From Candidatus Bathyarchaeota archaeon (GTDB taxonomy: Archaea > Thermoproteota > Bathyarchaeia > Bathyarchaeales > Bathycorpusculaceae), in NCBI GenBank assembly GCA_026014485.1, contig JAOZIE010000014.1, forward strand, positions 893 to 64,892: 64,000 bases of DNA. Reading direction: 5' to 3'. Below, piece after piece: positions 1 to 64,000 of the stretch (its first letter is position 1; every line of letters begins with the position of its first letter). The notes beneath the pieces were generated by a model. The model saw only the letters and a program-made list of their open reading frames with translations. It was not told where the DNA came from and made no database searches. The position numbers and the translations under genes are program-made.

Positions 1-62
1 AGTTGTCATCCTTAGGTTGTTTACAAATTTCTTTGAACTCTGCGGTGGACAATAACTCGATA
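1..62 (-). pseudogene. RelE-like toxin remnant (partial, frameshifted)
   Basis: Read on the minus strand from about base 62, one frame gives YRVIVHRRVQRNL and then a stop. A second frame continues FVNNLRMTT to the window edge. The start resembles archaeal RelE/ParE-family mRNA interferases, which often begin with a tyrosine-rich strand followed by HRR and a helix. The switch of frame near base 33 suggests a frameshift. It lies directly after an antitoxin-like fragment, the usual RelB-RelE order. The rest is beyond the window, so the gene cannot be judged fully. Confidence 0.35.
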
Positions 63-63
63 T

Positions 64-258
64 TTAGGGGGCACACTTGAGCTCCTCGAGAGTAGCGCAT
101 GCTCCTTTCTTCATCTCTTGCACTGGAACGATTTATTTCGCTGATTTTTTTCTGCTCATAGAACCTTCTGGTAACGCCTGTATGACTACTTCTTCAATTA
201 TGTCTTCGATGACTCTAAGTCTCTCATTTACCCGCCTGACTTCGTATAGATCATTTCA
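64..258 (-). pseudogene. RelB-like antitoxin remnant with in-frame stop
   Basis: The minus strand from base 252 to 64 reads as one frame of 63 codons broken by a single TAA around base 139. The first part, with VNERLRVIEDIIEEVV and QALPEG, and the second part, QEMKKGACATLEELK, match the pattern of short archaeal RelB-type antitoxins: a coiled-coil start followed by EMKKG..TLEEL. No start codon lies in frame. An ATG sits one base out of frame at about base 254, with a stop directly upstream. A broken antitoxin gene is the simplest explanation. The call rests on pattern similarity only. Confidence 0.45.
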
Positions 259-313
259 AGAGTAACTTGACTTCCCAGCGATATCCCACAAATAAGAATG
301 GAAAGGCACGCTT

Positions 314-346
314 ATAAGAATAATCACGCAAAACAGTTATTCTTAT
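314..346. repeat. 10-bp perfect inverted repeat
   Basis: ATAAGAATAA at 314-323 and its exact complement TTATTCTTAT at 337-346 are separated by 13 bases. It lies in a gene-free stretch between the end of the DUF58 gene (470) and the toxin-antitoxin remnant. It may be a weak terminator or an operator. The AT-rich stem has no clear poly-T tail. Confidence 0.5.
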
Positions 347-469
347 TTCAGACAGTTACATGTCACCAAGAAAAAGCTGCTAACCTTGTCACTTTGGATG
401 CTTTTTTCTTTCTCTTTGCTTTGGTTCCTTGAATTGTGTGTTTTCCCGCTGTACCCGTTGTATAGTGCG

Positions 470-2020
470 CTAATTGTTTCCAACCAGAATGGTGTTATAC
501 CCTTTATCTCTTAGTTTTTCAATGGTTAATGTCAATTCTTCGTCGCCGCTGTTGAAGGCAGCGATAACAGTTAAAGTGGCTGGTGGCTTGACAGCATCAA
601 CCATTTTGGCTAACGCCTGTCCTGATGGATGACGTGATGCAGCCATCTGGTTTGCTTCAACCTCCAGCTTTAAAATCTCAATCAACTTACGTGACGCGTT
701 AGAATTTGTACGTTCGAGTTGATCGATAGATCGTTTTATTCTGCGGAGTTGCGGTAACTCTAAGACCTTTACTGACGGTTCAGCAAACACTATTTTTTCA
801 GTTAACTCCAAAGTTTTTTTCAGGGCTTCCCTTGGGTTTATTGGGAATGTTGTTGCTAAAACTTCTTTGTAATTGTAGGCGGCTAATGCAGTTGGCACCG
901 CTTCAGTAGCTAACGTTAACGCTGCCATCACAAAGTTATACGCAAGCATATCTGCTTCTTCGGCGTCTTTAGCTGTTAAATCGGCAACTAGCAATGCGGT
1001 GTTCCCCTGTGCACCAGAGAACTCCTTAACAATTAGTTCCCCAAACAAATAGCTGTGTTTCCAATCAAGGTCTTTCCATCGGTCTCCAGGTTGAAACTGG
1101 CGGCTACTATAATACTCCACACCTGCTTTTGAAGTTATGGCAGATTTAGCCGAAGGCATGGCTGCTGATGAACCTGTTCCAGGTGAGGTTTGCTGTAGAT
1201 ATTTGTTGGCCAGCCATTGTGCATACTTCGCCCTAGGGATAATGTGTAACTCAAGGGGCTCCAAAATTTGTGCCGTCTGAATCAAGCCGCGGGGGTCTAC
1301 AGTCATGGCTTGAACTTGAAGCTTTGATGGTCCAGCCAAAGGCGGTGTAAACCGTAGGTCCATCTGTATCTCGTCTTGACCAGAAAAAATGAACTCTGAC
1401 GGTTCAACGTGAATCCATGATTTCTCTGACGACAAAGCGGCAAAAAGTGGCATACCCGTGTTAATTTTGACATTAACCGCGTTAGTAGCGGTTTTGCCCG
1501 CCACAACTCTGTTCCATGTTTTGGATTCCTCGAAGGGTTTTTTGGGGATTTTTACGAAAATATGTGCCAAAGCAAAAGATAGATAGCCGCTTAAGACAGC
1601 TGAAGTTACAATTAATGTTACATTCCAAACCAGAATTGAAGCAGTAAAAAAAAGAAGCAAACCCGCCCCCAACGCTTTCAAAACTGCTGTTGGGCTTCTC
1701 CCAGTTTTTACAAAGGCAAGACGCTGAGTTGACGAGTAATCCTTTAGGCTTTGATCTAAAAGCAGCAAAGCCGGAACCATAAGTAAAACAGAAAGAGCTT
1801 CGCCCAAAAAAGCCTCAAGCGCCAAGGGCATAAAAACCAATGAGCCGATAACCACCACTAACTCTACCCTTGCTCTCGGCGGTTTATATACTAAAACCAC
1901 TTGAACAGCAAGCAAAACAATTGCTATGCCTAACTGTGGCAGCGGAGAAACCAAGACCGCCAGCAAGAGCACTATTATAAGGTATGCTTTGGCAACGGTT
2001 TTAATGGTTAACGGTTTCAT
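470..2020 (-). CDS. DUF58 domain membrane protein
   Basis: A 516-residue protein. Several hydrophobic segments fill roughly residues 8-150, followed by a beta-rich region and then the DUF58 signature around residues 302-322 (YYSSRQFQPGD followed by DLDWKHS). The part after it resembles a von Willebrand A fold, starting at LLVADLTAKD. DUF58 proteins are regularly encoded beside MoxR ATPases, and that is the case here: the moxR-like gene ends 24 bases upstream on the same strand. The family is thought to work with MoxR in maturing or assembling protein complexes, but its exact role is unknown. It is the last gene of a six-gene minus-strand run. Confidence 0.9.
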   Translation of the reverse strand: MKPLTIKTVAKAYLIIVLLLAVLVSPLPQLGIAIVLLAVQVVLVYKPPRARVELVVVIGSLVFMPLALEAFLGEALSVLLMVPALLLLDQSLKDYSSTQRLAFVKTGRSPTAVLKALGAGLLLFFTASILVWNVTLIVTSAVLSGYLSFALAHIFVKIPKKPFEESKTWNRVVAGKTATNAVNVKINTGMPLFAALSSEKSWIHVEPSEFIFSGQDEIQMDLRFTPPLAGPSKLQVQAMTVDPRGLIQTAQILEPLELHIIPRAKYAQWLANKYLQQTSPGTGSSAAMPSAKSAITSKAGVEYYSSRQFQPGDRWKDLDWKHSYLFGELIVKEFSGAQGNTALLVADLTAKDAEEADMLAYNFVMAALTLATEAVPTALAAYNYKEVLATTFPINPREALKKTLELTEKIVFAEPSVKVLELPQLRRIKRSIDQLERTNSNASRKLIEILKLEVEANQMAASRHPSGQALAKMVDAVKPPATLTVIAAFNSGDEELTLTIEKLRDKGYNTILVGNN

Positions 2021-2043
2021 AAATCCGTCATCAGTTTGTTGAA

Positions 2044-3000
2044 CTAAATTTTTGGAACGGGAACGCTCTGGAGGACTCTTTCTGCTACCATCTTAGGTGT
2101 TATGTCTTCCATTTCAGCTTCGGGTTTAACGCGTATCCTATGAATCAAGACGTAGAGAGCCAACCTTTTGACGTCGTCAGGTATCACATAGTCTCTTCCT
2201 TGTAGAAATGCCATGGCTCTGGAACCTTTGAAAAGGGCAATTGTAGCCCGTGTGCTTGGCCCTGACAGTATATCTGGGTCTTCTCTGGCGAGCCGTACTA
2301 AAGAAACTACGTAATCTCCCACTTCATCTGAAACATGGACCTTTCTTATGGCTTCTTGAAGTTCTACGATTTCGTTAAGTGACGCTACAGGTTTGACATC
2401 GGGCTCTTCGATGTAATCTAACCTTGCGATAACCTGTTTTTCATCTTCTTTTGATAAATAGTCGCTCCAAACCCTGAACATGAACCTGTCAGCCTGCACT
2501 TCAGTCAGCGGGTATGTGCCCTCTGAACCAAAAGGTAATTGGCTTGCAATTATGATGAACGGTCTGGGTAACAGCTGAGTTATCCCTTCAACGGTGACTT
2601 GCCGCTCTTGCATTGCTTCGATCAACGCGGCCTGTGTTCTTGGGGTCGTACGGTTTAATTCGTCGGATAAAACCACATTTGCAAACAGTGGACCTTCCAT
2701 GAAACGGGATTTGCCGTCGGGAGTATACAGGTAAAACCCTGTTACGTCGGCAGGTAACATGTCAGGCGTGAACTGGATCCTTTTGAAGTCCCCTCCGATG
2801 ACCTGAGAAAAGGTTTTGGCAAGCAAGGTTTTTGCTGTTCCAGGCAACCCCTCGATTAGGACGTGTCCTTCGCTTAGTAAGGAAATCAAAATCATTCCTT
2901 TGATTTCGTCTTTTCCTACCACAACTTTTGATACTTCATTTAATATTTTGCCTGGAATCGTCGAAATGTCTCTATTGTCTTGACCCATTTTCCCCATCAA
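2044..3000 (-). CDS. MoxR family AAA+ ATPase
   Basis: A 318-residue AAA+ protein with Walker A GLPGTAKT at residues 51-58 and Walker B VVLSDE at about 109-114, followed by the family-typical LNRTTPRTQ. The length fits MoxR. MoxR ATPases act as chaperones that load or mature partner complexes, often with DUF58 or VWA-domain partners, and the DUF58 gene follows directly. Its start overlaps the end of the DUF4350 gene by 29 bases, so translation is probably coupled. A second in-frame ATG lies four codons inside. Confidence 0.95.
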   Translation of the reverse strand: MMGKMGQDNRDISTIPGKILNEVSKVVVGKDEIKGMILISLLSEGHVLIEGLPGTAKTLLAKTFSQVIGGDFKRIQFTPDMLPADVTGFYLYTPDGKSRFMEGPLFANVVLSDELNRTTPRTQAALIEAMQERQVTVEGITQLLPRPFIIIASQLPFGSEGTYPLTEVQADRFMFRVWSDYLSKEDEKQVIARLDYIEEPDVKPVASLNEIVELQEAIRKVHVSDEVGDYVVSLVRLAREDPDILSGPSTRATIALFKGSRAMAFLQGRDYVIPDDVKRLALYVLIHRIRVKPEAEMEDITPKMVAERVLQSVPVPKI

Positions 3001-3874
3001 TCCGCCAAATCGGTTTTAATGATAAAACCAATATCACCGCTATTAAGCTTAGCGCCCCCAACGGTGAAGCTGCGATTCCGTAGACTGATGCGAGAATTTC
3101 CTTAGCACCATCTAACGGCACTTTGGGTAAATGTGTTTGGTCAACAAAAACTTGATTAACATCCTTCAGGGATAACACGTTTTGAATGAATTGTTGGTTG
3201 TCACTAATTCCTATCATCCCATTAATCAGAATGCTAGGATCAGAAATTGCAACAAGGTAGCCTTGGTCTAATTTGGCGTAAGCGGCAACAGGCAAAGGTC
3301 CAGTGGACTCATCTGTATCCCAAGAACCATCCGCGTTTAGGTCGAGGAAGCTGAACTTGGAAGAATACGCCACGACGGTGACATCAGTAGTGGTGTTCAA
3401 GCTGGAAGCATGGTTGAAAACTATGCTGCTTACATTTTTTGCAATTGGGGTGTTCGTAAACTCTGTTATCTCAGGGAGCCACTTGTTCTTGTAGTCAAAC
3501 AAGGGGTCCAAAAGTGGCTTATCGATAAATCTCAAGTTCAAGCCTATCGCACTGAGAATTTGGTTTCCATAGCCATAATCATCAAGTACTGTCAGTATTC
3601 CGCCATTTGAAACATAACTCCTGAGTTGGGTGAGTTCAGCCTCAGAAAACGGTTCATAGGGTATTATGAATAGGGTCGTGCCATCAGGGTCGGACGGTAA
3701 ATCTGAAAACGACTCAATCGGTTCTGCATTCATTTGGGAATTAAACTCTGATATTCCATTCCAAAAAGGGTTCTCAGCTCTGAAGTTGCCGTTTGCGGGG
3801 AAAAACCATATCAGGATGGCCATAGACAGCACAATAATTAACATAATTGTGAGCAGGAGTTTGCCTGTTTTCAT
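2972..3874 (-). CDS. DUF4350-like membrane protein
   Basis: A 300-residue protein with an N-terminal membrane segment (about residues 5-25), a soluble domain containing DGTTLFIIPYEPFSEAE and a GGILTVLDDYG loop, and a C-terminal membrane segment around residues 260-285. This matches DUF4350 proteins, which have a glutamine-amidotransferase-like outer domain (YVSNGG pattern) and occur next to MoxR and DUF58 genes. The gene overlaps moxR downstream by 29 bases and the large Ig-like protein upstream by four bases. Function unknown; probably part of the same membrane complex. Confidence 0.8.
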   Translation of the reverse strand: MKTGKLLLTIMLIIVLSMAILIWFFPANGNFRAENPFWNGISEFNSQMNAEPIESFSDLPSDPDGTTLFIIPYEPFSEAELTQLRSYVSNGGILTVLDDYGYGNQILSAIGLNLRFIDKPLLDPLFDYKNKWLPEITEFTNTPIAKNVSSIVFNHASSLNTTTDVTVVAYSSKFSFLDLNADGSWDTDESTGPLPVAAYAKLDQGYLVAISDPSILINGMIGISDNQQFIQNVLSLKDVNQVFVDQTHLPKVPLDGAKEILASVYGIAASPLGALSLIAVILVLSLKPIWRIDGENGSRQ

Positions 3875-5826
3875 TTTTCCAGAGCCTCCACTATTGTTGC
3901 AGCAAGAGTTTCCGCTTTTGTTACATCCTGTGTTTCTGTGGGGTAGGCTGAATAAAGGGTTCTTTCAGTCAGCGCAGTAAGTTTAGTGAACTCATCTGGC
4001 GCCTCAAGTAACTTCGTTTTCGTTTCCTGCAAAAACTCACGTAACGTCATCTGGGGCTGAAGAACGCACCCTGTTATTGACTCGACAATCCTCAAGGCTT
4101 TGGCATATGCTTCTACAACTTTGCCTTTTTCGCCTTCAAACTTGTATTCAGGTTTAGCTGGAATTGGCGTAGTGTTTTCTTTTTCTGGCGGTTGAACTTC
4201 TTTTTCTGGAAATGCTTCAAGTTTATCTTCTGCTTTTTTACGCTTGGGTCTAGCGAATCTCAAGTAAAACACCGCCCCCACAGAAATAAAAGCAATAGAC
4301 GCAAAACCCACGTTAGCGCTGTTTACTATAAAGATGCTTGTTTTGGTTTGTGTGTTAGCCTGCCATGGCTCATGTGGCTCAACTGTGATATCTAAATCTT
4401 GGGACCCCACAAACATCGCGTTTAAGGGTATGCTTAATGTGGCATTGAATGTTCCATCTTGCATACTCGTAACTGTAACGGATATATCAGCAAATGTTAC
4501 TGTTACTTCAGCGTTTTCGAGCGGGATTGTTGCCGAACTCACCATTCCCTCTATATGTATTTCTGCTGGAAGCAGCACAAAGGACGGTGCATGAACATCT
4601 ACTTTTGAAGTCAACTTTGTTACGTTTACTGTTCTTTGTTGGCTTGTGCCTGCATAAACTCCTGCGGAACTAACGCTCACCGCTACTTGGTGTGGCCCTG
4701 TTTTAGCATTATCGCTAACCGTGAATTGAACCTTATATATTCCCGCTGAATCTGTCTGAACACGCGCCACGAAGTTATTGTCAAAACGCACGCTAACCTC
4801 TCTTCCGCTTAACGGCGCATTCTGTTGGGTGGTAACTTTACCGTTTACCGATAATGGCAACCCTGGATAACTTATGACTGGAACTGAAACGCTAAGAACG
4901 GTTTCATAAAAAAGAACTTCAACCACCACTGAACCTGACGACCCCAAATAAGTGCCTTTGTCGCCTTCCGTGGGTGTGTATACTGCTTGTACAGTGATTG
5001 AATGAATATACTTGTAGGGCACCTGAATAATCGCATAGTAGGAGCCATCGGAATTTGTTGTTACCTTCGTGACCTGTGAATCATCCAAAAGTAGCGTCAC
5101 GGTTCTGTTTTGAAGACCTTGTCCATCAGTTGTTAACTTTCCTGTTGCTGCTAAGAATCCTCCAACAAAACAGCTTGTTGCATTCAAGTTTAAGCTCACT
5201 GAAGTTGCCTGAAGCTCTTCAATTTTGATGTTTTCGGCTTGTTGGTTCAATCTCTGCAAAAGCGCGTGGTATTCATCTATGAGGTCTTTTAGTCTTTGAA
5301 GAAGGCTCTCAAGTTGATTATATGTCTGTCTCAATTTGTTTTCAGCAGTTGCCGCAAAAACACCTAACCGTTGACTCAAGGTTGACGTTGCATCTTGCAG
5401 GTCTTCCAAAAGAATCTGCGTTTTAGCTACCAGAAATCCCGCTTGGTCAAGAACTTGGTCCGCCTCGTTCAGCCGGTACTGATCCAGTAGATATGATGCC
5501 TTATCTAAGCTGATTTCAAGGTCGCTTAAGACCTGAATTAACTCCTGAGTTAGATTGTTGTACCTGTTAATTATGTAGCTTACATCCTCAGGCACCGAAA
5601 TGTGGGATAGCTGTTCTGTTAATGCGCTTGCGTTTCCATATTGCTTCGCCGAGATAAGAGCGAGGATTTCCACATACTGTGACAGGAAAGAATACGCATC
5701 TAGCACACTTTGGGCGGCGGCTGGGTCTTCATGCGGAACAAAAGCAGGTTCAGCTTTAACTACCGTGCAAGGAAGCAGCATCGACGCAACCATAACCAAT
5801 ACCAGAACAACGGCTAACCGCCTCAT
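3871..5826 (-). CDS. Secreted/anchored protein: coiled coil, Ig-like domains, DUF4129-like tail
   Basis: A 651-residue protein. A signal peptide (about residues 1-25, hydrophobic and ending in VKA) is followed by a helical, glutamine- and leucine-rich region (40-215) with coiled-coil character. Two or three beta-sandwich repeats of the carboxypeptidase-regulatory or Ig-like type follow (GKLTTDGQGLQNRTV, GKVTTQQNAPLSGREV, GMVSSATIPLENAEV). One membrane segment at about 503-523 precedes a charged linker and a cytoplasmic C-terminal domain resembling DUF4129 (TLREFLQET...TERTLYSAYP). DUF4129 proteins are standard partners of MoxR/DUF58 clusters. This is the likely surface-exposed member of the complex. 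Confidence 0.75.
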   Translation of the reverse strand: MRRLAVVLVLVMVASMLLPCTVVKAEPAFVPHEDPAAAQSVLDAYSFLSQYVEILALISAKQYGNASALTEQLSHISVPEDVSYIINRYNNLTQELIQVLSDLEISLDKASYLLDQYRLNEADQVLDQAGFLVAKTQILLEDLQDATSTLSQRLGVFAATAENKLRQTYNQLESLLQRLKDLIDEYHALLQRLNQQAENIKIEELQATSVSLNLNATSCFVGGFLAATGKLTTDGQGLQNRTVTLLLDDSQVTKVTTNSDGSYYAIIQVPYKYIHSITVQAVYTPTEGDKGTYLGSSGSVVVEVLFYETVLSVSVPVISYPGLPLSVNGKVTTQQNAPLSGREVSVRFDNNFVARVQTDSAGIYKVQFTVSDNAKTGPHQVAVSVSSAGVYAGTSQQRTVNVTKLTSKVDVHAPSFVLLPAEIHIEGMVSSATIPLENAEVTVTFADISVTVTSMQDGTFNATLSIPLNAMFVGSQDLDITVEPHEPWQANTQTKTSIFIVNSANVGFASIAFISVGAVFYLRFARPKRKKAEDKLEAFPEKEVQPPEKENTTPIPAKPEYKFEGEKGKVVEAYAKALRIVESITGCVLQPQMTLREFLQETKTKLLEAPDEFTKLTALTERTLYSAYPTETQDVTKAETLAATIVEALEK

Positions 5827-6125
5827 AGAAAACTAACCCCCACCAGTATTTCCAGCACCTTCATAGTCACGATAACAACGAAAATGCCGAAAAGCGCATA
5901 GCCGATGATGTTTACCGTCTTCTGAGCCTTTGGATTAAAAGGCGAATGCAGAAGCGTCAGTATGAAGTACTCAACAATGTACAAGGAAACGTACAGGTCC
6001 AAGCCGCTTGTAGGATAAAATGATAACGCAAAAGTGGTTAACGCGTAAGCAACCGTTAATGAAATTACGTATCTCTCTGGAATTTTCAGGGGAGCCGCCC
6101 CGTTAACTTTAGCGTGATAACGCAT
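5823..6125 (-). CDS. Small four-helix membrane protein
   Basis: A 100-residue protein with three or four hydrophobic segments (about residues 20-40, 44-60, 72-95) and no recognisable family motif. It starts inside the last 40 bases of the gene upstream and its stop overlaps the start of the next gene, so it is firmly embedded in the six-gene operon. The overlaps on both sides and its hydrophobic composition support it as real. Presumably a membrane subunit of the MoxR/DUF58-associated complex. Confidence 0.7.
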   Translation of the reverse strand: MRYHAKVNGAAPLKIPERYVISLTVAYALTTFALSFYPTSGLDLYVSLYIVEYFILTLLHSPFNPKAQKTVNIIGYALFGIFVVIVTMKVLEILVGVSFL

Positions 6126-6841
6126 TTTCCTTTGCTGTATTCCTCGCGTTCGACAGCAATAGGTTTATCCAAAACTTCAGCCACAACCGACGCCACTATG
6201 GACGCAAATGGGCTTCCCAAGCTTTCGTAAACCCACATTTTACGGTACTCCAGCCGTGGGTTCGAAATTTCAACGCGAATTAGCCCCTCTTCCTTGGTCA
6301 CTCTTATGCCATCTGCCAAATTAATCGTGCCTACAAGGACAAGCGTGACAGCAGTCTCTAAATCTCCTTCTGTAGCATCAGTTTTAGCCGTGACCATTCC
6401 CGCAACGGCTGAGCCCGGAGTTGTGACAAGTAACCCCAAATCCTCGGCGTCTGGACCGTGCTTCACGATTAGACGCTTGGGTAGAATAATGTTTTCAAGT
6501 TGAGGCGGATGCGGATTTGAATGCAGAGGAATTAGCGCTTGAGGTTTCCCCGCGGTCATGGAAGACGGTACGTAAACAGCTTTTGCCTTCAGCCCCAACT
6601 CCTCTACAATAGCTGAAACATTTTCTACTCCTGACTGCAGAAGGATTGCACTAGCTTCAGGAGGGATCTTCGGTTGTCCTTTACCCAATGCTAACGAAAC
6701 TCCACTTAAGATTACAGTGGAGAATCCAAGAGCCGTAAGTGGTGTTGACTGTAAAATGACGTAGGATATTAGCGAAAGCGATAATCCTGCCAAAGTCAAG
6801 CAGAGACCAAGCAACGTAAACGAATTTCTAATTGTCTTCAC
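6086..6841 (-). CDS. Membrane-anchored protein of unknown function (first gene of the MoxR/DUF58 operon)
   Basis: A 251-residue protein with a GTG start. Two N-terminal membrane segments (about residues 8-28 and 32-50) are followed by a soluble alpha/beta domain with ILPKRLIVKHGPDAEDLGLLV and VTTPGSA. The layout resembles small archaeal membrane proteins with a cytoplasmic domain, but I cannot name the family with certainty. A GGTG stretch about seven bases before the GTG could serve as ribosome binding site. It opens the operon, with a TATA-like box about 80 bases upstream. Confidence 0.7.
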   Translation of the reverse strand: MKTIRNSFTLLGLCLTLAGLSLSLISYVILQSTPLTALGFSTVILSGVSLALGKGQPKIPPEASAILLQSGVENVSAIVEELGLKAKAVYVPSSMTAGKPQALIPLHSNPHPPQLENIILPKRLIVKHGPDAEDLGLLVTTPGSAVAGMVTAKTDATEGDLETAVTLVLVGTINLADGIRVTKEEGLIRVEISNPRLEYRKMWVYESLGSPFASIVASVVAEVLDKPIAVEREEYSKGKCVITLKLTGRLP

Positions 6842-7411
6842 TATTTACACCGAAGGTGATTTAGGAGTTAGCTATTCTTTTTTGCCATGTCTCCTATTTT
6901 ACTCTCTATGGGTATCGTTCCTTTTAATAAAGCTTAAAGTTTTTGCTTAAGAAACCAATAGAATTAAAAAAGCGAACTGTAACCGCGATGCTCCAGTGAG
7001 TTACGGTAACATCAAGAAGATCCGTTTGGAGTAGTAGTCTTTTGGGCTATACCCTTTTAATTAACCAAATTGGCCAGAATGATGTTCTGTTTCGTCGCTT
7101 TATAGACCCCGAGAACTGCTGGCGAACTGTGGCAAATTCCGAGAAAATGTTGGCTCACGTAAGCCAGCGTAACAAAAAACAGTGTTTTGCCGTGAGTTTT
7201 TTAATCTTTTTCTCTGTGTGTGGGCAAAAGCGTGGATGTTGTAACGGCACTGGGGATAAAAATGCTGCACAAATGAAGGCTTTGACAGCCACATATAGGT
7301 TAGTTAAGGAGTAATAGCTACTGGCGCGGGCAGAAGTGCTTTTCTCAGCTTCACTCCCCAAGGGTAGCCAACATTGCAGGAATCAGTCTGTGAAAGATTT
7401 GTCCAGCTTGA
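6842..7411. other. Gene-free gap of about 570 bases
   Basis: No convincing coding frame. Reading frames here are short, start with TTG and have atypical composition. A small hairpin lies in it (TGGCT, loop, AGCCA, around 7150-7166), and the flanks contain GGCAAA and TTTTGCC, which could pair over some 60 bases. No tRNA, SRP RNA or RNase P RNA signature was seen on either strand. It separates two minus-strand genes, so it must hold the promoter of the six-gene operon and the end of the DUF1616 transcript. Confidence 0.5.
6920..6930 (-). promoter_or_regulatory. Possible TATA box of the MoxR/DUF58 operon
   Basis: On the minus strand TTATTAAAAGG lies about 80 bases before the GTG start at 6841. 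It is the best TATA/BRE-like stretch in the upstream gap and would give a leader of roughly 50 bases. Assigned by composition and position only. Confidence 0.35.
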
Positions 7412-8023
7412 TTATTCTGAACTTAGCCTGTAGTAACGGTACTTTCTTACAAGGGCGCCTGCGGCTAAGGCTTCAGCTAAGACCGCTAAAGAAACCATTA
7501 TTGGCGTCAACGTGATTCCCCAGGGTGTATAGTTTAACATTAGACCAACAAGGGGAACAATGGCGAGGCTTAAACCGATGGATAGAGCCAGTTTTTCCAG
7601 CCCATCTAGTTCTCCCCCTCGTGGATAAAGTGCTGAAATGAGCATGAACCCCGGCAGGAACAATATGAAAACTCCGCCCAGAATATACCTAGCGTAAATC
7701 AGTGGGGAAGCGTTCACGGAGAACACAACTATCATTGTCAAAGCAACCAGTGCTGTGATTGCCCAGAACCACAGGCTCTCCAAGTTAAAGGTGAAAGACA
7801 GAAGGTTTGAAGGCGGATTCGGTTCCGAAAGCTTTAATCCGCCTTTTTTCCAAAACACATAAACCGCTCTAGATGCCTCTTGAAACTTTAATCTTTTTTC
7901 TTTCACCAGTTTTTCCACAAGTTCTGGAAGAGTCGGGTTGTCTAGAGACTCTGCAGTGTCTTTGACTAGTTTCTCTAAGTTATCAGTCGTTTTCTGCTCC
8001 TCCAGATTTGGAAGCCCAATCAT
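7412..8023 (-). CDS. DUF1616 domain membrane protein (N-terminal part only)
   Basis: A 203-residue protein. An N-terminal cytoplasmic helical domain (residues 1-75, with LEKLVKDTAESLDNP and LPELVEKLVKEKRLK) precedes four membrane segments. The region RYILGGVFILFLPGFML followed by SALYPRGGELDGLEKLALS is characteristic of DUF1616. Usual archaeal DUF1616 proteins continue with an outer domain of about 120 residues, which is missing here. A closely matching domain ends the divergent gene that starts at 8094. The ATG follows a TATA box at 8036-8050 at a distance suggesting an almost leaderless mRNA. Confidence 0.85.
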   Translation of the reverse strand: MIGLPNLEEQKTTDNLEKLVKDTAESLDNPTLPELVEKLVKEKRLKFQEASRAVYVFWKKGGLKLSEPNPPSNLLSFTFNLESLWFWAITALVALTMIVVFSVNASPLIYARYILGGVFILFLPGFMLISALYPRGGELDGLEKLALSIGLSLAIVPLVGLMLNYTPWGITLTPIMVSLAVLAEALAAGALVRKYRYYRLSSE

Positions 8024-8035
8024 TATAAAAGCCTA

Positions 8036-8050
8036 TGCAATTTTTATATA
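8036..8050. promoter_or_regulatory. Shared divergent TATA region
   Basis: The AT-only stretch between the divergent starts at 8023 and 8094 reads TATATAAAAATTG on the minus strand and ATTTTTATATA on the plus strand. It lies about 25 bases before the minus-strand ATG and about 45 before the plus-strand ATG. It could place transcription start sites for both genes. Confidence 0.5.
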
Positions 8051-8093
8051 TGCATTGTGCTTAATCATCGTTGTTTCAGGGAATGAGTCAGGG

Positions 8094-9065
8094 ATGAGAA
8101 CTGCTGTAAAGCTGATGGCACTATTCTTGTTGGTTGCTGTTTTGCTGTCAGCAACGGCTATTGTTCACGCTCAAAACACGACGGTTGACAGTGCCCAAAA
8201 CGCTGTTAACGAGGCTTACGCGGCACTGGTTAAAGCAGACAACGCTGGAGCCGACATAACAGTCTTCAGTGAACAGCTTAACTTTGCCTTAAACCTTACC
8301 TCCCAAGCCCAATCGCTACTTAGTACAGACCCGCAGGAAGCCCAAAACTTGTCTTCACAGGCTCAGATAATAGCCCAAAACGTAACTGACCACGCGTCAA
8401 CCGCTAGAAGTGAAGACCCGCTAAAGCAACCCCTGATAGTAGCCGTAATCGTAGCCGCCTTGATTACTAGCGGGGTTCTTGTTTACCATTTCATTCCTAA
8501 CGCCATCTGGAAAGTGTGGCTAAGACTCAGGAAAAACTATCACGTAAAAACTAGAAATGGAACTACCCAAAATAATGGCCTTGTAATAACTGCCGAACAG
8601 CTTTGTGCGGTTATTTTGGGTGCCACAATAGTTGTTGCTTTTTTCGTTGCATCCCCCTTCTTTTTGCCAAACGGTTCGGGCGAGCCGTTTTCTGAGTTAG
8701 GCATCTTGGGACCCAACATGAATCTGGGAGACTATCCCTCAAATATAGTGGCGGGTGATTCTGTTGACCTTTATGTTTATGTTGGAAACCAGATGGGCAA
8801 ACCAATGTATTATACTGTTATGGTTAAACTTGGGGATAACGGGACAGCTGTAGACCCCGTTGCAGTTGACCCAGTCCAGCAATTTGTCTCAATCGTACCT
8901 CGCAACGGAACTTGGTTTTTCCCCGTGAATGTGCCCTTGACGGAGGCGGGATTAAATCAGCGAATCATATTTGAACTCTGGATTTACAACGAAACCCTGA
9001 ACCAGAACCAGTACCATGACCGATGGGGGCAAGTCTGGCTCAACGTGACCGCCCCCGCCACTTAA
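8094..9065 (+). CDS. Secreted membrane protein with DUF1616-type outer domain
   Basis: About 323 residues from the ATG at 8094, which follows a CAGGGA box. A signal peptide (residues 1-25, ending VHAQ) precedes a helical region with QSLLSTDPQEAQNLSSQA, a membrane segment near 105-130, a basic loop, a second membrane segment near 180-200, and a C-terminal outer domain starting EPFSELGILGPNMNLGDYP. That last part is typical of the extracellular end of DUF1616 proteins. The open frame extends further upstream, but the signal peptide fixes the start. First gene of a plus-strand operon with an ABC exporter. Confidence 0.75.
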   Translation: MRTAVKLMALFLLVAVLLSATAIVHAQNTTVDSAQNAVNEAYAALVKADNAGADITVFSEQLNFALNLTSQAQSLLSTDPQEAQNLSSQAQIIAQNVTDHASTARSEDPLKQPLIVAVIVAALITSGVLVYHFIPNAIWKVWLRLRKNYHVKTRNGTTQNNGLVITAEQLCAVILGATIVVAFFVASPFFLPNGSGEPFSELGILGPNMNLGDYPSNIVAGDSVDLYVYVGNQMGKPMYYTVMVKLGDNGTAVDPVAVDPVQQFVSIVPRNGTWFFPVNVPLTEAGLNQRIIFELWIYNETLNQNQYHDRWGQVWLNVTAPAT

Positions 9066-9111
9066 AGCGGCATCGAAAACATCACGATTAAAGGTGAGGA
9101 GAGAGTAGGGC

Positions 9112-10248
9112 GTGGAGTCGATAGCTTTCAAGATGCTTTTTCGCAGAAAAGGCACCGCGTCAACCATTCTCGCGATTGCTCTTCTTATTGCCCTTTTAGC
9201 CTCTGTGAATTCGTTGGTTAACAACATCAATTCGCAAGCCGACGCCCTGAGCAGGCTTGCTGGGGTGGGCAAAACGTATTTGGTTGTCAGCCAAAACTCG
9301 ACTGCATTAGCTGACAGCAAAGTGGACGCAAACATAGTTGATTCGCTGCGGGGAATTTCGCAAATCGACACTGTTTTGCCTCAAAAATTGTTACAGGCAT
9401 CATTGGAGACCCCATCTGGCAACAGTTACACTGTTACGGTGCGGGGCACAGATAACGTTCCAGCTTTCTTTGATTCTATATGTGCCAAAATTGACGGGTC
9501 ATACTGTATGAACGGTTCCGAGGCAAACATCGGTTTTATTTTATCTAACCTTGCTTCAGTCGGCAAGAACAGTTCAGTGAGTTTATCTTCAGGAAGTAAG
9601 GTAGTTACAATTCAAGTAGTTGGTGTGGTTGAATCCAAAACTTCAAGTGACACTGAAATTGTGGTTCCGTTAGAAACTGCGGATGCTCTCTCAGATGGGA
9701 AAGGTGTTCTCTCGTTTGTCCAGTTCTCCATCAAAGAATCAAATAAGGAAAACGAGGTAATGAGTCGCGTCACTCAGCTTCTGTCTGCCAGCGATAAAGT
9801 GGTTAAGACTCAGCAGATAGACACGTTTGCCCAAGACATAAACGATCAAATAGTTTCCTTTCTGAATTTGTGGTCTTTTGCTGTTTATGCAGTTGTCGTA
9901 GCCGCCTCATATGTCGTTGCCGCAAGGCTAATAGCCGAAGCAAGATTCGAGCTTGCAATGTTTAGAACACTTGGAGCAAAAAAGAGATTCACGTTTGAAC
10001 TTGTCTTTATACACACAATCGTCACTGCGTTTTTAGGTTCTGTTCTTGGACTGACGATAGGAATCGCAGGAGCACAAGTAGCCTCAACAGCCATAAGGTG
10101 GATGTGGGGCAACCTTATGTTATCGCCGTTTCTGGACGGTGGGCAAGCCTTACAGATTATACTTTTGGCGCTTGGCTCCGCAATAGTTGGGTGTATTTAT
10201 CCCGCCGTTAAATCAGCACATAACTCGTCCAAGGAGGGCTCCTTGTGA
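9112..10248 (+). CDS. ABC transporter permease, FtsX/MacB-like
   Basis: A 378-residue permease with a GTG start behind an AGGTGAGGAG box. It has one N-terminal membrane segment (about 17-36), a large outer domain of about 200 residues (MacB-like periplasmic core), and three C-terminal membrane segments of the FtsX fold, including the typical RFELAMFRTLGAKKR coupling segment. It ends by overlapping the next permease gene at 10245-10248. Together with the ATPase at 13048 it should form an exporter or mechanotransmission complex of the LolCDE/MacB type. Confidence 0.85.
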   Translation: MESIAFKMLFRRKGTASTILAIALLIALLASVNSLVNNINSQADALSRLAGVGKTYLVVSQNSTALADSKVDANIVDSLRGISQIDTVLPQKLLQASLETPSGNSYTVTVRGTDNVPAFFDSICAKIDGSYCMNGSEANIGFILSNLASVGKNSSVSLSSGSKVVTIQVVGVVESKTSSDTEIVVPLETADALSDGKGVLSFVQFSIKESNKENEVMSRVTQLLSASDKVVKTQQIDTFAQDINDQIVSFLNLWSFAVYAVVVAASYVVAARLIAEARFELAMFRTLGAKKRFTFELVFIHTIVTAFLGSVLGLTIGIAGAQVASTAIRWMWGNLMLSPFLDGGQALQIILLALGSAIVGCIYPAVKSAHNSSKEGSL

Positions 10249-11438
10249 GTCTTCTTCGCTTCAGATACCTAAACGGGCACCGCATCCTAACACTTGTTTT
10301 AATTCTTACTTTAACCTCTACACTGTTTTCAGTAACTGCCTTCAGTTTTCTTGGTTTCTACAATGGATTCACCGACTACGTAGGAACAGAAAAAGACATA
10401 GTAGCCGTCTACGGCACATCAGGCAGCACACCCTTAACTGGTTTAGTTCCAATGTACTTGGCTGACAACATAAGTTCAGTAGATGGAGTTCTGGCCACCA
10501 GCCCTGAAGTTATCGCTCCCTGCGTCATAAACGGGCGGTCAGTTTTCATAAGGGGTATTCTTCCCCAATCGCTGTCCAAGCTGACCACACTAACCATAAC
10601 AGACGGCGTTGACCTAAATTTGAATGATACCACATCCGCAATCATAGGAGTGGGACTTCAACAGAAACTGAACCTGAAAACTGGAGACAAATTCACCGTT
10701 TTCAGCATAATGTCAGAGAAGTATGTTGATTTGCAGGTTAAAGGTGTTTTCAAGTCGGGCTCACCTCTAGATGACGAAGCTCTTGTCCCAGTTTATGTGG
10801 GTCAATGGCTAAGAGGCGTCAACTATAACCTAGTTTCCGTTATCCGAACTAAAATAAACGAAAATCAAGTTAGCATAAACAGCCTTTATGCAGCACTTAC
10901 CAAAGGAACTTCCCCCACGGCGCCGGCGAGCCCTTCGCAAACAAAAAGTGACACAGAACAACAACTTGAAGGTTTAATCTCTATATCCAGAGCATACATA
11001 AATCCTCAGAGTCTTGGTGTAGATGAAGCCCAAAACTTCATGAAAAGCTACCTTAACCGTTACGGAGTAAGCAAGGACACCCTGATTATATTATCCATAG
11101 TTGTTCTCGTTTTCGCAAGCGGAACTGGAGCCTGTGCCCTAACCTTGTTCATTAATCAGCACAAACAGGAAATAGGTATCATGCGTTCTGTTGGAGCTTC
11201 AGCAAGAAAAATCAAAACAGACCTTCTAATCAAACTGCTTGGTTGGTCTTTAGTTGCTTCAACGTTGGGCACCATTCTGAGCGCTGCGATTTTGGTTTTT
11301 TTCCAAAACATAGGCTACCTACAGGTTTTATCTCATCAAGTTATTTTTCAGCTTGACCCCGTAATTGTAGCTGCTAACTTCGTTTTGATTTCAGCATTGG
11401 TTGCAGTGTGTATAATTCGTTTGGAGATGAAGCAATGA
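10245..11438 (+). CDS. ABC transporter permease, FtsX/MacB-like (second subunit)
   Basis: A 397-residue protein with a GTG start inside the stop of the previous permease (GTGA overlap). One membrane segment near residues 17-37, an outer domain of about 220 residues, and three C-terminal membrane segments. The segment KQEIGIMRSVGASARKIK is the usual FtsX-family contact site for the ATPase. The weak similarity to the preceding gene suggests two different halves of a heterodimeric transporter. The substrate cannot be read from the sequence; the neighbours suggest an envelope component. Confidence 0.85.
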   Translation: MSLLRFRYLNGHRILTLVLILTLTSTLFSVTAFSFLGFYNGFTDYVGTEKDIVAVYGTSGSTPLTGLVPMYLADNISSVDGVLATSPEVIAPCVINGRSVFIRGILPQSLSKLTTLTITDGVDLNLNDTTSAIIGVGLQQKLNLKTGDKFTVFSIMSEKYVDLQVKGVFKSGSPLDDEALVPVYVGQWLRGVNYNLVSVIRTKINENQVSINSLYAALTKGTSPTAPASPSQTKSDTEQQLEGLISISRAYINPQSLGVDEAQNFMKSYLNRYGVSKDTLIILSIVVLVFASGTGACALTLFINQHKQEIGIMRSVGASARKIKTDLLIKLLGWSLVASTLGTILSAAILVFFQNIGYLQVLSHQVIFQLDPVIVAANFVLISALVAVCIIRLEMKQ

Positions 11439-13051
11439 AGAAAGTCTTCTATCTCCTGTTGCCTTTGCTGATTGCCGTTGGATTAAGACTTTACCCTGCA
11501 ATTCTTACGGGTATGCCCTTTTCTACAGATGCGTGGTCTCCGATTAGAAACACCGAACTCCTGCTGCAGAACACGCCAGTACCGTTGAGCGCCACCATAT
11601 TCGACAGTTACAACAACTTCTGGCCCGCCAACAGCCTTTTTGGTGCAGTCATCTCCGAGGTTACGGGCATGCCGCCAATTGTAGCTATGTCTCTTTTCTT
11701 TCCGATAATCGGCGCCGTAGCCGTTCTAGTTTTGTTTGTAATTGTCAATAGGCTCTATAACCTGAAAATTGCGTTCATGGCATCCATGATTTTCGCCACT
11801 GCCTATTACCACGCTTTTTTCACTGCAGGTGTCACCAAAGAAACCTACGCCAGCCCACTTTACTTGCTGCTTATTATGCTGTTTCTTCACCCGAAGATGG
11901 TGAAAAGCAAACAAATCTTCCTTTTTGCAGTAGCCTCCGCCGCCTTGGTCTTAACTCATCACTTCACGTCGCTAATTGCTATACTTATTCTTACAAGCCT
12001 AGCTCTGGGTAACTTCGTGGGCAACATGAGAAAAGGGTTGCCGCCCCAAAAATCTGGCTTTCTTTTACTTGCTATCCCGACGGCTATGAGCATCCTTTAC
12101 TATGGTCTTTTTGCTCAAACTGGTATGGCGATGCCGCTTACCTTAACTGACTGGCTTTCTTTAGCTTCATTCCAACTGTTAGCTTTCACTTTCGTAATCT
12201 ATTCGATTTATAGACCCGCAGTGAATACCAACCCCCGAATCATATACATCACGATAGCTGCAGTAGCTTCCGCATTTCTATACGTAATCCTAAGCTTGAC
12301 TACTAGTCTTATACCCAGTTTCACCGTTAGTATACAGGAAAGCGCTTTACTTTACAGTTCCCCATACCTCATAGCCCTGCCCTTCATTGCTTTGGGCTTT
12401 GAGAACCAGCGTGGTTCCAAAGGCAAATTGATGTCTCTATTTTGGATAGCTCCCCTTGCAGCGCTGGAAGCTTACGCGATTTTCGGAAATAGCCTTGAGA
12501 GCGTAACTTTCTGGATACGGACCCCCAATTTCATCTGCGTTCCTGCAGCCGTACTTGCAGCAGTCGGTTTGTATTGGGTGTATGAACGAACAAAAGGTAT
12601 CAATGCCAAAAGGGTAATCAAACCAGCAATAGGGGCGATAATCGTAGCTATCACAATAATAGGTATTTTTAGCATGTATACAACGGTCTCTCTCCAAGAC
12701 CCCGACATGGGCTACCACTGGGTCTACACAAAACAGGAATTCTACGCTGGAGATTGGCTTACCCAAACAGCTAACCACCAAACAATCGTGGGCGACGTGA
12801 AGGTCTTCTATCTGATGAACGACTACTATAATATGTCAACTGACCGAACACAGGGATTCCGCTACCTAAACGGTGACACCTCAACGCAACCGAATATATT
12901 ATTTACTTACAGTCAGATGCAAAAGAACGGCTACGTGATTGCTCTGCATGGGCTGGACTTGCCTCAAAACTGGACCGAGAAGACTGACCAAATGAATTTG
13001 GTTTACACTAACAAGCTTGTAGATGTTTATGCAGGAGTCGATAAACCATGA
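11435..13051 (+). CDS. Polytopic membrane protein, GT-C glycosyltransferase-like
   Basis: About 538 residues from the ATG at 11435, which overlaps the stop of the upstream permease (ATGA). It has about twelve hydrophobic segments. The first outer loop contains MPFSTDAWSPIRN, placed like the acidic first-loop motif of GT-C glycosyltransferases. A soluble C-terminal tail of about 110 residues contains DPDMGYHWVYTKQEF. GT-C enzymes use polyprenyl-phosphate sugars on the outer face of the membrane. The assignment rests on topology and one motif, so a non-enzymatic membrane protein remains possible. It sits between the permease and ATPase genes of one transporter. Confidence 0.55.
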   Translation: MKKVFYLLLPLLIAVGLRLYPAILTGMPFSTDAWSPIRNTELLLQNTPVPLSATIFDSYNNFWPANSLFGAVISEVTGMPPIVAMSLFFPIIGAVAVLVLFVIVNRLYNLKIAFMASMIFATAYYHAFFTAGVTKETYASPLYLLLIMLFLHPKMVKSKQIFLFAVASAALVLTHHFTSLIAILILTSLALGNFVGNMRKGLPPQKSGFLLLAIPTAMSILYYGLFAQTGMAMPLTLTDWLSLASFQLLAFTFVIYSIYRPAVNTNPRIIYITIAAVASAFLYVILSLTTSLIPSFTVSIQESALLYSSPYLIALPFIALGFENQRGSKGKLMSLFWIAPLAALEAYAIFGNSLESVTFWIRTPNFICVPAAVLAAVGLYWVYERTKGINAKRVIKPAIGAIIVAITIIGIFSMYTTVSLQDPDMGYHWVYTKQEFYAGDWLTQTANHQTIVGDVKVFYLMNDYYNMSTDRTQGFRYLNGDTSTQPNILFTYSQMQKNGYVIALHGLDLPQNWTEKTDQMNLVYTNKLVDVYAGVDKP

Positions 13052-13737
13052 TTGAATTAACTAACGTATCCAAAAAATATGGTTCAACTTATGTGTTAAA
13101 GGATATTAACCTCAAAATTGGCGCAGGCGAGTTCATTTGTATACGAGGAAAATCGGGTGTAGGCAAAACAACTCTGCTTAAGATAATGGGCTTTCTTGAT
13201 GCCCCCGACCAAGGCGAAGTCAAATTGTTAGGAAAAGAAGTCCAGAAAATGGGTGACAGTGCACGATCAGATTTGCGGCTTAATAATGTGGGCTTTGTTT
13301 TTCAATTCTTTAACCTTATTCCGTCGTTGACGGTGCTTGAGAATATTGAGTTGCCGCTTGCTCTTGCGAAATTTAGTAAGTCTCAAAGAAAAGAGCGTGC
13401 GTTTGAACTCATAAATTATTTTGGTCTGACAAAATTGGCTGATAGATTTCCCGAAAGCCTAAGCGGCGGCGAAAGACAACGAATAGCAGTTATAAGAGCA
13501 TTAGCAAACAGCCCAAAGCTCATAATAGCTGATGAACCAACCTCAAGCATAGATGACGAAAACACCCAGCTTTTAATTGACTTGTTCACCAGTATTAACC
13601 AGCAAAAGAACGTGACCATCGTGTTTTCAACAACCGACCTCTACGAAAAACTTCCCGTAACCACAGATTACCTACTAAAAGACGCTCAACTCATTAAAAA
13701 CAGTCATGGTGAACGCAAACAAGAAGAAACTTGTTAA
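13048..13737 (+). CDS. ABC transporter ATP-binding protein (LolD/MacB class)
   Basis: A 229-residue ATPase with Walker A GKSGVGKTT at about residues 34-42, Q-loop FQFFNLIPSLTVLEN, signature LSGGERQR near 142-149, and Walker B LIIADEPTSS. The FNLIP..TVLENIELPL stretch is typical of the MacB/LolD group that pairs with FtsX-like permeases. Its ATG overlaps the stop of the membrane protein gene upstream, which completes an operon of five co-directional genes from 8094. The switch region has TT instead of the usual histidine (VFSTTD), so the H-loop residue seems to be replaced. Confidence 0.9.
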   Translation: MIELTNVSKKYGSTYVLKDINLKIGAGEFICIRGKSGVGKTTLLKIMGFLDAPDQGEVKLLGKEVQKMGDSARSDLRLNNVGFVFQFFNLIPSLTVLENIELPLALAKFSKSQRKERAFELINYFGLTKLADRFPESLSGGERQRIAVIRALANSPKLIIADEPTSSIDDENTQLLIDLFTSINQQKNVTIVFSTTDLYEKLPVTTDYLLKDAQLIKNSHGERKQEETC

Positions 13738-13923
13738 AACGTCACCTTTTTCTGGTCTTTCGCTTCGTACCTTGTACACCAAAATGTAGCGCCAACACAA
13801 AGACTAGACAACTCTGTAACGTAACCTTGCAACTACAAAGAACCCCCTTTGTAGCAAAGCATAAATCGCATTTCACCTAAAACATCCAACCCTCATCAAG
13901 CCTAAAAACACGGAGTCACCGAC

Positions 13924-14970
13924 TTGAACTTATCCACTAAGCGAGTACGCACACTGCTCATCCCCGTGCAAATAGCAGTTAGTATCTTGATTCTTTATTT
14001 GCTGTTTCGCAGCGTGAACCTAGCTGAAACCTATAAAACTCTGTCCCAAGTCAACTTGCCCCTTTTGCTGTTGTCGGCGCTGTTCTGCATCTTTTCTTCA
14101 CTATCCATCGGGTTCGCCCTTCACGGAGCCCTGAAGTCAACTGGTGCAGCCCCACCCATTCAAACCACGCAACTAGCCAACTTTGGGGGGCAACTGCTCG
14201 GCGATGTTACACCTGCAAAATCAGGTTACTTCGCCACGCCAGTGCTGCTTAACCAGTTGAAAGCTGTCCCCATAGAAAAAGGTCTGATGAGCATAATGTC
14301 TGTGGGCGCAACCAACTTCTTCATAAAAGCCGCTTTCTCAAGTGCAGCGCTGATTTACTTTCTAAACCGCATTAGCATTGACTCCACCATGATGAACGCC
14401 ATGCTGATTGGCATAACCTTGCTGCTTGCAGGGGGCATAGGCTTAACCATACTCGTCTGGACCAACTGCCTCTCAAGCTTGCTACAAAAACTCTCTAAAC
14501 TCCCCCTCATAGGCGCAGTTATCAAGAAGCTGGATTCCATACGCGCAACATTTTCCAAAGATAAAGCAGCACTGCGGAAATCCGCTAAAACAACAATCAC
14601 CTCAATTTTTGTTTCTATACTGTTGAGCGCTACCTCACTCTATATAGTCGCTCAAGCAATAGGCTTAACGCAGGCAACTTTTCAAGACCTGCTTTTTATG
14701 GGTCCCCTAACCGCGGTCTTCATGTATGTACCTGTAACCTTCGCGGGGTTAGGGCTTCAAGAAGCGGCATATGTCTTCCTTTTAACAAACTTGGGTGCGC
14801 CCCTCGAAATCGCCTTACCATTCGCGCTTTTGGTTAGGCTTTTAGGGTTATCCACTGACCTCATCGGTTTGCCTGCTCTTGTAAAAACCAGCACAGGTAT
14901 ATTCAATCGACTGGGCAAAAAAGAATCTGTGACAAAAGAAAAACCTGCATCCCCTACTATGAGCGAATAG
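13924..14970 (+). CDS. UPF0104/LPG-synthase-type transmembrane protein (flippase-like)
   Basis: A 348-residue protein with eight or so membrane segments. The motifs GDVTPAKSGYFATPVLL and PVTFAGLGLQEAAYVFLL match the lysylphosphatidylglycerol synthetase membrane domain family (UPF0104). The soluble aminoacyl-transfer domain of true LPG synthetases is absent. The start is TTG at 13924, preceded by GGAG at a good distance; no other start codon fits. Related archaeal proteins are often encoded in glycan or lipid loci, as here. The 3' end overlaps the end of the convergent metalloprotease gene by about 120 bases. Confidence 0.8.
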   Translation: MNLSTKRVRTLLIPVQIAVSILILYLLFRSVNLAETYKTLSQVNLPLLLLSALFCIFSSLSIGFALHGALKSTGAAPPIQTTQLANFGGQLLGDVTPAKSGYFATPVLLNQLKAVPIEKGLMSIMSVGATNFFIKAAFSSAALIYFLNRISIDSTMMNAMLIGITLLLAGGIGLTILVWTNCLSSLLQKLSKLPLIGAVIKKLDSIRATFSKDKAALRKSAKTTITSIFVSILLSATSLYIVAQAIGLTQATFQDLLFMGPLTAVFMYVPVTFAGLGLQEAAYVFLLTNLGAPLEIALPFALLVRLLGLSTDLIGLPALVKTSTGIFNRLGKKESVTKEKPASPTMSE

Positions 14971-15891
14971 GGTTCCCTTTTCTCTTTTTCTATAAACCAG
15001 CGAAACAACTGCTAAAACAGCAACCGCCGCAGCAATGATAACTAGTAATTCCAAAGGCACAAACTTCAAAATGACTTTGAAGACAAACCGCACTGGACCA
15101 ACAATAGGTTCAAGAACCGAAAGCGGCGGGACATTCGCGGATGAAAGCGGGAAAAACTCATATGCAACATCTGAAGGCGAACCAACAGACGATACTTTGG
15201 GCCATTTGTCAGATGGCATTTCTTCTGAAGAATTAGCCAGCCAGCCACAAACAGTTGCTACTCCAAAGACATCTAACGTGGAAATTCCCTGCGCGGGGCT
15301 ACCCAGCAGGCTCGAAGGATACATTATGTCGCCCAAACTGTTGCAGTGACCTAAACCTAAACTGTGACCCAACTCGTGGAGCACAACATTTTGCATCTCC
15401 ACCTCGTCTAATGCGATGCCAAAACCGTTGTTTACCGCTAAAGAAACAGAGCTGTTCACGGCGATTCCTGAAATAGAATAGGTTGCAGATAACCCTACAT
15501 TGTCGCCGCCTCCATTTATCGGCTCTGTAGTCCACGAGACGTAAATGTCAAAACCTGAATGTGCATCGTCGGAAAACGTGGGAACCAAACTGAGCCCCTT
15601 CACATATTCAAACTCTGAATGGTTTGCAGCAAAAACTTGGAATGCATCATTCCAAATTCCCACCGCCCGAAGCACTGAATCCACGTAATATGGTTGCCAC
15701 CAAGACGAGTTCTCCTCGGTAATAACAATGACCTTCAATGTCGGCTGTTCCCATGTGAACTTTTGGATGTCTAAGGTCACGTCGTTCTGTGGGGTCTGTG
15801 CATTAACCATCCTAAAACCGTCGCCCACCACTATGGCTGAACTTGTCACAATCAGCAGAATCAGAAAGGCACCAAAAACTTTATTCTCCAT
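14848..15891 (-). CDS. Secreted matrixin-like zinc metalloprotease, membrane-anchored
   Basis: About 347 residues from the ATG at 15891 (a slightly longer frame starts at 15918). A signal peptide with LILLIVTSSAIVV precedes a catalytic domain holding HELGHSLGLGH followed by IMYPS. This is the extended zinc motif HExGHxxGxxH with the Met-turn of matrixin/M10-like peptidases. A linker then leads to a membrane segment (LLVIIAAAVAVLAVVSLVY). After the expected stop-transfer arginines the frame runs on for about 45 residues rich in Cys and Phe, overlapping the convergent flippase gene. This tail may be real or may reflect loss of an earlier stop codon. The protein probably cleaves surface proteins. 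Confidence 0.8.
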   Translation of the reverse strand: MENKVFGAFLILLIVTSSAIVVGDGFRMVNAQTPQNDVTLDIQKFTWEQPTLKVIVITEENSSWWQPYYVDSVLRAVGIWNDAFQVFAANHSEFEYVKGLSLVPTFSDDAHSGFDIYVSWTTEPINGGGDNVGLSATYSISGIAVNSSVSLAVNNGFGIALDEVEMQNVVLHELGHSLGLGHCNSLGDIMYPSSLLGSPAQGISTLDVFGVATVCGWLANSSEEMPSDKWPKVSSVGSPSDVAYEFFPLSSANVPPLSVLEPIVGPVRFVFKVILKFVPLELLVIIAAAVAVLAVVSLVYRKREKGTLFAHSRGCRFFFCHRFFFAQSIEYTCAGFYKSRQTDEVSG

Positions 15892-16110
15892 TTCCCGCTT
15901 AACCTGATAGCTACACATCCACTTGCCTTATTATTGCTTCTCTTCGCAACAGCGTAAACCCAAAAACACGCCTACCCAGCAGAAATTAACGCGGCAAACC
16001 AAAGGGGTGTTCCCGCAGCACTTAAAGAAATCAGCCTAAAACCAAAAACGATAAACCTTGCCTTCGTTAATTCGCATACAATTGGATTGCATTCGGGAAA
16101 GAGTGGCTTC

Positions 16111-17694
16111 ATGAGTAAAGCGGCTGATTTGGCTAAGCTTTCAGCTAAAGGCGGTTTCAATCTACTGTGGGGTCTAGTTGTCTCCACCGTTATTTCTGCA
16201 GTGGGCACAATATTCATAGCAAGGCTGCTGGGTTCAGACCTTTACGGATTATACGCAGTTGTGCTCACCGTTCCCAACCTTGTTCTCATATTCAGGGACT
16301 GGGGCATAACCGCCGCAGTTGTGCGCTTCACAGCCCAATACCGCGCAGAGGGTAGACTTGACGAAATTAGAAGCGTTTACCTATCTGGCATAATTTTCGA
16401 GCTTATTTTGGGCTTAGTTCTCTCGGTCTTTTCATTTGTATTTGCAGATTTCTTGGCTACCGTTGTTTTTAACCGCCCCGTAATAGCTCCCCTTATACAG
16501 ATTGCATCTTTTTCCATCTTTGTAAGTGGACTGGTAGCGGTTGCTACCGCCGCGTTCACTGGCTACGAGAGGATGGAACTTAACAGCATTATGCTCATCG
16601 GTCAAAGCGTATTCAAAACTGCCCTGATAATTGTGCTTGTAATTTTGGGTTTGGGCACTTCTGGAGCTACCATAGGCTTCACGGCAGGCACATCTATTGC
16701 TGGGTTGATTGGCTTAGTGCTGATTTGGACAATTTACAGACGTTTGCCCAAGCCGTTTTCTCATAAACTTGAAATCAAAGCTTACTTAACTGCGATGTTG
16801 ACGTACTGTTTGCCTTTGTCTTTTGCCACAATAATAACCACTCTTCTTCCGCAGTTCTATGCTTTCCTGTTGCCAATTCACTATACAACCGACAACGTGA
16901 TGATTGGGAACTACGGTGTAGCCATGAATTTTGTGGTTCTCATAACCTTCTTTGCTCAACCCGTCATCACCATGATGTTTCCTGCTTTTTCTAAGCTGGA
17001 CGCAGAAAAAGACAAAGATTCACTCAGAAACGTCTTCCAATATTCCATTAAATACGCCTCGCTTCTTGTTGTCCCCGTCGCAGCTTTGGTTATGTGCCTA
17101 GCAGAACCCGCCGTTAACACCCTCTTTGGGGGCTCATATACTGCAGCACCGCTTTTTCTTGCATTGCTGGCCATACAGTATTTTTACACGGCTTTCGGTC
17201 ACTTGAGCTTGGCTGGACTCTTAAACGGTCAAGGTCAAACAAGTTACGTTCTAAAATTAGCGCTAATCACTGGCGCCATCGGTTTTCCTATGGGCTACTT
17301 GGCAATTATGAACTTCGGCGTTTTAGGCTTAATCGCCACGATAATTGTGTCACTTGTGCCCAGCTTGGTTATTGGTTTACGCTTCGTCAGAAAAACTTAC
17401 GGCGCAGTTGTGGATTGGCTTTCATCCGCAAAAATTCTCTTCTCATCTGCTGTGGCGGCTTCTGTAACGTACTTTCTGGTTTCCCAGTTGAGCTTCACCA
17501 GTTGGATTAGACTTGTCTTGGGAGTAATCCTGTTCATAGTTGTTTTGGTTCCCGCAATTTTACTTACTAGGGCAATTAGCCGATATGACATTGAAAATCT
17601 GCGTAATATGACCAGCAGCTTAGGCATCGTTGGGCGGCTTCTGAGCACCTTACTGGTTCTCCTAGAAAAAATAATGGTCATCGTGAACTTGTGA
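16111..17694 (+). CDS. Polysaccharide biosynthesis (Wzx/MATE-like) flippase
   Basis: About 527 residues from the ATG at 16111; an ATG eight codons upstream is also in frame. Fourteen predicted membrane segments and the start KGGFNLLWGLVVSTVISAVG followed by RLLGSDLYGLYAVVL are typical of Wzx-type oligosaccharide flippases in the MOP superfamily. Such proteins move lipid-linked glycans across the membrane. Downstream lie the dTDP-rhamnose genes, which supply a sugar donor for the same pathway. Confidence 0.9.
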   Translation: MSKAADLAKLSAKGGFNLLWGLVVSTVISAVGTIFIARLLGSDLYGLYAVVLTVPNLVLIFRDWGITAAVVRFTAQYRAEGRLDEIRSVYLSGIIFELILGLVLSVFSFVFADFLATVVFNRPVIAPLIQIASFSIFVSGLVAVATAAFTGYERMELNSIMLIGQSVFKTALIIVLVILGLGTSGATIGFTAGTSIAGLIGLVLIWTIYRRLPKPFSHKLEIKAYLTAMLTYCLPLSFATIITTLLPQFYAFLLPIHYTTDNVMIGNYGVAMNFVVLITFFAQPVITMMFPAFSKLDAEKDKDSLRNVFQYSIKYASLLVVPVAALVMCLAEPAVNTLFGGSYTAAPLFLALLAIQYFYTAFGHLSLAGLLNGQGQTSYVLKLALITGAIGFPMGYLAIMNFGVLGLIATIIVSLVPSLVIGLRFVRKTYGAVVDWLSSAKILFSSAVAASVTYFLVSQLSFTSWIRLVLGVILFIVVLVPAILLTRAISRYDIENLRNMTSSLGIVGRLLSTLLVLLEKIMVIVNL

Positions 17695-17825
17695 AAGTCC
17701 TTCTTCAATCTCACTTCAATTCAAAAATAGAAAAACAAAAAACCGTTTGCGCCCTTCCAAAAAAACGCATGTCTTAAAAAAGATAGATGATAATATACTT
17801 AACAAAACACGATGGGAGGTCCTAT

Positions 17826-18884
17826 ATGAAAGCTCTTGTACTCAGCGGGGGAAAAGGCACCCGCCTTCGACCCTTAACGTTCACTTGTGCTAAACAACTC
17901 ATACCTGTAGCCAACAAACCAATTTTGGGCTACGTTTTAGATCAAATTCGCGAGACCGGTATAACTCAAGTTGGTGTCATAACCGCGCCTGAAACTCAGG
18001 GTAACGTCAAAGATTACGTCAAAGACGGCGTGCAATGGGGGTTTAGTGTAGCTTTTATTCCTCAGGAACCCTTAGGATTGGCGCATGCAGTGAAAACAGC
18101 CCAGCCTTTCTTAGGCGAGGACTCCTTCGTTATGTGCTTGGGCGACAACGTTACTGGACAGGGTATAAAGGCTTTTGTTGAAAAATTTGAAAAAGAAAAC
18201 CTTGATGCCCTTATAATTCTCAAGGAAGTTGATGACCCAGCTCGTTTTGGCATAGCCCAATTAGACAAAGACGGCAACATAACTAAACTTGTTGAGAAGC
18301 CCAAAACTCCGATGGGTAACTTAGCTATAATTGGAACTTACCTCTTTTCTAACAAAATCCACCAAGCGATAACGCATATTAAGCCTAGTTGGCGGGGGGA
18401 ACTTGAGATAACTGACGCCGTCCAAGAAATGGTGAATTTGGGTTTTAAAGTTAAGGCGGAAATCCTAAACACTTGGTGGCTTGATACCGGTAAGAAAGAT
18501 GATATACTTTCAGCGAACGCGAAAATCCTTGACGAGTATGTAAAGCGGGATACAAGAGGAAACGTAGAAAACAGCATCATAGAAGGACGGGTAACGATTG
18601 ATAATCAAGCCAAAGTGGTTAACAGTACCGTGAGAGGTCCCTGTGTTATTGGTAAAAATGCCTTGGTGGAGAATTCTTTCATCGGACCATATACGAGCGT
18701 AGGTGACAACTCGCAGGTGATTAACTCGCATTTGGAGTACAGTGTGCTCTTGGAAAATGTGCTCATAAAAGATGTTGAACGACTGGAGGATAGCCTAATA
18801 GGTAAGAATGCTAAAGTCACGAAAAGCCCTATAGCCCGAACCATAAAACTGCACATAGGCGACTACTCCGAAGTGAATGTCTAA
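17826..18884 (+). CDS. rmlA: Glucose-1-phosphate thymidylyltransferase (archaeal long form)
   Basis: About 352 residues from the ATG at 17826, preceded by GGGAGGT. Nucleotidyltransferase signature LSGGKGTRLRPLT at residues 5-17. The middle has the usual LGDNVTGQG and VEKPKTPMGN segments. A C-terminal left-handed beta-helix (from about residue 245: GNVENSIIEGRV, NSTVRGPCVIG) marks the long archaeal RmlA/GlmU-like type. It makes dTDP-glucose from dTTP and glucose-1-phosphate, the first step to dTDP-rhamnose. The rmlC-like, rmlB and rmlD genes follow in the same direction. Confidence 0.9.
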   Translation: MKALVLSGGKGTRLRPLTFTCAKQLIPVANKPILGYVLDQIRETGITQVGVITAPETQGNVKDYVKDGVQWGFSVAFIPQEPLGLAHAVKTAQPFLGEDSFVMCLGDNVTGQGIKAFVEKFEKENLDALIILKEVDDPARFGIAQLDKDGNITKLVEKPKTPMGNLAIIGTYLFSNKIHQAITHIKPSWRGELEITDAVQEMVNLGFKVKAEILNTWWLDTGKKDDILSANAKILDEYVKRDTRGNVENSIIEGRVTIDNQAKVVNSTVRGPCVIGKNALVENSFIGPYTSVGDNSQVINSHLEYSVLLENVLIKDVERLEDSLIGKNAKVTKSPIARTIKLHIGDYSEVNV

Positions 18885-18962
18885 TAATTCAAACCGTGCA
18901 TTTTGAAACGGACAACTGTTAAATAATAGCCCAAACAATGAAACAAGTATTATTCAGGAATC

Positions 18963-19475
18963 GTGAAATGGATGTTGCCCGATATAGTAGTGAAGCTGTT
19001 AAAGCGGCTCCCTGATGAGCGCGGTTCATTCACTGAGGTCTTCAGAAAAGACTGGACGGAACTGTTAGGAACCGATGTTGTAGCCCAAGCGAACTTATCC
19101 ACTACTTACCCTGGGACTATCCGTGCTTGGCATCGGCATCTGCGTGGGCAAGTAGATTACTTTTTGGTTGTGAAGGGTGCCCTCAAAATATGTGTTTTTG
19201 ATGATGAAACTGAGGAATTAGATGAGATTATTTCTACGGGTCAAAACTTGCAGTTGGTTCGGGTTCCCGGCAAATTCTGGCATGGCTTCAAGGCGATCGG
19301 AGACGAACAAGCCCTGCTGGTTTACTTCACCACTAACCTTTATGACCCAGCAAATCCTGACGAAGAGCGTCGGCTCTGGAACGATAAGACTTTAATCCCA
19401 AAATCCATAAATGGCAAAACAGAGGACCCACGCGTCGGGAAGCCTTGGGATTGGAATCACCCTCCGCATAAGTGA
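18963..19475 (+). CDS. rmlC: dTDP-4-dehydrorhamnose 3,5-epimerase-like cupin
   Basis: A 170-residue RmlC-type cupin. DERGSFTEVFRKDW, RAWHRHLRGQVDYFLVVKG and KFWHGFKAIGDE match the family, including the catalytic histidine in the RAWHRH stretch. The start may be the GTG at 18963 (AGGA close upstream) or the ATG nine bases on. It is placed between rmlA and rmlB and overlaps the GTG option of rmlB. It should epimerise dTDP-4-keto-6-deoxyglucose. It could instead be a related sugar 3,4-ketoisomerase-like cupin, but the neighbourhood favours RmlC. Confidence 0.85.
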   Translation: MKWMLPDIVVKLLKRLPDERGSFTEVFRKDWTELLGTDVVAQANLSTTYPGTIRAWHRHLRGQVDYFLVVKGALKICVFDDETEELDEIISTGQNLQLVRVPGKFWHGFKAIGDEQALLVYFTTNLYDPANPDEERRLWNDKTLIPKSINGKTEDPRVGKPWDWNHPPHK

Positions 19476-19480
19476 TTACT

Positions 19481-20488
19481 ATGAGAATTCTTGTAACGGG
19501 TGGATTAGGCTTCATAGGAAGCCACTTTTGCAGGCATATTTTATCAAAGCACCCAGATTACGAACTGATTAATCTGGACAAAATGGGTATCGGTGCGAAT
19601 CCTGCAAGCCTACAGGATATCCAAGACAACCCCAACTATCGGTTCATAAAAGGCGACATCTGCAACATTCCGCTTCTACATAAAACAGTTAGCCAAGTGG
19701 ATGCTGTGGTGAACTTCGCCGCTGAAACCCATGTGGACCGTAGCATAAGTGACCCCTACGCATTTGTGCAGAACAACACCATCGGAACCTACACCGTGTT
19801 GGATGCTGTTAGAAAACATAATATGCGTGCGCGGATGGTTCAAGTTTCCACCGACGAAGTCTACGGGACCGCCGTTCAGGGTTCATTCACAGAGCGGGAC
19901 CCGCCCAGCCCCTCAAATCCGTATTCTGCGTCTAAAGCTGCCGCAGACATGTTTGTTTTGTCCTACTTTAAGACGTACAAGTTGAATGTTTCGATTACTC
20001 GGTGCACCAACAACTTTGGAGAATATCAGCTTCCTGAAAAACTCATTCCTAAAACAATCATCCGCGCCTTAAAAGACCTGTCAATTCCCGTATATGGCAC
20101 TGGAACTAATATTCGGGATTGGATATACGTGCAGGACCATTGTGCTGCTGTGGCAACTGTGCTGGAAAAGGGTGTTGCGGGGGAGATTTACAATGTTTCA
20201 GCGGGTAATGAAGTTACTAACATTGAGATTGTGAAGAAAATTCTTGGATTCCTAGATAAACCTGAAAGTCTCATAACGTTTGTGGAGGACCGACCTGGGC
20301 ACGATGTCCGGTACAGTTTGGATTCTTCAAAGCTTCAGTCTCAGCTTGGTTGGCGCCCTGAGTTTTCGTTCAAGGACGCGTTGGAGTCTACGGTTAAGTG
20401 GTATTTGGAGAACGAGCGGTGGTGGAGTCCCTTTGCTACGCGTGATGTTCTTTCGTCTACGCCGTGGAAAGCGAGTGTTAGTAGATGA
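19481..20488 (+). CDS. rmlB: dTDP-glucose 4,6-dehydratase
   Basis: About 335 residues from the ATG at 19481; a GTG nine bases earlier overlaps the previous stop. Short-chain dehydrogenase fold with NAD motif TGGLGFIGSH, active site segment STDEVYG (T, D and E of the RmlB triad) and YSASKAAAD (Tyr and Lys). NNFGEYQLPEKLIP and GTGTNIRDWIYVQDHC are diagnostic for RmlB. It removes water from dTDP-glucose to give dTDP-4-keto-6-deoxyglucose. Its stop overlaps the rmlD start. Confidence 0.95.
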   Translation: MRILVTGGLGFIGSHFCRHILSKHPDYELINLDKMGIGANPASLQDIQDNPNYRFIKGDICNIPLLHKTVSQVDAVVNFAAETHVDRSISDPYAFVQNNTIGTYTVLDAVRKHNMRARMVQVSTDEVYGTAVQGSFTERDPPSPSNPYSASKAAADMFVLSYFKTYKLNVSITRCTNNFGEYQLPEKLIPKTIIRALKDLSIPVYGTGTNIRDWIYVQDHCAAVATVLEKGVAGEIYNVSAGNEVTNIEIVKKILGFLDKPESLITFVEDRPGHDVRYSLDSSKLQSQLGWRPEFSFKDALESTVKWYLENERWWSPFATRDVLSSTPWKASVSR

Positions 20489-21369
20489 AGCTGCTGGTTA
20501 CAGGTGCAAGTGGGCTTTACGGCTCTAAACTTGCTGAGTTGGCGGTTGCAAGGCAGTATCAGGTTTATGCTTTTCACAATGAGCATAAGGCGGCATATGG
20601 GATTCCCGTTCAAGTTGACATTTCTGATGAAAGAAAAGTGGATGCGGCGTTTAAAGAAGCCAAGCCTGATGTGGTTGTGCATGCTGCCACTTTGACTGAT
20701 GTTGACAAGTGCGAGTTAAACAAGGAGCTTGCTTGGAGAGTAAATGTGCAGGGAACCCGTAACGTAGTTCAAGCAGCTAAGGCAACTGATGCTTTTCTTT
20801 TGTTTATTTCCACGGATTACGTGTTTGACGGCGAAAAAGGCTGCTACAAAGAGACTGACCAGCCAAGCCCCATTAGTTACTATGCGTACACTAAGCTGAA
20901 AGCAGAGGAGTGCGTTGCAAAGTCAGCTCGCGAATTCTGTGTTGCGCGGCCAAGTGTTATTTACGGCGCGAATCCTGCAGCGGGGAAAGTCAATTTTGCA
21001 TTATGGCTGCTCAAAAAGCTGAGGCGAAACGAAGCGGCGAAAGTGTTTGTTGACCAATGGAATTCGCCTACGTTAAACAGTAGTCTGGCTGAGATGACTC
21101 TTGAAGTCGCTGAGCGCAGATTGACAGGCATTTATCATTTGTCTGGGGCGTCGCGTGTAAGCCGTTTTGATTTTGCTCAGCGTTTAGCTGACGTTTTTGG
21201 TTTGGATAAGTCGTTGTTGGTGCCGACTCGTATGCGGGATTTTTCTTTTGCGGCTAAGCGACCTGCCGATTCATCTCTTGACACTTCAAAAGCCGCGCAG
21301 GTGTTGAAGAGTAAGCCTTTGAAACTTGGTGACGCTTTGGAGCATTTGAAAGCTGAGTTTTCCAGTTAA
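20485..21369 (+). CDS. rmlD: dTDP-4-dehydrorhamnose reductase
   Basis: A 294-residue SDR-family reductase with N-terminal TGASGLYGSKL, STDYVFDGEKGCYKE and YAYTKLKAE (catalytic YxxxK). Typical RmlD length. It reduces dTDP-4-keto-rhamnose to dTDP-rhamnose and completes the pathway encoded from 17826. The ATG overlaps the rmlB stop (ATGA). A methionine adenosyltransferase beta-like role is possible for this family but less likely here. Confidence 0.9.
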   Translation: MKLLVTGASGLYGSKLAELAVARQYQVYAFHNEHKAAYGIPVQVDISDERKVDAAFKEAKPDVVVHAATLTDVDKCELNKELAWRVNVQGTRNVVQAAKATDAFLLFISTDYVFDGEKGCYKETDQPSPISYYAYTKLKAEECVAKSAREFCVARPSVIYGANPAAGKVNFALWLLKKLRRNEAAKVFVDQWNSPTLNSSLAEMTLEVAERRLTGIYHLSGASRVSRFDFAQRLADVFGLDKSLLVPTRMRDFSFAAKRPADSSLDTSKAAQVLKSKPLKLGDALEHLKAEFSS

Positions 21370-21411
21370 GAGGGGTGTTGTGCGTGGTTAGGCCGTTTTG
21401 GGGTTGGTTGC

Positions 21412-22059
21412 GTGGTTTGTGATGGTGTTTCTGTGGTTACGACTACATGGAACGAGCGGAAAAACGTGGCGGCATTTGTTGCTGCTGTCCGTTTTGCTCT
21501 GCGCGAGTACCCCCATGAAGTTATTGTGGTTGATGACGATTCGTCTGATGGAACGTTTGAGGTTGCTAAGCGGTTTGCTGATGTAGCTGTTAAGAAGGCT
21601 CGTGAGGGACAAGCGAAAGGTTTGCTTTACGGGATGCAGCTTGCCCAGTTTCCTGTTGTGGTCACTATCGACGCCGACTTGGAGAACGACCCAAAACATA
21701 TACCCCACATGCTTGATTTGCTTCGGGAGTTTGATGTTGTGGTGGCTTCTCGAACGGAGATTCCCCGTTTCTCTGAGAAGTTGGCTTCTAAAACTTTGGG
21801 TAAGCTGTTTGGGGTGACGGATTCCTTTTCTAATTTTCGGGCTTTCAGAAAAGAGGCTGTTGCATGTTTTCGTCTTCGGGGCGGGGAAACGTTTGGTGCC
21901 GAGTTTCTGGTTATCGCCAAGAAACATGGGTTGTCTATAGGCGAGTTACGGTATGTTCCTCCACCACGGCGACAGAATCCTCGAATCGGCGGCACGTTGA
22001 AGGCTAATGTGCGGATTCTTTGGGCTTTGCTAAAATCGTTTATTCTTTACCTGTTTTAA
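21412..22059 (+). CDS. Family 2 glycosyltransferase, dolichol-phosphate mannose synthase-like
   Basis: A 215-residue GT2 protein with VSVVTTTWNERKNV at the start, VIVVDDDSSDGT (nucleotide-binding DDD) near residue 40, and TIDADLENDPKHIP (metal-binding DAD motif) near residue 85. It lacks C-terminal membrane segments and so resembles the short, peripheral DPM1 type. It would transfer a sugar from a nucleotide donor to a polyprenyl phosphate. The GTG at 21412 is the only start codon before the first motif; no clear ribosome binding site precedes it. Last gene of the glycan run. Confidence 0.85.
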   Translation: MVCDGVSVVTTTWNERKNVAAFVAAVRFALREYPHEVIVVDDDSSDGTFEVAKRFADVAVKKAREGQAKGLLYGMQLAQFPVVVTIDADLENDPKHIPHMLDLLREFDVVVASRTEIPRFSEKLASKTLGKLFGVTDSFSNFRAFRKEAVACFRLRGGETFGAEFLVIAKKHGLSIGELRYVPPPRRQNPRIGGTLKANVRILWALLKSFILYLF

Positions 22060-22120
22060 GGTTAAGCGCTGCTTGTTTTGTGTTTTGTGTTGGTAGGCTT
22101 TGTGTTTGGCGTTTTGGGTG

Positions 22121-22567
22121 TTATTGGAAGTGTTGTTTGATTTCTTCTAGCGTTAGGGTGGCGACTTGGTTTTGTTGGAGGGCTTTTTCGGCTTTTTCTA
22201 CTTCTTTGGGTTTCACGACTAGCACGAATTTGCCGTTGTAGTGTACGGCTGAGGAGTATGCGTATTCGATGTTGACGCTGTTTTCTCCAAGTATCTTGGT
22301 GATTTTTGAGATGGAGTTTTCGTCTGAGATGAGGATGGCTGTGACTTCGGTGTTTTTCTTTGATCTGGATAGGTTAAAGTTGGCGTCTTCCAGTGTCTGG
22401 GCGGCTTTCTGGGGGTCTGCGGTTATCATGCGGATTACGCCGTATTCGCCTGCTTCGGCGATGGATAAGGCGTAGATTCTGATTTTGAGCCTGTCAAGGT
22501 GACCAAGCATTTCAGAGAGTGAACCAGGTTTGTTGTCTAGGAACACGCTTACTTGTTGAACGGGCAT
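22121..22567 (-). CDS. Double ACT-domain protein
   Basis: A 148-residue protein of two ACT domains: residues 4-70 (VSVFLDNKPGSLSEML) and about 74-140 (AILISDENSISKITKIL). No enzymatic domain is attached. Stand-alone tandem ACT proteins bind amino acids or similar ligands and act as regulators, often near amino acid or aryl-CoA metabolism. A PaaK gene lies 3.5 kb away, separated by the Kelch genes. It is convergent with the glycosyltransferase gene across a T/G-rich 60-base gap. Confidence 0.85.
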   Translation of the reverse strand: MPVQQVSVFLDNKPGSLSEMLGHLDRLKIRIYALSIAEAGEYGVIRMITADPQKAAQTLEDANFNLSRSKKNTEVTAILISDENSISKITKILGENSVNIEYAYSSAVHYNGKFVLVVKPKEVEKAEKALQQNQVATLTLEEIKQHFQ

Positions 22568-22798
22568 TTCGAAACACCAATTCCTGTTGTATCTAAACGG
22601 TATTTATGCTTTCCAGTTAAAACAACTTGCGGCGTCTGCTGCTCTCTTCAGTTTATACCCCCTTATTTTCCTGCAGGACTTGTTTCTTTTTGCTTTTTTG
22701 ATTCTAGTTGCTTTTCGAGTTTATCATGTGGTCCAAAACGTCCTGGAATGGTGCAAAAAGGTCTGTTCTGTCCCGCCCAGCAACGCCCCGCATTTTTC

Positions 22799-24085
22799 TC
22801 ATTTTTTTGAATTAGCCTTGTGCTTTTTCTTTAACAAAACCGCAGCTAGCGCTCCTGCGGCAACAAGGACCGCCGTAGCTGCAACCCAATACGTGTTTGC
22901 TTGCCCGTCTGAGTCTTTGTCTGAGGTGGTGGCTGTGGGTGTTGCTGGCGCAGGTTTTGAGGGTGAAGAGTTTGGTTGCTGTGTTGGGGAAGTTGTTGGG
23001 TGGGTTGTGGGCGGCGTTGTCGGTGTTTGTGTGGGGGTTGGTGTTGGTGCCTTGGTTGATGTTGGTGTTGGTTTTGTGGTGTCTGGTGTTGGTGAAGGGG
23101 ACGGCTGGCTTGTGTTGTATCCGATTGGTGTGTATATTTCGTTGGCGTCGGTTGTAGAGATTGGGTACCAGCCTCCTCCGATTGCGTATAAGCGGTCATC
23201 TAGAACGGCTATGGCTAATCCTGTTCGTGCGGTGGGCATTGAAGCCCCAACAGTCCATGTGTCTGTTTTGGGGTCGTAGACTTGGTTATGGCTAAAAGGA
23301 ATAAAAACGCCCCCGCCGACAACGTATATTCTTGGAGGTGCATGGCTGCCTACTGTTACAGCAGCGGCTGACTCTACTAGATTTTCGCTAATCGGAACTG
23401 AGGCTTTTTGTAGCCATTCATCGTTTTTTGGATTGTAGACTTGTAGTGCGTTGCCGCTTGTGCCTCCTATTATGTAGATTTCGTTGTTGTATACTGCTGA
23501 AGTGTGGTAGGCGACAGGGGTTGGTGCTGATTTTTTTGTGCTCCATGTGTCTGTTTGGGGGTCGTATTCTTCGGTTGTGTTTGAATAGTCTGGTAGGTAC
23601 AGTGATTTGGTGCCTCCGATGGCGTAGATTTTGCCGTCTACTGTGTTTGCTGTTGTTGTGGTTCTGTTTGTGGGCATTGGTGTTTTTGTTTGCCAGGTGT
23701 CGGTTTTGGTGTCGTAGGCTTCGACTACTGCGATTGCTTCCAAATGTGTACCCTGCATATGGGTGCCTCCGATGCAGTAGATTTTGCCTTCGTAAACGGC
23801 TATGCCAAAGTCTGCTCTAGCTGTTGGCATGTCTGCTTTTGGGGTCCACGTGTCTGTGGTGGGGTCGTACATTTCGTTTGTTGATAAGTAGCCGCCGCCT
23901 TTGCCTCCGATGGCAAATATCTTGCCATCAACGGTTGCTACGCCTAGGTCACTTCTAGCTGTAGGCATGACTGCCAGCGGGCTCCAGCTGTTATCCGATG
24001 AATAGCAAAAGACGTTTGGCGCGGTGGATAAGAAAAGAACCAAAACCAGCGCGGCTGATAACGTCACCAGACAGGAGTTCTTCAT
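22799..24085 (-). CDS. Anchored extracellular Kelch-repeat protein (Kelch 1)
   Basis: A 428-residue protein. Signal peptide (about residues 1-27), then about six Kelch repeats of some 50 residues, with units such as DGKIFAIGG, EGKIYCIGG, DGKIYAIGG, NNEIYIIGG and DDRLYAIGGG each preceded by a PTxR element. These should fold into a beta-propeller. A Pro/Thr/Ser/Gln linker (about 325-390) leads to a C-terminal membrane segment (YWVAATAVLVAAGALAAVLL) and a short lysine tail KKKHK. A surface protein held by a C-terminal anchor. Its upstream region carries a 53-base element also found before the surface gene at 38641. Confidence 0.85.
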   Translation of the reverse strand: MKNSCLVTLSAALVLVLFLSTAPNVFCYSSDNSWSPLAVMPTARSDLGVATVDGKIFAIGGKGGGYLSTNEMYDPTTDTWTPKADMPTARADFGIAVYEGKIYCIGGTHMQGTHLEAIAVVEAYDTKTDTWQTKTPMPTNRTTTTANTVDGKIYAIGGTKSLYLPDYSNTTEEYDPQTDTWSTKKSAPTPVAYHTSAVYNNEIYIIGGTSGNALQVYNPKNDEWLQKASVPISENLVESAAAVTVGSHAPPRIYVVGGGVFIPFSHNQVYDPKTDTWTVGASMPTARTGLAIAVLDDRLYAIGGGWYPISTTDANEIYTPIGYNTSQPSPSPTPDTTKPTPTSTKAPTPTPTQTPTTPPTTHPTTSPTQQPNSSPSKPAPATPTATTSDKDSDGQANTYWVAATAVLVAAGALAAVLLKKKHKANSKK

Positions 24086-24109
24086 TCCCGCTCAATCAAT
24101 ATTGGGTGT

Positions 24110-24162
24110 GGCCGCTTTTAGCTCTCCCTGCAGAACACCATCGTTCCCCCTCCAGAACAACC
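24110..24162 (-). promoter_or_regulatory. Shared upstream element A, copy 1
   Basis: A 53-base stretch about 25 bases before the ATG of Kelch 1. It matches 38668-38720, about 27 bases before another surface protein gene: 34 of 40 bases agree over 24110-24149. In both copies the half-sites GAAC, GTTC and GAAC are spaced by exactly 6 and 8 bases (24133-24136, 24143-24146, 24155-24158). The conserved core contains TTAGCTCTCCCTG on the plus strand. It could be a DNA operator or an RNA element in the leader. Confidence 0.65.
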
Positions 24163-24167
24163 AAAAA

Positions 24168-25820
24168 CTAAATGCCTTTTCCCCGTTTCTTTTTGAGTAA
24201 GGCTGCAGACAGAACTCCTGCGGCGACAAGGATAGCTACTGTTGTTATCCAGTGTGTGTTTGTTTGCCGGTTTGGGTTGTTGTTTGTTTGGGTGGTGGGT
24301 GTTGTTATGGTGAAGTTTACGGTGGAGGTTGCTGTGTTGTTGTGGTTGTCTGTGGCGTGTATGGTTAGGTTGTGGGTGCCTGGGGTTAGGTTTGTGAGGG
24401 TGGTGTTGCCTGTTAGGGGTTGGTTTTGTTGTCCGTTTAGGTTGTAGGTGGTTGTGGCTGGTTTGTTGAGGGTGTACTTTAACGTCACGTTTCCCGTCAT
24501 GTAGGTTTGGTTGTTTATTGGGGAGTGAACCTGCAGCGTAGGCGGCATCGTGCCGTACCCAAGCGGCGTGTAAACTTCAACTGTGTCCGTCGCCTGCCCC
24601 GGTAGGACAAAACTCGTCAAACCGCCACCAATCGCAAACAGTTTATCCTCCACTACTGCAACAGCCAAATGTCCACGTGCAGTAGGCATATCTGTTGCGG
24701 TGCCCCAAGAATCCGACTCTGGGTCATAAACCCAGTTCTGGCTAATGGCTTCGTAGTTTGCGAGCCCATGGACTATGTATCCTCCTATGACATAGATTCT
24801 TTTTGGTGCATATTTTCCGGTGGTTGCCCCAATACCCATAGATATGGCGCCAACATCGAGGTTGATTAGTTCTTTGGGAATTGGGCTGCCGTTGCTCCAA
24901 GAATCATTATTTGCGTCATAAATGTGGACTGATCTGCCGCCTTCAGCTATGATGTATATTTTGTCGTTTATTGCGGACGATACGTAGCCTGCTGGCCAAT
25001 AGGGTATTTTAGTTTTGTTTGTCCAGGAATCTGTGGTGGGGTCGTATACTTCTGTTGCTTCTCCGCTTATGAGGTAGATTTTTCCGTTTGCCACGTTTGC
25101 GTCGATGTTTCTTCTTGCCTTTGGCAGGGCTTGTTTTGTTTCCCAAGTATCAGCTTTCGCGTCGTAAACTTCGTTCACGGTTGATGGCTCTGAATTCACG
25201 ATGGTTGTGGCTGGGATAAACCAGTATTTTTGTCCACTTATCACGTACACCTTGTTATCTATCGCTGCTATAGCGTAGTCTATTCTTGGGGTGGGCATGG
25301 TTGTTTTTTGGGTCCAGTTGTCTGTTTGGGGGTTGTACATGTAGGTGGCTTCTTTGTGGAAGACGTATATTTTGTTGTTAACGGTGACTGCTTTTCCGCC
25401 GGTTAGTGTTTTGGGTAGGAGTGTTTTGTTTTTCCAGGTGTTTTCCTCCAAGGCGCGGGGGGTTGTTGTTTGTGTAGATGTTTGTGTGGCTGTTTGTGTT
25501 GGGGTCTGTGTGGGTGTGTTTGTGTTTATGTTGAATTGTGTTTGGGTTGTTAGGGTAAATGTCACTTGGTTTATGTGGTGTGTTGTGTTTTGTGGGGAAG
25601 TGACTGTAAAAGTTTCGTAGGGGGGATAGTTTATTTTTCCAGTGGTAGGGTCATAGGGGTTTGCGTAGGCAAAACTGGAAATCATCGCTTCACTTGCTGC
25701 CATACCAAGCAACAAACTGGCTGCGAGGATGATGACTGCGGTTCGTTTTTTCTGTTTCATTTTGTGCAGGAAAAACACGTTTGTCTTGCTCCTGCTGTTC
25801 AATTGGGTTGAGGTTTGCAT
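24168..25820 (-). CDS. Anchored extracellular Kelch/Ig-like protein (Kelch 2)
   Basis: A 550-residue protein. The ATG at 25820 gives the longest frame. The ATG at 25760 gives a more normal signal peptide (MKQKKR followed by a hydrophobic run), and neither has a ribosome binding site. After a Thr/Gln-rich linker come about six Kelch repeats (NNKIYVF, DNKVYVISG, NGKIYLISG, NDKIYIIAEGG, EDKLFAIGGG). An Ig-like domain follows (LQVHSPINNQTYMTGNV...LTPGTHNLTI), then a Thr/Asn linker and a C-terminal membrane segment with KKKRG. The anchor closely resembles that of Kelch 1, which lies 82 bases downstream. A TATA box and two palindromes precede it. Confidence 0.85.
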   Translation of the reverse strand: MQTSTQLNSRSKTNVFFLHKMKQKKRTAVIILAASLLLGMAASEAMISSFAYANPYDPTTGKINYPPYETFTVTSPQNTTHHINQVTFTLTTQTQFNINTNTPTQTPTQTATQTSTQTTTPRALEENTWKNKTLLPKTLTGGKAVTVNNKIYVFHKEATYMYNPQTDNWTQKTTMPTPRIDYAIAAIDNKVYVISGQKYWFIPATTIVNSEPSTVNEVYDAKADTWETKQALPKARRNIDANVANGKIYLISGEATEVYDPTTDSWTNKTKIPYWPAGYVSSAINDKIYIIAEGGRSVHIYDANNDSWSNGSPIPKELINLDVGAISMGIGATTGKYAPKRIYVIGGYIVHGLANYEAISQNWVYDPESDSWGTATDMPTARGHLAVAVVEDKLFAIGGGLTSFVLPGQATDTVEVYTPLGYGTMPPTLQVHSPINNQTYMTGNVTLKYTLNKPATTTYNLNGQQNQPLTGNTTLTNLTPGTHNLTIHATDNHNNTATSTVNFTITTPTTQTNNNPNRQTNTHWITTVAILVAAGVLSAALLKKKRGKGI

Positions 25821-25836
25821 TGATTAAAGCCTTTTT

Positions 25837-25852
25837 GTCAAGATTCTTTGAC
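25837..25852. promoter_or_regulatory. Operator-like palindrome (element B, copy 1a)
   Basis: GTCAAGATTCTTTGAC, an imperfect palindrome 17 bases before the ATG of Kelch 2 at 25820. The flanks AAAGCCTTTTTG and TAAC also match the copy at 49343-49358 upstream of another surface protein gene. Its place downstream of the TATA box suggests control at the transcription start. Confidence 0.6.
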
Positions 25853-25860
25853 TAACTCGC

Positions 25861-25870
25861 CGTTTTATAA
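25861..25870 (-). promoter_or_regulatory. TATA box of Kelch 2
   Basis: On the minus strand this reads TTATAAAACG. It sits between the two palindromes at 25837 and 25871 and about 42 bases before the ATG at 25820, which would place the transcription start near 25840. Confidence 0.55.
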
Positions 25871-25886
25871 GTCAAACTTTCTTGAC
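25871..25886. promoter_or_regulatory. Operator-like palindrome (element B, copy 1b)
   Basis: GTCAAACTTTCTTGAC, with arms GTCAA and TTGAC as in 25837-25852. The two are 34 bases apart start to start and flank the TATA box, an arrangement expected of a repressor or activator pair in an archaeal promoter. Confidence 0.6.
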
Positions 25887-26100
25887 TGCCCACAAAACAG
25901 CCGAAAAACGCTAATGCACAAAACACCTTTCTATGTTTTCTTCATCAGTTGCTTTTCTGGTTGCTTGCGTCAGCTTTATCGTTTTTGATAGTGCAATATG
26001 TGTTTGGGGAAGGCAAAATTATTTTAGAAGGTGAAGCAAGAGAACTCCTGTTTAACAGTCACATCAGGGAAGTCTATTTGGGGCTTTGGGGAACAGTGTG

Positions 26101-27420
26101 ATGAGTGACAGCAAGTATTGGAATAAAACCGTAGAAACTATGCCTAGAAAGCAGCTTAGGGAACTGCAGTATAAGAAGCTTAAATCTCAAGTCAGGCACT
26201 GCTATGATAACTCGCCTTTTTATCAGAGAAAATTCAAAGCCGCAGGCATCACGCCCGCCAGCATAAAATCGTTGGATGACTTATCCAAAATTCCTTTCAC
26301 CGTGAAAACTGACCTGCGGGACAACTACCCCACGGGTTTGGTTGCGGTGGACTCCGCCGAGGTGGTTGAGATTCACGCTTCCAGCGGAACCACAGGAAAC
26401 CCCATAATTGGGGCATACACTAAAAGCGACATGGAAGCTTGGCAGGAGATTATGGCGCGGTCAATCTATACGGCTGGGGGACGCAGAGAAGATGTCATAC
26501 ACATTGCCTATGGCTACGGTTTGTTCACAGGTGGGTTAGGATTTCATTATGGCGCTCAAAAAGTCGGCGCAGAAATTGTTCCCGCCAGTAGCGGAATGAC
26601 GCAGAGGCAGATAAAACTCATGAAAGACCTTGGCGTCACGATACTCTGCTGTACCCCAAGCTTTGCCGTTTACCTCGCTGAAACCATGAACACCATCGGC
26701 GTTAACCCCCGCAAAGACCTCAAGCTGCGACTCGGCTTGTTCGGCGCTGAACCCTGGTCCGAGCGGACACGTCAACGCGTAAACGAGGCTTTAGGCATAG
26801 ACGCCTTTGATGTCTACGGGTTAACAGAGCTGTGCGGACCAGGCGTCTCAATGGAGTGCCCCGAGCATAACGGTATGCACATCTGGGAAGACCACTTCAT
26901 CGTAGAGACAATTGATCCCGAAACAGGCGAGGTTTTGCCTGAAGGCGAAGAAGGCGAGCTGGTTTTCACGCCGCTGTCGAAAATGGGGATGCCGATTCTG
27001 CGGTACCGAACACGTGACATTTCAGTTATAGAAACGGATATGTGCCCCTGCATGCGGACTCACTCCCGTATGATGAGGGTCAGCGGAAGGTCAGATGATA
27101 TGCTTATCATACGCGGCGTCAACGTGTTTCCGTCCCAAATCGAATACGTTATCATGGGGTTCCCCGAGTTAGCTACTCAATACGAGATACACGTCGACCG
27201 ACCTGACGCGCTAGACACCTTCGCCGTGAAAGTTGAGTTAAACGAGGAATACTCCAAAAGCAGCTGCGTGAACCTAAACGACCTTAAACGCCGCATACTC
27301 AGCAAAATCAACAACATCACTGGGCTGAACCCTGAAATCCACATTTTAAAGTACGGTGAACTTGCACGGACAGAGGGCAAAGCCAAACACGTTTTTGATA
27401 ACCGAAAGGGGAAAACCTAA
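26101..27420 (+). CDS. paaK: Phenylacetate-CoA ligase family enzyme
   Basis: About 439 residues from the ATG at 26101. Adenylate-forming enzyme with the AMP-binding loop SSGTTGNP near residue 94, YGLTELCGPG, and the C-terminal hinge region RSDDMLIIRGVNVFPSQIE, all diagnostic for PaaK. It activates phenylacetate, indoleacetate or similar arylacetates to CoA thioesters using ATP. The iorAB genes follow 14 bases downstream. In methanogens the same pair makes arylpyruvates from arylacetates for aromatic amino acid synthesis; in fermenting archaea the flow is towards arylacetates. Confidence 0.93.
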   Translation: MSDSKYWNKTVETMPRKQLRELQYKKLKSQVRHCYDNSPFYQRKFKAAGITPASIKSLDDLSKIPFTVKTDLRDNYPTGLVAVDSAEVVEIHASSGTTGNPIIGAYTKSDMEAWQEIMARSIYTAGGRREDVIHIAYGYGLFTGGLGFHYGAQKVGAEIVPASSGMTQRQIKLMKDLGVTILCCTPSFAVYLAETMNTIGVNPRKDLKLRLGLFGAEPWSERTRQRVNEALGIDAFDVYGLTELCGPGVSMECPEHNGMHIWEDHFIVETIDPETGEVLPEGEEGELVFTPLSKMGMPILRYRTRDISVIETDMCPCMRTHSRMMRVSGRSDDMLIIRGVNVFPSQIEYVIMGFPELATQYEIHVDRPDALDTFAVKVELNEEYSKSSCVNLNDLKRRILSKINNITGLNPEIHILKYGELARTEGKAKHVFDNRKGKT

Positions 27421-27434
27421 AGGATCAAAAGCTG

Positions 27435-29630
27435 ATGGTTTCAAAGATTGCCGCAAACAAGCCTAACAGTTACTTGCTGTTCAACGGGGACGAAGCAGTT
27501 GCACGCGGCGCATTGGAAGCAAACGTCAAAGTAGCCGCTGCTTACCCAGGAACCCCTTCAACCGAGATTTTGGAAGCTATAGCTGGCGTCGCCAAGCAGT
27601 TTGGCATCTACGCTGAATGGAGCATAAACGAAATTGTCTCCATGGAAGTGGCGGTGGGTGCGTCCATGGCGGGAGTCCGCTCCATCGTGTCCATGAAGCA
27701 TGTGGGCTTAAATGTGGCATCAGACGCCGCGATGACTCTGGCATACACAGGTGTCGTAGGCGGCTTAGTTATTGCCGTATGTGATGACCCAGCAATGCAC
27801 AGCAGCCAAAACGAGCAGGACACCCGATACTTTGCCGTGCACTCTAACATTCCCCTGTTGGATGCAGGTAGCCCCCAAGAAGCCTACGAAATGACCCGTG
27901 ACGCTTTTGAACTCAGCGAAAAACTGCAGTTGCCCGTGATTGTGCGGTTAACCACCCGCGTCGCCCACGGAAAAGCCCGCGTTCAAATCCGCGAATTCCA
28001 AGACCTCCGCCGAGACGCCAAGTTCGACAAGGATGGCCCCAAATGGGTTATGGTTCCCCAGAATGCGCTTCGTCAGCACCGCGTACTGAAGGGCAGGTTG
28101 GCTGAGGCGGCGCGGTTAGTTAACGCATCTAAGTTTAACGTTTTAGAAGACAACGGCAAAGATGTGGGTATAATTGGTAGCGGCATTGGCTTCTACCACG
28201 CTAAATCCCTGCTGAACCCCCAGCAGTTTTCTTGGCTGAAACTAGGGTTTGTTTACCCGTTTCCCCGTGAACTCGTCAGGAAATTTGCCTCTAACCTCAA
28301 AAAACTCATCGTGGTTGAGGAACTGCGCCCCTACGTGGAGGATAACCTGCGCGGCTTAGACGTGGAGATTCTGGGAAAAAACCAGCTTGGGCTGGATGAA
28401 ATCGGCGAGTTCAGCCCCGACGGGTTAAGAGACGCCTTCGCCAAGCTTGGCTTCGCCGACCCCGCCCAAAAACCCGTTTGCCTCGACTTGCCCCAGCGTC
28501 CCCCTGGCTTGTGCCCTGGGTGCCCTCACCGAGCCTTCTACTATGCTTTAGACACGGTTAACCAATTCATCAAGTGCGACGCGGACAAATGCAGCGGCTG
28601 CGAAATCTGCGAGTACGTCTGCTCCGCGGAAAAAGAGCATGTGTTTAACCCAAGTAAATCCCGAATCCGCGCCTTAAGACTGAATGTGCTCTTTAACATG
28701 GCGGTGACCTGCCGAGCCTGCATAGATGCTCCCTGCGTGAAGGTTTGCGCCCGAGACGCGCTGAGTCAATCTAAGGAAAATGGGGTCATAATTGTTGATG
28801 AGAGCAAATGCGATGGATGTGGCTGGTGCATTGAAGCCTGCGAATATGGCGCCATGACCCTGCATCCTGTAACCCGCAAAGTCATGGTCTGTGACATCTG
28901 CGGCGGCGAACCCGCATGCATCACGGAATGCCCCGAATCAGCATTGACTTTCGCTGGCAGGTCAGACGACAAGGTGGTGGCTGGTGACATAGGCTGCTAC
29001 ACGCTGGGTTGTTTGCCGCCTGTAAGTGCTGTGCAAACCTGCTTGTGCATGGGCGCGGGGATTTCGCAGGCTGCAGGCATGGTTCACGCGGGCGTGAAGG
29101 ACAAGGCGTTTGCGGTTATTGGTGACTCCACCTTTTTCCATGGGGGCATGCCTGGGCTACTTAACATCGCCTACAATAAGGCCAACGTTTGCGTGGTGGT
29201 TTTGGATAACAGGACGGTTGCCATGACGGGGCATCAGCCTACGCCTGAGTCAGGCAAAACCGCCATGGGCGACGACGCTAAAACCGTTAAGATTGCTGCC
29301 ATCGCAAAAAGCTTAGGCATAGACAAAGTTAACGTTGTTGACCCCTACGATATTGAACAAACCCGACAGTTGCTGCGGGCAACTATGGATTTTAAGGGTC
29401 CAAGCGTCATAGTTGTTGAGCGCCCCTGCCCCCTTAAAATCGAGAAAGGTGCTGTTAGGCAGGTTCAAGACTCCTGCAATGGATGCGGCGTCTGTGTGAA
29501 GGCTTTCGGGTGCCCTGCTATATCGTTAACTGTGGAGCGGGCAGAGATTGACCCGACTCTGTGTGCTGGCTGCGGCGTGTGCGAGCAGGTTTGTCCCTTT
29601 GACGCGATAAGGAGCATCGAGCAGAAATGA
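27435..29630 (+). CDS. iorA: Indolepyruvate ferredoxin oxidoreductase alpha subunit with inserted ferredoxin domain
   Basis: 731 residues, about 100 more than usual. Residues 1-360 form the pyrimidine-binding and middle domains (AAAYPGTPSTEI, SMKHVGLNVASD). The thiamine diphosphate domain begins with LCPGCPHR (360-366) and continues with GDIGCYTLGCLPP and GDSTFFHGG. Between these two parts, about residues 380-512, a ferredoxin domain with 16 cysteines in four clusters is inserted (CSGCEICEYVC, CRACIDAPCVKVC, CDGCGWCIEAC, CDICGGEPACITEC). The normal 2[4Fe-4S] tail ends the protein. IorAB oxidatively decarboxylates arylpyruvates to aryl-acetyl-CoA, reducing ferredoxin. The iorB start overlaps its stop. 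Confidence 0.93.
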   Translation: MVSKIAANKPNSYLLFNGDEAVARGALEANVKVAAAYPGTPSTEILEAIAGVAKQFGIYAEWSINEIVSMEVAVGASMAGVRSIVSMKHVGLNVASDAAMTLAYTGVVGGLVIAVCDDPAMHSSQNEQDTRYFAVHSNIPLLDAGSPQEAYEMTRDAFELSEKLQLPVIVRLTTRVAHGKARVQIREFQDLRRDAKFDKDGPKWVMVPQNALRQHRVLKGRLAEAARLVNASKFNVLEDNGKDVGIIGSGIGFYHAKSLLNPQQFSWLKLGFVYPFPRELVRKFASNLKKLIVVEELRPYVEDNLRGLDVEILGKNQLGLDEIGEFSPDGLRDAFAKLGFADPAQKPVCLDLPQRPPGLCPGCPHRAFYYALDTVNQFIKCDADKCSGCEICEYVCSAEKEHVFNPSKSRIRALRLNVLFNMAVTCRACIDAPCVKVCARDALSQSKENGVIIVDESKCDGCGWCIEACEYGAMTLHPVTRKVMVCDICGGEPACITECPESALTFAGRSDDKVVAGDIGCYTLGCLPPVSAVQTCLCMGAGISQAAGMVHAGVKDKAFAVIGDSTFFHGGMPGLLNIAYNKANVCVVVLDNRTVAMTGHQPTPESGKTAMGDDAKTVKIAAIAKSLGIDKVNVVDPYDIEQTRQLLRATMDFKGPSVIVVERPCPLKIEKGAVRQVQDSCNGCGVCVKAFGCPAISLTVERAEIDPTLCAGCGVCEQVCPFDAIRSIEQK

Positions 29631-30220
29631 CGCTGGACTTAATCTTCACTGGCATAGGCGGACAGGGCGTTGTGGTGCTAAGCGACATCTTCTGCGAGGC
29701 AGCTTTGCTGGACGGCTTTGACGTGGCGAAAGCGGAGATTCATGGGATGGCTCAACGAGGCGGCTCCATAAGCGCGCATGTTCGAGTCGGCGAAAAGGTT
29801 CTGTCTCCCTTGATTGAACAAGGTAAAGCCGATGTAATCGTCGGGTTTGAGGTGCTTGAGACCGCGCGGGCGTTAACCATGCTTAAACCGCAAGGCACCG
29901 TAATTGTAAACACGAAGTATATTCCGCCAAGCGGGCAACTGGTGGGTTCAACTAAACCGCTTACGACTGAAGCGCTGCTTGCAATAATTCAGGAAGGCGC
30001 ACTCAAAGTCCACCAAGTGGATGGACTTGCCCTCGCTGGTAAGCTGGGGAACTTCATGGTGGTGAACACTATCCTGTTGGGCGCGGTTTCCGCTCTTCCC
30101 AATATGCCTCTAAAAGAAGCGTCTTTTCAGGAGGCTATTGCAAGCAGGCTTAAAGAGAAGTATATCAAGCTGAATCTAAAGGCATTCCAGTTAGGTCGCG
30201 AAAACGTGTTATTAGTTTAG
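29627..30220 (+). CDS. iorB: Indolepyruvate ferredoxin oxidoreductase beta subunit
   Basis: A 197-residue gamma-type subunit of 2-oxoacid:ferredoxin oxidoreductases, with TGIGGQGVVVLSDI at the start and EIHGMAQRGGSISAHVRVG near residue 38, both typical of IorB. It completes the IorAB enzyme encoded with the overlapping upstream gene (ATGA). The length is normal for the family. Confidence 0.95.
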   Translation: MTLDLIFTGIGGQGVVVLSDIFCEAALLDGFDVAKAEIHGMAQRGGSISAHVRVGEKVLSPLIEQGKADVIVGFEVLETARALTMLKPQGTVIVNTKYIPPSGQLVGSTKPLTTEALLAIIQEGALKVHQVDGLALAGKLGNFMVVNTILLGAVSALPNMPLKEASFQEAIASRLKEKYIKLNLKAFQLGRENVLLV

Positions 30221-30324
30221 TTTTGTGGGCTTATTGGTTAGATATAAAAAGTGGAAATAGGAAAAATCTATTAATGTAAACGAAATAGTGGGTATTGTGG
30301 TGTTGACCTCGGCTTAACGAGCGG

Positions 30325-30364
30325 AAGGGGGATCTTCAATAGTACTTGCAGAGTGTAGCCCCTT
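30325..30364 (+). other. Possible leader hairpin before the thioesterase gene
   Basis: AAGGGG (30325-30330) can pair with CCCCTT (30359-30364), followed by further T residues. The loop is 28 bases. It lies in the 175-base gap between iorB and the thioesterase and could be an iorB terminator or part of the next leader. Weak evidence. Confidence 0.25.
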
Positions 30365-30395
30365 TTATGCACGTGGATGTAGGTGAAAACAGGTC

Positions 30396-30758
30396 ATGAG
30401 GGGAACGGATAGCTTCAGAGAACACTTAGGCATCGAATGCATCGAAGTCAAAGAAGGCTACGCAAAAATGGTCATGAAGGTCACAAAGCAACACACTAAC
30501 TCGCTGGGCTTCACACATGGCGGCGCAATTTTCTCGTTAGCCGACTGCGCCTTCGCGGAAGCCGCGAACTTCGGGGATGCCACCGCCGTAGCGGTACAGG
30601 TGAACATAAACTTCTTCCGACCCACCAAAGAAGGGGATTTGTTAACGGCAGAAGCCAATCTGGTCTCTGAAGGCAAAACGTTTGGTTTATACAACATTAC
30701 AGTTTGTAAGGAAGAAAAAATCGTGGCGTTTTTCTCTGGATTATCCTGCAGACATTAG
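30396..30758 (+). CDS. paaI: PaaI-family hotdog thioesterase
   Basis: A 120-residue hotdog protein. TNSLGFTHGGAIFSLADCAFAEAAN contains the HGG and acidic residues of the PaaI/YdiI active site, and VNINFFRPTKEGDLLTAEA is typical of the family. PaaI enzymes hydrolyse aryl-CoA esters, in keeping with the PaaK and IorAB genes directly upstream. It could release free arylacetate or clear dead-end CoA esters. Confidence 0.88.
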   Translation: MRGTDSFREHLGIECIEVKEGYAKMVMKVTKQHTNSLGFTHGGAIFSLADCAFAEAANFGDATAVAVQVNINFFRPTKEGDLLTAEANLVSEGKTFGLYNITVCKEEKIVAFFSGLSCRH

Positions 30759-30929
30759 ATTCTGTGCACGCAACCGGTTTTTCTGTATTCTGCGGGGCGT
30801 AATTGGCAACAGTGAAGCGTACGGATGGCGGTATTCAAAAGTGCCTTGGCGTTGGGAAAACTATTATAGTTTTAATGAAGCAGCTAAGTCAAGTAACAGG
30901 GGGAAATAGCGTTTACAAAACACCTTTCA

Positions 30930-32297
30930 GTGGCGAAATTCGGCGGTAGCCTGCTTGACGTTGAAGGTAGAGGTATCCCGAAAATTCTAAAAAGCATCCG
31001 CGGACTAAAGGCTGAAGATTCGGTGGGTCCAATCGCGGTTTTCTCAGCGCCCACCGGCTGTACTGACGAACTTATCCGTATAGGCGAGAGTTGTGCAAAG
31101 TCCAAGCGGCGTTCTGTGAACTCCATTTTCAAGATATACGACAACTTAATTGCTGCTTACGTTACGCAAGAGTACAGGGAGCAAGCCCAAGCCGAATTGG
31201 ATTTTTACAGGAAACATACCGAGAGTGCCTTGGCAAACGTTAACAAACGGTTCAGCGGCACTGTGAAAGCCAAAGCCCTTGCCTACGGAGGGGAACTCGC
31301 TACCTCTGCAGTTATGAACTACATCATGAAAAGCAAAGGAATCGACAGCGTTTCCTTGTCGCTGCAGAATTGGCCTATAGTCACCGACGACGACTTTGAG
31401 GATGCAACCCCCAACCTTGAGCTCAGCAGGAAACGACTAGATGTGTTGTCCAAACTGCTGCAGGAGGGTAAGACGGTTTCTATGGCGGGTTTCTTTGGTG
31501 AAACCTCCGACCGGCTAGAAACCGTGTTGGGCAGAGGCGGCTCTGACCTTTCCGCTGTCTTTGTTTCTTGTCTTCTCCAGGAAGAATATGATTCGCAGAC
31601 GCTGCTCTACAAGGATGTGCCTGTGCAGAGTGCCGACCCAAAAGTGGTCAAGGGGCAGAAAACCGAGCATGTTACCTGCTTAACCTACAATGAAGCCCAC
31701 AAGGCATCCATGATGGGCATGAAGATTGTGCAGAGCTCCGCCATCGCTTTAGCTCGGGCATTCAATGTGCCGCTTCGAGTGGTTCCCATAGATGAACCTG
31801 AAAACTACTCTGTCATTCAATCCGAGAACGTGGATTCCCGAATTGTCAAGTGCTTAACGGGTAAAACGGATTGCGCCATACTAACCATGCATGACGCGAA
31901 GAGCCGTTCGCTGGAGGATTCCCTGCGGATATGGGAGAAACGCAACGACTTCATGGACCTAGGCGCTGAGACGCTGGAGACAGGTGAACGAATTCGTGAC
32001 TTTCTCTTTTTGGACTCGGATTACCTGAAAAAGAACGAGGAGAAACTGAAGGGCTTCGACGAGGAACTACACGTGGAATACGGATTAGGCGTTGTAACTC
32101 TCATCGGCGACCGCATGAAAGACTCACATGGCGTAGCGTCAATCGCCATCAGCGCCATTCAGGGACTCAACATTAAACGGGGCATATTTGCGCCACACAC
32201 CTCCCAAATCATAATCGTGGTCGAAGAGGAAAAGGTCAAGTCAGCCGTAGCCGCGATTCACCAGAAAATGCCCCAGCTAAACAAAGTACCCGCATAG
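30930..32297 (+). CDS. lysC: Aspartate kinase
   Basis: 455 residues from GTG at 30930. Amino acid kinase domain with KFGGSLLDVEG at the start, and GRGGSDLSAVFVSCLL with KDVPVQSADP in the middle. One or two ACT domains end the protein (VTLIGDRMKDSHGVASIAISAI), which may allow feedback control by lysine or threonine. It phosphorylates aspartate, the first step to lysine, threonine and methionine. The GTG start has no ribosome binding site. An AGGGGGA box lies about 25 bases upstream, in front of in-frame ATA GCG, so the true start may be upstream with a rare codon. Confidence 0.9.
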   Translation: MAKFGGSLLDVEGRGIPKILKSIRGLKAEDSVGPIAVFSAPTGCTDELIRIGESCAKSKRRSVNSIFKIYDNLIAAYVTQEYREQAQAELDFYRKHTESALANVNKRFSGTVKAKALAYGGELATSAVMNYIMKSKGIDSVSLSLQNWPIVTDDDFEDATPNLELSRKRLDVLSKLLQEGKTVSMAGFFGETSDRLETVLGRGGSDLSAVFVSCLLQEEYDSQTLLYKDVPVQSADPKVVKGQKTEHVTCLTYNEAHKASMMGMKIVQSSAIALARAFNVPLRVVPIDEPENYSVIQSENVDSRIVKCLTGKTDCAILTMHDAKSRSLEDSLRIWEKRNDFMDLGAETLETGERIRDFLFLDSDYLKKNEEKLKGFDEELHVEYGLGVVTLIGDRMKDSHGVASIAISAIQGLNIKRGIFAPHTSQIIIVVEEEKVKSAVAAIHQKMPQLNKVPA

Positions 32298-32466
32298 CCC
32301 AACGCCCTCCCCCCCTATCGTTTCCGTTTTTTGGGGTTACATCGGCTTTTGGGCTGTTTGCGTCTTTTCTGTTTCCGACACGAAGAATGCGCTGTTTAAA
32401 ACAAAAAGCGTTATCAACCCTGAATGCTTAGCTATAATCAATTCTACGTTTGGAAGTAGGGAAAAC

Positions 32467-32826
32467 TTGAATTTCACCGCAAAACAGGTAGCTCGACGGC
32501 GCGTACACATCCTCTTCGAGCAAGCAACATGCACCTACGAGGCTAACCCCGAGTTGGCGCAAAGCTACCTGTTAACTGCCAAAAAAATAGCTATGGCTGC
32601 AAGAATCCGCATGCCCCCCGCGTATAGACGCCGAATTTGCAGGCAGTGCAACACGCTTCTGGTTCCCGGGCAGAGTAGCAGGGTGCGGATAAAGCCGCGG
32701 CGGGAACCCCACGTCGTCGTCACCTGCCTTAGGTGCGGTAGCCAAACGCGGATTCCCCTCAAACCCAAAAACAAGGAGAAACCTCAAATTGAGCAAAATA
32801 ACTTCAAAGATGAAACGTCACGTTAG
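32467..32826 (+). CDS. rnp4: Ribonuclease P protein component 4 (Rpp21/Rpr2)
   Basis: A 119-residue protein with a helical start and the zinc-binding cysteines CRQCNTLLVPG and CLRCG of the Rpr2/Rpp21 family, plus the basic RIKPRREPHVVVTC stretch. It is a protein subunit of archaeal RNase P, which trims the 5' end of tRNAs. TTG start at 32467 behind a TAGGGAA box. It overlaps the start of the CRM-domain gene, a common archaeal pairing. Confidence 0.9.
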   Translation: MNFTAKQVARRRVHILFEQATCTYEANPELAQSYLLTAKKIAMAARIRMPPAYRRRICRQCNTLLVPGQSSRVRIKPRREPHVVVTCLRCGSQTRIPLKPKNKEKPQIEQNNFKDETSR

Positions 32827-33103
32827 ACACGAACTCAAAGAAGAAGGACCTACCATCTGGGTAGGCAAAGAAGGCTTGACCCCAGCGGTTATGGTGCAGG
32901 TTGAGAATCAACTGCAGAAAACCAAGATGGTGAAAATCCGCATCCTCAAAAGCGCCCTCGCCACGGACACAGCAAAAGCCATCGCCACCCGAACCGCTGC
33001 GCAACTTGATGCGGCGCTGGTGGAGGTTCGCGGTCACGTTTTCATCATTTACAGGCGCCGCAGGAAACCGTTGGCAACTGACTCCAAAAAGCCTCCAACC
33101 TAA
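32789..33103 (+). CDS. YhbY-like CRM-domain RNA-binding protein
   Basis: A 104-residue protein with a single CRM domain. LKEEGPTIWVGKEGLTPAVMVQVENQL matches the conserved GxxG-type start of YhbY proteins, and VEVRGHVFIIYRRRR the end. Such proteins bind pre-ribosomal or other structured RNA. TTG start at 32789 with GGAG ten bases upstream; an ATG seven codons on is the alternative. It overlaps the rnp4 gene by 38 bases and is probably co-transcribed. Confidence 0.88.
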   Translation: MSKITSKMKRHVRHELKEEGPTIWVGKEGLTPAVMVQVENQLQKTKMVKIRILKSALATDTAKAIATRTAAQLDAALVEVRGHVFIIYRRRRKPLATDSKKPPT

Positions 33104-33167
33104 CTGGTTTGACGACGGGGCGCGCCATTTGCCCTTCGGGCATTAACTTGCGTACCTGTGGGTTATG

Positions 33168-34475
33168 TCATTCAACGGGCGGCATTTTTTGTGCGTGCAG
33201 GTTTTTCTTTTGTCTTCTTTTACCCCTCACGTAGTGGATTACTACGCCGACTGCAAGAAACCCCGTTCCAATTAACCCTGATGGTGGTGTCGCATAAAAT
33301 ATGAACACCAAAAGCAGGGCGCTGGTAATCAACCCCACTACGGAGACCGCCTTGGGGTATAATCTGCTTTCTTTTTTAAGTCGCAGCGCAGAAATGTTTG
33401 CGCAGATGTAGGTGAAGAGCAGCCCAAACGTGGTCACCGCCACCACGCTGGTCAAATCCGCGAACAACACCACCAGCGACATCACCAAGCCGACAATCCA
33501 GATGGCAACATACGGCGTCCCGAATTGTCTGTGAATGCGGCAAAGCAGCTTTGGCATGTCACGGTTTCTTGCCATAGAAAACGCCATGCGGGAAACCCCC
33601 AGAACAGCCGCCAGCAAAACGCTTGCTGTGGCAATTGCACCGCCCACCGCCAAAACCTCAACCGCCACAAAGCTACCTGAACCGCCCATCGCCACCGTTA
33701 ACGGCGCATTTGAATCCGCCAAAGCAGCAGGCCCCACCAAACCCACAGCAACGGTGCCCACCAGCACGTAGATTATGGCGCAGATGAGCAGCGAAAGCAG
33801 AACGGCACGTGGCACATTCCGTTTGGCGTCTTTGACTTCTTCTGCCATGACGGCGACCCTTGGGACCCCGCCGAACGCAAAGAAGATGAAGCACATCCCC
33901 AGCAGCATGCCGCCGCTGAACGGCTCAAACGGCACAAAATTCTCCGCCTTAACAAACAGAGCTCCAAAGCCCACGAAGAAACCCAGAACTGCCAGCTTCA
34001 CCGCGACCAGTACGTTGTTTATGAGTGCAGATTGCCGTAGACCCACAAAATTCAGGGCGGTGAACCCCAAGCAGAGCAAGGCGGCAACCACATTGGCTGG
34101 CAACCCCTCGAACACTGCGCCCAGATAGTAGCCAAAGCCCAGCGAGACTGCTGCGCCGCCGAACGTGTTTGCTATTACCCACATCCAGCCTGATAGGAAA
34201 CCCAGAAACGGCGAGACCAGCCTTCGCGTGTACTCGTAGACGGCTCCTTCCACAGGCTGCCAAGTTGTTAACTCCACAAAACTCAGCGCCGTGAATAGCG
34301 CCACCACTGCCGCAAACGCCATGGAAATCATCAAAGCGGAGCCTGCGTAGCCCGCGACGATGCCTGTGACTACGAAGATGCCGCCGCCGATTATGGCTCC
34401 TACATTTATGTTGACGGCGTCCCATAGACCCAATGCACGTTTAAGCCGAGTTGGCGGCTGCTCCGTGTTTTCCAT
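33168..34475 (-). CDS. APC family amino acid permease
   Basis: A 435-residue protein with twelve membrane segments. GLWDAVNINVGAIIGGGIFVVTG contains the GxG-type first-helix substrate site of APC transporters, and FFAFGGVPRVAVMAEEVKDAKRNVPRA is the classic loop after helix 6. It imports or exchanges amino acids across the membrane. Single gene, not in an obvious operon; substrate unknown. Confidence 0.93.
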   Translation of the reverse strand: MENTEQPPTRLKRALGLWDAVNINVGAIIGGGIFVVTGIVAGYAGSALMISMAFAAVVALFTALSFVELTTWQPVEGAVYEYTRRLVSPFLGFLSGWMWVIANTFGGAAVSLGFGYYLGAVFEGLPANVVAALLCLGFTALNFVGLRQSALINNVLVAVKLAVLGFFVGFGALFVKAENFVPFEPFSGGMLLGMCFIFFAFGGVPRVAVMAEEVKDAKRNVPRAVLLSLLICAIIYVLVGTVAVGLVGPAALADSNAPLTVAMGGSGSFVAVEVLAVGGAIATASVLLAAVLGVSRMAFSMARNRDMPKLLCRIHRQFGTPYVAIWIVGLVMSLVVLFADLTSVVAVTTFGLLFTYICANISALRLKKESRLYPKAVSVVGLITSALLLVFIFYATPPSGLIGTGFLAVGVVIHYVRGKRRQKKNLHAQKMPPVE

Positions 34476-34546
34476 GTAATCACTCTAAAAGAGACTCAGA
34501 AGGCAACGCAGCATATAAAACCTAACCGCCCCAAAAAACCCTTGGG

Positions 34547-37459
34547 CTATCGCAGCTTGTCTTTGTCATCCCAGAACTCTCGCGTGCGTAAATACTGGAT
34601 TTTGGCCTTCAGCAAGTCCACATAGAATTCCTCTTCTTTGGGGTGCATCTTGCCCAGAATCCGCGAAGCCGTTTCAGGACCCACCCCCTTCACCATCAAC
34701 GCACGCACTGCCTGCTTGCCGTAGCTGAGAACTAAATCGGCTTTGCGCCTAGCCACAGACAACTCTTTCAAATCGTCAACGCCGAGTTCTGTGCCTTCTC
34801 TGCGCTTCTGCAAATCTGCTTTCAGCTTTTCGGCGTCTTGGCGGGGATACAGCAACGTCAGCAAACGCGACCCGCAGTTGGCGCAATTCGGCTCCAATGG
34901 TAAATCTCGAACGCGGATTTGCGTCATCCACACTCCGCAGTTCATGCACAGCAACGTTGCCGTTCGGGCGTCTAGAGCGTTTTTCATGCGGTCAATGTTG
35001 CTTAGAATCACACGTTCAGGAGCCATCAACTCTGAAACGTCAGCGTACTGCGCCAGAATGTGATACGCCAAAGGCGTCGGCTTCTCGCCGCGAATCAACG
35101 TTCGTACCTCGATTTTGCCCGTTTGCACATCCCGCATCACCTGCTTGGCTCTTGGTAAATCCGCCTTCTCCAGCATCGCCTCACGCAACGTTTCCTCGTA
35201 AATCGGCGTGTTCTCAAACGAGGCACGCAACGTGGCTAGCCGCTCGTAGCTCATGGTTTTTCCCCGTGGCAAGGCGCCAAACCGTTCTGCAACCGCCTTC
35301 ATTTTTGGGGCAAACGGGAACTTGGCTTTCACATACCGCCCAAACGCCGCGTCCACTTGCTCGTCGCTGAGGCAAAACAGGGTCTTCGGTAACTCTTCGA
35401 CTTCCCGCCGCGAAAGCTTACGCGGTGCCTCAACCAAGATGCGGTAGCCATCTGTCCACCAACCCGTGATGACTTCACGCTCCGACAGCACCGAATCAAA
35501 AACGCCCGCCAGCGTCCGATTTACCCCCTCGCCAAAGCACGCGTGCACAATCAGATATCGGTCGTAGGCTTCCAGCAGGATGCGGTTCTGCGTGGGTAGT
35601 GGTGCGCCCTCTTTTTGGTGTTCGTCGATTTCTTTGATGGTCTCCAGCAGCGTGTCGGGGTCGGTTTTTAGCTCTGCGGCGAGTTCTTTGGCGACTTGTT
35701 TTGGGGGTTTTGCTTCTTTTAGGAGTTTGCCGATTTTTTCTCGTTCTATGCCAGTTTGCTGCGCTAAACTAAACGGCACAGGCAGGATTTCTCCATCCCA
35801 GCCTGGAATCGCCGCGAAGGGGTCTTCAGCGGGAACCACGTGGACGGTGCCTGTTTCCTCTTCGATTTGGACTATACGCCACACTTTGCCGCGCATAATG
35901 AAGTGCAAGCCCACTCTGGCGTCTAACGCCATGAATTCATCGCCGAGCGTGCCGATTTTGCGGTCGCTAAGCACGTTTACCACGGGGTAGCGTCTTTCGT
36001 CGGGTATCATGCTGAGGTTGTTGTAGTAGTATTCGCGTGTTCTGCCTGTTTTGCGCAAAACTTTGTCCTCTTCGCTTAAGCGTATTTTGTGGAGGCTCTC
36101 TAAAAAGTGTACCACATCCAGTAACTGGCTTTCAGAGAGGGTTCGGTAGGGGTAAGCCCTGCGTATGGTTCGGGCGGCTTCCTCCAGCGGGACGGTTTGT
36201 TTGTCCATGAGAATTCCCGCAGTTTGATGTGCCAAAACATCCAGCGCGTTCTCATGGATGCGTACGGCTTCTATCTTGTTGGCTTGGGCGTTTTCTACGG
36301 CGGCTACGGATTCTAAGGTGTCGTCGGGGTAGACGGTGATGATGACGCCTTCGCTGAGGCGTTTGAGGCTGTGTCCGCTTCTGCCGACTCGTTGAATTAG
36401 GCTGCTGACTTGCCTTGGCGACATGTACTGCACCACAAGGTCCACGTTGCCTATGTCTATGCCGAGTTCCAGCGTGCTGGTTGCGATGATGGCTTTGAGG
36501 GTTCCTGCTTTGAAGCTGTCCTCGATGTTTACGCGTTCTTCTCTGCTCAGGGAACCGTGATGCACGGCTATGTCTGTTCGGTTTAGCTGGCTGAATCTGT
36601 GTCCCAGCATTTCCGCCATGGTTCGGCTGTTCACGAAAACCAACGTGGACTTGTGCGTGTCAATTAGCCGGGTTAGGGTGCGGATTCTGGCGGCTGCTTC
36701 AGGGGCGGTTTCAAGTTTTCCTGCAAGCTCATAGTCTTCTTCTGTGGGAGTCGGGAATTCGACTTTGTAGCGGTAGTTTTTGGCTAAAACGGCTTGAATT
36801 ACGCTGACTTCTCGGTTTGTTCCCGCGATGAATTTGGCAACTTCCGCTGGGTTGCCGACTGTTGCGGATAAGCCGATGCGCTGAAACTCATGGGTTGCGG
36901 CGTCAAACAGCCGTTCCAACGCCAACGCAAGTTGTACGCCACGTTTGCTTTCCGCCAAATCATGAACCTCATCCACGATGACACATTCGACGCTTGCGAG
37001 GTGTCTGCGCATTTGTGAGCCTGGAAGAATCGCCTGCAACGTTTCAGGCGTTGTAACCAACATCTGCGGCGGCAGCTGTGCTTGTTTGCGGCGAACCTTC
37101 ATTTCCGTGTCGCCATGACGAACTTCCACCGAGATGCCCAGCTGCTGCGACCAAAAAGTTAGCCGTTTAAGCATGTCACGGTTTAGCGCACGCAAAGGCG
37201 TAATGTAGATAACTTGTATGCCCTTCATTTTTTCGTTTTGGCTTTTTTTCTTGATGAGGTTGGAGAAGACTGGGAGCAGAACAGCTTCCGTTTTTCCTGT
37301 TCCAGTGGGCGCAATCAGCAAGACGTTTTTGCCTTCCAGAACGGGCGAAAAAGCCAACGTCTGCGGCAGTGTCGGCTCAGCAAATCCTGCTTGGGCCAGG
37401 GCTTTCTGGACGGGTTTGGCAAGTAACTCGAAAACGGACTTTACTTTTTTGCTGCGCAT
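34547..37459 (-). CDS. Lhr-type DEAD/DEAH helicase
   Basis: A 970-residue superfamily 2 helicase. Walker A APTGTGKTEA near residue 50, DEVH box near 165, motif III LSAT, and helicase domain 2 with TSTLELGIDIGNVDLVVQY and QRVGRSGHSL. Lhr-type central domains follow. The C-terminal part carries a CMNCG...CANCG zinc ribbon near residue 840 and a helix-hairpin-helix (VKGVGPETASRIL) close to the end, as in archaeal Lhr2-like enzymes. A DNA or RNA helicase linked to repair. Not in an operon. Confidence 0.93.
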   Translation of the reverse strand: MRSKKVKSVFELLAKPVQKALAQAGFAEPTLPQTLAFSPVLEGKNVLLIAPTGTGKTEAVLLPVFSNLIKKKSQNEKMKGIQVIYITPLRALNRDMLKRLTFWSQQLGISVEVRHGDTEMKVRRKQAQLPPQMLVTTPETLQAILPGSQMRRHLASVECVIVDEVHDLAESKRGVQLALALERLFDAATHEFQRIGLSATVGNPAEVAKFIAGTNREVSVIQAVLAKNYRYKVEFPTPTEEDYELAGKLETAPEAAARIRTLTRLIDTHKSTLVFVNSRTMAEMLGHRFSQLNRTDIAVHHGSLSREERVNIEDSFKAGTLKAIIATSTLELGIDIGNVDLVVQYMSPRQVSSLIQRVGRSGHSLKRLSEGVIITVYPDDTLESVAAVENAQANKIEAVRIHENALDVLAHQTAGILMDKQTVPLEEAARTIRRAYPYRTLSESQLLDVVHFLESLHKIRLSEEDKVLRKTGRTREYYYNNLSMIPDERRYPVVNVLSDRKIGTLGDEFMALDARVGLHFIMRGKVWRIVQIEEETGTVHVVPAEDPFAAIPGWDGEILPVPFSLAQQTGIEREKIGKLLKEAKPPKQVAKELAAELKTDPDTLLETIKEIDEHQKEGAPLPTQNRILLEAYDRYLIVHACFGEGVNRTLAGVFDSVLSEREVITGWWTDGYRILVEAPRKLSRREVEELPKTLFCLSDEQVDAAFGRYVKAKFPFAPKMKAVAERFGALPRGKTMSYERLATLRASFENTPIYEETLREAMLEKADLPRAKQVMRDVQTGKIEVRTLIRGEKPTPLAYHILAQYADVSELMAPERVILSNIDRMKNALDARTATLLCMNCGVWMTQIRVRDLPLEPNCANCGSRLLTLLYPRQDAEKLKADLQKRREGTELGVDDLKELSVARRKADLVLSYGKQAVRALMVKGVGPETASRILGKMHPKEEEFYVDLLKAKIQYLRTREFWDDKDKLR

Positions 37460-37558
37460 CGGCTGTTCAGAAGAACCTTTGAAGAAAGCCTGCTTTATCC
37501 TTTATCTATCGGTTCTGATGTACGATTTTTTGTCCACCGAGATATGGAGAACAGGTGA

Positions 37559-38641
37559 CTACGCGTTCTTTCTTCTAAGGACAGCGGCGACAACTACCGC
37601 GGCGACCACCAAAACTACGGCAGCAGCTATGACGGCAAGAGTTGTGCCGCTTAGGCTGGGCTCTGTCGGGGAGGCCGTGGGAGACGCGGCTTCTGAAGAT
37701 GCCTGTGTGGGTTTGGGCGTTGTGGGATTCGTTGGGTGGATTGTTGGCGTTAGGGTGTTTGTGGGTGATGCTGTTGGAGTTGGGGTGGTTTCAGGTTGTG
37801 GCTCTTTTGTCGGAGCGGGGTTTACTGAAGGTGTTGGAAGAGCCATGCTGAAAACTACTGTATCCGTTTTCCCCACATTTCCAGCTGAGTCCGTAGCGTA
37901 AACAAGCAGACTATGCGACCCTTCTGATAGCCCCGTTAGAGTTGTGTTACCAACCAGTGAGGAGTTGCCCGCGCCGTCCAAGCTGTAAACGCATGCCGCT
38001 GGTCTGTCTACCACAAAAGCCAAAGGAACTTCAGATTCACTGTATATCTTGCTTTGAGGAGAAATCAAAGATATTTCGGGGCTAGTATACCATACCCGAA
38101 GAGCTGTTTCAACTGTGCTGTTGACAGTTTGGTAAATTCTTGAGCCATTAGGATAATGGCTGTCAGTAGCATAGCTGCCAAACACAGTAATTCTAAGTAC
38201 ATGCTTTCCCTCAGGTACGCTTAGGCTCTGAGAAAAACGCAGCTTGTTACTCACTGGATATTCAGAGTAAACATAAGGCGGGTAATCGTCTATTGAAACT
38301 GTTTGAATCAGGTTTCCATTTAAGTTGTACTCCAAATAGTTTATTTGTCCCCTACAGCCGTACCCTTTAACCCAATTCTTGGGGTCAAATGGTATGCCTG
38401 AAGAGCTTGAGGATGGCTTGTAGAACCCGCCATAGAAGCACCATGAGCTTGGTTTTAGAATTTCTAAATTCAACTTTATGCTGCTTGAATTATAGACTTG
38501 TATCGGAGTGGGGGAATGAAGTATGATTCGTGGTTGGTTAGGGTCTATGTTTTCTGCTTTTGACAGGTTAACCGATTGCGCTCCCGCCCAAAAAACAAAA
38601 AGAACCAAAACTGCAATTGTCACACATGCTTTTCTGCTCAT
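37559..38641 (-). CDS. Anchored extracellular protein with Ig-like domains
   Basis: About 360 residues from the ATG at 38641; a GTG five codons upstream is also in frame. Signal peptide, then a first beta domain (IILHSPTPIQVYNSSSIKLN), a second Ig-like unit (EISLISPQSKIYSESEVPLAF...GLSEGSHSLLVYATDSAGN), a Pro/Thr linker (about 275-330), and a C-terminal membrane segment with RRK. The first domain resembles that of the protein at 48617-49303, and the second resembles the Ig-like domain of Kelch 2. Element A lies just upstream. Function unknown; a surface protein. Confidence 0.8.
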   Translation of the reverse strand: MSRKACVTIAVLVLFVFWAGAQSVNLSKAENIDPNQPRIILHSPTPIQVYNSSSIKLNLEILKPSSWCFYGGFYKPSSSSSGIPFDPKNWVKGYGCRGQINYLEYNLNGNLIQTVSIDDYPPYVYSEYPVSNKLRFSQSLSVPEGKHVLRITVFGSYATDSHYPNGSRIYQTVNSTVETALRVWYTSPEISLISPQSKIYSESEVPLAFVVDRPAACVYSLDGAGNSSLVGNTTLTGLSEGSHSLLVYATDSAGNVGKTDTVVFSMALPTPSVNPAPTKEPQPETTPTPTASPTNTLTPTIHPTNPTTPKPTQASSEAASPTASPTEPSLSGTTLAVIAAAVVLVVAAVVVAAVLRRKNA

Positions 38642-38667
38642 CGCAGTCGCCAACACCCCTTTCTTTC

Positions 38668-38720
38668 GGCAGCTATTAGCTCTCCCTGAAGAACAGCAAC
38701 GTTCCGCTAAAAGAACAGCC
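38668..38720 (-). promoter_or_regulatory. Shared upstream element A, copy 2
   Basis: Matches 24110-24162 with 34 of 40 bases identical over 38668-38707 and the same GAAC, 6 bases, GTTC, 8 bases, GAAC spacing (38691-38694, 38701-38704, 38713-38716). It ends 27 bases before the ATG at 38641, close to the 25 bases of copy 1, which supports that start. Confidence 0.65.
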
Positions 38721-38889
38721 TTTTTGAAATTTGCGTGTTTGTTTCATGGTCTTCTTTTCGTTAGAATCACAATCCCATAAAGGTGCCGTTTCAATGTGAA
38801 GCTTTGTTGGACATTTTTGTGTTTTTTTGGGGTGGTGAATTGTGCTGTAGCTATTTTGGTTCAACATGGTGTTTTTGGGGTTGTGTTTT

Positions 38890-38926
38890 TGCCGTATTTT
38901 CGTGTTTGGTGGCACGGCAGTTTTTT
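38890..38926 (+). terminator. Terminator-like hairpin with T run
   Basis: TGCCGT (38890-38895) pairs with ACGGCA (38914-38919), followed by six T residues on the plus strand. No plus-strand gene ends here, so it may be chance or may end an unrecognised short transcript. Confidence 0.25.
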
Positions 38927-39060
38927 GTGTTTATGTGTCATGTCTAATGTACAGTTCGCGGTGTGGATTTAGGATTATTTCAGGTTCAAGTTTGCCGTGA
39001 ATATGCTGTCTTAATAGATAAATAATTTGAGTGTGGAAAGTGGTGTATTGAGGTATAAAT

Positions 39061-39564
39061 TTGTCAGCTCTATCTATAGGAACTGAACTAGCAAGCGTGC
39101 CATTCGACCAGATGATACGCAATCTGCTGTTAGCCATGGTTGCTGCCCAAAACGACGCCAACTCCTCCTTCATTGCAGGTGTAGAAGACCTAGTTGACAC
39201 GCCCGTATCGTTAAAGTACAAGAAAACCAGCGACAACTCAAATGAAGAAAAAGAACTCTCAGGAAACGCCTTAGCCTTCGGTATACTGCCAACTCTTCTG
39301 CAAATCCAAAGCGGTACCATACAGATCAAAATGGTAATCACGATGCAGAGGACAACGGAGGCATCAGTGAATGTTAAAGCCAAAGGTGGCTGGGCATTCT
39401 TCTCAGCTTCTGTTGACGCAAAGTACTCCAGCAAATACTCGTATTCCGTTGAAGCTTCGAGTTTCATAGAAATCAAAGTTGCACCTGCGCCTCCACCAGA
39501 ACCCCTGATGAAAGCCATCGACAAAATCGTTCAAGACACCGCACCTCCACCAGAATCGACGTAG
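39061..39564 (+). CDS. DUF2589 family protein (copy 1)
   Basis: A 167-residue protein with a TTG start behind GAGGT. The N-terminus FDQMIRNLLLAMVAAQNDANSSF is an amphipathic helix. The middle has SGNALAFGILPTLLQIQSGTIQIKM and the C-terminal third a beta-rich segment followed by a PPPE tail. This matches DUF2589, a family of small soluble proteins of unknown function. No signal peptide or membrane segment. First gene of a four-gene cassette; copy 2 at 40620 shares the same motifs. Confidence 0.8.
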   Translation: MSALSIGTELASVPFDQMIRNLLLAMVAAQNDANSSFIAGVEDLVDTPVSLKYKKTSDNSNEEKELSGNALAFGILPTLLQIQSGTIQIKMVITMQRTTEASVNVKAKGGWAFFSASVDAKYSSKYSYSVEASSFIEIKVAPAPPPEPLMKAIDKIVQDTAPPPEST

Positions 39565-39569
39565 TCGAC

Positions 39570-39839
39570 ATGACCTCTCCTTTCACTTTTTTTTCAATTA
39601 TCTCCGAGTTTCTTTACGAAGCCAACGAAGGCCTAGACCAAGCGACGCAAGCAAGCAAAGACCAGCCTGTAGCTTTCACTATCCCTCAGATAGAAATAGA
39701 ACTTAACGGTAAAGTTATCAGAGATGAAGAATTGGAGATGGTTCCCTCAAACGCCTTTGAATCAAACTATTACGGCGATAAAGGGGAAAGCAAACTCAAA
39801 CTAACCTTCAAACTAGTTCCAGGTGAACAAAATGTCTAA
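39570..39839 (+). CDS. Small protein related to the N-terminal domain of the next gene product
   Basis: An 89-residue soluble protein. An N-terminal helix (EFLYEANEGLDQATQASKD) is followed by FTIPQIEIELNGKVIRDEELEMVP and a final strand KLKLTFKLVPGE. The same order of helix, FxxP/xxF strand, acidic turn and final LxLxxxPxP strand occurs in residues 40-115 of the next gene product. Five bases separate it from the DUF2589 gene upstream and it overlaps the next frame. Family not recognised. Confidence 0.65.
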   Translation: MTSPFTFFSIISEFLYEANEGLDQATQASKDQPVAFTIPQIEIELNGKVIRDEELEMVPSNAFESNYYGDKGESKLKLTFKLVPGEQNV

Positions 39840-40608
39840 CAATAAAGAAAAAATTGAAGTAAAAAACCTGACGGCGAGCAGTAACGTTACGGCAGAAAAA
39901 GCGGTGGCGCCTGCGTTCGCCGCAAAAATCGATTCATGCACCCTAATCACCTCCATCCAAAAAGACCTTTTGCGCGCACACGATTTTGCTATGAGCCAAG
40001 ACCGCTCTACAACTTTCGTGCTTTCTGACTTCAACCTGCAGCTTAAAGCCGTGGTTACTCAAGAGGGCGAAAAAACAATGCTTGCGTTGCCCACCAAGCA
40101 GGGTGACTTAGACCCCAACACGATGAGCACGCTGAATTTAACCCTTAGACCTGTGCCTTTGACGGTTAAGCCTGTTACAGGCACGCGCCCCGTTGAATCT
40201 ATAGAGGGGATTGGTTCCGTTTTAGGCGGCAGACTACGTGACATAGGTATCGCAGACGTGAGTGACTTAGCTTTAGCTTCCCCCGAAGACTTGGTTAAGC
40301 TGAGAATCCCCCTCACTAAGGCTAACGAGTTTATCAGCATGGCTAAACTTATGGTTAAAAGCAACATAGCCGGCGTTGAAGGCGTAGACGAGCAAGTCGC
40401 GGAGTTACTTGTGGTCGCAGCCAAGATTGATTCTAAAGAGAAACTTGCCCAAACAAGCCCCGAAGAACTCACCGCTATTCTGTCTGATGCTATAGAAACC
40501 GGCAAAGTCAAAGTGCCCAAAACTTTCAATTTAACAGTTGAAGACTCAACAAGGTGGGTGGCCTCAGCTAAAACTCTGGTTGACCGAACCCGAGCTTCAA
40601 CCCAGTAG
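39832..40608 (+). CDS. Cassette protein with helix-hairpin-helix (DUF4332-like) C-terminus
   Basis: About 258 residues from the ATG at 39832. The N-terminal domain (about residues 30-115) resembles the small protein encoded just upstream. The C-terminal part starts at SIEGIGSVLGGRLRDIGIADV and continues with repeated helix-hairpin-helix-like units (IAGVEGVDEQVAELLVVA, AQTSPEEL), as in DUF4332. Such HhH arrays usually bind DNA or serve as protein adaptors. The gene overlaps its upstream neighbour and is followed 11 bases later by the second DUF2589 gene. Confidence 0.75.
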   Translation: MSNNKEKIEVKNLTASSNVTAEKAVAPAFAAKIDSCTLITSIQKDLLRAHDFAMSQDRSTTFVLSDFNLQLKAVVTQEGEKTMLALPTKQGDLDPNTMSTLNLTLRPVPLTVKPVTGTRPVESIEGIGSVLGGRLRDIGIADVSDLALASPEDLVKLRIPLTKANEFISMAKLMVKSNIAGVEGVDEQVAELLVVAAKIDSKEKLAQTSPEELTAILSDAIETGKVKVPKTFNLTVEDSTRWVASAKTLVDRTRASTQ

Positions 40609-40619
40609 GCGGCGAATTC

Positions 40620-41129
40620 ATGTCTTTAACGCAAGAAAACATAACCTTCGACGAGATGATACGGGACCTGCTGCTTGCCATGGTTTCCTCCCAGAATGAA
40701 GCCAACCAAAGCTTCATCGCAGGCATCGAGGACCTTGCGGGAACAGACGTTACGATAAGCTACACCAAGAACCTCAACGGCAAAAACGAAAAACGGGAAA
40801 TCAAAGGCAACGCCTTAGCTTTCGGCGTGCTGCCCACACTGCTGAGCATCCAAAGCGGAGTCATCGAAATCCGAACCGCCATGTCCGCTACCAAAAACAC
40901 CAAGTCTTCAGGCACAAAGGCAGCAGGAAACACCGTGAAAGCACGCACTGGCTACCTGTTCAAGACTGACACGGTGGACGCAAAATACCAAAATACCTAC
41001 TCCTACAAAGCAGAATCATCCAGCGTCATCAGGATAACCGTGGTTCCGACGCCGCCGTCACAAGCCCTGATGGAAGCCATACGGGCAGTGGCTGAAGGCT
41101 CCAAAGTCACAGACACCACCGTAAAATAG
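40620..41129 (+). CDS. DUF2589 family protein (copy 2)
   Basis: A 169-residue paralogue of the protein encoded at 39061: FDEMIRDLLLAMVSSQNEANQSF, GNALAFGVLPTLLSIQSGVIEIR and the beta-rich end with YSYKAESSSVIRITVVP align along the whole length. No signal or membrane segment. It ends the cassette and is convergent with a winged-helix gene nine bases further on. Two paralogues in one operon suggest a hetero-oligomer. Confidence 0.8.
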   Translation: MSLTQENITFDEMIRDLLLAMVSSQNEANQSFIAGIEDLAGTDVTISYTKNLNGKNEKREIKGNALAFGVLPTLLSIQSGVIEIRTAMSATKNTKSSGTKAAGNTVKARTGYLFKTDTVDAKYQNTYSYKAESSSVIRITVVPTPPSQALMEAIRAVAEGSKVTDTTVK

Positions 41130-41137
41130 GTTTTTCC

Positions 41138-42148
41138 TTATCCTTCTTTTTTGTCTTCCCAGAAGAAACGGCAGAGCTCTTTGTTCACAAATTTCATCGG
41201 CTCAAGCATCAAGCGCATGCCCATCGCGCGGAGATGAGGTGGCATCGAATCAATTTTCTGGAGTCCTGCACTTGGAACTGTGAATGTGACTTCCAAGTTT
41301 TTGCCTTCTTTCTTTATCAGTTGGTCTTGGTTTTTCTTGAATTCCTCAAGCGCCGCCTGCAGGTTCTTGTTTTCTTTCAGCAGGTTAACGTAGGCTACTC
41401 GTGAGGGGTCATAGTAGAATTCGGCGACTTGGTTGAAGAACTCCACCAGCCAATTGTAGTCTTCAGCCGTCGGCTTAATTGCCATAAGCAACATGCGGAA
41501 CACATCCTGAAAGCCCGTTGTGGTGAACTCCTTAAAAACGCCCAAATAGCTGGCTGGCGCATCACCACAGGAACGCATCTCTGCGCGGTAAAAATTCAGC
41601 AGCGACTCCGCCGCAACCTCCGCGTTTACCTGCTCCAAGTTGTGCCCCTGAGATGCATATCTGCATAAGGCGCTGTAGACGGCGTCGGGTTTACTGCTTG
41701 CTGCGTAGCCAACTGTGAGGAGCGCATACGCGAGGGGGTCATTTCTCTTTTTGGGCGCGGAAAGGGCAACTTGCATTTTTGTCCATTCCTGAAATTCCCG
41801 AAAAGCAACTGACGCTACAAGTCCCTTTGTGGAAAGCATGTAGCCAACGGGTTTCCCTGTTTTGGCGGATTCAATCAGACCCTGCGAGAGCAGCTTCTTT
41901 AACGCCTTCATCACGGCTGGTCGAGGAATCTTGAGCGCATCCGTCAATTTAGAAACAGGTGCCGAGTTACAGTTTCCCAAAATGTACAGGCAAGAGAGCC
42001 TTTGGAGGGCAGCGTTTTTTTCTGCTTGTGTGTCGGCGGTACAGAAATTCAATGAGGGAAACAGAGGCAAAATGTTGGGGTCGGTTTTTCTGCCGATGAA
42101 ACGGTAGTTCACGTTTTCCATTTGACCTTGGGCTTTTTTATGGTGCAT
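41138..42148 (-). CDS. Winged-helix transcription regulator-like protein
   Basis: A 336-residue protein starting at an ATG behind CAGGAG. A winged-helix domain lies at about residues 45-115 (LSCLYILGNCNSAPVSKLTDALKIP, RPAVMKALKKLLSQGLIESAK, GYMLSTKG), of the MarR/ArsR-like kind. The remaining 220 residues are helical and unlike any ligand domain I recognise; they contain a charged coil LLKENKNLQAALEEFKKNQDQL. It is convergent with the DUF2589 cassette, so any role in its control is speculative. Confidence 0.65.
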   Translation of the reverse strand: MHHKKAQGQMENVNYRFIGRKTDPNILPLFPSLNFCTADTQAEKNAALQRLSCLYILGNCNSAPVSKLTDALKIPRPAVMKALKKLLSQGLIESAKTGKPVGYMLSTKGLVASVAFREFQEWTKMQVALSAPKKRNDPLAYALLTVGYAASSKPDAVYSALCRYASQGHNLEQVNAEVAAESLLNFYRAEMRSCGDAPASYLGVFKEFTTTGFQDVFRMLLMAIKPTAEDYNWLVEFFNQVAEFYYDPSRVAYVNLLKENKNLQAALEEFKKNQDQLIKKEGKNLEVTFTVPSAGLQKIDSMPPHLRAMGMRLMLEPMKFVNKELCRFFWEDKKEG

Positions 42149-42223
42149 GCTTATTCTCCTGCTTTCTGGCTCCTAGTTGTTAATGGTTTCTTAAGATTGG
42201 GTTTTGATGGGCGCTAACAGAGT

Positions 42224-42553
42224 TTAACGTTTCGGATTGGAAACTATCCACTTAACTCTGTCAAAACCGTATTTCGCAAGCAGGGGATCCAGAAAGTTCG
42301 GTACATAGTCGTCTTTTACTTCGCCCAAAACCACCGTGTCGCCCGCCCTGTAAACCAACGCCACGTTAGCAAGCTCGCCCAGCTCCTCGTATTTGCCGAC
42401 GATTTGCCAGCTCTCGTCTTCCCCCTCTATTTTTTCTATAACCCAACTGTACTTGCCTTTCGGATGTTGGTCCTCAAACACGTTGTAGGCGCAAACTACT
42501 TCTCCGACGGTTTTGGAGGAGTCGGCTGTTTTCACATAAAACCACATAGTCAT
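42224..42553 (-). CDS. Small protein of unknown function
   Basis: About 109 residues from the ATG at 42553, which lies behind AGGGAATTTT. A soluble alpha/beta protein with many acidic residues (IEKIEGEDESWQIVGKYEELGEL) and a tail VPNFLDPLLAKYGFDRVKW. No membrane segment and no known motif. Codon use and composition look genuine, but I do not recognise the family. Gene-free flanks on both sides. Confidence 0.55.
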   Translation of the reverse strand: MTMWFYVKTADSSKTVGEVVCAYNVFEDQHPKGKYSWVIEKIEGEDESWQIVGKYEELGELANVALVYRAGDTVVLGEVKDDYVPNFLDPLLAKYGFDRVKWIVSNPKR

Positions 42554-42761
42554 AAAATTCCCTACAACCATCTACCACGATACTGCTTATTTGCTTTTAG
42601 CTCCCAGAAAACAAGCCCCGCCTTTTTTCCGTGAAGTGCCCCTACCTGTGTCGTTTCTTTGGTGGCTTTTTGCTGGTTGATTGTGGGTGTTGTATTGTAC
42701 TCACAACGGTTTAAGAAGCTCGGCTAATACCTACCTGTAAAACGCATGTTAGGTTCAAACC

Positions 42762-43028
42762 ATGAATTTCGCTGAAGCACTGGAGCTACACAAGGCTATC
42801 TCCGTGTTCTGCTCCAAAAACCTGAAAGAAATCCCCCGTATCGGAATCTATGACATACTAAGCATAGACCGCGGCTACTTTCTCTGTGTGAAAGAGACCT
42901 CAACCAGCAATGGAAACCTGCGGGATTTTTTGGAAAAAGCCACACAAACACACAGACTAAAACTGACCATGTTCAGGGGCTATTTTGTGCTGGATTCCTC
43001 TGGCGGAATAAGACTGAGTGAAAATTGA
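42762..43028 (+). CDS. Small protein of unknown function
   Basis: An 88-residue soluble protein with FAEALELHKAISVFCSKNLKEIP, YFLCVKETSTSNGNLRDFLEKA and YFVLDSSGGIRLSEN. It has the look of a small alpha/beta protein. No family recognised. ATG start without a clear ribosome binding site. Single gene. Confidence 0.5.
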   Translation: MNFAEALELHKAISVFCSKNLKEIPRIGIYDILSIDRGYFLCVKETSTSNGNLRDFLEKATQTHRLKLTMFRGYFVLDSSGGIRLSEN

Positions 43029-43282
43029 ATTCCGCTTTTGCTTTATTCTCAAGAGACTTTTCGGTTGGGTATGGGAACACCAAAATACTTCGACTCTCTG
43101 TCTATGTCTCGGACGATGACGATATCGAGGTACGGTGAAGCTGAAGGCGGGGAAATTAAGCTGGAGGCTGATGAAAGCTTTTTCCGCTACTGAGTCCACT
43201 TTAAAAAACCGTAAAAACCGTTATGTCGAGAGTTATGGAATAAACTGGGAAATGTTAAAAGAAAGTGGGCAGGGGATTTTTT

Positions 43283-43504
43283 TTAGCTGTTTCTTTTGCC
43301 CGTTAGGTACGCCCAAGCGCCTACAAGTGCAACGGTTAGGCATGCACCGGCAAACCCTGAAATCATGAAGCTTGTGAGCCCGCCTAGAACTGGCAAAATT
43401 GAAATTACCCACGGAATGAAGTAGGTCGCTGCCAACTGCGCAACAACGCCTGCCATGAAACCTAAAATTGCGATGATACCAAATATTCTTAATCTGTCAC
43501 CCAT
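43283..43504 (-). CDS. Small two-helix membrane protein
   Basis: About 73 residues from the ATG at 43504, behind AAAGGTGA. Two hydrophobic segments (IFGIIAILGFMAGVVAQLAATY and MISGFAGACLTVALVGAWAYL) around a short loop, ending in a basic tail. Family not recognised. It lies divergent to the Cdv cluster. Confidence 0.55.
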   Translation of the reverse strand: MGDRLRIFGIIAILGFMAGVVAQLAATYFIPWVISILPVLGGLTSFMISGFAGACLTVALVGAWAYLTGKRNS

Positions 43505-43640
43505 CAGTTTTTCACCTTTGTATAGCAATTAGACTATGCGTCTCTTTAGTCTAACTTACATGTTTATGTCTATTACCGCAAAAACCCCCGTTCAGCCTTT
43601 AACCTTATAACTAAAGCCCAAAACCCGTTTTTAAAGCATG

Positions 43641-43660
43641 TATATCCGTACATATATACG
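43641..43660. promoter_or_regulatory. Inverted repeat upstream of the Cdv cluster
   Basis: GTATAT (43641-43646) and ATATAC (43655-43660) are complementary with eight bases between them. The stretch is also TATA-like. It lies about 90 bases before the TTG start of the first cdvB gene and may be its promoter or operator. Confidence 0.3.
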
Positions 43661-43718
43661 CGCATATTGACATCATGTTAACAATGTATAAGACAGTTCT
43701 ATGCATCTCAGTGATGTT

Positions 43719-43723
43719 GGAGG
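43719..43723 (+). promoter_or_regulatory. Ribosome binding site deciding the cdvB1 start
   Basis: GGAGG seven bases before TTG at 43731. It favours that codon over the in-frame ATG at 43701, which has no such box. Confidence 0.6.
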
Positions 43724-43730
43724 AATAGAA

Positions 43731-44396
43731 TTGTCCGAAAGGTTCGCTAAAAAATGGGAAAGTAAACGAGAAGAAACTCCATTTACCAATCGCATAAAAG
43801 ACGCTGTTAAGCCGCCAGGTCCACTAAAGCCACGGTTAGACTTCGCAGTCAGACGCATAGAACTTCAAGTTCAGAAACTTGACCAAGCCACAGATCGATT
43901 CAGCCAAAGAGACAGAGCCATCTTCGCCAGAATAGTTGATGCCTACACAAAGCATGACACCGCTCGCGCAAACGTTTTCGCTAACGAACTGGCTGAAGTC
44001 CGTAAAATGTCAAAACTGATCATAAACGCCAAACTTGCTCTCGAACAAATAACATTAAGATTACGAACAGTATCAGAATTAGGCGACGTAGTCTCCACTC
44101 TGGGTCCAGCAGTGGGCGTCCTACGATCGGTCAGATCAGGATTAGTCAGTGTTTTCCCCGAAGCAGAAAATGAACTGGGCGAAATAGGCAACATGCTAAG
44201 TGGAATCATGATTGAAGCCGGTCAAGGCTCGGGCATGACCCTTAACTTCGACAACGTAAACGAAGACGCATCCAAGATACTCGCTGAAGCGGCAACCGTT
44301 GCTGAACAGAAGATCAAAGACCGATTCCCTGATCTACCGCCAGGCATGCCAGCATCTCCCACGTCGCAGACTGAGCAATCAACGCAAGGATTCTAA
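43731..44396 (+). CDS. cdvB: CdvB/ESCRT-III (Snf7-family) protein, short form
   Basis: About 221 residues from TTG at 43731. The Snf7 core shows RRIELQVQKLDQATDRFSQRD, NELAEVRKMSKLIINAKLALEQITLRL and a long helical middle. The tail is short and proline-rich (DRFPDLPPGMP), possibly a MIM2-like contact for the CdvC MIT domain, and it lacks the C-terminal winged helix seen in the second copy. ESCRT-III proteins polymerise at membranes and cut them during cell division. It precedes cdvA in the same operon, an unusual place. Confidence 0.85.
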   Translation: MSERFAKKWESKREETPFTNRIKDAVKPPGPLKPRLDFAVRRIELQVQKLDQATDRFSQRDRAIFARIVDAYTKHDTARANVFANELAEVRKMSKLIINAKLALEQITLRLRTVSELGDVVSTLGPAVGVLRSVRSGLVSVFPEAENELGEIGNMLSGIMIEAGQGSGMTLNFDNVNEDASKILAEAATVAEQKIKDRFPDLPPGMPASPTSQTEQSTQGF

Positions 44397-44413
44397 ACGG
44401 AGGAGCATAAAAC

Positions 44414-45163
44414 ATGTCACAACCCCTCTCCAATCTTTTTCTTTCTATTGGCCGACCAGTGAGAGACGAATACGGACGTTTAGTTGGGAGAATAATCTCT
44501 TTCGCCACCAGCCCCAGCGGCAAATTTGAAGCTGCATTTATTGAGCAAAGTGATGGCAGATTCTCAAAGCAGCCCATGGAATTTCTCGTATTCAATGGTG
44601 CTGATGTCACATTAATCTCACGGATTAAATCCAAAGCTACCGTCTTCTGTGACCAGATTCCCTTCATATGGCGCAAAGACAAAGCCTTAAGAGACTTGGT
44701 TGAAAAACGGAAAATCCCGCCGAGTCTATACCAAGAACTTCACAATAACTTCGCCACGGTTCTTAGCCAGCTCCGCAAAGACGCCCAAGTACTCATAGAT
44801 GAGTGCGCTCAGGGAGTTACGCGTTGCGAAGAAGAGGTAACCGCCCTAAGCTACGGTGTTCTCCACTTGGAACTGGAGCATGAGATAGGCAAAATCGGTG
44901 ACGACGCGTACCGAGCAGCTTTTGCTCAGTTGCAAGAGACCCTCAGACGCACAACCTCCGAAAAAGCCGATTTGGAAAGCGTGAAAACAAAGCTCTCCAA
45001 CATACTCCTAGGAGAAACTCCGCCGGCTGTTGAGCCTCCAAAGGTACCTGAGCAGAAAACCAAGGTCTATCCGGAAAAGGCGCCTGAACCTGCTGCTGCT
45101 TCTGACCTCCCCGAACCTCCTGTTGTAGTTTACGTGAAAGAAGTCGGAAAGGCTGGAATTTAG
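44414..45163 (+). CDS. cdvA: CdvA-like cell division protein
   Basis: A 249-residue protein with an N-terminal PRC-barrel-like domain (IGRPVRDEYGRLVGRIISFATSP), a coiled coil (about 95-195) and a C-terminal proline-rich linker ending in PEPPVVVYVKEVGKAGI. CdvA binds membranes and recruits CdvB through a short C-terminal peptide, which this tail could be. ATG behind GGAGGAG. It sits between two cdvB paralogues. Confidence 0.8.
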   Translation: MSQPLSNLFLSIGRPVRDEYGRLVGRIISFATSPSGKFEAAFIEQSDGRFSKQPMEFLVFNGADVTLISRIKSKATVFCDQIPFIWRKDKALRDLVEKRKIPPSLYQELHNNFATVLSQLRKDAQVLIDECAQGVTRCEEEVTALSYGVLHLELEHEIGKIGDDAYRAAFAQLQETLRRTTSEKADLESVKTKLSNILLGETPPAVEPPKVPEQKTKVYPEKAPEPAAASDLPEPPVVVYVKEVGKAGI

Positions 45164-45194
45164 ACTATAGCAGATAGGACAAGGTAGCCAGGTC

Positions 45195-45201
45195 GGAGGG
45201 G
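45195..45201 (+). promoter_or_regulatory. Ribosome binding site before a non-standard start
   Basis: GGAGGGG followed by six A residues and then GTT in the cdvB frame. The neighbouring cdvC gene has the same layout, GAGGGG plus six bases, with ATG at that place. It is the only ribosome binding site for the second cdvB gene. Confidence 0.55.
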
Positions 45202-45207
45202 AAAAAA

Positions 45208-46119
45208 GTTAAAGTCTTAGGCAGCCGCAGTGCTCCTCCACCTGTTAAAGAACTAGCAACCAAATCCATCTACACGCTCAAGATTCAGCAGAACAAGCTG
45301 GAGCAGGCAAGCTACCGCCTGAAAGAGCGTGACAAAATTCTTTTTGAAACCTGCATGGGCGCGTTGAAGAAGAACAACAAGGAACGCGCTGCAGTTTGCG
45401 CTAACGAAATCGCTGAAGTTCGCAAGCTCCTCAAGTTTCTCTATAACGTTCAGTTAGCCATTGAGCGGGTTGTGCTAAGGCTTGAGACCATTAGAGAACT
45501 CAGCGAGATAGTTGTAGACCTAAAGCCTGCGTTGAAGCTGCTGCAAAACGTGTCACAGGAGCTCTTCCAGGTTTTGCCTGATGTCTCTGCGGAACTTAAC
45601 ACCGTCCAAACAACGATAAGCGAAACGTTGTATGCCACAAAAGTCACCTCTGATGCTGACGCGGTGATTCCTGTGGGTAACAAGACGGTGGGCGGAGAAG
45701 AAATCCTTCAGGAAGTTTCTAACTTCTTGGAGCAGAAGATATCTGAAACCCTCCCCGAACCCCCAATTTCTGCGCCTCAGGCTCCTGTGCGGCAGAAAGC
45801 GCCTCCAGTACGGGAGCTTGTTGCGCTGTCCGCTTCCAACTCGCAGGTTACGGGGCATAAGTCCGTGGAGGAATCTGGTCGTGCTCCCGCGCAAGCAACG
45901 TTTTCCTACAGGAAACAGGAAATCAAGGAGATTTCTTTGAAAGTCCAAAAGCCCTCAATTGAGGATTTGCTGTTGGAGTACGTCAGGAAGAGTAACGGTG
46001 AAATAGACCTTACACGTTGTTCCAATGAGTTAAACACTTCAAACAGGGAAATTGAAGAGGCTCTTGAAAGCTTAGGCAGCAAGGGCAAAATCAAAATTGA
46101 ATTAAAATCGCCAGAGTAA
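45208..46119 (+). CDS. cdvB: CdvB/ESCRT-III protein, long form with winged-helix tail
   Basis: The coding frame is open from the stop at 45175 to 46119 and clearly codes for the Snf7 start (KELATKSIYTLKIQQNKLEQ) before the first ATG at 45355. No ATG, GTG or TTG lies in between. GTT at 45208 stands where the ribosome binding site predicts the start, giving about 303 residues. The Snf7 core is followed by a proline-rich segment (PPISAPQAPV, possible MIM2) and a C-terminal winged helix (PSIEDLLLEYVRKSNGEIDL, IEEALESLGSKGKI), as in Sulfolobus CdvB, where this part binds CdvA. Confidence 0.85.
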   Translation, partial: VKVLGSRSAPPPVKELATKSIYTLKIQQNKLEQASYRLKERDKILFETCMGALKKNNKERAAVCANEIAEVRKLLKFLYNVQLAIERVVLRLETIRELSEIVVDLKPALKLLQNVSQELFQVLPDVSAELNTVQTTISETLYATKVTSDADAVIPVGNKTVGGEEILQEVSNFLEQKISETLPEPPISAPQAPVRQKAPPVRELVALSASNSQVTGHKSVEESGRAPAQATFSYRKQEIKEISLKVQKPSIEDLLLEYVRKSNGEIDLTRCSNELNTSNREIEEALESLGSKGKIKIELKSPE

Positions 46120-46143
46120 AGACTAAACTGAGAGGGGAAAACC

Positions 46144-47319
46144 ATGAGTGCTTCACAAGAACTTGAGAGAGCGGCAACCGCTTACGCATTAGACGCTGTG
46201 AAAATGGATAAGCAAGGCAACAAGGGCAGAGCTATAACTCTGTACCAGAAGGCCATTGAGAGTTTGCTGCAGCTTGTCCAGCTTTACCCAGAATACGGCT
46301 TAAACAAGGTTTACGTGCAGAGAGCCATCGCGTATCAGGAACGCATCAAAGCTCTGCAGGGCTCCGTGTCACCTCAGGATGTGCGTCACGAAATGGAACG
46401 CACAGCAGAAGAAAGCGGCACCGAAAGAACCACACCTGAAGGCAAAGCCGAAGGCGAAGAACTCATCGTCACCGAGAAGCCGCATGTCACGTGGGCTGAA
46501 GTGGTCGGTTTAGAAACCGCCAAAAAAGCCGTGAAAGAAGCAATCGTTTACCCCGTGCAGCGCCCCGATTTGTTTCCGCTGGGTTGGCCCCGAGGCATTT
46601 TACTTTTTGGTCCTCCTGGCTGCGGTAAAACTTTGTTGGCTGCGGCAGTTGCCACGGAGATTGACGCGAACTTTTACAGCATCGATGCTGCTTCAATTAT
46701 GAGTAAGTGGCTTGGGGAGGCTGAGCAGAATGTGGCTAAGCTTTTCAATTCAGCACGCAAATCCTCCAACGAAGGCAAACCCGCCATCGTGTTCGTGGAT
46801 GAATTGGATTCCTTGATGGGTACACATTCAAATGAGGTCGGCGGGGAAATCCGCGTGAAGAACCAGTTCCTCAAGGAGATGGACGGCATCATGGACAAGG
46901 GCAAGGCGCTGCACGTTTACGTCATCGGCGCAACGAACAAGCCTTGGGATTTGGATTGGGCTTTCATCCGCAGGTTCCAGAAGCGTATTTTGGTTCCGCT
47001 GCCTGACCATAACACCCGCCTAAACATGCTCAAGCACTATACGGGTAACTTGCAGATTGAACAGGATGTGGATTTGCATGAGTTGGCAAGGCTCAGCGAG
47101 GGCTTCTCTGGCAGCGATATCCGAGATGTTTGCCAGTCCGCGCAGCTTTCGCTCATCGGCGAGTTCTTCGAGTCAGGCAAAGCCATGGATAGAGCAGCTA
47201 AACCTCGAGCTTTGAATATGCTTGATTTCAGGAACATATTCGACGCCCGAAAGCCAAGCGTGTCACTGGATATGCTTTCACTATATAACCGATGGTTCGA
47301 AGCTTTCAAAGCACTTTAG
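46144..47319 (+). CDS. cdvC: CdvC/Vps4-type AAA+ ATPase
   Basis: A 391-residue protein. An N-terminal MIT domain (about residues 1-75, ALDAVKMDKQGNKGRAITLYQKAIESLL) is followed by an AAA+ module with Walker A GPPGCGKT near 156-163, Walker B IVFVDELD near 214-221 and a Vps4-type arginine-finger region. The Walker B motif has DELD rather than the common DEID. CdvC disassembles CdvB polymers during division; the MIT domain would bind the proline-rich tails of the two CdvB proteins. ATG behind GAGGGG. Last gene of the cluster. Confidence 0.95.
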   Translation: MSASQELERAATAYALDAVKMDKQGNKGRAITLYQKAIESLLQLVQLYPEYGLNKVYVQRAIAYQERIKALQGSVSPQDVRHEMERTAEESGTERTTPEGKAEGEELIVTEKPHVTWAEVVGLETAKKAVKEAIVYPVQRPDLFPLGWPRGILLFGPPGCGKTLLAAAVATEIDANFYSIDAASIMSKWLGEAEQNVAKLFNSARKSSNEGKPAIVFVDELDSLMGTHSNEVGGEIRVKNQFLKEMDGIMDKGKALHVYVIGATNKPWDLDWAFIRRFQKRILVPLPDHNTRLNMLKHYTGNLQIEQDVDLHELARLSEGFSGSDIRDVCQSAQLSLIGEFFESGKAMDRAAKPRALNMLDFRNIFDARKPSVSLDMLSLYNRWFEAFKAL

Positions 47320-47513
47320 GAGCGTTAGAGGGGACAAACCAAAACCGACAGGCAGGTTGGGTGGAAAGGTTTGGGGGACCTCACATTTTTGCACGCTCTC
47401 CCTTTTCTCCCCTACAAAACATCCCCAAACCCCACAACCCAACAACCTGCCAAAAATTGTTGAAAAACAACTGGCTGTTCAGATTTTTCTGTTGTCTTAG
47501 TTGCTGGTTTTGG

Positions 47514-48062
47514 TTAGCTGCTGTTTTCTGTTTTCGGTTTTAAGGCTTCTTTTTCGACCAACTCTGCCAAATCCTGCGGGTTTGTTAGGGCATTCACGTA
47601 GGGGACTGCTGGCTTGAGGTTTTGGGGGTTGTAGGGTCCGCTAAAGGCGATGATGGGCTGGTAGGCTTTGAGTGCGTACTCGGCTTCTTGCCTGCTTTTG
47701 GTGACGGCTATTTTTGGGATATCCAGTCTTTGGCCGACTTCCTGCTTTAAGCCCTCCACAAGGACAACCTCGTTTCCAGCGCATTTTTCTATGAGTTGGT
47801 CAAATCGGACGGTTTCTATCGGGGTTTTTTCTATGGTGGCGATTTCGTTGGCTGAGACCGCTATGACTGTTTTGGCTCCGTGCGCTGCGTAGCGGTACGT
47901 GTCTTTGCCGGGTGTGTCGATGGTGAAGTTTTCTTTTTCAGGAACATGTTTTACGGCTGCGACGCGGTAGCCTCGTTTAGTGAGTTGGGCGATGAGGCTT
48001 TCTGTGGTGGTGGTTTTGCCCGATTTTTTGGTGCCGATGACGGAGATGACTTTGGGCTTCAA
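47514..48062 (-). CDS. mobB: Molybdopterin-guanine dinucleotide biosynthesis protein MobB (copy 1)
   Basis: A 182-residue P-loop protein. Walker A GTKKSGKTTTTE at residues 9-20, TPGKDTYRYAAHGAKTVIAVS and VVLVEGLKQEV are all MobB hallmarks. MobB binds GTP and assists MobA in attaching GMP to molybdopterin. Its start overlaps the end of the upstream winged-helix gene by four bases, linking the two. One of three MobB-type genes in the window. Confidence 0.9.
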   Translation of the reverse strand: MKPKVISVIGTKKSGKTTTTESLIAQLTKRGYRVAAVKHVPEKENFTIDTPGKDTYRYAAHGAKTVIAVSANEIATIEKTPIETVRFDQLIEKCAGNEVVLVEGLKQEVGQRLDIPKIAVTKSRQEAEYALKAYQPIIAFSGPYNPQNLKPAVPYVNALTNPQDLAELVEKEALKPKTENSS

Positions 48063-48541
48063 GATTCCATTTCTTCCCTGAATATGTCCTCAAACATCTT
48101 TTTGTCTATGTGAAGTTCCTCGGCTAAGCCCTTGACCATCTTGACGTAGATGCGGAACAGGTTCTGCATGATTTCAGCTTTTTCCTCTTCGCTGATTTGC
48201 TCCTCATCCGCCATGAGCAACGCAAACCATTTGCCCAAATCCGTAAGCTGGTAGGCTTTGACCCAGATGATTCTGCCTTCCTTCTCGTTTTTCTCCATGG
48301 CTTCGTCTAACACGCGGAGTTTGGTGAGGGTTTTGAGGTTTTCGATGATGGTTTTGTTTGAGAAGTTGAGCTTTCTGACAAGGTCTTTTTGGTAGATGCT
48401 TTTGGCTACACCCTGCTCCAACGCGAACTTGAGCAGGTCAACTGCGGCCTTGCTGCCGAAGATGGCGCTGAGAACCTTATTTTTTTCCTCCCCTGGAAGA
48501 AAAACTACATACGGATATAACTCTTCGTTCATACAATGCAC
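48059..48541 (-). CDS. Winged-helix regulator upstream of mobB
   Basis: A 160-residue protein with a GTG start at a good distance from GAGGGGG. A winged helix at about residues 25-95 (SAIFGSKAAVDLLKFALEQG, LVRKLNFSNKTIIENLKTLTKLRVLDE) of the ArsR/TrmB type is followed by a helical C-terminal part rich in Glu and Met. It probably controls its own operon with mobB. No metal-binding cysteines are seen. Confidence 0.75.
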   Translation of the reverse strand: MHCMNEELYPYVVFLPGEEKNKVLSAIFGSKAAVDLLKFALEQGVAKSIYQKDLVRKLNFSNKTIIENLKTLTKLRVLDEAMEKNEKEGRIIWVKAYQLTDLGKWFALLMADEEQISEEEKAEIMQNLFRIYVKMVKGLAEELHIDKKMFEDIFREEMES

Positions 48542-48616
48542 TGTTACCCCCTCTGCATTGCTTGAGCTTTTAAGAATTGTGGAGTTTCCAGCTCCAATGA
48601 ACGATTAAAACGGCTA

Positions 48617-49303
48617 CTACTGGACCCAGTGGATAACCGCCGTCAACACAACCGCCGCTGAAACCACAATCACGAAAAACAGCAGGATGAGGTTTGTGCC
48701 GCTAAGGAAAGGTTGATTATCTGATAGGGATGGAGGCAGTGAAGAAGGCGTTAGGGGTGAGAATGATGAAGCAGAAGGTGTTTGCATCTGGGCAACGGTA
48801 AATGAGCGTGACTGGGATGTGGACGTTCGGTTTGTGGTCAAATACCCGAGGTACCCTCCAATATAGTAATTTACTGTGAAGTTGGCGGTTACTGTAACAA
48901 CATGAGTGCCCACCGATAGGTTGCCAAGAACCAGAGAATAATCCAAACTCTTGGGTAACTCATCCCCAATGTTTTTCATATGCTCGGTATAGAGGACGGT
49001 CTGGTTTTCGTCCAAGGCGTAAGTGACTTTGTCTATCCATCCGGCGTTTATTCTCCAGCCTTCCGGCGTTAGATGCACCCAAGAGTCGGGTCTGACGACG
49101 GAGAAGTTTAGGTTGATTTCGTTATTGTAAGTGGAGTCTGAAGCGGGTGAGTAGACCGTTATGGTGGGCTGGTCCGTGATTGGTTCCCCCGGGAAAGGAA
49201 CCCAATTGGCTTCTGCCATTTCCACAAACTGCAATTCCGCTAACATAAAAAGAAGCGCCGCGATAGTCATTACTTCGATAACTGTTTTGCTCATAATTCG
49301 CAT
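48617..49303 (-). CDS. Anchored extracellular Ig-like protein
   Basis: A 228-residue protein from the ATG at 49303 (or 49294). Signal peptide, one beta-sandwich domain (ITVYSPASDSTYNNEINLNFSV... LSVGTHVVTVTANFTV), a Ser/Pro linker and a C-terminal membrane segment (LILLFFVIVVSAAVVLTAVI). The domain aligns with the first domain of the surface protein encoded at 37559-38641, including a YxLxxN motif and the L-SxGxHVxxVT end. The palindrome of element B lies 40 bases upstream. Confidence 0.75.
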   Translation of the reverse strand: MRIMSKTVIEVMTIAALLFMLAELQFVEMAEANWVPFPGEPITDQPTITVYSPASDSTYNNEINLNFSVVRPDSWVHLTPEGWRINAGWIDKVTYALDENQTVLYTEHMKNIGDELPKSLDYSLVLGNLSVGTHVVTVTANFTVNYYIGGYLGYLTTNRTSTSQSRSFTVAQMQTPSASSFSPLTPSSLPPSLSDNQPFLSGTNLILLFFVIVVSAAVVLTAVIHWVQ

Positions 49304-49342
49304 CGTTTGCTACGATGATTTTCTATACCTAAAAAGCCTTTT

Positions 49343-49358
49343 GTCAAGAATTCTTGAC
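49343..49358. promoter_or_regulatory. Operator-like palindrome (element B, copy 2)
   Basis: GTCAAGAATTCTTGAC, a perfect 16-base palindrome 40 bases before the ATG at 49303. The flanks AAAGCCTTTTG and TAACC repeat those of 25837-25852, upstream of Kelch 2. Confidence 0.6.
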
Positions 49359-49455
49359 TAACCCTTTTTCTTTTTTTGGTTCTTGGGACCCAATTCATGA
49401 TGGTGCTCTGTGCAATAGCTTTTTTAATCCTAGCTTTGTCTTCTTAACGCGGTGC

Positions 49456-50490
49456 ATTAAAACGGCTTCCACAGTAGATTGGATTCCACGTGACGGAGAC
49501 ACCTTCGTTACTGTAGAAGGTTTCATAATGAATACTATGGGATATGAGCATCCCGGCGGTAGAGTTTTTGCGTTTCTCAAGTATATCCCCGCGGAGTATC
49601 AGGAGCTTTTCCATGTGGAGATGCTTGAGCGCACATGGCAGTTTGGCGGCAAAAAGCTGTTTCGCGCCGAGAAACTCTACACCGCCGCAAACTACCAGAG
49701 CTTCATTGAAACTTTCCGCAAGAACTTCCCTGATTACATTTATTTCTGTCCGTTCCGCAACAAGGAACTCATCAGCGCGCCCATAAGCCGCATTGACCAA
49801 GTGTTTGTTCCCAAAGACTGCCTCCAAAGAATCCTCCAACTACCCAAATACGACAACATTCAGGCGATAGCCGTGGAACTCATACAGATGCTGAGCAAGG
49901 AGTCAGGCGTCCACCTCAGCCACTTTGGCATGCATGGCTCCATCGCGCTTGACATGCACAGCGAAGAAAGCGACATAGACTTCGTTGTCTACGGGTCAGG
50001 CAACTTCCGCGTCGTCGAAGAAGCCATCGAACGCCTCGTCAACGCGGGAACCCTGCGGTTCATTTTCGGCAACAAGCTGGACCGCGCCCGCAAATTCAAG
50101 GGCAAATACAAAGATAAAATCTGGATGTTCACCGCCGCCCGCCTGCCCCAAGAGGTAACTGAAAAGTACGGCGAATACCGCTTCGTCCCCGTGCAGCCTG
50201 TTAAGTTCCAGTGTGTCGTGGCAGATGACACCGAAGCGATTTTCCGCCCCGCCATCTACCGCATAAAAGATTACGCGCCCTCAGACGAAGCCTCCAAGCT
50301 TCCCGCAGAGCAAATTCCCAACCGTGTCCTGAGCAACATCGGCTGCTACCGCAACATAGCCCGCAGCGGCGACAAAATCAAAGTTTCAGGTGTGCTGGAG
50401 AAGGTGGAGTCCGTAAAAACTGGCGAGGCAACCTATCAAGTTGTGGTGGGAACCGCAACCACCGAGGATGAGCAGATATGGCCACTTTGA
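49456..50490 (+). CDS. Nucleotidyltransferase-domain protein (copy 1)
   Basis: Three-part protein: an N-terminal domain ([27 protein letters not shown]), a Pol beta-type nucleotidyltransferase core with [21 protein letters not shown] (GS and DxD motifs), and a C-terminal beta-rich, OB-like end ([16 protein letters not shown]). The start is unclear. By comparison with the two paralogues it should lie just before RDGDTF near 49486, but no ATG, GTG or TTG is there; ATT codons at 49456 and 49483 are in frame. The open frame reaches a TTG at 49354. Substrate unknown. It overlaps copy 2. Confidence 0.75.
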
Positions 50491-51566
50491 AGCTGCGCGA
50501 CCGCGACGGCATAGTCACCAAGGAAGGCTTGATTTTCCGCGTCTTCGGCTACAGCCACCCCCGCGGCGCCTACATATGCGACGCTGAATACGCCTCCGCA
50601 GACATATTCCAATCCAGCGACCCCCGCGCACTAAGGAACGGCGGCACCAGCGGCAAAGTCTTCTACAAATTCTACGACGACGAAGGCTGGAAATTCGTCC
50701 ACAACAACTACTACCCCCAATACACCCTCATGCACAAGATGCTGGGCGTCAAAGTGGTAGGTATCAAAAAATCCGAAATCGCCGATGTGCGGCTGCCAAA
50801 ACGGCGGCTTAAAGCGTTAGTTTCAGATGAGCCTGCCGATTCCCTTATCGCAGCCACTTTGAGGGTGCTGGAGATTTCCCTAAAGTACTCTGGCTTGAAA
50901 GTGGATAACTTTGGTGTTTTTGGTTCTATGCTGCATGGATTCCATCACCCCGACTACTCTGACATTGACCTGCTGGTTTACGGCGGACAAGAAATCGCCA
51001 AGATGCGCGAGGTTTTAGGTGACTTGTACAGTGACGGGCTGTCAGGCTTCCGCAACGAATTTGCCACCTCCGCTGCTATGGCCGGCAAGAAATGGCGGTT
51101 CAAGCACTTCACCGTGAAAGAGTTCATGTGGCACCAGAAACGCAAACTTATCTATGGCTTATACGACGACCGAGGCAGCGGGCGAACCATAAAAGCCGAG
51201 TTTGAACCCGTCAAGGAATGGAGTGAAATCTCCAGTGAATACAACTCAGAAACAAAAATCGTGCATAAATCGTGGGTGCGCGTAAAAGCCCGTGTGACAG
51301 CGGATGTGGATGCGCCGTATATTCCGTCGGTTTACGGCATCGAACCCCTCGAAGTGCTAAAGGGTTCAAAGAAGGCGCTGGAAGCCGTGCGCGTGGTTTC
51401 GTACATGGAGGAGTTCCGTCTGCAAGCCCGCAAAGACGAAACCATAATCGTCGAAGGTACCCTTGAAGAAGTCACGTCGCCCAAAGGCAACTTCTACCAG
51501 ATAACCCTCACCTACTGCCCAAAATACTACGACCAGACGCTAAAAGTCGCTGACCTACGCCTTTAG
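50478..51566 (+). CDS. Nucleotidyltransferase-domain protein (copy 2)
   Basis: A 362-residue paralogue of the upstream gene product. The N-terminal domain has [19 protein letters not shown], the nucleotidyltransferase core [23 protein letters not shown] and the C-terminal OB-like end [13 protein letters not shown]. The ATG lies 12 bases before the stop of copy 1, so the two are co-translated. The GS and DxD motifs needed for two-metal catalysis are intact. Possible roles are RNA tailing or nucleotide transfer to a protein or small molecule. Confidence 0.8.
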
Positions 51567-52574
51567 CAGCGCCATGAAGTCTGCGGGTTGGTTGCCGATT
51601 ATGACACGGTGATAGCTGCGTTCTAGGCGTTTGTTTGTGACGCGCTCCACTTTGCCTTGAACTAGAATTTCTTCGCCGACTTTGGCTTGCTGGCAGAATC
51701 TGCCGCGAAAAGACGCAACCTCCCCAATTGAATCCAGTTTAGGTCCTTCCAGCACCTGCACGTTGCCGATTTGGTAGGTGCAGGGCGTGAACAGCGCTTC
51801 TGAATCATCCGTGACTGTGGCAGACAATTTGGCGTACCCCGCTTTCTCGTAGCAGACCTCCCCGTACTGCTCCGTGGTTTCGCTCCAGTTCTTCACGAAA
51901 CGCACAAAATAGTCGATGCCTTCGTACATGCCTTGGAAGGCTTTGCGGTTTTCGACTTTTTCGAAGTCCTCAAAACTCATGATGGTGTCTTTCGAACGGA
52001 AATCGAACAGCGCCTGCAGTTCGCCTCGGCTGTACGGTTTGAAGTGTGATGTCTGGGGTTTCTGGAGTTTCTGCATGGTGGCGTATGCTTTGCGGCAGTT
52101 TTCTGTGCCGTACACGAGGGGGTCGATGTCGCTTTGCAGCGTGAACAGCCCCGACATGACTGAGCCTGACACGCCGATGCTGCCCCACGGAATGCCTGAT
52201 GCCTCCTGCAACTCCTCCGCAAGCATCACCGCTTTCTGCTGTAGAGGCTGCCGCTTCTGAAGTGTGCGCAGTTCAGCCAAAGCCTCCACGGGGTCATAGC
52301 GTTTTGTGACTTCTTTTGTGGGGACTTCGCAGATGGTTTCTCCGAAAACGGGGTCAAAAACAATCAGATGCGGCGTTTTCTGCTGCAGGTACTTGAACCG
52401 TTCCGCGAGGTTGTAGATTTTACTATACGTGGTTCCGGGTTTGCCGCGGTTGCCTGTGGGGTCGGGGATGTATCTAGGGAACGCCACCACCTTGTCGGGT
52501 GGGTGCACTAAGCCTTTCACGTCGAATATGACGTTGTTGTCTGTCTGGATTAAGTCGCCTTCGCGGGCACGCAT
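51555..52574 (-). CDS. Nucleotidyltransferase-domain protein (copy 3)
   Basis: A 339-residue third member of the family on the opposite strand, convergent with copy 2 and overlapping it by 12 bases. N-terminal FDVKGLVHPPDKVVAFPRYIP, core SGSVMSGLFTLQSDIDPLVYG and end GEEILVQGKVERVTN align with the two plus-strand copies. The DID residues are kept. Starts at an ATG without a clear ribosome binding site. Confidence 0.8.
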   Translation of the reverse strand: MRAREGDLIQTDNNVIFDVKGLVHPPDKVVAFPRYIPDPTGNRGKPGTTYSKIYNLAERFKYLQQKTPHLIVFDPVFGETICEVPTKEVTKRYDPVEALAELRTLQKRQPLQQKAVMLAEELQEASGIPWGSIGVSGSVMSGLFTLQSDIDPLVYGTENCRKAYATMQKLQKPQTSHFKPYSRGELQALFDFRSKDTIMSFEDFEKVENRKAFQGMYEGIDYFVRFVKNWSETTEQYGEVCYEKAGYAKLSATVTDDSEALFTPCTYQIGNVQVLEGPKLDSIGEVASFRGRFCQQAKVGEEILVQGKVERVTNKRLERSYHRVIIGNQPADFMALLKA

Positions 52575-52682
52575 ACAGAATTCCCCTGTAACTGGGTTGT
52601 GTAGCCTGTTTTGGTTGTGTGTACCGTTTTACATAACGTTAATAAACCTTTTTTGAACCCTTTCCCATCAGGTGCCCCCTAC

Positions 52683-53630
52683 ATGCCATACTTTGACAAG
52701 GCAAAACATGTTTCTAACTGTCTCCAGATGGCAATCCTGTTCGAAGTTACCGCAAACAAACCTGGCAACGTCAACCCCGCCGTCGGCTTTGAAGGCACCC
52801 GAGTGGAGCACTTCTTGGCGTCTGCGGTGGCGGCGTCGGCTTCGTTTGAGGCGGCGGCGAAACGGGGCATAGCCGTTTTTGAGGGCAAGCTGCAACTTAG
52901 CCAAGTTGGCATGGGCGAGTTGATGCGGGACTGCGTGGCGGATATAGGCGCTTGGCAGAGCGGCGGCAACACCCTGCTGGGCACCGTGATGCTGTTTATT
53001 CCCTTGGCGGTTGCGGCTGGCATGACGCCCCTAAACGAGAAGCGGGAATTTGACCTGAAGCAGCTGCGGGCAAACCTGAAGTTGGCGTCTGAAGCAACAA
53101 CCCCTCAGGACGCCGTTTGCCTGTATGAGGCAATCGACATAGCGCAGCCCAGCGGACTCAACGAGGCACCAGAGTTGGACGTTAAGAATTCCCAGTCTAA
53201 ACAGCGGCTGCTTGACGAGAACGTTTCGCTCTTTGAGGTCATGAACCTGGGCAGAAGCTACGATGACATAAGCTACGAGTGGGCAACCACCTTTGCCCTA
53301 TGCTTCGATTTGGCTTACCAGTACCTGTGGGGGCAGCTCCAAACGAGGAGCCTCAACGACGCCGTGGTTCAAAGCTTCCTCAAACTCCTCGCCCAACGAC
53401 CTGACACGTTCATTGCAAGAAAGGCGGGCAAAGAAAAAGCCAAGCAGGTTGCAGAGGATGCCGCGGCGGTTTTGCGGTTGGGCGGCGTTGAAACCGTGCA
53501 GGGCAGAGCAGCCATCGGGGAGCTTGACCGAAAGCTGCGGCAGAAAGGTAACAGTCTTAATCCTGGAACCACCGCGGATTTAACTGCTGCCGCTTTGGCG
53601 TTATGCACGCTTAGGGGATATCGCCCATAA
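52683..53630 (+). CDS. CitG/MdcB-type triphosphoribosyl-dephospho-CoA synthase homologue
   Basis: About 315 residues from the ATG at 52683; the frame is open further upstream but without coding character. TANKPGNVNPAVGFEGTRVEHFLASA and SGGNTLLGTVMLFIPLA match the CitG family, which makes the precursor of the citrate lyase/malonate decarboxylase prosthetic group from ATP and dephospho-CoA. Archaea that lack those enzymes still carry this homologue, whose role there is unknown. Here it precedes the FdhD-like and moeA genes. Confidence 0.8.
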   Translation: MPYFDKAKHVSNCLQMAILFEVTANKPGNVNPAVGFEGTRVEHFLASAVAASASFEAAAKRGIAVFEGKLQLSQVGMGELMRDCVADIGAWQSGGNTLLGTVMLFIPLAVAAGMTPLNEKREFDLKQLRANLKLASEATTPQDAVCLYEAIDIAQPSGLNEAPELDVKNSQSKQRLLDENVSLFEVMNLGRSYDDISYEWATTFALCFDLAYQYLWGQLQTRSLNDAVVQSFLKLLAQRPDTFIARKAGKEKAKQVAEDAAAVLRLGGVETVQGRAAIGELDRKLRQKGNSLNPGTTADLTAAALALCTLRGYRP

Positions 53631-53700
53631 CGTTGGGGTTTTTGTTTTCTGGTTGTTTATTAGTTAGAACAGGAAACTCTACGAGGTAGGTGACGATGGT

Positions 53701-54486
53701 ATGCGTCAAGTTGACATCTTGAAGCTTGACCTATCCGCTGGGCGGGCGGAGAACGTAGCTGATTTAGTGGCTGACGAAGTGCCGCTGCAGATTTCTGTAA
53801 ACACCAGTTACTCGTTTGTGATTTGGTGCTCGCCCATGCAGTTCAAAGAGTTGGCGGTGGGGTATTTGCTGGCGGAGGATGTTTTGCGTTCTGTGGATGA
53901 AATCCTGGACATAGTTGTTGACGAAGCCGCGTTTACCTGCCGCATCACGTTGGCATCTGATGTGGATGTGGGGGAGCGGATGAAGCACTCGCGGGTTCAC
54001 TGGCGGGTAATTCCCCTCATCAAAGCCAGCACGTCGCCATATGAGCGGCGAGAAACCATCCCTAAAGTAACCTCCCCCTTCAAAGTCAAAGCGCAAGTCA
54101 TCATTGACTGCATCAACGACATGAACCACCGCGCCAAGGGCTTTCAGCAGACAGGCGGGCTCCACGACTCCGCCATCTACAGAGCCGACGGCTCGCTGGT
54201 TGCCTTCTCCGAGGACGTGGGCAGGCACAACACGGTGGACAAAGTCATCGGCACCGCAGCCTTAGCTAAGGTGGATCTTGGCGAATGCTTCATGACGATA
54301 ACGGGGCGGGTGCCTGGTGACATGATTTTTAAGGCGGCAAAGGTTGGCATTCCGTTGGTGGCTTCGATGGCGGCGGTGCTTTCGTCGGGGGTGGCTTCGG
54401 CTAAGAGGGCAAATATGGGGCTGGTGGGGTTTGTGCGGGGGAAACGCATGAACATCTACTCGGCTGCGGAAAGAGTAATCTTCTAA
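53701..54486 (+). CDS. fdhD: FdhD-like protein without the catalytic cysteine motif
   Basis: A 261-residue member of the FdhD family. TGGLHDSAIY near residue 151, EDVGRHNTVDKVIG near 170 and TGRVPGDMIFKAAKVGIPLVAS are conserved signatures, and the end GLVGFVRGKRMNIYS is typical. FdhD moves sulfur from IscS to the molybdenum or tungsten cofactor through a CxxC cysteine pair. That pair is expected near residues 100-125, and I see only HSRVHWRVIPLI there, without cysteine. It may be a cofactor chaperone only. A moeA gene follows. Confidence 0.85.
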   Translation: MRQVDILKLDLSAGRAENVADLVADEVPLQISVNTSYSFVIWCSPMQFKELAVGYLLAEDVLRSVDEILDIVVDEAAFTCRITLASDVDVGERMKHSRVHWRVIPLIKASTSPYERRETIPKVTSPFKVKAQVIIDCINDMNHRAKGFQQTGGLHDSAIYRADGSLVAFSEDVGRHNTVDKVIGTAALAKVDLGECFMTITGRVPGDMIFKAAKVGIPLVASMAAVLSSGVASAKRANMGLVGFVRGKRMNIYSAAERVIF

Positions 54487-54529
54487 ATACCCGCCACACA
54501 TACCTTATGCAGGTGGACTGGTGGTTCTG

Positions 54530-55798
54530 ATGAATAGACCCGACATTCGCAGGTTGCCTAAACGGGCTAACCCAGAAGAAGCACAGAAACTGCTGTTGGA
54601 TTCTGTTCGAGAAATTGTTTTGCCCACCGAATCCGTGTCGTTGGGTGAATGTGTCGGCAGGGTTTTGGCAGAAGACGTTTTTTCGGTTCTGAACATTCCT
54701 GATTACGATAAAACCTTCATCGACGGCTACGCCATAAACCCAACAGAAACAAAAGCTGCCTCAACCTCCACGCCCGCCGCGTTCAAAATTGTGGGTAAGC
54801 TGTTTCCGCCTGACTACCCCACTGCTCTGCGGGTTAACCGTGGAGAAGCCGCCTACGTCGCATGCGGAGCGCCCATCCCCCAAGGCGCCAAGGCAACGGT
54901 GAAGGTGGAGGAGACACGGCTGCACGGTGATGTTGTCGAGGTCATCAGAGAAATCAAGGCAGGCGAAGGCATCATCCCGCAGGGCGATGACGTGAAAGAG
55001 GGCGACCTGCTCCTGCGCAAGGGGCACCTGCTTAGACCCCAAGATGTGGGGCTGCTGGCATCCAACAAAATGACCACCGCACAAGTTTTCAGGAAGCCTG
55101 TGGTTTCGATTATTTCGGGCGGCGACGAACTTCTTAAGCAAACCCAGAAATCGCCTTCAGTTATAGCCAACAACTATGCGCTGGTCGCGGCAGGCTTTGC
55201 CTCCCAGTTGGGCGCCGAGCCGAAGCTCATGGGTATAATGCCCGACGCACTCGACAAGGTCACCCAGAAAATCAGCCAAGCCCTCGACGCCTCCGACATC
55301 GTGGTCACCATCGGCGGCTCCAGCGTAGGCGTGAAGGACTTTGTTCCCGACGCCATAAACGCGCTGGGCAAACCAGGCGTGGTCATGCAGGGAGTTTCGC
55401 TGCGTCCAGGCGCCATCTCAGGCTTCGGCATAGTCAACGGCAAACCCGTCATCATGCTTCCTGGGCACATCGGCAGCTGCATCGCTGGCTTCTACCTGTT
55501 TCTGGCACCCCTCATCGGCGTCTACACTGGGCTGGGCGCCGACTCCGCAGTGCCTCAGGTTCCCGCCGTGCTGGGCAAAGCCGTAGAAACCGGTCCACAA
55601 TTCCGCTTCCTACTCGTCAACGTGAAGCGGGGCGACGGAAAACTGGAGGCGACACCAGTGCAAGGCGGCTCAAGTGCACTAACCACCATCGTAAAATCCA
55701 ACGGATACACAATAATCCCACCCCACACGCGAAAAGAGCAAGGCAAAGGCGTTACCGTTACCTTGTTCAACAAAATGGAGATGCTCGGATTTGAGTAG
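54530..55798 (+). CDS. moeA: Molybdopterin molybdenumtransferase
   Basis: About 422 residues from the ATG at 54530; a GTG nine bases earlier is also in frame. MoeA signatures: DYDKTFIDGYAI, ACGAPIPQGAKATVKVEE, ISGGDELL, TIGGSSVGVKD and MLPGHIGSC. It inserts molybdate (or tungstate) into adenylylated molybdopterin. The C-terminal MoeA domain IV is present. It follows the FdhD-like gene in the same direction. Confidence 0.93.
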   Translation: MNRPDIRRLPKRANPEEAQKLLLDSVREIVLPTESVSLGECVGRVLAEDVFSVLNIPDYDKTFIDGYAINPTETKAASTSTPAAFKIVGKLFPPDYPTALRVNRGEAAYVACGAPIPQGAKATVKVEETRLHGDVVEVIREIKAGEGIIPQGDDVKEGDLLLRKGHLLRPQDVGLLASNKMTTAQVFRKPVVSIISGGDELLKQTQKSPSVIANNYALVAAGFASQLGAEPKLMGIMPDALDKVTQKISQALDASDIVVTIGGSSVGVKDFVPDAINALGKPGVVMQGVSLRPGAISGFGIVNGKPVIMLPGHIGSCIAGFYLFLAPLIGVYTGLGADSAVPQVPAVLGKAVETGPQFRFLLVNVKRGDGKLEATPVQGGSSALTTIVKSNGYTIIPPHTRKEQGKGVTVTLFNKMEMLGFE

Positions 55799-55972
55799 TT
55801 TTGTCTGTTCCTAGTGGGTTTGCTCTTTGCTAACCTTTTTTTGAATCTTGATAATGCTTATTAGGTTGCTTTGTGTTTGTTGTTATTGTCCAAATTTTGT
55901 TTTATAGATTATGTGTTTTGTATAGGAATTTGGAATGAGATTCAGCTATGGGTGTGATTTAGGTGAAAATAA

Positions 55973-56374
55973 ATGTCTGATGCTCAGTCTTCTGCAACAA
56001 TTAAAATCCCCTTGAGAAAAAGTACCTTAATCGGAGTTTCAGTTATATCCATAATTTTGTTTGCCTTAGTTATGTTTGTCTTATTTTCCAGCGTAAGCAG
56101 CCCTAACCCCGAAGTAGTCATGGTTGACGGGTATGAAGGTTTGCAAGGACTAAACTACGTTTATTACGTTGATGCAAGAGTGCAAAATCATGGTGCAAGC
56201 GGATGGGTCACATTATACGCGGAGATTAATGGTGCTGGGAGATATGAAAAGCAAAATATGCGAATATACTTAGGGAATGGCGAAATAAAGACCGCGACCT
56301 TTACTTTTGATATAACCGTTCTTGGAACCCTGTCTAATCCCTCAATTAAGTATAAAGCATGGGTTACTTCATGA
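55973..56374 (+). CDS. Small anchored outer-face protein
   Basis: A 133-residue protein. One N-terminal membrane segment (about residues 18-40) precedes a small beta domain outside the cell (VVMVDGYEGLQGLNYVYYVDARVQNHG...VTLYAEING...KTATFTFDI), like FxLYD/CARDB-type beta-sandwich domains. ATG start behind a GGTGAAAAT stretch. No partner gene nearby. Function unknown. Confidence 0.65.
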   Translation: MSDAQSSATIKIPLRKSTLIGVSVISIILFALVMFVLFSSVSSPNPEVVMVDGYEGLQGLNYVYYVDARVQNHGASGWVTLYAEINGAGRYEKQNMRIYLGNGEIKTATFTFDITVLGTLSNPSIKYKAWVTS

Positions 56375-56718
56375 AAGCCATTTTCACGATTTGATTTCAA
56401 GTTTTAACACCACAGTATAGAAATCGAGACAAGGACGATTCTGCCCTTTTGTTTGATTGACAACATTCCTTTTGACTTTTAACTTGTGTTCAAGTTGGAG
56501 TTCTCATATTTGGATGCTATTAGCCAATTTATGCAGAAAACGAGGAGGCGAGGGTAATGGGGAAAAAAGTGTTTTGAGAGAAGGAACCGCAGACCTTTTT
56601 GGCGTTTGATATTGCTTTGTTGCAGAAATCTATAGGGGGAGGTCGCTATTGGCGTTTTTCCGTGTCATTAGCATGTTGAAACAAAAAATGGCTGCCAAAG
56701 GAAACACGCAGTTGGGGG
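56375..56718. other. Gene-free stretch of about 340 bases
   Basis: No coding frame of note. It separates the small anchored protein from the convergent mobA gene. It is T-rich on both sides, with purine-rich runs such as GGGGAAAAAAG near 56560, but no hairpin with a T run that I could identify. Nothing RNA-like was recognised. Confidence 0.4.
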
Positions 56719-57807
56719 TTAGTATTTTGGTGGGTATCGTTCGATGTGTCCTGCTTTGCCCATGACCCAGCTTTCGCACCATGCTTTGTCTGCCCACGCG
56801 CGTTCCGCAAGGAATCTGCATTGTCCTGCAAAGTGCATTTTTGCTTCCCATCGGTAGTTTTCGGCGGCAGCTAAAAAGGCGTCTTTGCCCTCGCAGTCTA
56901 ATTCAGCTGCGTTTTCAGGTGTTTCTTGCCGTTGAGCCCACGCCAGCAGGGTTTCTGCTTCGTTTTCGCGGCTTATGCCTGCCCAAAACGGCGATTGATG
57001 CTGCTTTTCCAGTTCGGCGGCGCATGCGGAAAAGGCGGTTGAGGCTTCTTTGAAGTTGTGTTCGTAGCTTAGGGCGGCGGCTTCTTGTAGGCGTCTGAGC
57101 TGGGGCACCATTAGGGCGCCTAAGGTGGCTTTGAAGTTTCTTGTTATGCTGCCTTTTGCGGGGCGCGTCTGCAGCTTGGATAAGTCGTCTTGGCGGTTGA
57201 TGTTCACAAAGCTCCTCAACTCAGGGTCAAACGACCGCATTTCCCCCACAGGCGAAACAAACAAAACCTCCTCTGCACCCCTCACCACGTCGTCGGAGCG
57301 GGGACGCCGCAGCCTACAAAGCGTTTCTGTAACTTCTAGGGCACTAACTCTTTCCAAACCCATAACAAGCGTTTCGATTCTGCCGTTTGGCCACATAGGC
57401 ACCGTTATCTGCGCGCCTTCCGAGGCGTCAAACAGGTACTTGACGATTTTGGGCTTAATCAGGGGCATGTCACAGGGAAGCGTCACACAAAAATCCGCAC
57501 TTGCCGCTTTTAGCCCCGTCATAATTGCCACGTTGGGACCGCTTATGTGGCTGATTTTCTCGTCCACAACCAGCTTCACGCCGCCCACATGATGCTTCTC
57601 CAACGCGTCAGCATACTGGTTTTTCCGTGCTTCGTCATTGACGCAGACAACAATTTCATCCACGATTCCGCTGGCGTTCTCGGCGACGTGAACCAGCAGG
57701 GGCTTCCCAAAAAGCTCCGCAAGCGCCTTGTCCCGCCACTCCTCCTGCTTTAGCTGGAATCGGCGAGCTTTTCCCCCAGCAAGGATAAGTGCAGCCCGCG
57801 TCGTCAT
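56719..57807 (-). CDS. mobA: MobA-type nucleotidyltransferase with extra C-terminal domain
   Basis: A 362-residue protein. Residues 1-205 are a MobA-like NTP transferase: ILAGGKARRF, PLLVHVAE and TLPCDMPLIKPKIV. Residues 230-362 form an extra helical domain with AALSYEHNFKEASTAFSACAAELEKQ and ENYRWEAKMHFAGQCRFL, which reads like tetratricopeptide-type helices. MobA adds GMP to molybdopterin to make the guanine dinucleotide cofactor. The start lies just upstream of the second mobB gene (same strand), so the two may be one transcript. Confidence 0.85.
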   Translation of the reverse strand: MTTRAALILAGGKARRFQLKQEEWRDKALAELFGKPLLVHVAENASGIVDEIVVCVNDEARKNQYADALEKHHVGGVKLVVDEKISHISGPNVAIMTGLKAASADFCVTLPCDMPLIKPKIVKYLFDASEGAQITVPMWPNGRIETLVMGLERVSALEVTETLCRLRRPRSDDVVRGAEEVLFVSPVGEMRSFDPELRSFVNINRQDDLSKLQTRPAKGSITRNFKATLGALMVPQLRRLQEAAALSYEHNFKEASTAFSACAAELEKQHQSPFWAGISRENEAETLLAWAQRQETPENAAELDCEGKDAFLAAAENYRWEAKMHFAGQCRFLAERAWADKAWCESWVMGKAGHIERYPPKY

Positions 57808-57816
57808 GTCAGTTTC

Positions 57817-58386
57817 CTACTTGACAGTTTTTCCCGACTGTTGCGGCTTGGCTTTCAGGTATCCCTTTATGAGCTGCAGAAGCTGTTTTCCGTCCGTCTT
57901 CAAGTCAAGTATGGGGATGCTGAATCCGCTTATCTGAGGTTTATTCTGAGAAATAACGCCTGTAACCGCAAGAATCGGCTCCGCAGTTCCCTCCAGCGTC
58001 CGCTTCAAGTTCGCCTCATCCTCAGCCGTGATTATCTTTGGGACATCGGTTCTTTTCGCTATAAGGCTGTGGAATCCCTCGATGAAAACAACATCCAACT
58101 GCTCCCGTTCCAGCAACGCGATGACTTGGTCCAAATCGTTTAGCGCCGCGTCGGTTTTCTTTAACATGGCAATTTCTTCAGGTGAGATGGCAACAATCAC
58201 TTTTGACCCTGCTTTGGCGTACCTCCACGTGTTGGTGCCTTCCTTATCCATCGTGAAGCCTTCGTGGTGAACATGCTTTATGGACCCGATTTTGTAGCCT
58301 TCTGCGGAAAGATGCGAAATTAAATATTCCAGCGTGGTCGTTTTACCTGAACCGCTTGTTCCCACGGCAGCGACAACTAAAACCAT
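57817..58386 (-). CDS. mobB: Molybdopterin-guanine dinucleotide biosynthesis protein MobB (copy 2)
   Basis: About 189 residues from the ATG at 58386 behind GAGGGAG; the frame is open further upstream. Walker A GTSGSGKTTT, TMDKEGTNTWRYAKAGSKVIVAIS and VVFIEGFHSL are typical of MobB. It is followed nine bases later by mobA on the same strand, the usual GTP-binding partner. Confidence 0.9.
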   Translation of the reverse strand: MVLVVAAVGTSGSGKTTTLEYLISHLSAEGYKIGSIKHVHHEGFTMDKEGTNTWRYAKAGSKVIVAISPEEIAMLKKTDAALNDLDQVIALLEREQLDVVFIEGFHSLIAKRTDVPKIITAEDEANLKRTLEGTAEPILAVTGVISQNKPQISGFSIPILDLKTDGKQLLQLIKGYLKAKPQQSGKTVK

Positions 58387-58502
58387 GCAGTCACGCTCCC
58401 TCTGAAGAGTCAGTTCCACTGGCTCTAATAAACAACGCGATTGCCCCGCACCCAACAGCATATTACACTGTTCCTTTACAGTAACAGGCAGGTGAAAAAC
58501 AG

Positions 58503-59273
58503 ATGCCTAAGCTGGTTGCAGTTGTCGGCGGAAAACACTCCGGAAAAACCACCCTAATCGAAAACATCACACGGCAACTTCAAAGCCGAGGATATCGCGT
58601 AGGCGCCGTGAAAGAGATGGTGCGCATCCCCACCTTGGACACGCCAGAAACCGAAACCGACAGGTACACAGCGGCAGGCGCCGACGCCGTCGTGGCAGTT
58701 CCACGCGAAGAAACCGTAGTTTTCATCAAACGCCGCCTCGGCATACAAGAAACGCTGGATTACCTGCATGGCATGGACTTTGTGCTGTTGGAAGGCTTCG
58801 AAGCCGAAAAAACCCTGCCGAAAATAATCGCCGCCAAAACCGCAGACGAAGCCACCGCCTTCGCAGACGGCTTAGCCATCGCCGTCTCAGGCATCATAGC
58901 GGATTCACCAGAGGAAACAAGCAAAGCCTCCCAACTCCAGATTCCTCTGCTAAGTGGCATCCGAGACGCAGCAAAGCTTGCTGACCTTGTGGAGCAGAAA
59001 GCGTTTGAAAAGCTGCCTGCCCTGCCTCACTGCGGCGAATGCGGATACCCCAACTGCTACGAAATGGCAAAAGCCATGGTTAGAGGCGACGCCAAAGCTG
59101 AAGGCTGCGTGTTGCCCCGCAAAGAAGCCTTTGTTCTTGAGGTTAACGGGGTCCGAATTCCGCTTAAAGAGTTCCCCCAGCGGTTCCTGCAGAACGTTTT
59201 GGAAAACATGCTTTTATCGCTTGAGGGCATTCCCGAAATAAAAGAGATAAAAATTAAGGTAGCAAAAAAGTAG
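58503..59273 (+). CDS. MobB-like protein fused to a [4Fe-4S] domain (copy 3)
   Basis: A 256-residue protein. The N-terminal part is a MobB-like P-loop domain (GGKHSGKTTLIE, TPETETDRYTAAGADAVVAVP, FVLLEGFEAEK). From residue about 178 it has HCGECGYPNCYEMAKAMVRG followed by a fourth Cys (AEGC), the cysteine spacing of Fes-type [4Fe-4S] domains as in RnfB and CODH/acetyl-CoA synthase subunits. Divergent from mobB copy 2. Comparable fusions occur in other archaea and may link the cofactor to an iron-sulfur step. Confidence 0.85.
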   Translation: MPKLVAVVGGKHSGKTTLIENITRQLQSRGYRVGAVKEMVRIPTLDTPETETDRYTAAGADAVVAVPREETVVFIKRRLGIQETLDYLHGMDFVLLEGFEAEKTLPKIIAAKTADEATAFADGLAIAVSGIIADSPEETSKASQLQIPLLSGIRDAAKLADLVEQKAFEKLPALPHCGECGYPNCYEMAKAMVRGDAKAEGCVLPRKEAFVLEVNGVRIPLKEFPQRFLQNVLENMLLSLEGIPEIKEIKIKVAKK

Positions 59274-59281
59274 CTGTCCCT

Positions 59282-59785
59282 TCAGCGGACATCAATTATT
59301 GATACGCCTCGGATCCAACGTTGAGCGAATTGGTCGTTGCCTATGATTAGCCGTAGGGGTCCTTCGCCTCCCTCCACAAGCGCCGTTAACGCCGCGCCGT
59401 CTTTTTGGTAAGCCAAGATGGTGTTTGCGGCTTTGGCGTCTGCGATGGGGATGGTTGTGCCGTAACCGTCTGCCGCCTGCAGGTACACTGAAGTGGCGTT
59501 TTCGAAGGCGTCTGCCTCTTCAAGCACCACCCCCAGCGGAACACCCGTATAGTTGAAGACACCGTTATCCTGCGCGTGGCCGCTGGAACTCAACGTAACC
59601 TGCACCGTAACAGGCGCAAACCCTTCCAGTTGACTGTACGTGAAGTTTCCTGGATTTCCCACTTTGCCTTTGATGAGGATGCTTCCTTCAGTTCCAGAGT
59701 TCTGCCTCATGTAAACGTAGACGGGCACCGTCACCAAAACCAAAACAACCAATGCAACTAACGCGATTTTGTTTGCTTTCTTCAT
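59282..59785 (-). CDS. Anchored molybdopterin-binding-fold protein
   Basis: A 167-residue protein. Membrane segment at about residues 7-27, then a small domain with ILIKGKVGNPGNFTYSQLEGFAPVTV and PLRLIIGNDQFAQRWIRGV. These are features of the sulfite-oxidase-type molybdopterin-binding fold. The cysteine that ligates the metal in catalytic members is absent; the protein has no cysteine at all. It is probably a binding protein rather than an enzyme. It lies four bases after the ECF S-component gene on the same strand. Confidence 0.7.
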   Translation of the reverse strand: MKKANKIALVALVVLVLVTVPVYVYMRQNSGTEGSILIKGKVGNPGNFTYSQLEGFAPVTVQVTLSSSGHAQDNGVFNYTGVPLGVVLEEADAFENATSVYLQAADGYGTTIPIADAKAANTILAYQKDGAALTALVEGGEGPLRLIIGNDQFAQRWIRGVSIIDVR

Positions 59786-59788
59786 TTT

Positions 59789-60361
59789 TTAACCTCCACT
59801 GTTTCTTAATCCAAGTTTTTGGGTCCTAACCAAAAGCATGTTCGCCAGCACTCCGCCTAAACTGCCGCTTACCGCCGCAACCAACGCAATGAACAGCAAC
59901 ACAACCTCCGGCAGAACCAGAATCAGCATACCCACCAAAACCGTCCCCACCACATTAGCCACCGCCGCCGCACCCATACAACAGGCCGCGCAACACGCCT
60001 TGTGTCTTGACAGCAAAAAGAACCCGTCGATGGCTAACCCCGGTGCAAGGTAAATGACAAACGAGAGCAGCCCAAAGTTGCCAAACGGCAAAAGCAAACT
60101 GATGAATGCTTGAGTCAGCGAAGTCACCGTAGCAGCCCCGATTTTACGCACAAAACCAAACGCCAACACAGGCCACATCATGTAAAAGCCGCCCGCCAAC
60201 GCCCCCGTAGGAATATACAACGGACCCGCCAACGTGGCAACAAGAGGATGAATAACATTCTTAGACGCCAAACCCAAACTAGCAAAAAGCGCCATAACAA
60301 CCAAATCAACCGTCGCCCGTTTACCCGCACTGGCCCGCACTTTCACGGTTTCTATTTTCAT
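59789..60361 (-). CDS. ECF transporter S component
   Basis: A 190-residue membrane protein with about six segments. The start VDLVVMALFASLGLASKN and GPLYIPTGALAGGFYMMWPVLAFGF resemble YkoE-like S components of energy-coupling factor transporters. S components bind the small substrate and need a separate ATPase and T subunit, which are not in the window. The cysteine-rich loop HKACCAACCMG is unusual. Its neighbours suggest a metal, vitamin or cofactor substrate, but this is inference. Confidence 0.75.
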   Translation of the reverse strand: MKIETVKVRASAGKRATVDLVVMALFASLGLASKNVIHPLVATLAGPLYIPTGALAGGFYMMWPVLAFGFVRKIGAATVTSLTQAFISLLLPFGNFGLLSFVIYLAPGLAIDGFFLLSRHKACCAACCMGAAAVANVVGTVLVGMLILVLPEVVLLFIALVAAVSGSLGGVLANMLLVRTQKLGLRNSGG

Positions 60362-60467
60362 GCTGCATCGATATTACAAGTTTGTAACATCGGCGAAAAT
60401 AAACTTTCGCATCAAATAACCCAAAACACACCCATCAAAAAGCATTCAAGGGTGCGCTTGTAAACTT

Positions 60468-60812
60468 TCAAGGCAGCCGCTTCAGGGTCGCATCTATTTC
60501 TGCTTGCGCCTTACGGTACCTCGCAACAAGTTTTTTGCCATACGGTGTGACTTCTGAGGAGCCGCCGCCTTTTGCTCCTCCTCGGCTTCTGTTTACCAGC
60601 AGCTCGCCAAGTCGTTTCTCTGCAAGTGTGATTCTGTGTAGTGCGTAGCGGTATGACATCTTCAGGTTTTGGGCTGCCTGTAGCATAGAGTGGGTTTTGT
60701 CGATTTCCTCCAGCAGTTCAGCTAAGCCATTCCCAAAAACTGACTCTCCCGCCTCGTTAATCATCCAAAGCTTAATTGCATAACTCAAAGTACGCACCAC
60801 AGCCACATCCAC
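60468..60812 (-). CDS. ModE-type winged-helix regulator (no TOBE domain)
   Basis: About 114 residues; candidate starts are GTG 60812, TTG 60815 and TTG 60839, of which the first two have an AAAGGA box. The ModE N-terminal domain is clear: FGNGLAELLEEIDKTHSMLQAAQNLKMSYRYALHRI. The molybdate-binding domains of full ModE are absent. It may sense molybdate or tungstate indirectly, or control the cofactor genes. It is divergent from the Nfn-like genes. Confidence 0.8.
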   Translation of the reverse strand: MDVAVVRTLSYAIKLWMINEAGESVFGNGLAELLEEIDKTHSMLQAAQNLKMSYRYALHRITLAEKRLGELLVNRSRGGAKGGGSSEVTPYGKKLVARYRKAQAEIDATLKRLP

Positions 60813-60991
60813 AAGAGAATCCTTTGTCCCGAAAAGCAATTAAGCTTACCGCTCCGCCTGCCGATGGTTTTTTTGTGTTGTGTTTGTGTTTTGCGTTGGA
60901 TTTGGTTTGTGGGTGAGTGATGGTTTGTTGGTTTGTTTGGTTTGGCAAGGTTTTTATACACGCCATTTGTATGTATTGTATATACTGGTAA

Positions 60992-61010
60992 ATACGATAT
61001 AGCATCGTAT
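60992..61010. promoter_or_regulatory. Operator-like palindrome before the Nfn genes
   Basis: ATACGAT (60992-60998) and ATCGTAT (61004-61010) are perfect complements with five bases between. The repeat ends 21 bases before the ATG at 61032 and lies just after TATA-like stretches near 60955 and 60980. A typical place for a repressor site. Confidence 0.5.
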
Positions 61011-61031
61011 AATCATTGCAGAGGCGTAAAA

Positions 61032-61931
61032 ATGTCCAAATCCAAACCTGCAACTCAACTAAAAGCTGAAACGAAAACAAACACCCACAAAATTATCGCA
61101 AAACAAGACTTAGCGTCTAACATCAAACAGATACAAGTACTCGCCCCTGAAATCGCCCAAAAAGCCAAAGCCGGACAATTCGTCATACTCAGGGTACACG
61201 AAGACAGCGAAAGAATCCCCCTAACACTTGTCACATGGGATAACGATGGCACAATTACCCTAATTTTCCAAGAAGTTGGATACTCCACAATCGAACTCGG
61301 AAAACTCACCGTCGGAGACGAAATCCTCAACATAGCAGGACCTCTGGGAAAACCCAGCGAAATAAAAAACTACGGCAAGGTCGCGGTGGTTTGCGGCGGC
61401 GTCGGCACAGCAGCAGCTTATCCAATAGCTAAGGCATTGAAAGAAGCAGGCAGCACCGTAATCTCTATAATCGGAGCCCGAAACCAGCAACTGCTTTTGT
61501 TAGAGGAAGAAATGGCAAAAGTTTCCGACGAATTCTTTATTTCCACAGATGACGGCTCAAAAGGGCACAAAGGCTTTGTCAGTGACGTTTTGAAAACACT
61601 CATTGATAAAAACTACGGCTTTGCCACTGTCTACGCTATTGGTCCTCCTATAATGATGAAAGTAGCCTCGGATGTAACTCGACCTTACAAAATCAAAACA
61701 ATTGTCAGCCTCAACCCGATAATGGTGGACGGCATGGGAATGTGCGGTGCCTGCAGAGTCGCCGTTGCAAACCAAACCAAATTTGCTTGCGTGGATGGTC
61801 CAGAGTTCGATGCGCACCAAGTTGATTTCAAAGAATTAATGCAGCGCCTAAAAGGCTACGTGCCTGAAGAAAAGTCAATCATTCAACATCTCAACCCACT
61901 GGGAGGTAAATGCACTTGCCACCAGCACTAA
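61032..61931 (+). CDS. nfnA: NfnA/SudB-like FAD/NAD-binding subunit
   Basis: About 299 residues from the ATG at 61032 behind GAGGCG. Ferredoxin-NADP reductase fold with ILRVHEDSERIPLTL (FAD site) and VAVVCGGVGTAAAYPIAKAL (NAD site). A C-terminal [2Fe-2S] region GMCGACRVAVANQTKFACVDGPEFDAH is characteristic of NfnA/sulfide dehydrogenase beta subunits. With the next gene it would transfer electrons between NADH, NADPH and ferredoxin, or act as sulfide dehydrogenase. It overlaps the next gene by 22 bases. Confidence 0.9.
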   Translation: MSKSKPATQLKAETKTNTHKIIAKQDLASNIKQIQVLAPEIAQKAKAGQFVILRVHEDSERIPLTLVTWDNDGTITLIFQEVGYSTIELGKLTVGDEILNIAGPLGKPSEIKNYGKVAVVCGGVGTAAAYPIAKALKEAGSTVISIIGARNQQLLLLEEEMAKVSDEFFISTDDGSKGHKGFVSDVLKTLIDKNYGFATVYAIGPPIMMKVASDVTRPYKIKTIVSLNPIMVDGMGMCGACRVAVANQTKFACVDGPEFDAHQVDFKELMQRLKGYVPEEKSIIQHLNPLGGKCTCHQH

Positions 61932-63331
61932 TGCAGCAACAGCAACTCCAGAACCGCTGGCAAGCTATTCCAATGTCCAGTCAAAAACCAGCCGAGCGGA
62001 TTAACAATTTCAGCGAAGTCGCCAAAGGCTACACGGAAGAGCAAGCCTTAGCAGAAGCCTCACGATGCCTAACCTGCCCTAATCCCCAATGTGTACAGGG
62101 GTGCCCCGTGAACGTAGACATACCTGCATTCATAAAATTAATAACAGAACACAAATACGCTGATGCCATCCGAAAGGTGAAAGAAAAAAACAGCTTACCT
62201 GCCATATGCGGCAGAGTTTGCCCCCAAGAGGAGCAATGCCAGAAATACTGTGTGCTGGGCAAGAAAGGCGATGCCGTTTCCATTGGACGCCTAGAACGAT
62301 TCGTAGCGGACCTTGAACTCACGAAACCCCTAACCATTCCGAAACCGCAGACTTTGAACGGCAAAAAAGTTGCAGTTCTAGGGGCTGGTCCCGCAGGATT
62401 AACCGTTGCCGCTGATTTAGCCAAACGCGGCTACAAAGTGGTCGTTTATGAGGCGCTTCATGTTGCAGGCGGCGTATTGGTCTATGGCATTCCAGAGTTT
62501 AGGCTTCCTAAAAAAATTGTCCAAGCCGAAGTCGACTACATAAAAGCCCTAGGCGTAGAGTTGCGTACTGACTCCCTTATTGGCCGCCTGTTTACCATAG
62601 ACGAACTATTGGAGGAAGGCTTTGACGCCGTTTTCATAGGAACAGGCGCTGGGCTGCCAAAGTTCTTGGGGGTTCCTGGCGAAAACCTCAACGGTATTTA
62701 CTCCGCCAACGAATTTCTCATACGCGTAAACCTCATGAAATCCTACAAGTTCCCCCAGTTCAAAACGCCCATACGGGTCGGAAAAAAAGTTGCGGTTATC
62801 GGCGGTGGTAACGTGGCGTTAGATTCTGCGCGTAGCGCGTTACGGCTGGGCGCGGAGAGTGTTTGCTTGGTTTACCGCCGTTCCAGAGGCGAAATGCCTG
62901 CCCGATTAGAGGAGATATTGCACGCGGAAGAAGAAGGAATCACCTGCAAGTTTCTTGCTTCTCCCACTCGGTTTCTGGGTGACGAACAAGGCAGAGTGAC
63001 AGGCATGGAATATATAGCCATGAAGCTTGGGGAACCAGACGAGTCAGGAAGAAGGCATCCTGTTCCGATTAAAGGGTCAGAAGTAGTCATGGACGTTGAT
63101 ACAGTAATCGTCGCTATCGGGCGAACCCCCAACCCGATTATCCAGAGCACCACACAGGGTCTGAACACCACAAAAAACGGCATAATCGTAGTCGACACAG
63201 ACACTGGTCAATCTAGCCTTGACGCTGTCTACGCAGGAGGCGATGTGGCAACAGGCGAAGCCACAGTCATAAGCGCCATGGGGTCAGGTAAAAAAGCCGC
63301 TCACAGCATACATAACTCCCTAACCCGATAA
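61910..63331 (+). CDS. nfnB: NfnB/GltA-like NAD(P)-dependent flavoenzyme subunit
   Basis: A 473-residue protein. N-terminal iron-sulfur region (CLTCPNPQCVQGCPV, CGRVCPQEEQCQKYC), FAD motif LGAGPAGLTVAADLA near residue 150, GVLVYGIPEFRLPK, and NADPH motif IGGGNVALDSARSALRLGAESV. This is the glutamate synthase small-subunit family; with the upstream gene it fits NfnB of electron-bifurcating transhydrogenase. A homotetrameric archaeal glutamate synthase is the alternative. The ATG lies just behind GGAGGT, a short distance for a ribosome binding site. Confidence 0.9.
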   Translation: MHLPPALMQQQQLQNRWQAIPMSSQKPAERINNFSEVAKGYTEEQALAEASRCLTCPNPQCVQGCPVNVDIPAFIKLITEHKYADAIRKVKEKNSLPAICGRVCPQEEQCQKYCVLGKKGDAVSIGRLERFVADLELTKPLTIPKPQTLNGKKVAVLGAGPAGLTVAADLAKRGYKVVVYEALHVAGGVLVYGIPEFRLPKKIVQAEVDYIKALGVELRTDSLIGRLFTIDELLEEGFDAVFIGTGAGLPKFLGVPGENLNGIYSANEFLIRVNLMKSYKFPQFKTPIRVGKKVAVIGGGNVALDSARSALRLGAESVCLVYRRSRGEMPARLEEILHAEEEGITCKFLASPTRFLGDEQGRVTGMEYIAMKLGEPDESGRRHPVPIKGSEVVMDVDTVIVAIGRTPNPIIQSTTQGLNTTKNGIIVVDTDTGQSSLDAVYAGGDVATGEATVISAMGSGKKAAHSIHNSLTR

Positions 63332-63404
63332 GCCCCATAACCCTTGGTCAATTCCTTCAATGGATCCCTGAAAGGAGTTGACTAACCAGGGGCTTCCTTT
63401 TCGT

Positions 63405-64000
63405 TTACTGCAGGTCAGATTCTTCTGGTGCTTCCTGAGGTTTCATTTTGAAGGCTCGGTTTACGGCAACTTCTGCTATGCTTAGAGCGCAGTGGGCGAT
63501 TCTTCTAATGTTGTCGCGAAGGGTGCAGATGGCGCAGACCAGTTCAGGGCTTTTTTGTTCAATTGTGAACGTTTTTGATGCGATTTCGATGTAGAGCTTC
63601 TCCATTCTTTGTTGGCTCTTCATGATTTCAACGGCGAAAAGAACATCTCGGGAGAAGAAGGCGGTTACTGCTTTGACGTATAAATCGATTGTTTCAATTG
63701 CGGTGGCTACGATGAGGTCTGATAGGTCATCGGGGATTTTCTGCTTGTTTCCTTCAATCATTATTACGTTGCGAGCGATGATTGCGGCGTAATCCGCTGC
63801 GTGTTCCATTCTGTAAACAAGTATCTGATAATCCATGCAATCCAAGGGTTCTATGTGAAGCTCGCTTGCAAGCATGGGATTTTGAGCTGCATTGCGCAGG
63901 ATTCTGAGGATGAAAAACGCGAAATGATCCACGTCATCGTCAAGGCTGTAGACAGACTTCGCCAAAGCAGTGTCTCTTCTTTTTATGGCGCTGACTGCGC
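63405..64000 (-). CDS. PhoU-family protein (partial, runs off the window)
   Basis: At least 198 residues. The frame is open across the right edge (AVSAIKRRDTALAKSVYSLDDDVDHFAFFILRIL), so the TTG at 63965 is not the start. The pattern of long helices with LDDDVD and MEHAADYAAIIARNV is typical of PhoU repeats; the usual archaeal protein has an AbrB-like or first PhoU unit upstream. PhoU proteins regulate phosphate uptake and bind metal clusters through E/D residues. The last residues, PQEAPEESDL, form an acidic tail. Confidence 0.8.
   Translation of the reverse strand, partial: AVSAIKRRDTALAKSVYSLDDDVDHFAFFILRILRNAAQNPMLASELHIEPLDCMDYQILVYRMEHAADYAAIIARNVIMIEGNKQKIPDDLSDLIVATAIETIDLYVKAVTAFFSRDVLFAVEIMKSQQRMEKLYIEIASKTFTIEQKSPELVCAICTLRDNIRRIAHCALSIAEVAVNRAFKMKPQEAPEESDLQ

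Follow-up and report, generated by a model that had tools for sequence, protein, structure and literature searches.

The 2-oxoacid oxidoreductases are usually credited with a single electron exit, in which one or more accessory clusters pass electrons to free ferredoxin. Within these enzymes a CXGC motif ligates the proximal [4Fe-4S] cluster, and in the crystallised OFOR2 of S. tokodaii (StOFOR2) free ferredoxin was modelled as contacting that loop, at 14 Å from cluster to cluster (PMC5020499). Domain V of a pyruvate:ferredoxin oxidoreductase (DaPFOR) is a built-in ferredoxin through which the proximal cluster passes electrons to the surface (PMC5020499). Among the tungsten aldehyde oxidoreductases (AOR), the subunit AorA of AOR-Aa carries electrons from the cluster of the tungsten enzyme, with 11.9 Å between FS1 and FS0 and all steps below 15 Å, and filament formation by AorA of Aromatoleum aromaticum is mediated by a C-terminal helix (PMC10413684). 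Another relevant protein is PadI, the beta subunit of phenylglyoxylate dehydrogenase, whose layout we take from the coordinates of the NF045766 profile: a four-cluster ferredoxin (profile 5–140) precedes an intact thiamine (TPP) domain (profile 143–436) in one chain.

The stretch of DNA analysed here (hereafter the window) comprises 64,000 nucleotides from a Candidatus Bathyarchaeota archaeon. At 27435–29630 on the forward strand, which carries all window features below unless marked otherwise, it encodes an IorA, the alpha subunit of indolepyruvate:ferredoxin oxidoreductase, of 731 aa with an internal four-cluster ferredoxin domain (matches to TIGR03336, POR_N, TPP_enzyme_C and Fer4). The protein scores 694.2 bits against the IorA profile TIGR03336 (curated cut-off 650.9), split over two stretches, the profile match breaking at position 375. 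Its POR_N domain (aa 25–189; 27507–28001; PF01855, 2.2e-20), the TPP-binding domain that resumes after the insert (aa 518–661; 28986–29417; PF02775, 1.2e-23) and the C-terminal 2[4Fe-4S] ferredoxin domain (aa 675–727, with C681...C720; 29457–29615; Fer4/Fer4_7) stand in the order of IorA, and iorB adjoins. It is a genuine IorA, departing from the family in that its TPP domain is interrupted by about 134 aa between C363 and C521, whereas this domain is unbroken in all conventional IorA in the comparison.

The inserted domain, which is of the type found in AOR subunits, occupies 28560–28973 (aa 376–513); 28560–28975 translates without a stop as residues 376–513 and contains 17 cysteines. Sixteen of these fall into four motifs (386/389/392/396, 426/429/434/438, 459/462/465/469 and 486/489/495/499), preceded by C381. 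When 38 insert-type IorA were aligned with 30 conventional ones, all 17 cysteines were invariant in 38/38, and the same columns were gaps in every conventional protein. The first-pass annotation, which had described an insertion of about 130 residues with 16 cysteines in the TPP domain and a retained C-terminal 2[4Fe-4S] domain, was right on both counts, apart from overlooking the additional conserved C381; its statement that standard IorA passes directly from CPGCPHR to GDIGC was mistaken, as these motifs are typically 14–18 residues apart in conventional IorA, and up to about 26. Allowing for this native loop leaves a net insertion of about 134 residues. The insert has diverged faster than its host, with a mean pairwise identity of 58% against 72–73% for the host domains. 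Its dN/dS in close pairs is 0.05–0.15, and by this measure it is under purifying selection.

The place of the insertion is identical in all 38 proteins and begins 12–13 residues after C363 and ends 8 before C521. C360 and C363, in the CPGC motif (28512–28523), are the first two ligands of the TPP-proximal cluster, and C521 of GDIGC (28995–28997) and C665 (29427–29429) are presumed, from family spacing, to be the third and fourth; all four are invariant in insert-type and conventional IorA alike (68/68). Since C360 and C363 precede the insert and C521 and C665 follow it, the ferredoxin would lie between the second and third ligands of the proximal cluster. In the 2-oxoacid oxidoreductase family the ligands of the proximal cluster correspond to these four cysteines, and the total of six clusters in the earlier annotation therefore falls one short: the ligand motifs predict seven [4Fe-4S] clusters per insert-type IorA (one proximal, four in the insert and two C-terminal), against three in the conventional form.

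Searches with the insert point to the AOR electron-transfer subunits as its kin. In the Protein Data Bank (phmmer), the single best match is 9mqx_E, a chain named as an Fe-S-cluster-containing hydrogenase subunit, and matches to 6x1o_B (3.6e-26) and 8c0z_C (8.1e-23) belong to AOR-family subunits according to their chain names; we take 6x1o to be an AOR-family electron-transfer subunit. Of the two kinships proposed in the first-pass annotation, that with AOR ferredoxin subunits is the nearer, hydrogenlyase proteins of HycB type scoring lower. The insert shares with AorA (8c0z_C) and 6x1o_B four 4-Cys motifs in the same order at significant similarity, and they are among its best sequence relatives; it differs in being an internal domain of IorA instead of a separate subunit encoded beside an AOR gene, and in having no C-terminal extension after the last motif. 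AOR-linked ferredoxins with a readable tail continue for 25–33 residues beyond that motif, whereas in the insert the chain re-enters the TPP domain, so polymerisation in the manner of AorA would not be expected. A cysteine equivalent to C381 before motif 1 is present in all inserts, but in only 8/40 AOR-linked ferredoxins.

Similarity to close archaeal stand-alone ferredoxins amounts to 47–62% identity, and an AOR gene adjoins 40/53 of the stand-alone relatives read. The closest paralogue in the window genome, at 59% identity, is a stand-alone ferredoxin directly after an AOR-family gene; a second (53%) is preceded by a different AOR gene, in an operon that also contains VhuG/VhuA hydrogenase genes, and a third (50%) is long-tailed, with no neighbouring AOR. 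An operon at L106 (G000:C11:122000-135000, 154–7037) encodes HdrC/HdrB-like and VhuG-/VhuA-like proteins, a maturation protease, an AOR-family enzyme and a four-cluster ferredoxin, which suggests an electron link between hydrogenase and AOR. A second class of stand-alone four-cluster ferredoxin, with a C-terminal tail of about 65 residues, is exemplified at L107 (G000:C23:6000-20000, 6549–7175, reverse strand), where it shares a region with Hox-like hydrogenase genes; ferredoxins of this class are present in many Bathyarchaeia and have no AOR neighbour. In a tree of 91 domains, which has few columns and an uncertain root, the 38 inserts are set apart by one branch (100/99) from the 52 close stand-alone domains; L108, a distant sequence, falls outside both.

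The best NCBIfam match of the insert is to PadI (80.9 bits against a cut-off of 700, over the ferredoxin part only), which is the closest precedent for insert-type IorA. Both join a related four-cluster ferredoxin to the TPP domain of a 2-oxoacid oxidoreductase in one chain; the window protein nevertheless falls outside the PadI family, scoring below the cut-off and having TPP-domain sequence on both flanks of the ferredoxin, whereas in PadI the ferredoxin stands ahead of the domain. The window genome has a separate gene, probably of PorB type, that is matched by the TPP part of the PadI profile (143–436). Domain V of DaPFOR resembles the insert as a built-in ferredoxin, but it has two clusters and is joined elsewhere in the chain, and IorA already has its C-terminal two-cluster domain.

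The explanation that we favour, at somewhat better than even probability, is that the insert works as a permanent wire for electrons beside the proximal cluster and provides an additional exit. The gene would encode a working, putative arylpyruvate (indolepyruvate-type) ferredoxin oxidoreductase, predicted to convert arylpyruvates to arylacetyl-CoA while reducing ferredoxin, whose TPP domain acquired its four-cluster ferredoxin from the electron-transfer subunit of a tungsten AOR. The insert would sit beside the proximal [4Fe-4S] cluster, at the loop where free ferredoxin normally docks, electrons would move among TPP, the proximal cluster and the insert, and the far end of the insert would complement the C-terminal 2[4Fe-4S] domain as a further exit, towards an external ferredoxin or another enzyme. 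Several observations argue for such a wire: the insertion falls exactly between the proximal-cluster cysteines, in the same place in 38/38; the 16 ligand cysteines and C381 are invariant while the rest of the insert varies under apparent purifying selection; the insert is akin to AOR wire subunits, with the short steps described for AorA (PMC10413684); the equivalent loop of StOFOR2 is the modelled ferredoxin contact (PMC5020499); and PadI offers a comparable fusion. The position and ancestry of the insert make a second or different electron exit plausible, and electrons may, as the first-pass annotation suggested, reach a partner other than free ferredoxin. Architecture, conservation, kinship and operon come directly from the data; we infer that the clusters are occupied, that the insert lies close to the proximal cluster and that the second exit is used, with partner and direction as proposed here.

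Other observations count against the wire. AlphaFold2 gave the full chain a pLDDT of 76 overall (26 sequences), with about 40–75 per block of the insert, and the insert alone a mean of 38 (14 sequences); because confidence in the insert is low, the models yield no distance between it and the proximal cluster. In a Foldseek search the full-chain model matched the PFOR/OFOR family with a poor overall fit. The retained C-terminal ferredoxin domain implies that the normal route is not replaced, a truncated copy described below suggests that the full insert may be dispensable for the fold, and no insert-specific partner gene was found except PaaK, a non-redox protein.

That gene is part of a conserved neighbourhood. 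In the window, a gene for a PaaK-like (phenylacetate-CoA ligase-like) protein (26086–27420; TIGR02155 546 bits, below the cut-off of 646.3) lies upstream of iorA; IorB (29627–30220; PF01558 3e-37, best NCBIfam matches to IorB) overlaps the end of iorA by 4 bases; and a PaaI-like hotdog thioesterase (30396–30758) scores 114.3 bits against TIGR02286 (cut-off 118.9) and above the cut-off of TIGR00369. PaaK is encoded directly upstream of 36/38 insert-type IorA, as opposed to 0/21 conventional archaeal IorA with room for it; of the two exceptions, one has room but no PaaK (L056) and the other lies at a contig end (L057). IorB is on the same strand in 37/38 insert-type loci, and a thioesterase follows the cluster in several relatives. 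The enzyme may oxidise arylpyruvates in amino-acid fermentation, or run in reverse together with PaaK; the window genome has an EPSP synthase, so aromatic amino acids can probably be synthesised de novo, and the enzyme need not work in reverse. At three related loci (L066 2380–11489, L068 10835–14254 and L083 5878–9259), IorB and the thioesterase are separated by genes of LivK, LivH and LivM type, with LivG/LivF-type genes located upstream at L066; these names, of the branched-chain-amino-acid-type ABC transporter, were assigned by reading the sequences. Liv-type genes are absent beside the window cluster, and a LivM query of the window genome gave no match. Two adjacent kelch-repeat-like proteins, probably surface-anchored, are encoded upstream of the window cluster on the reverse strand (22799–25820).

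An alternative use of the same ancestry is that the insert acts as a docking adaptor, bound by an AOR catalytic subunit (or a hydrogenase or Hdr module) in an IOR-AOR complex that shares electrons directly and couples arylpyruvate oxidation to aldehyde or acid turnover. We regard this as unlikely. The nearest relatives of the insert are indeed ferredoxins encoded beside AOR genes, the window genome possesses the two AOR and ferredoxin pairs described above, one of them in the VhuG/VhuA operon, and the NPxKSRI region is preserved in most inserts; however, no AOR match was found adjoining insert-type IorA in the loci read, the insert lacks the tail of about 25–30 residues of AOR-linked ferredoxins, and a long, strongly supported branch separates the insert group from all AOR-linked ferredoxins. 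One may go further and picture IorA as a hub, with arylpyruvate oxidation wired without free ferredoxin to a docked AOR or hydrogenase, or with the insert and the C-terminal domain each delivering part of the electrons to a partner of its own, a scenario that we likewise consider unlikely.

It is also conceivable, with little probability in our estimation, that the extra clusters are an electron store or a structural shield, buffering electrons or covering the proximal cluster against oxygen while free ferredoxin would continue to receive electrons from the C-terminal domain. This 2[4Fe-4S] domain has been kept, its eight cysteines being present in 37/38 insert-type IorA (the remaining protein ends at a contig end), and in DaPFOR oxygen stability has been connected with coverage of the proximal cluster (PMC5020499). 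Sixteen invariant ligand cysteines would be superfluous in a shield, however, and record titles of the insert-type archaea (termite gut, permafrost soil, sediment) suggest habitats that are mostly anoxic.

The distribution of the insert bears on whether it has a function at all. Matches to the window protein at E<=1e-100 place insert-type IorA in 41/257 Bathyarchaeia genomes, of 8 genera and two families, at 59–79% identity; an IorA-type match was present in 148 of the same genomes. Among the matches listed, conventional IorA had an unbroken profile alignment, and the insert-type proteins were uninterrupted except for a second copy in G134 that misses part of the insert. Both IorA types occur together in a few genomes (G030, G122 and G124). 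In a sample of the phylum, 22/398 genomes matched at the same threshold, all of one family, compared with 215/398 with an IorA-type match; within the phylum the insert is thus not a common trait of IorA, and no insert was found in the other IorA of the phylum nor in the bacterial IorA compared. The rarity anticipated in the first-pass annotation was borne out by this search, as by the 30/30 conventional IorA without the insert. A GTDB scan of one genome per species, which reaches close relatives only (the systematic sampling covering one phylum), recovered insert-type loci (L066–L083) only under the names Bathyarchaeota, Bathycorpusculum, Bathyarchaeum or broader archaeal names for the same group. 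Three apparent fusions in which CPHR seemed to run into a ferredoxin (L092, L096 and L102) were rejected as located in RnfB-type genes, and an IorA with a split profile match (G224:C7) has no insert, merely a somewhat longer native loop. Five genomes of family f10 (G061, G065, G070, G077 and G080) have their IorA-profile matches inside open frames of about 1200–1250 aa, which suggests that this family has a different, longer fused form.

A tree of IorA from which the insert had been removed united the 38 insert types in one group (100/100), consistent with a single insertion that was then inherited vertically. Such a single origin would also be compatible with a neutral fusion fixed by descent, tolerated and without an electron-transfer role, as would the truncated copy in G134. 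This second IorA (L155, G134:C54, 2039–4024) lacks about 73 residues of the insert through an in-frame deletion; motif 1 and the end of motif 3, which share a CEY sequence, are joined at that point. The copy adjoins IorB and not PaaK; we treat it as a lead only, since the G134 genome is 9% contaminated. A neutral fusion appears highly improbable, though, given the 17 invariant cysteines in 38/38, the low dN/dS and the retention of the insert across 8 genera. An assembly chimera or binning artefact, which the 26-contig draft state of the window genome might have invited, can effectively be discarded together with chance, because the identical fusion, boundaries and unbroken frame recur in 41 independent genomes of 8 genera at 59–79% identity, and in records named Bathyarchaeota and Bathycorpusculum, and because the insert has a dN/dS of 0.05–0.15 in close pairs.

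Our literature search, whose coverage excluded most subscription journals, found no description of the insert, and a survey of termite-gut Bathyarchaeia gives Ior as an ordinary ferredoxin reducer (PMC7886697). The insert is relevant to how the metabolism of Bathyarchaeia is read. More broadly, insert-type IorA demonstrates an exchange of domains between IOR and AOR systems, and as a variant conserved throughout a clade it offers a natural test for a second or dedicated electron exit in the 2-oxoacid oxidoreductases.
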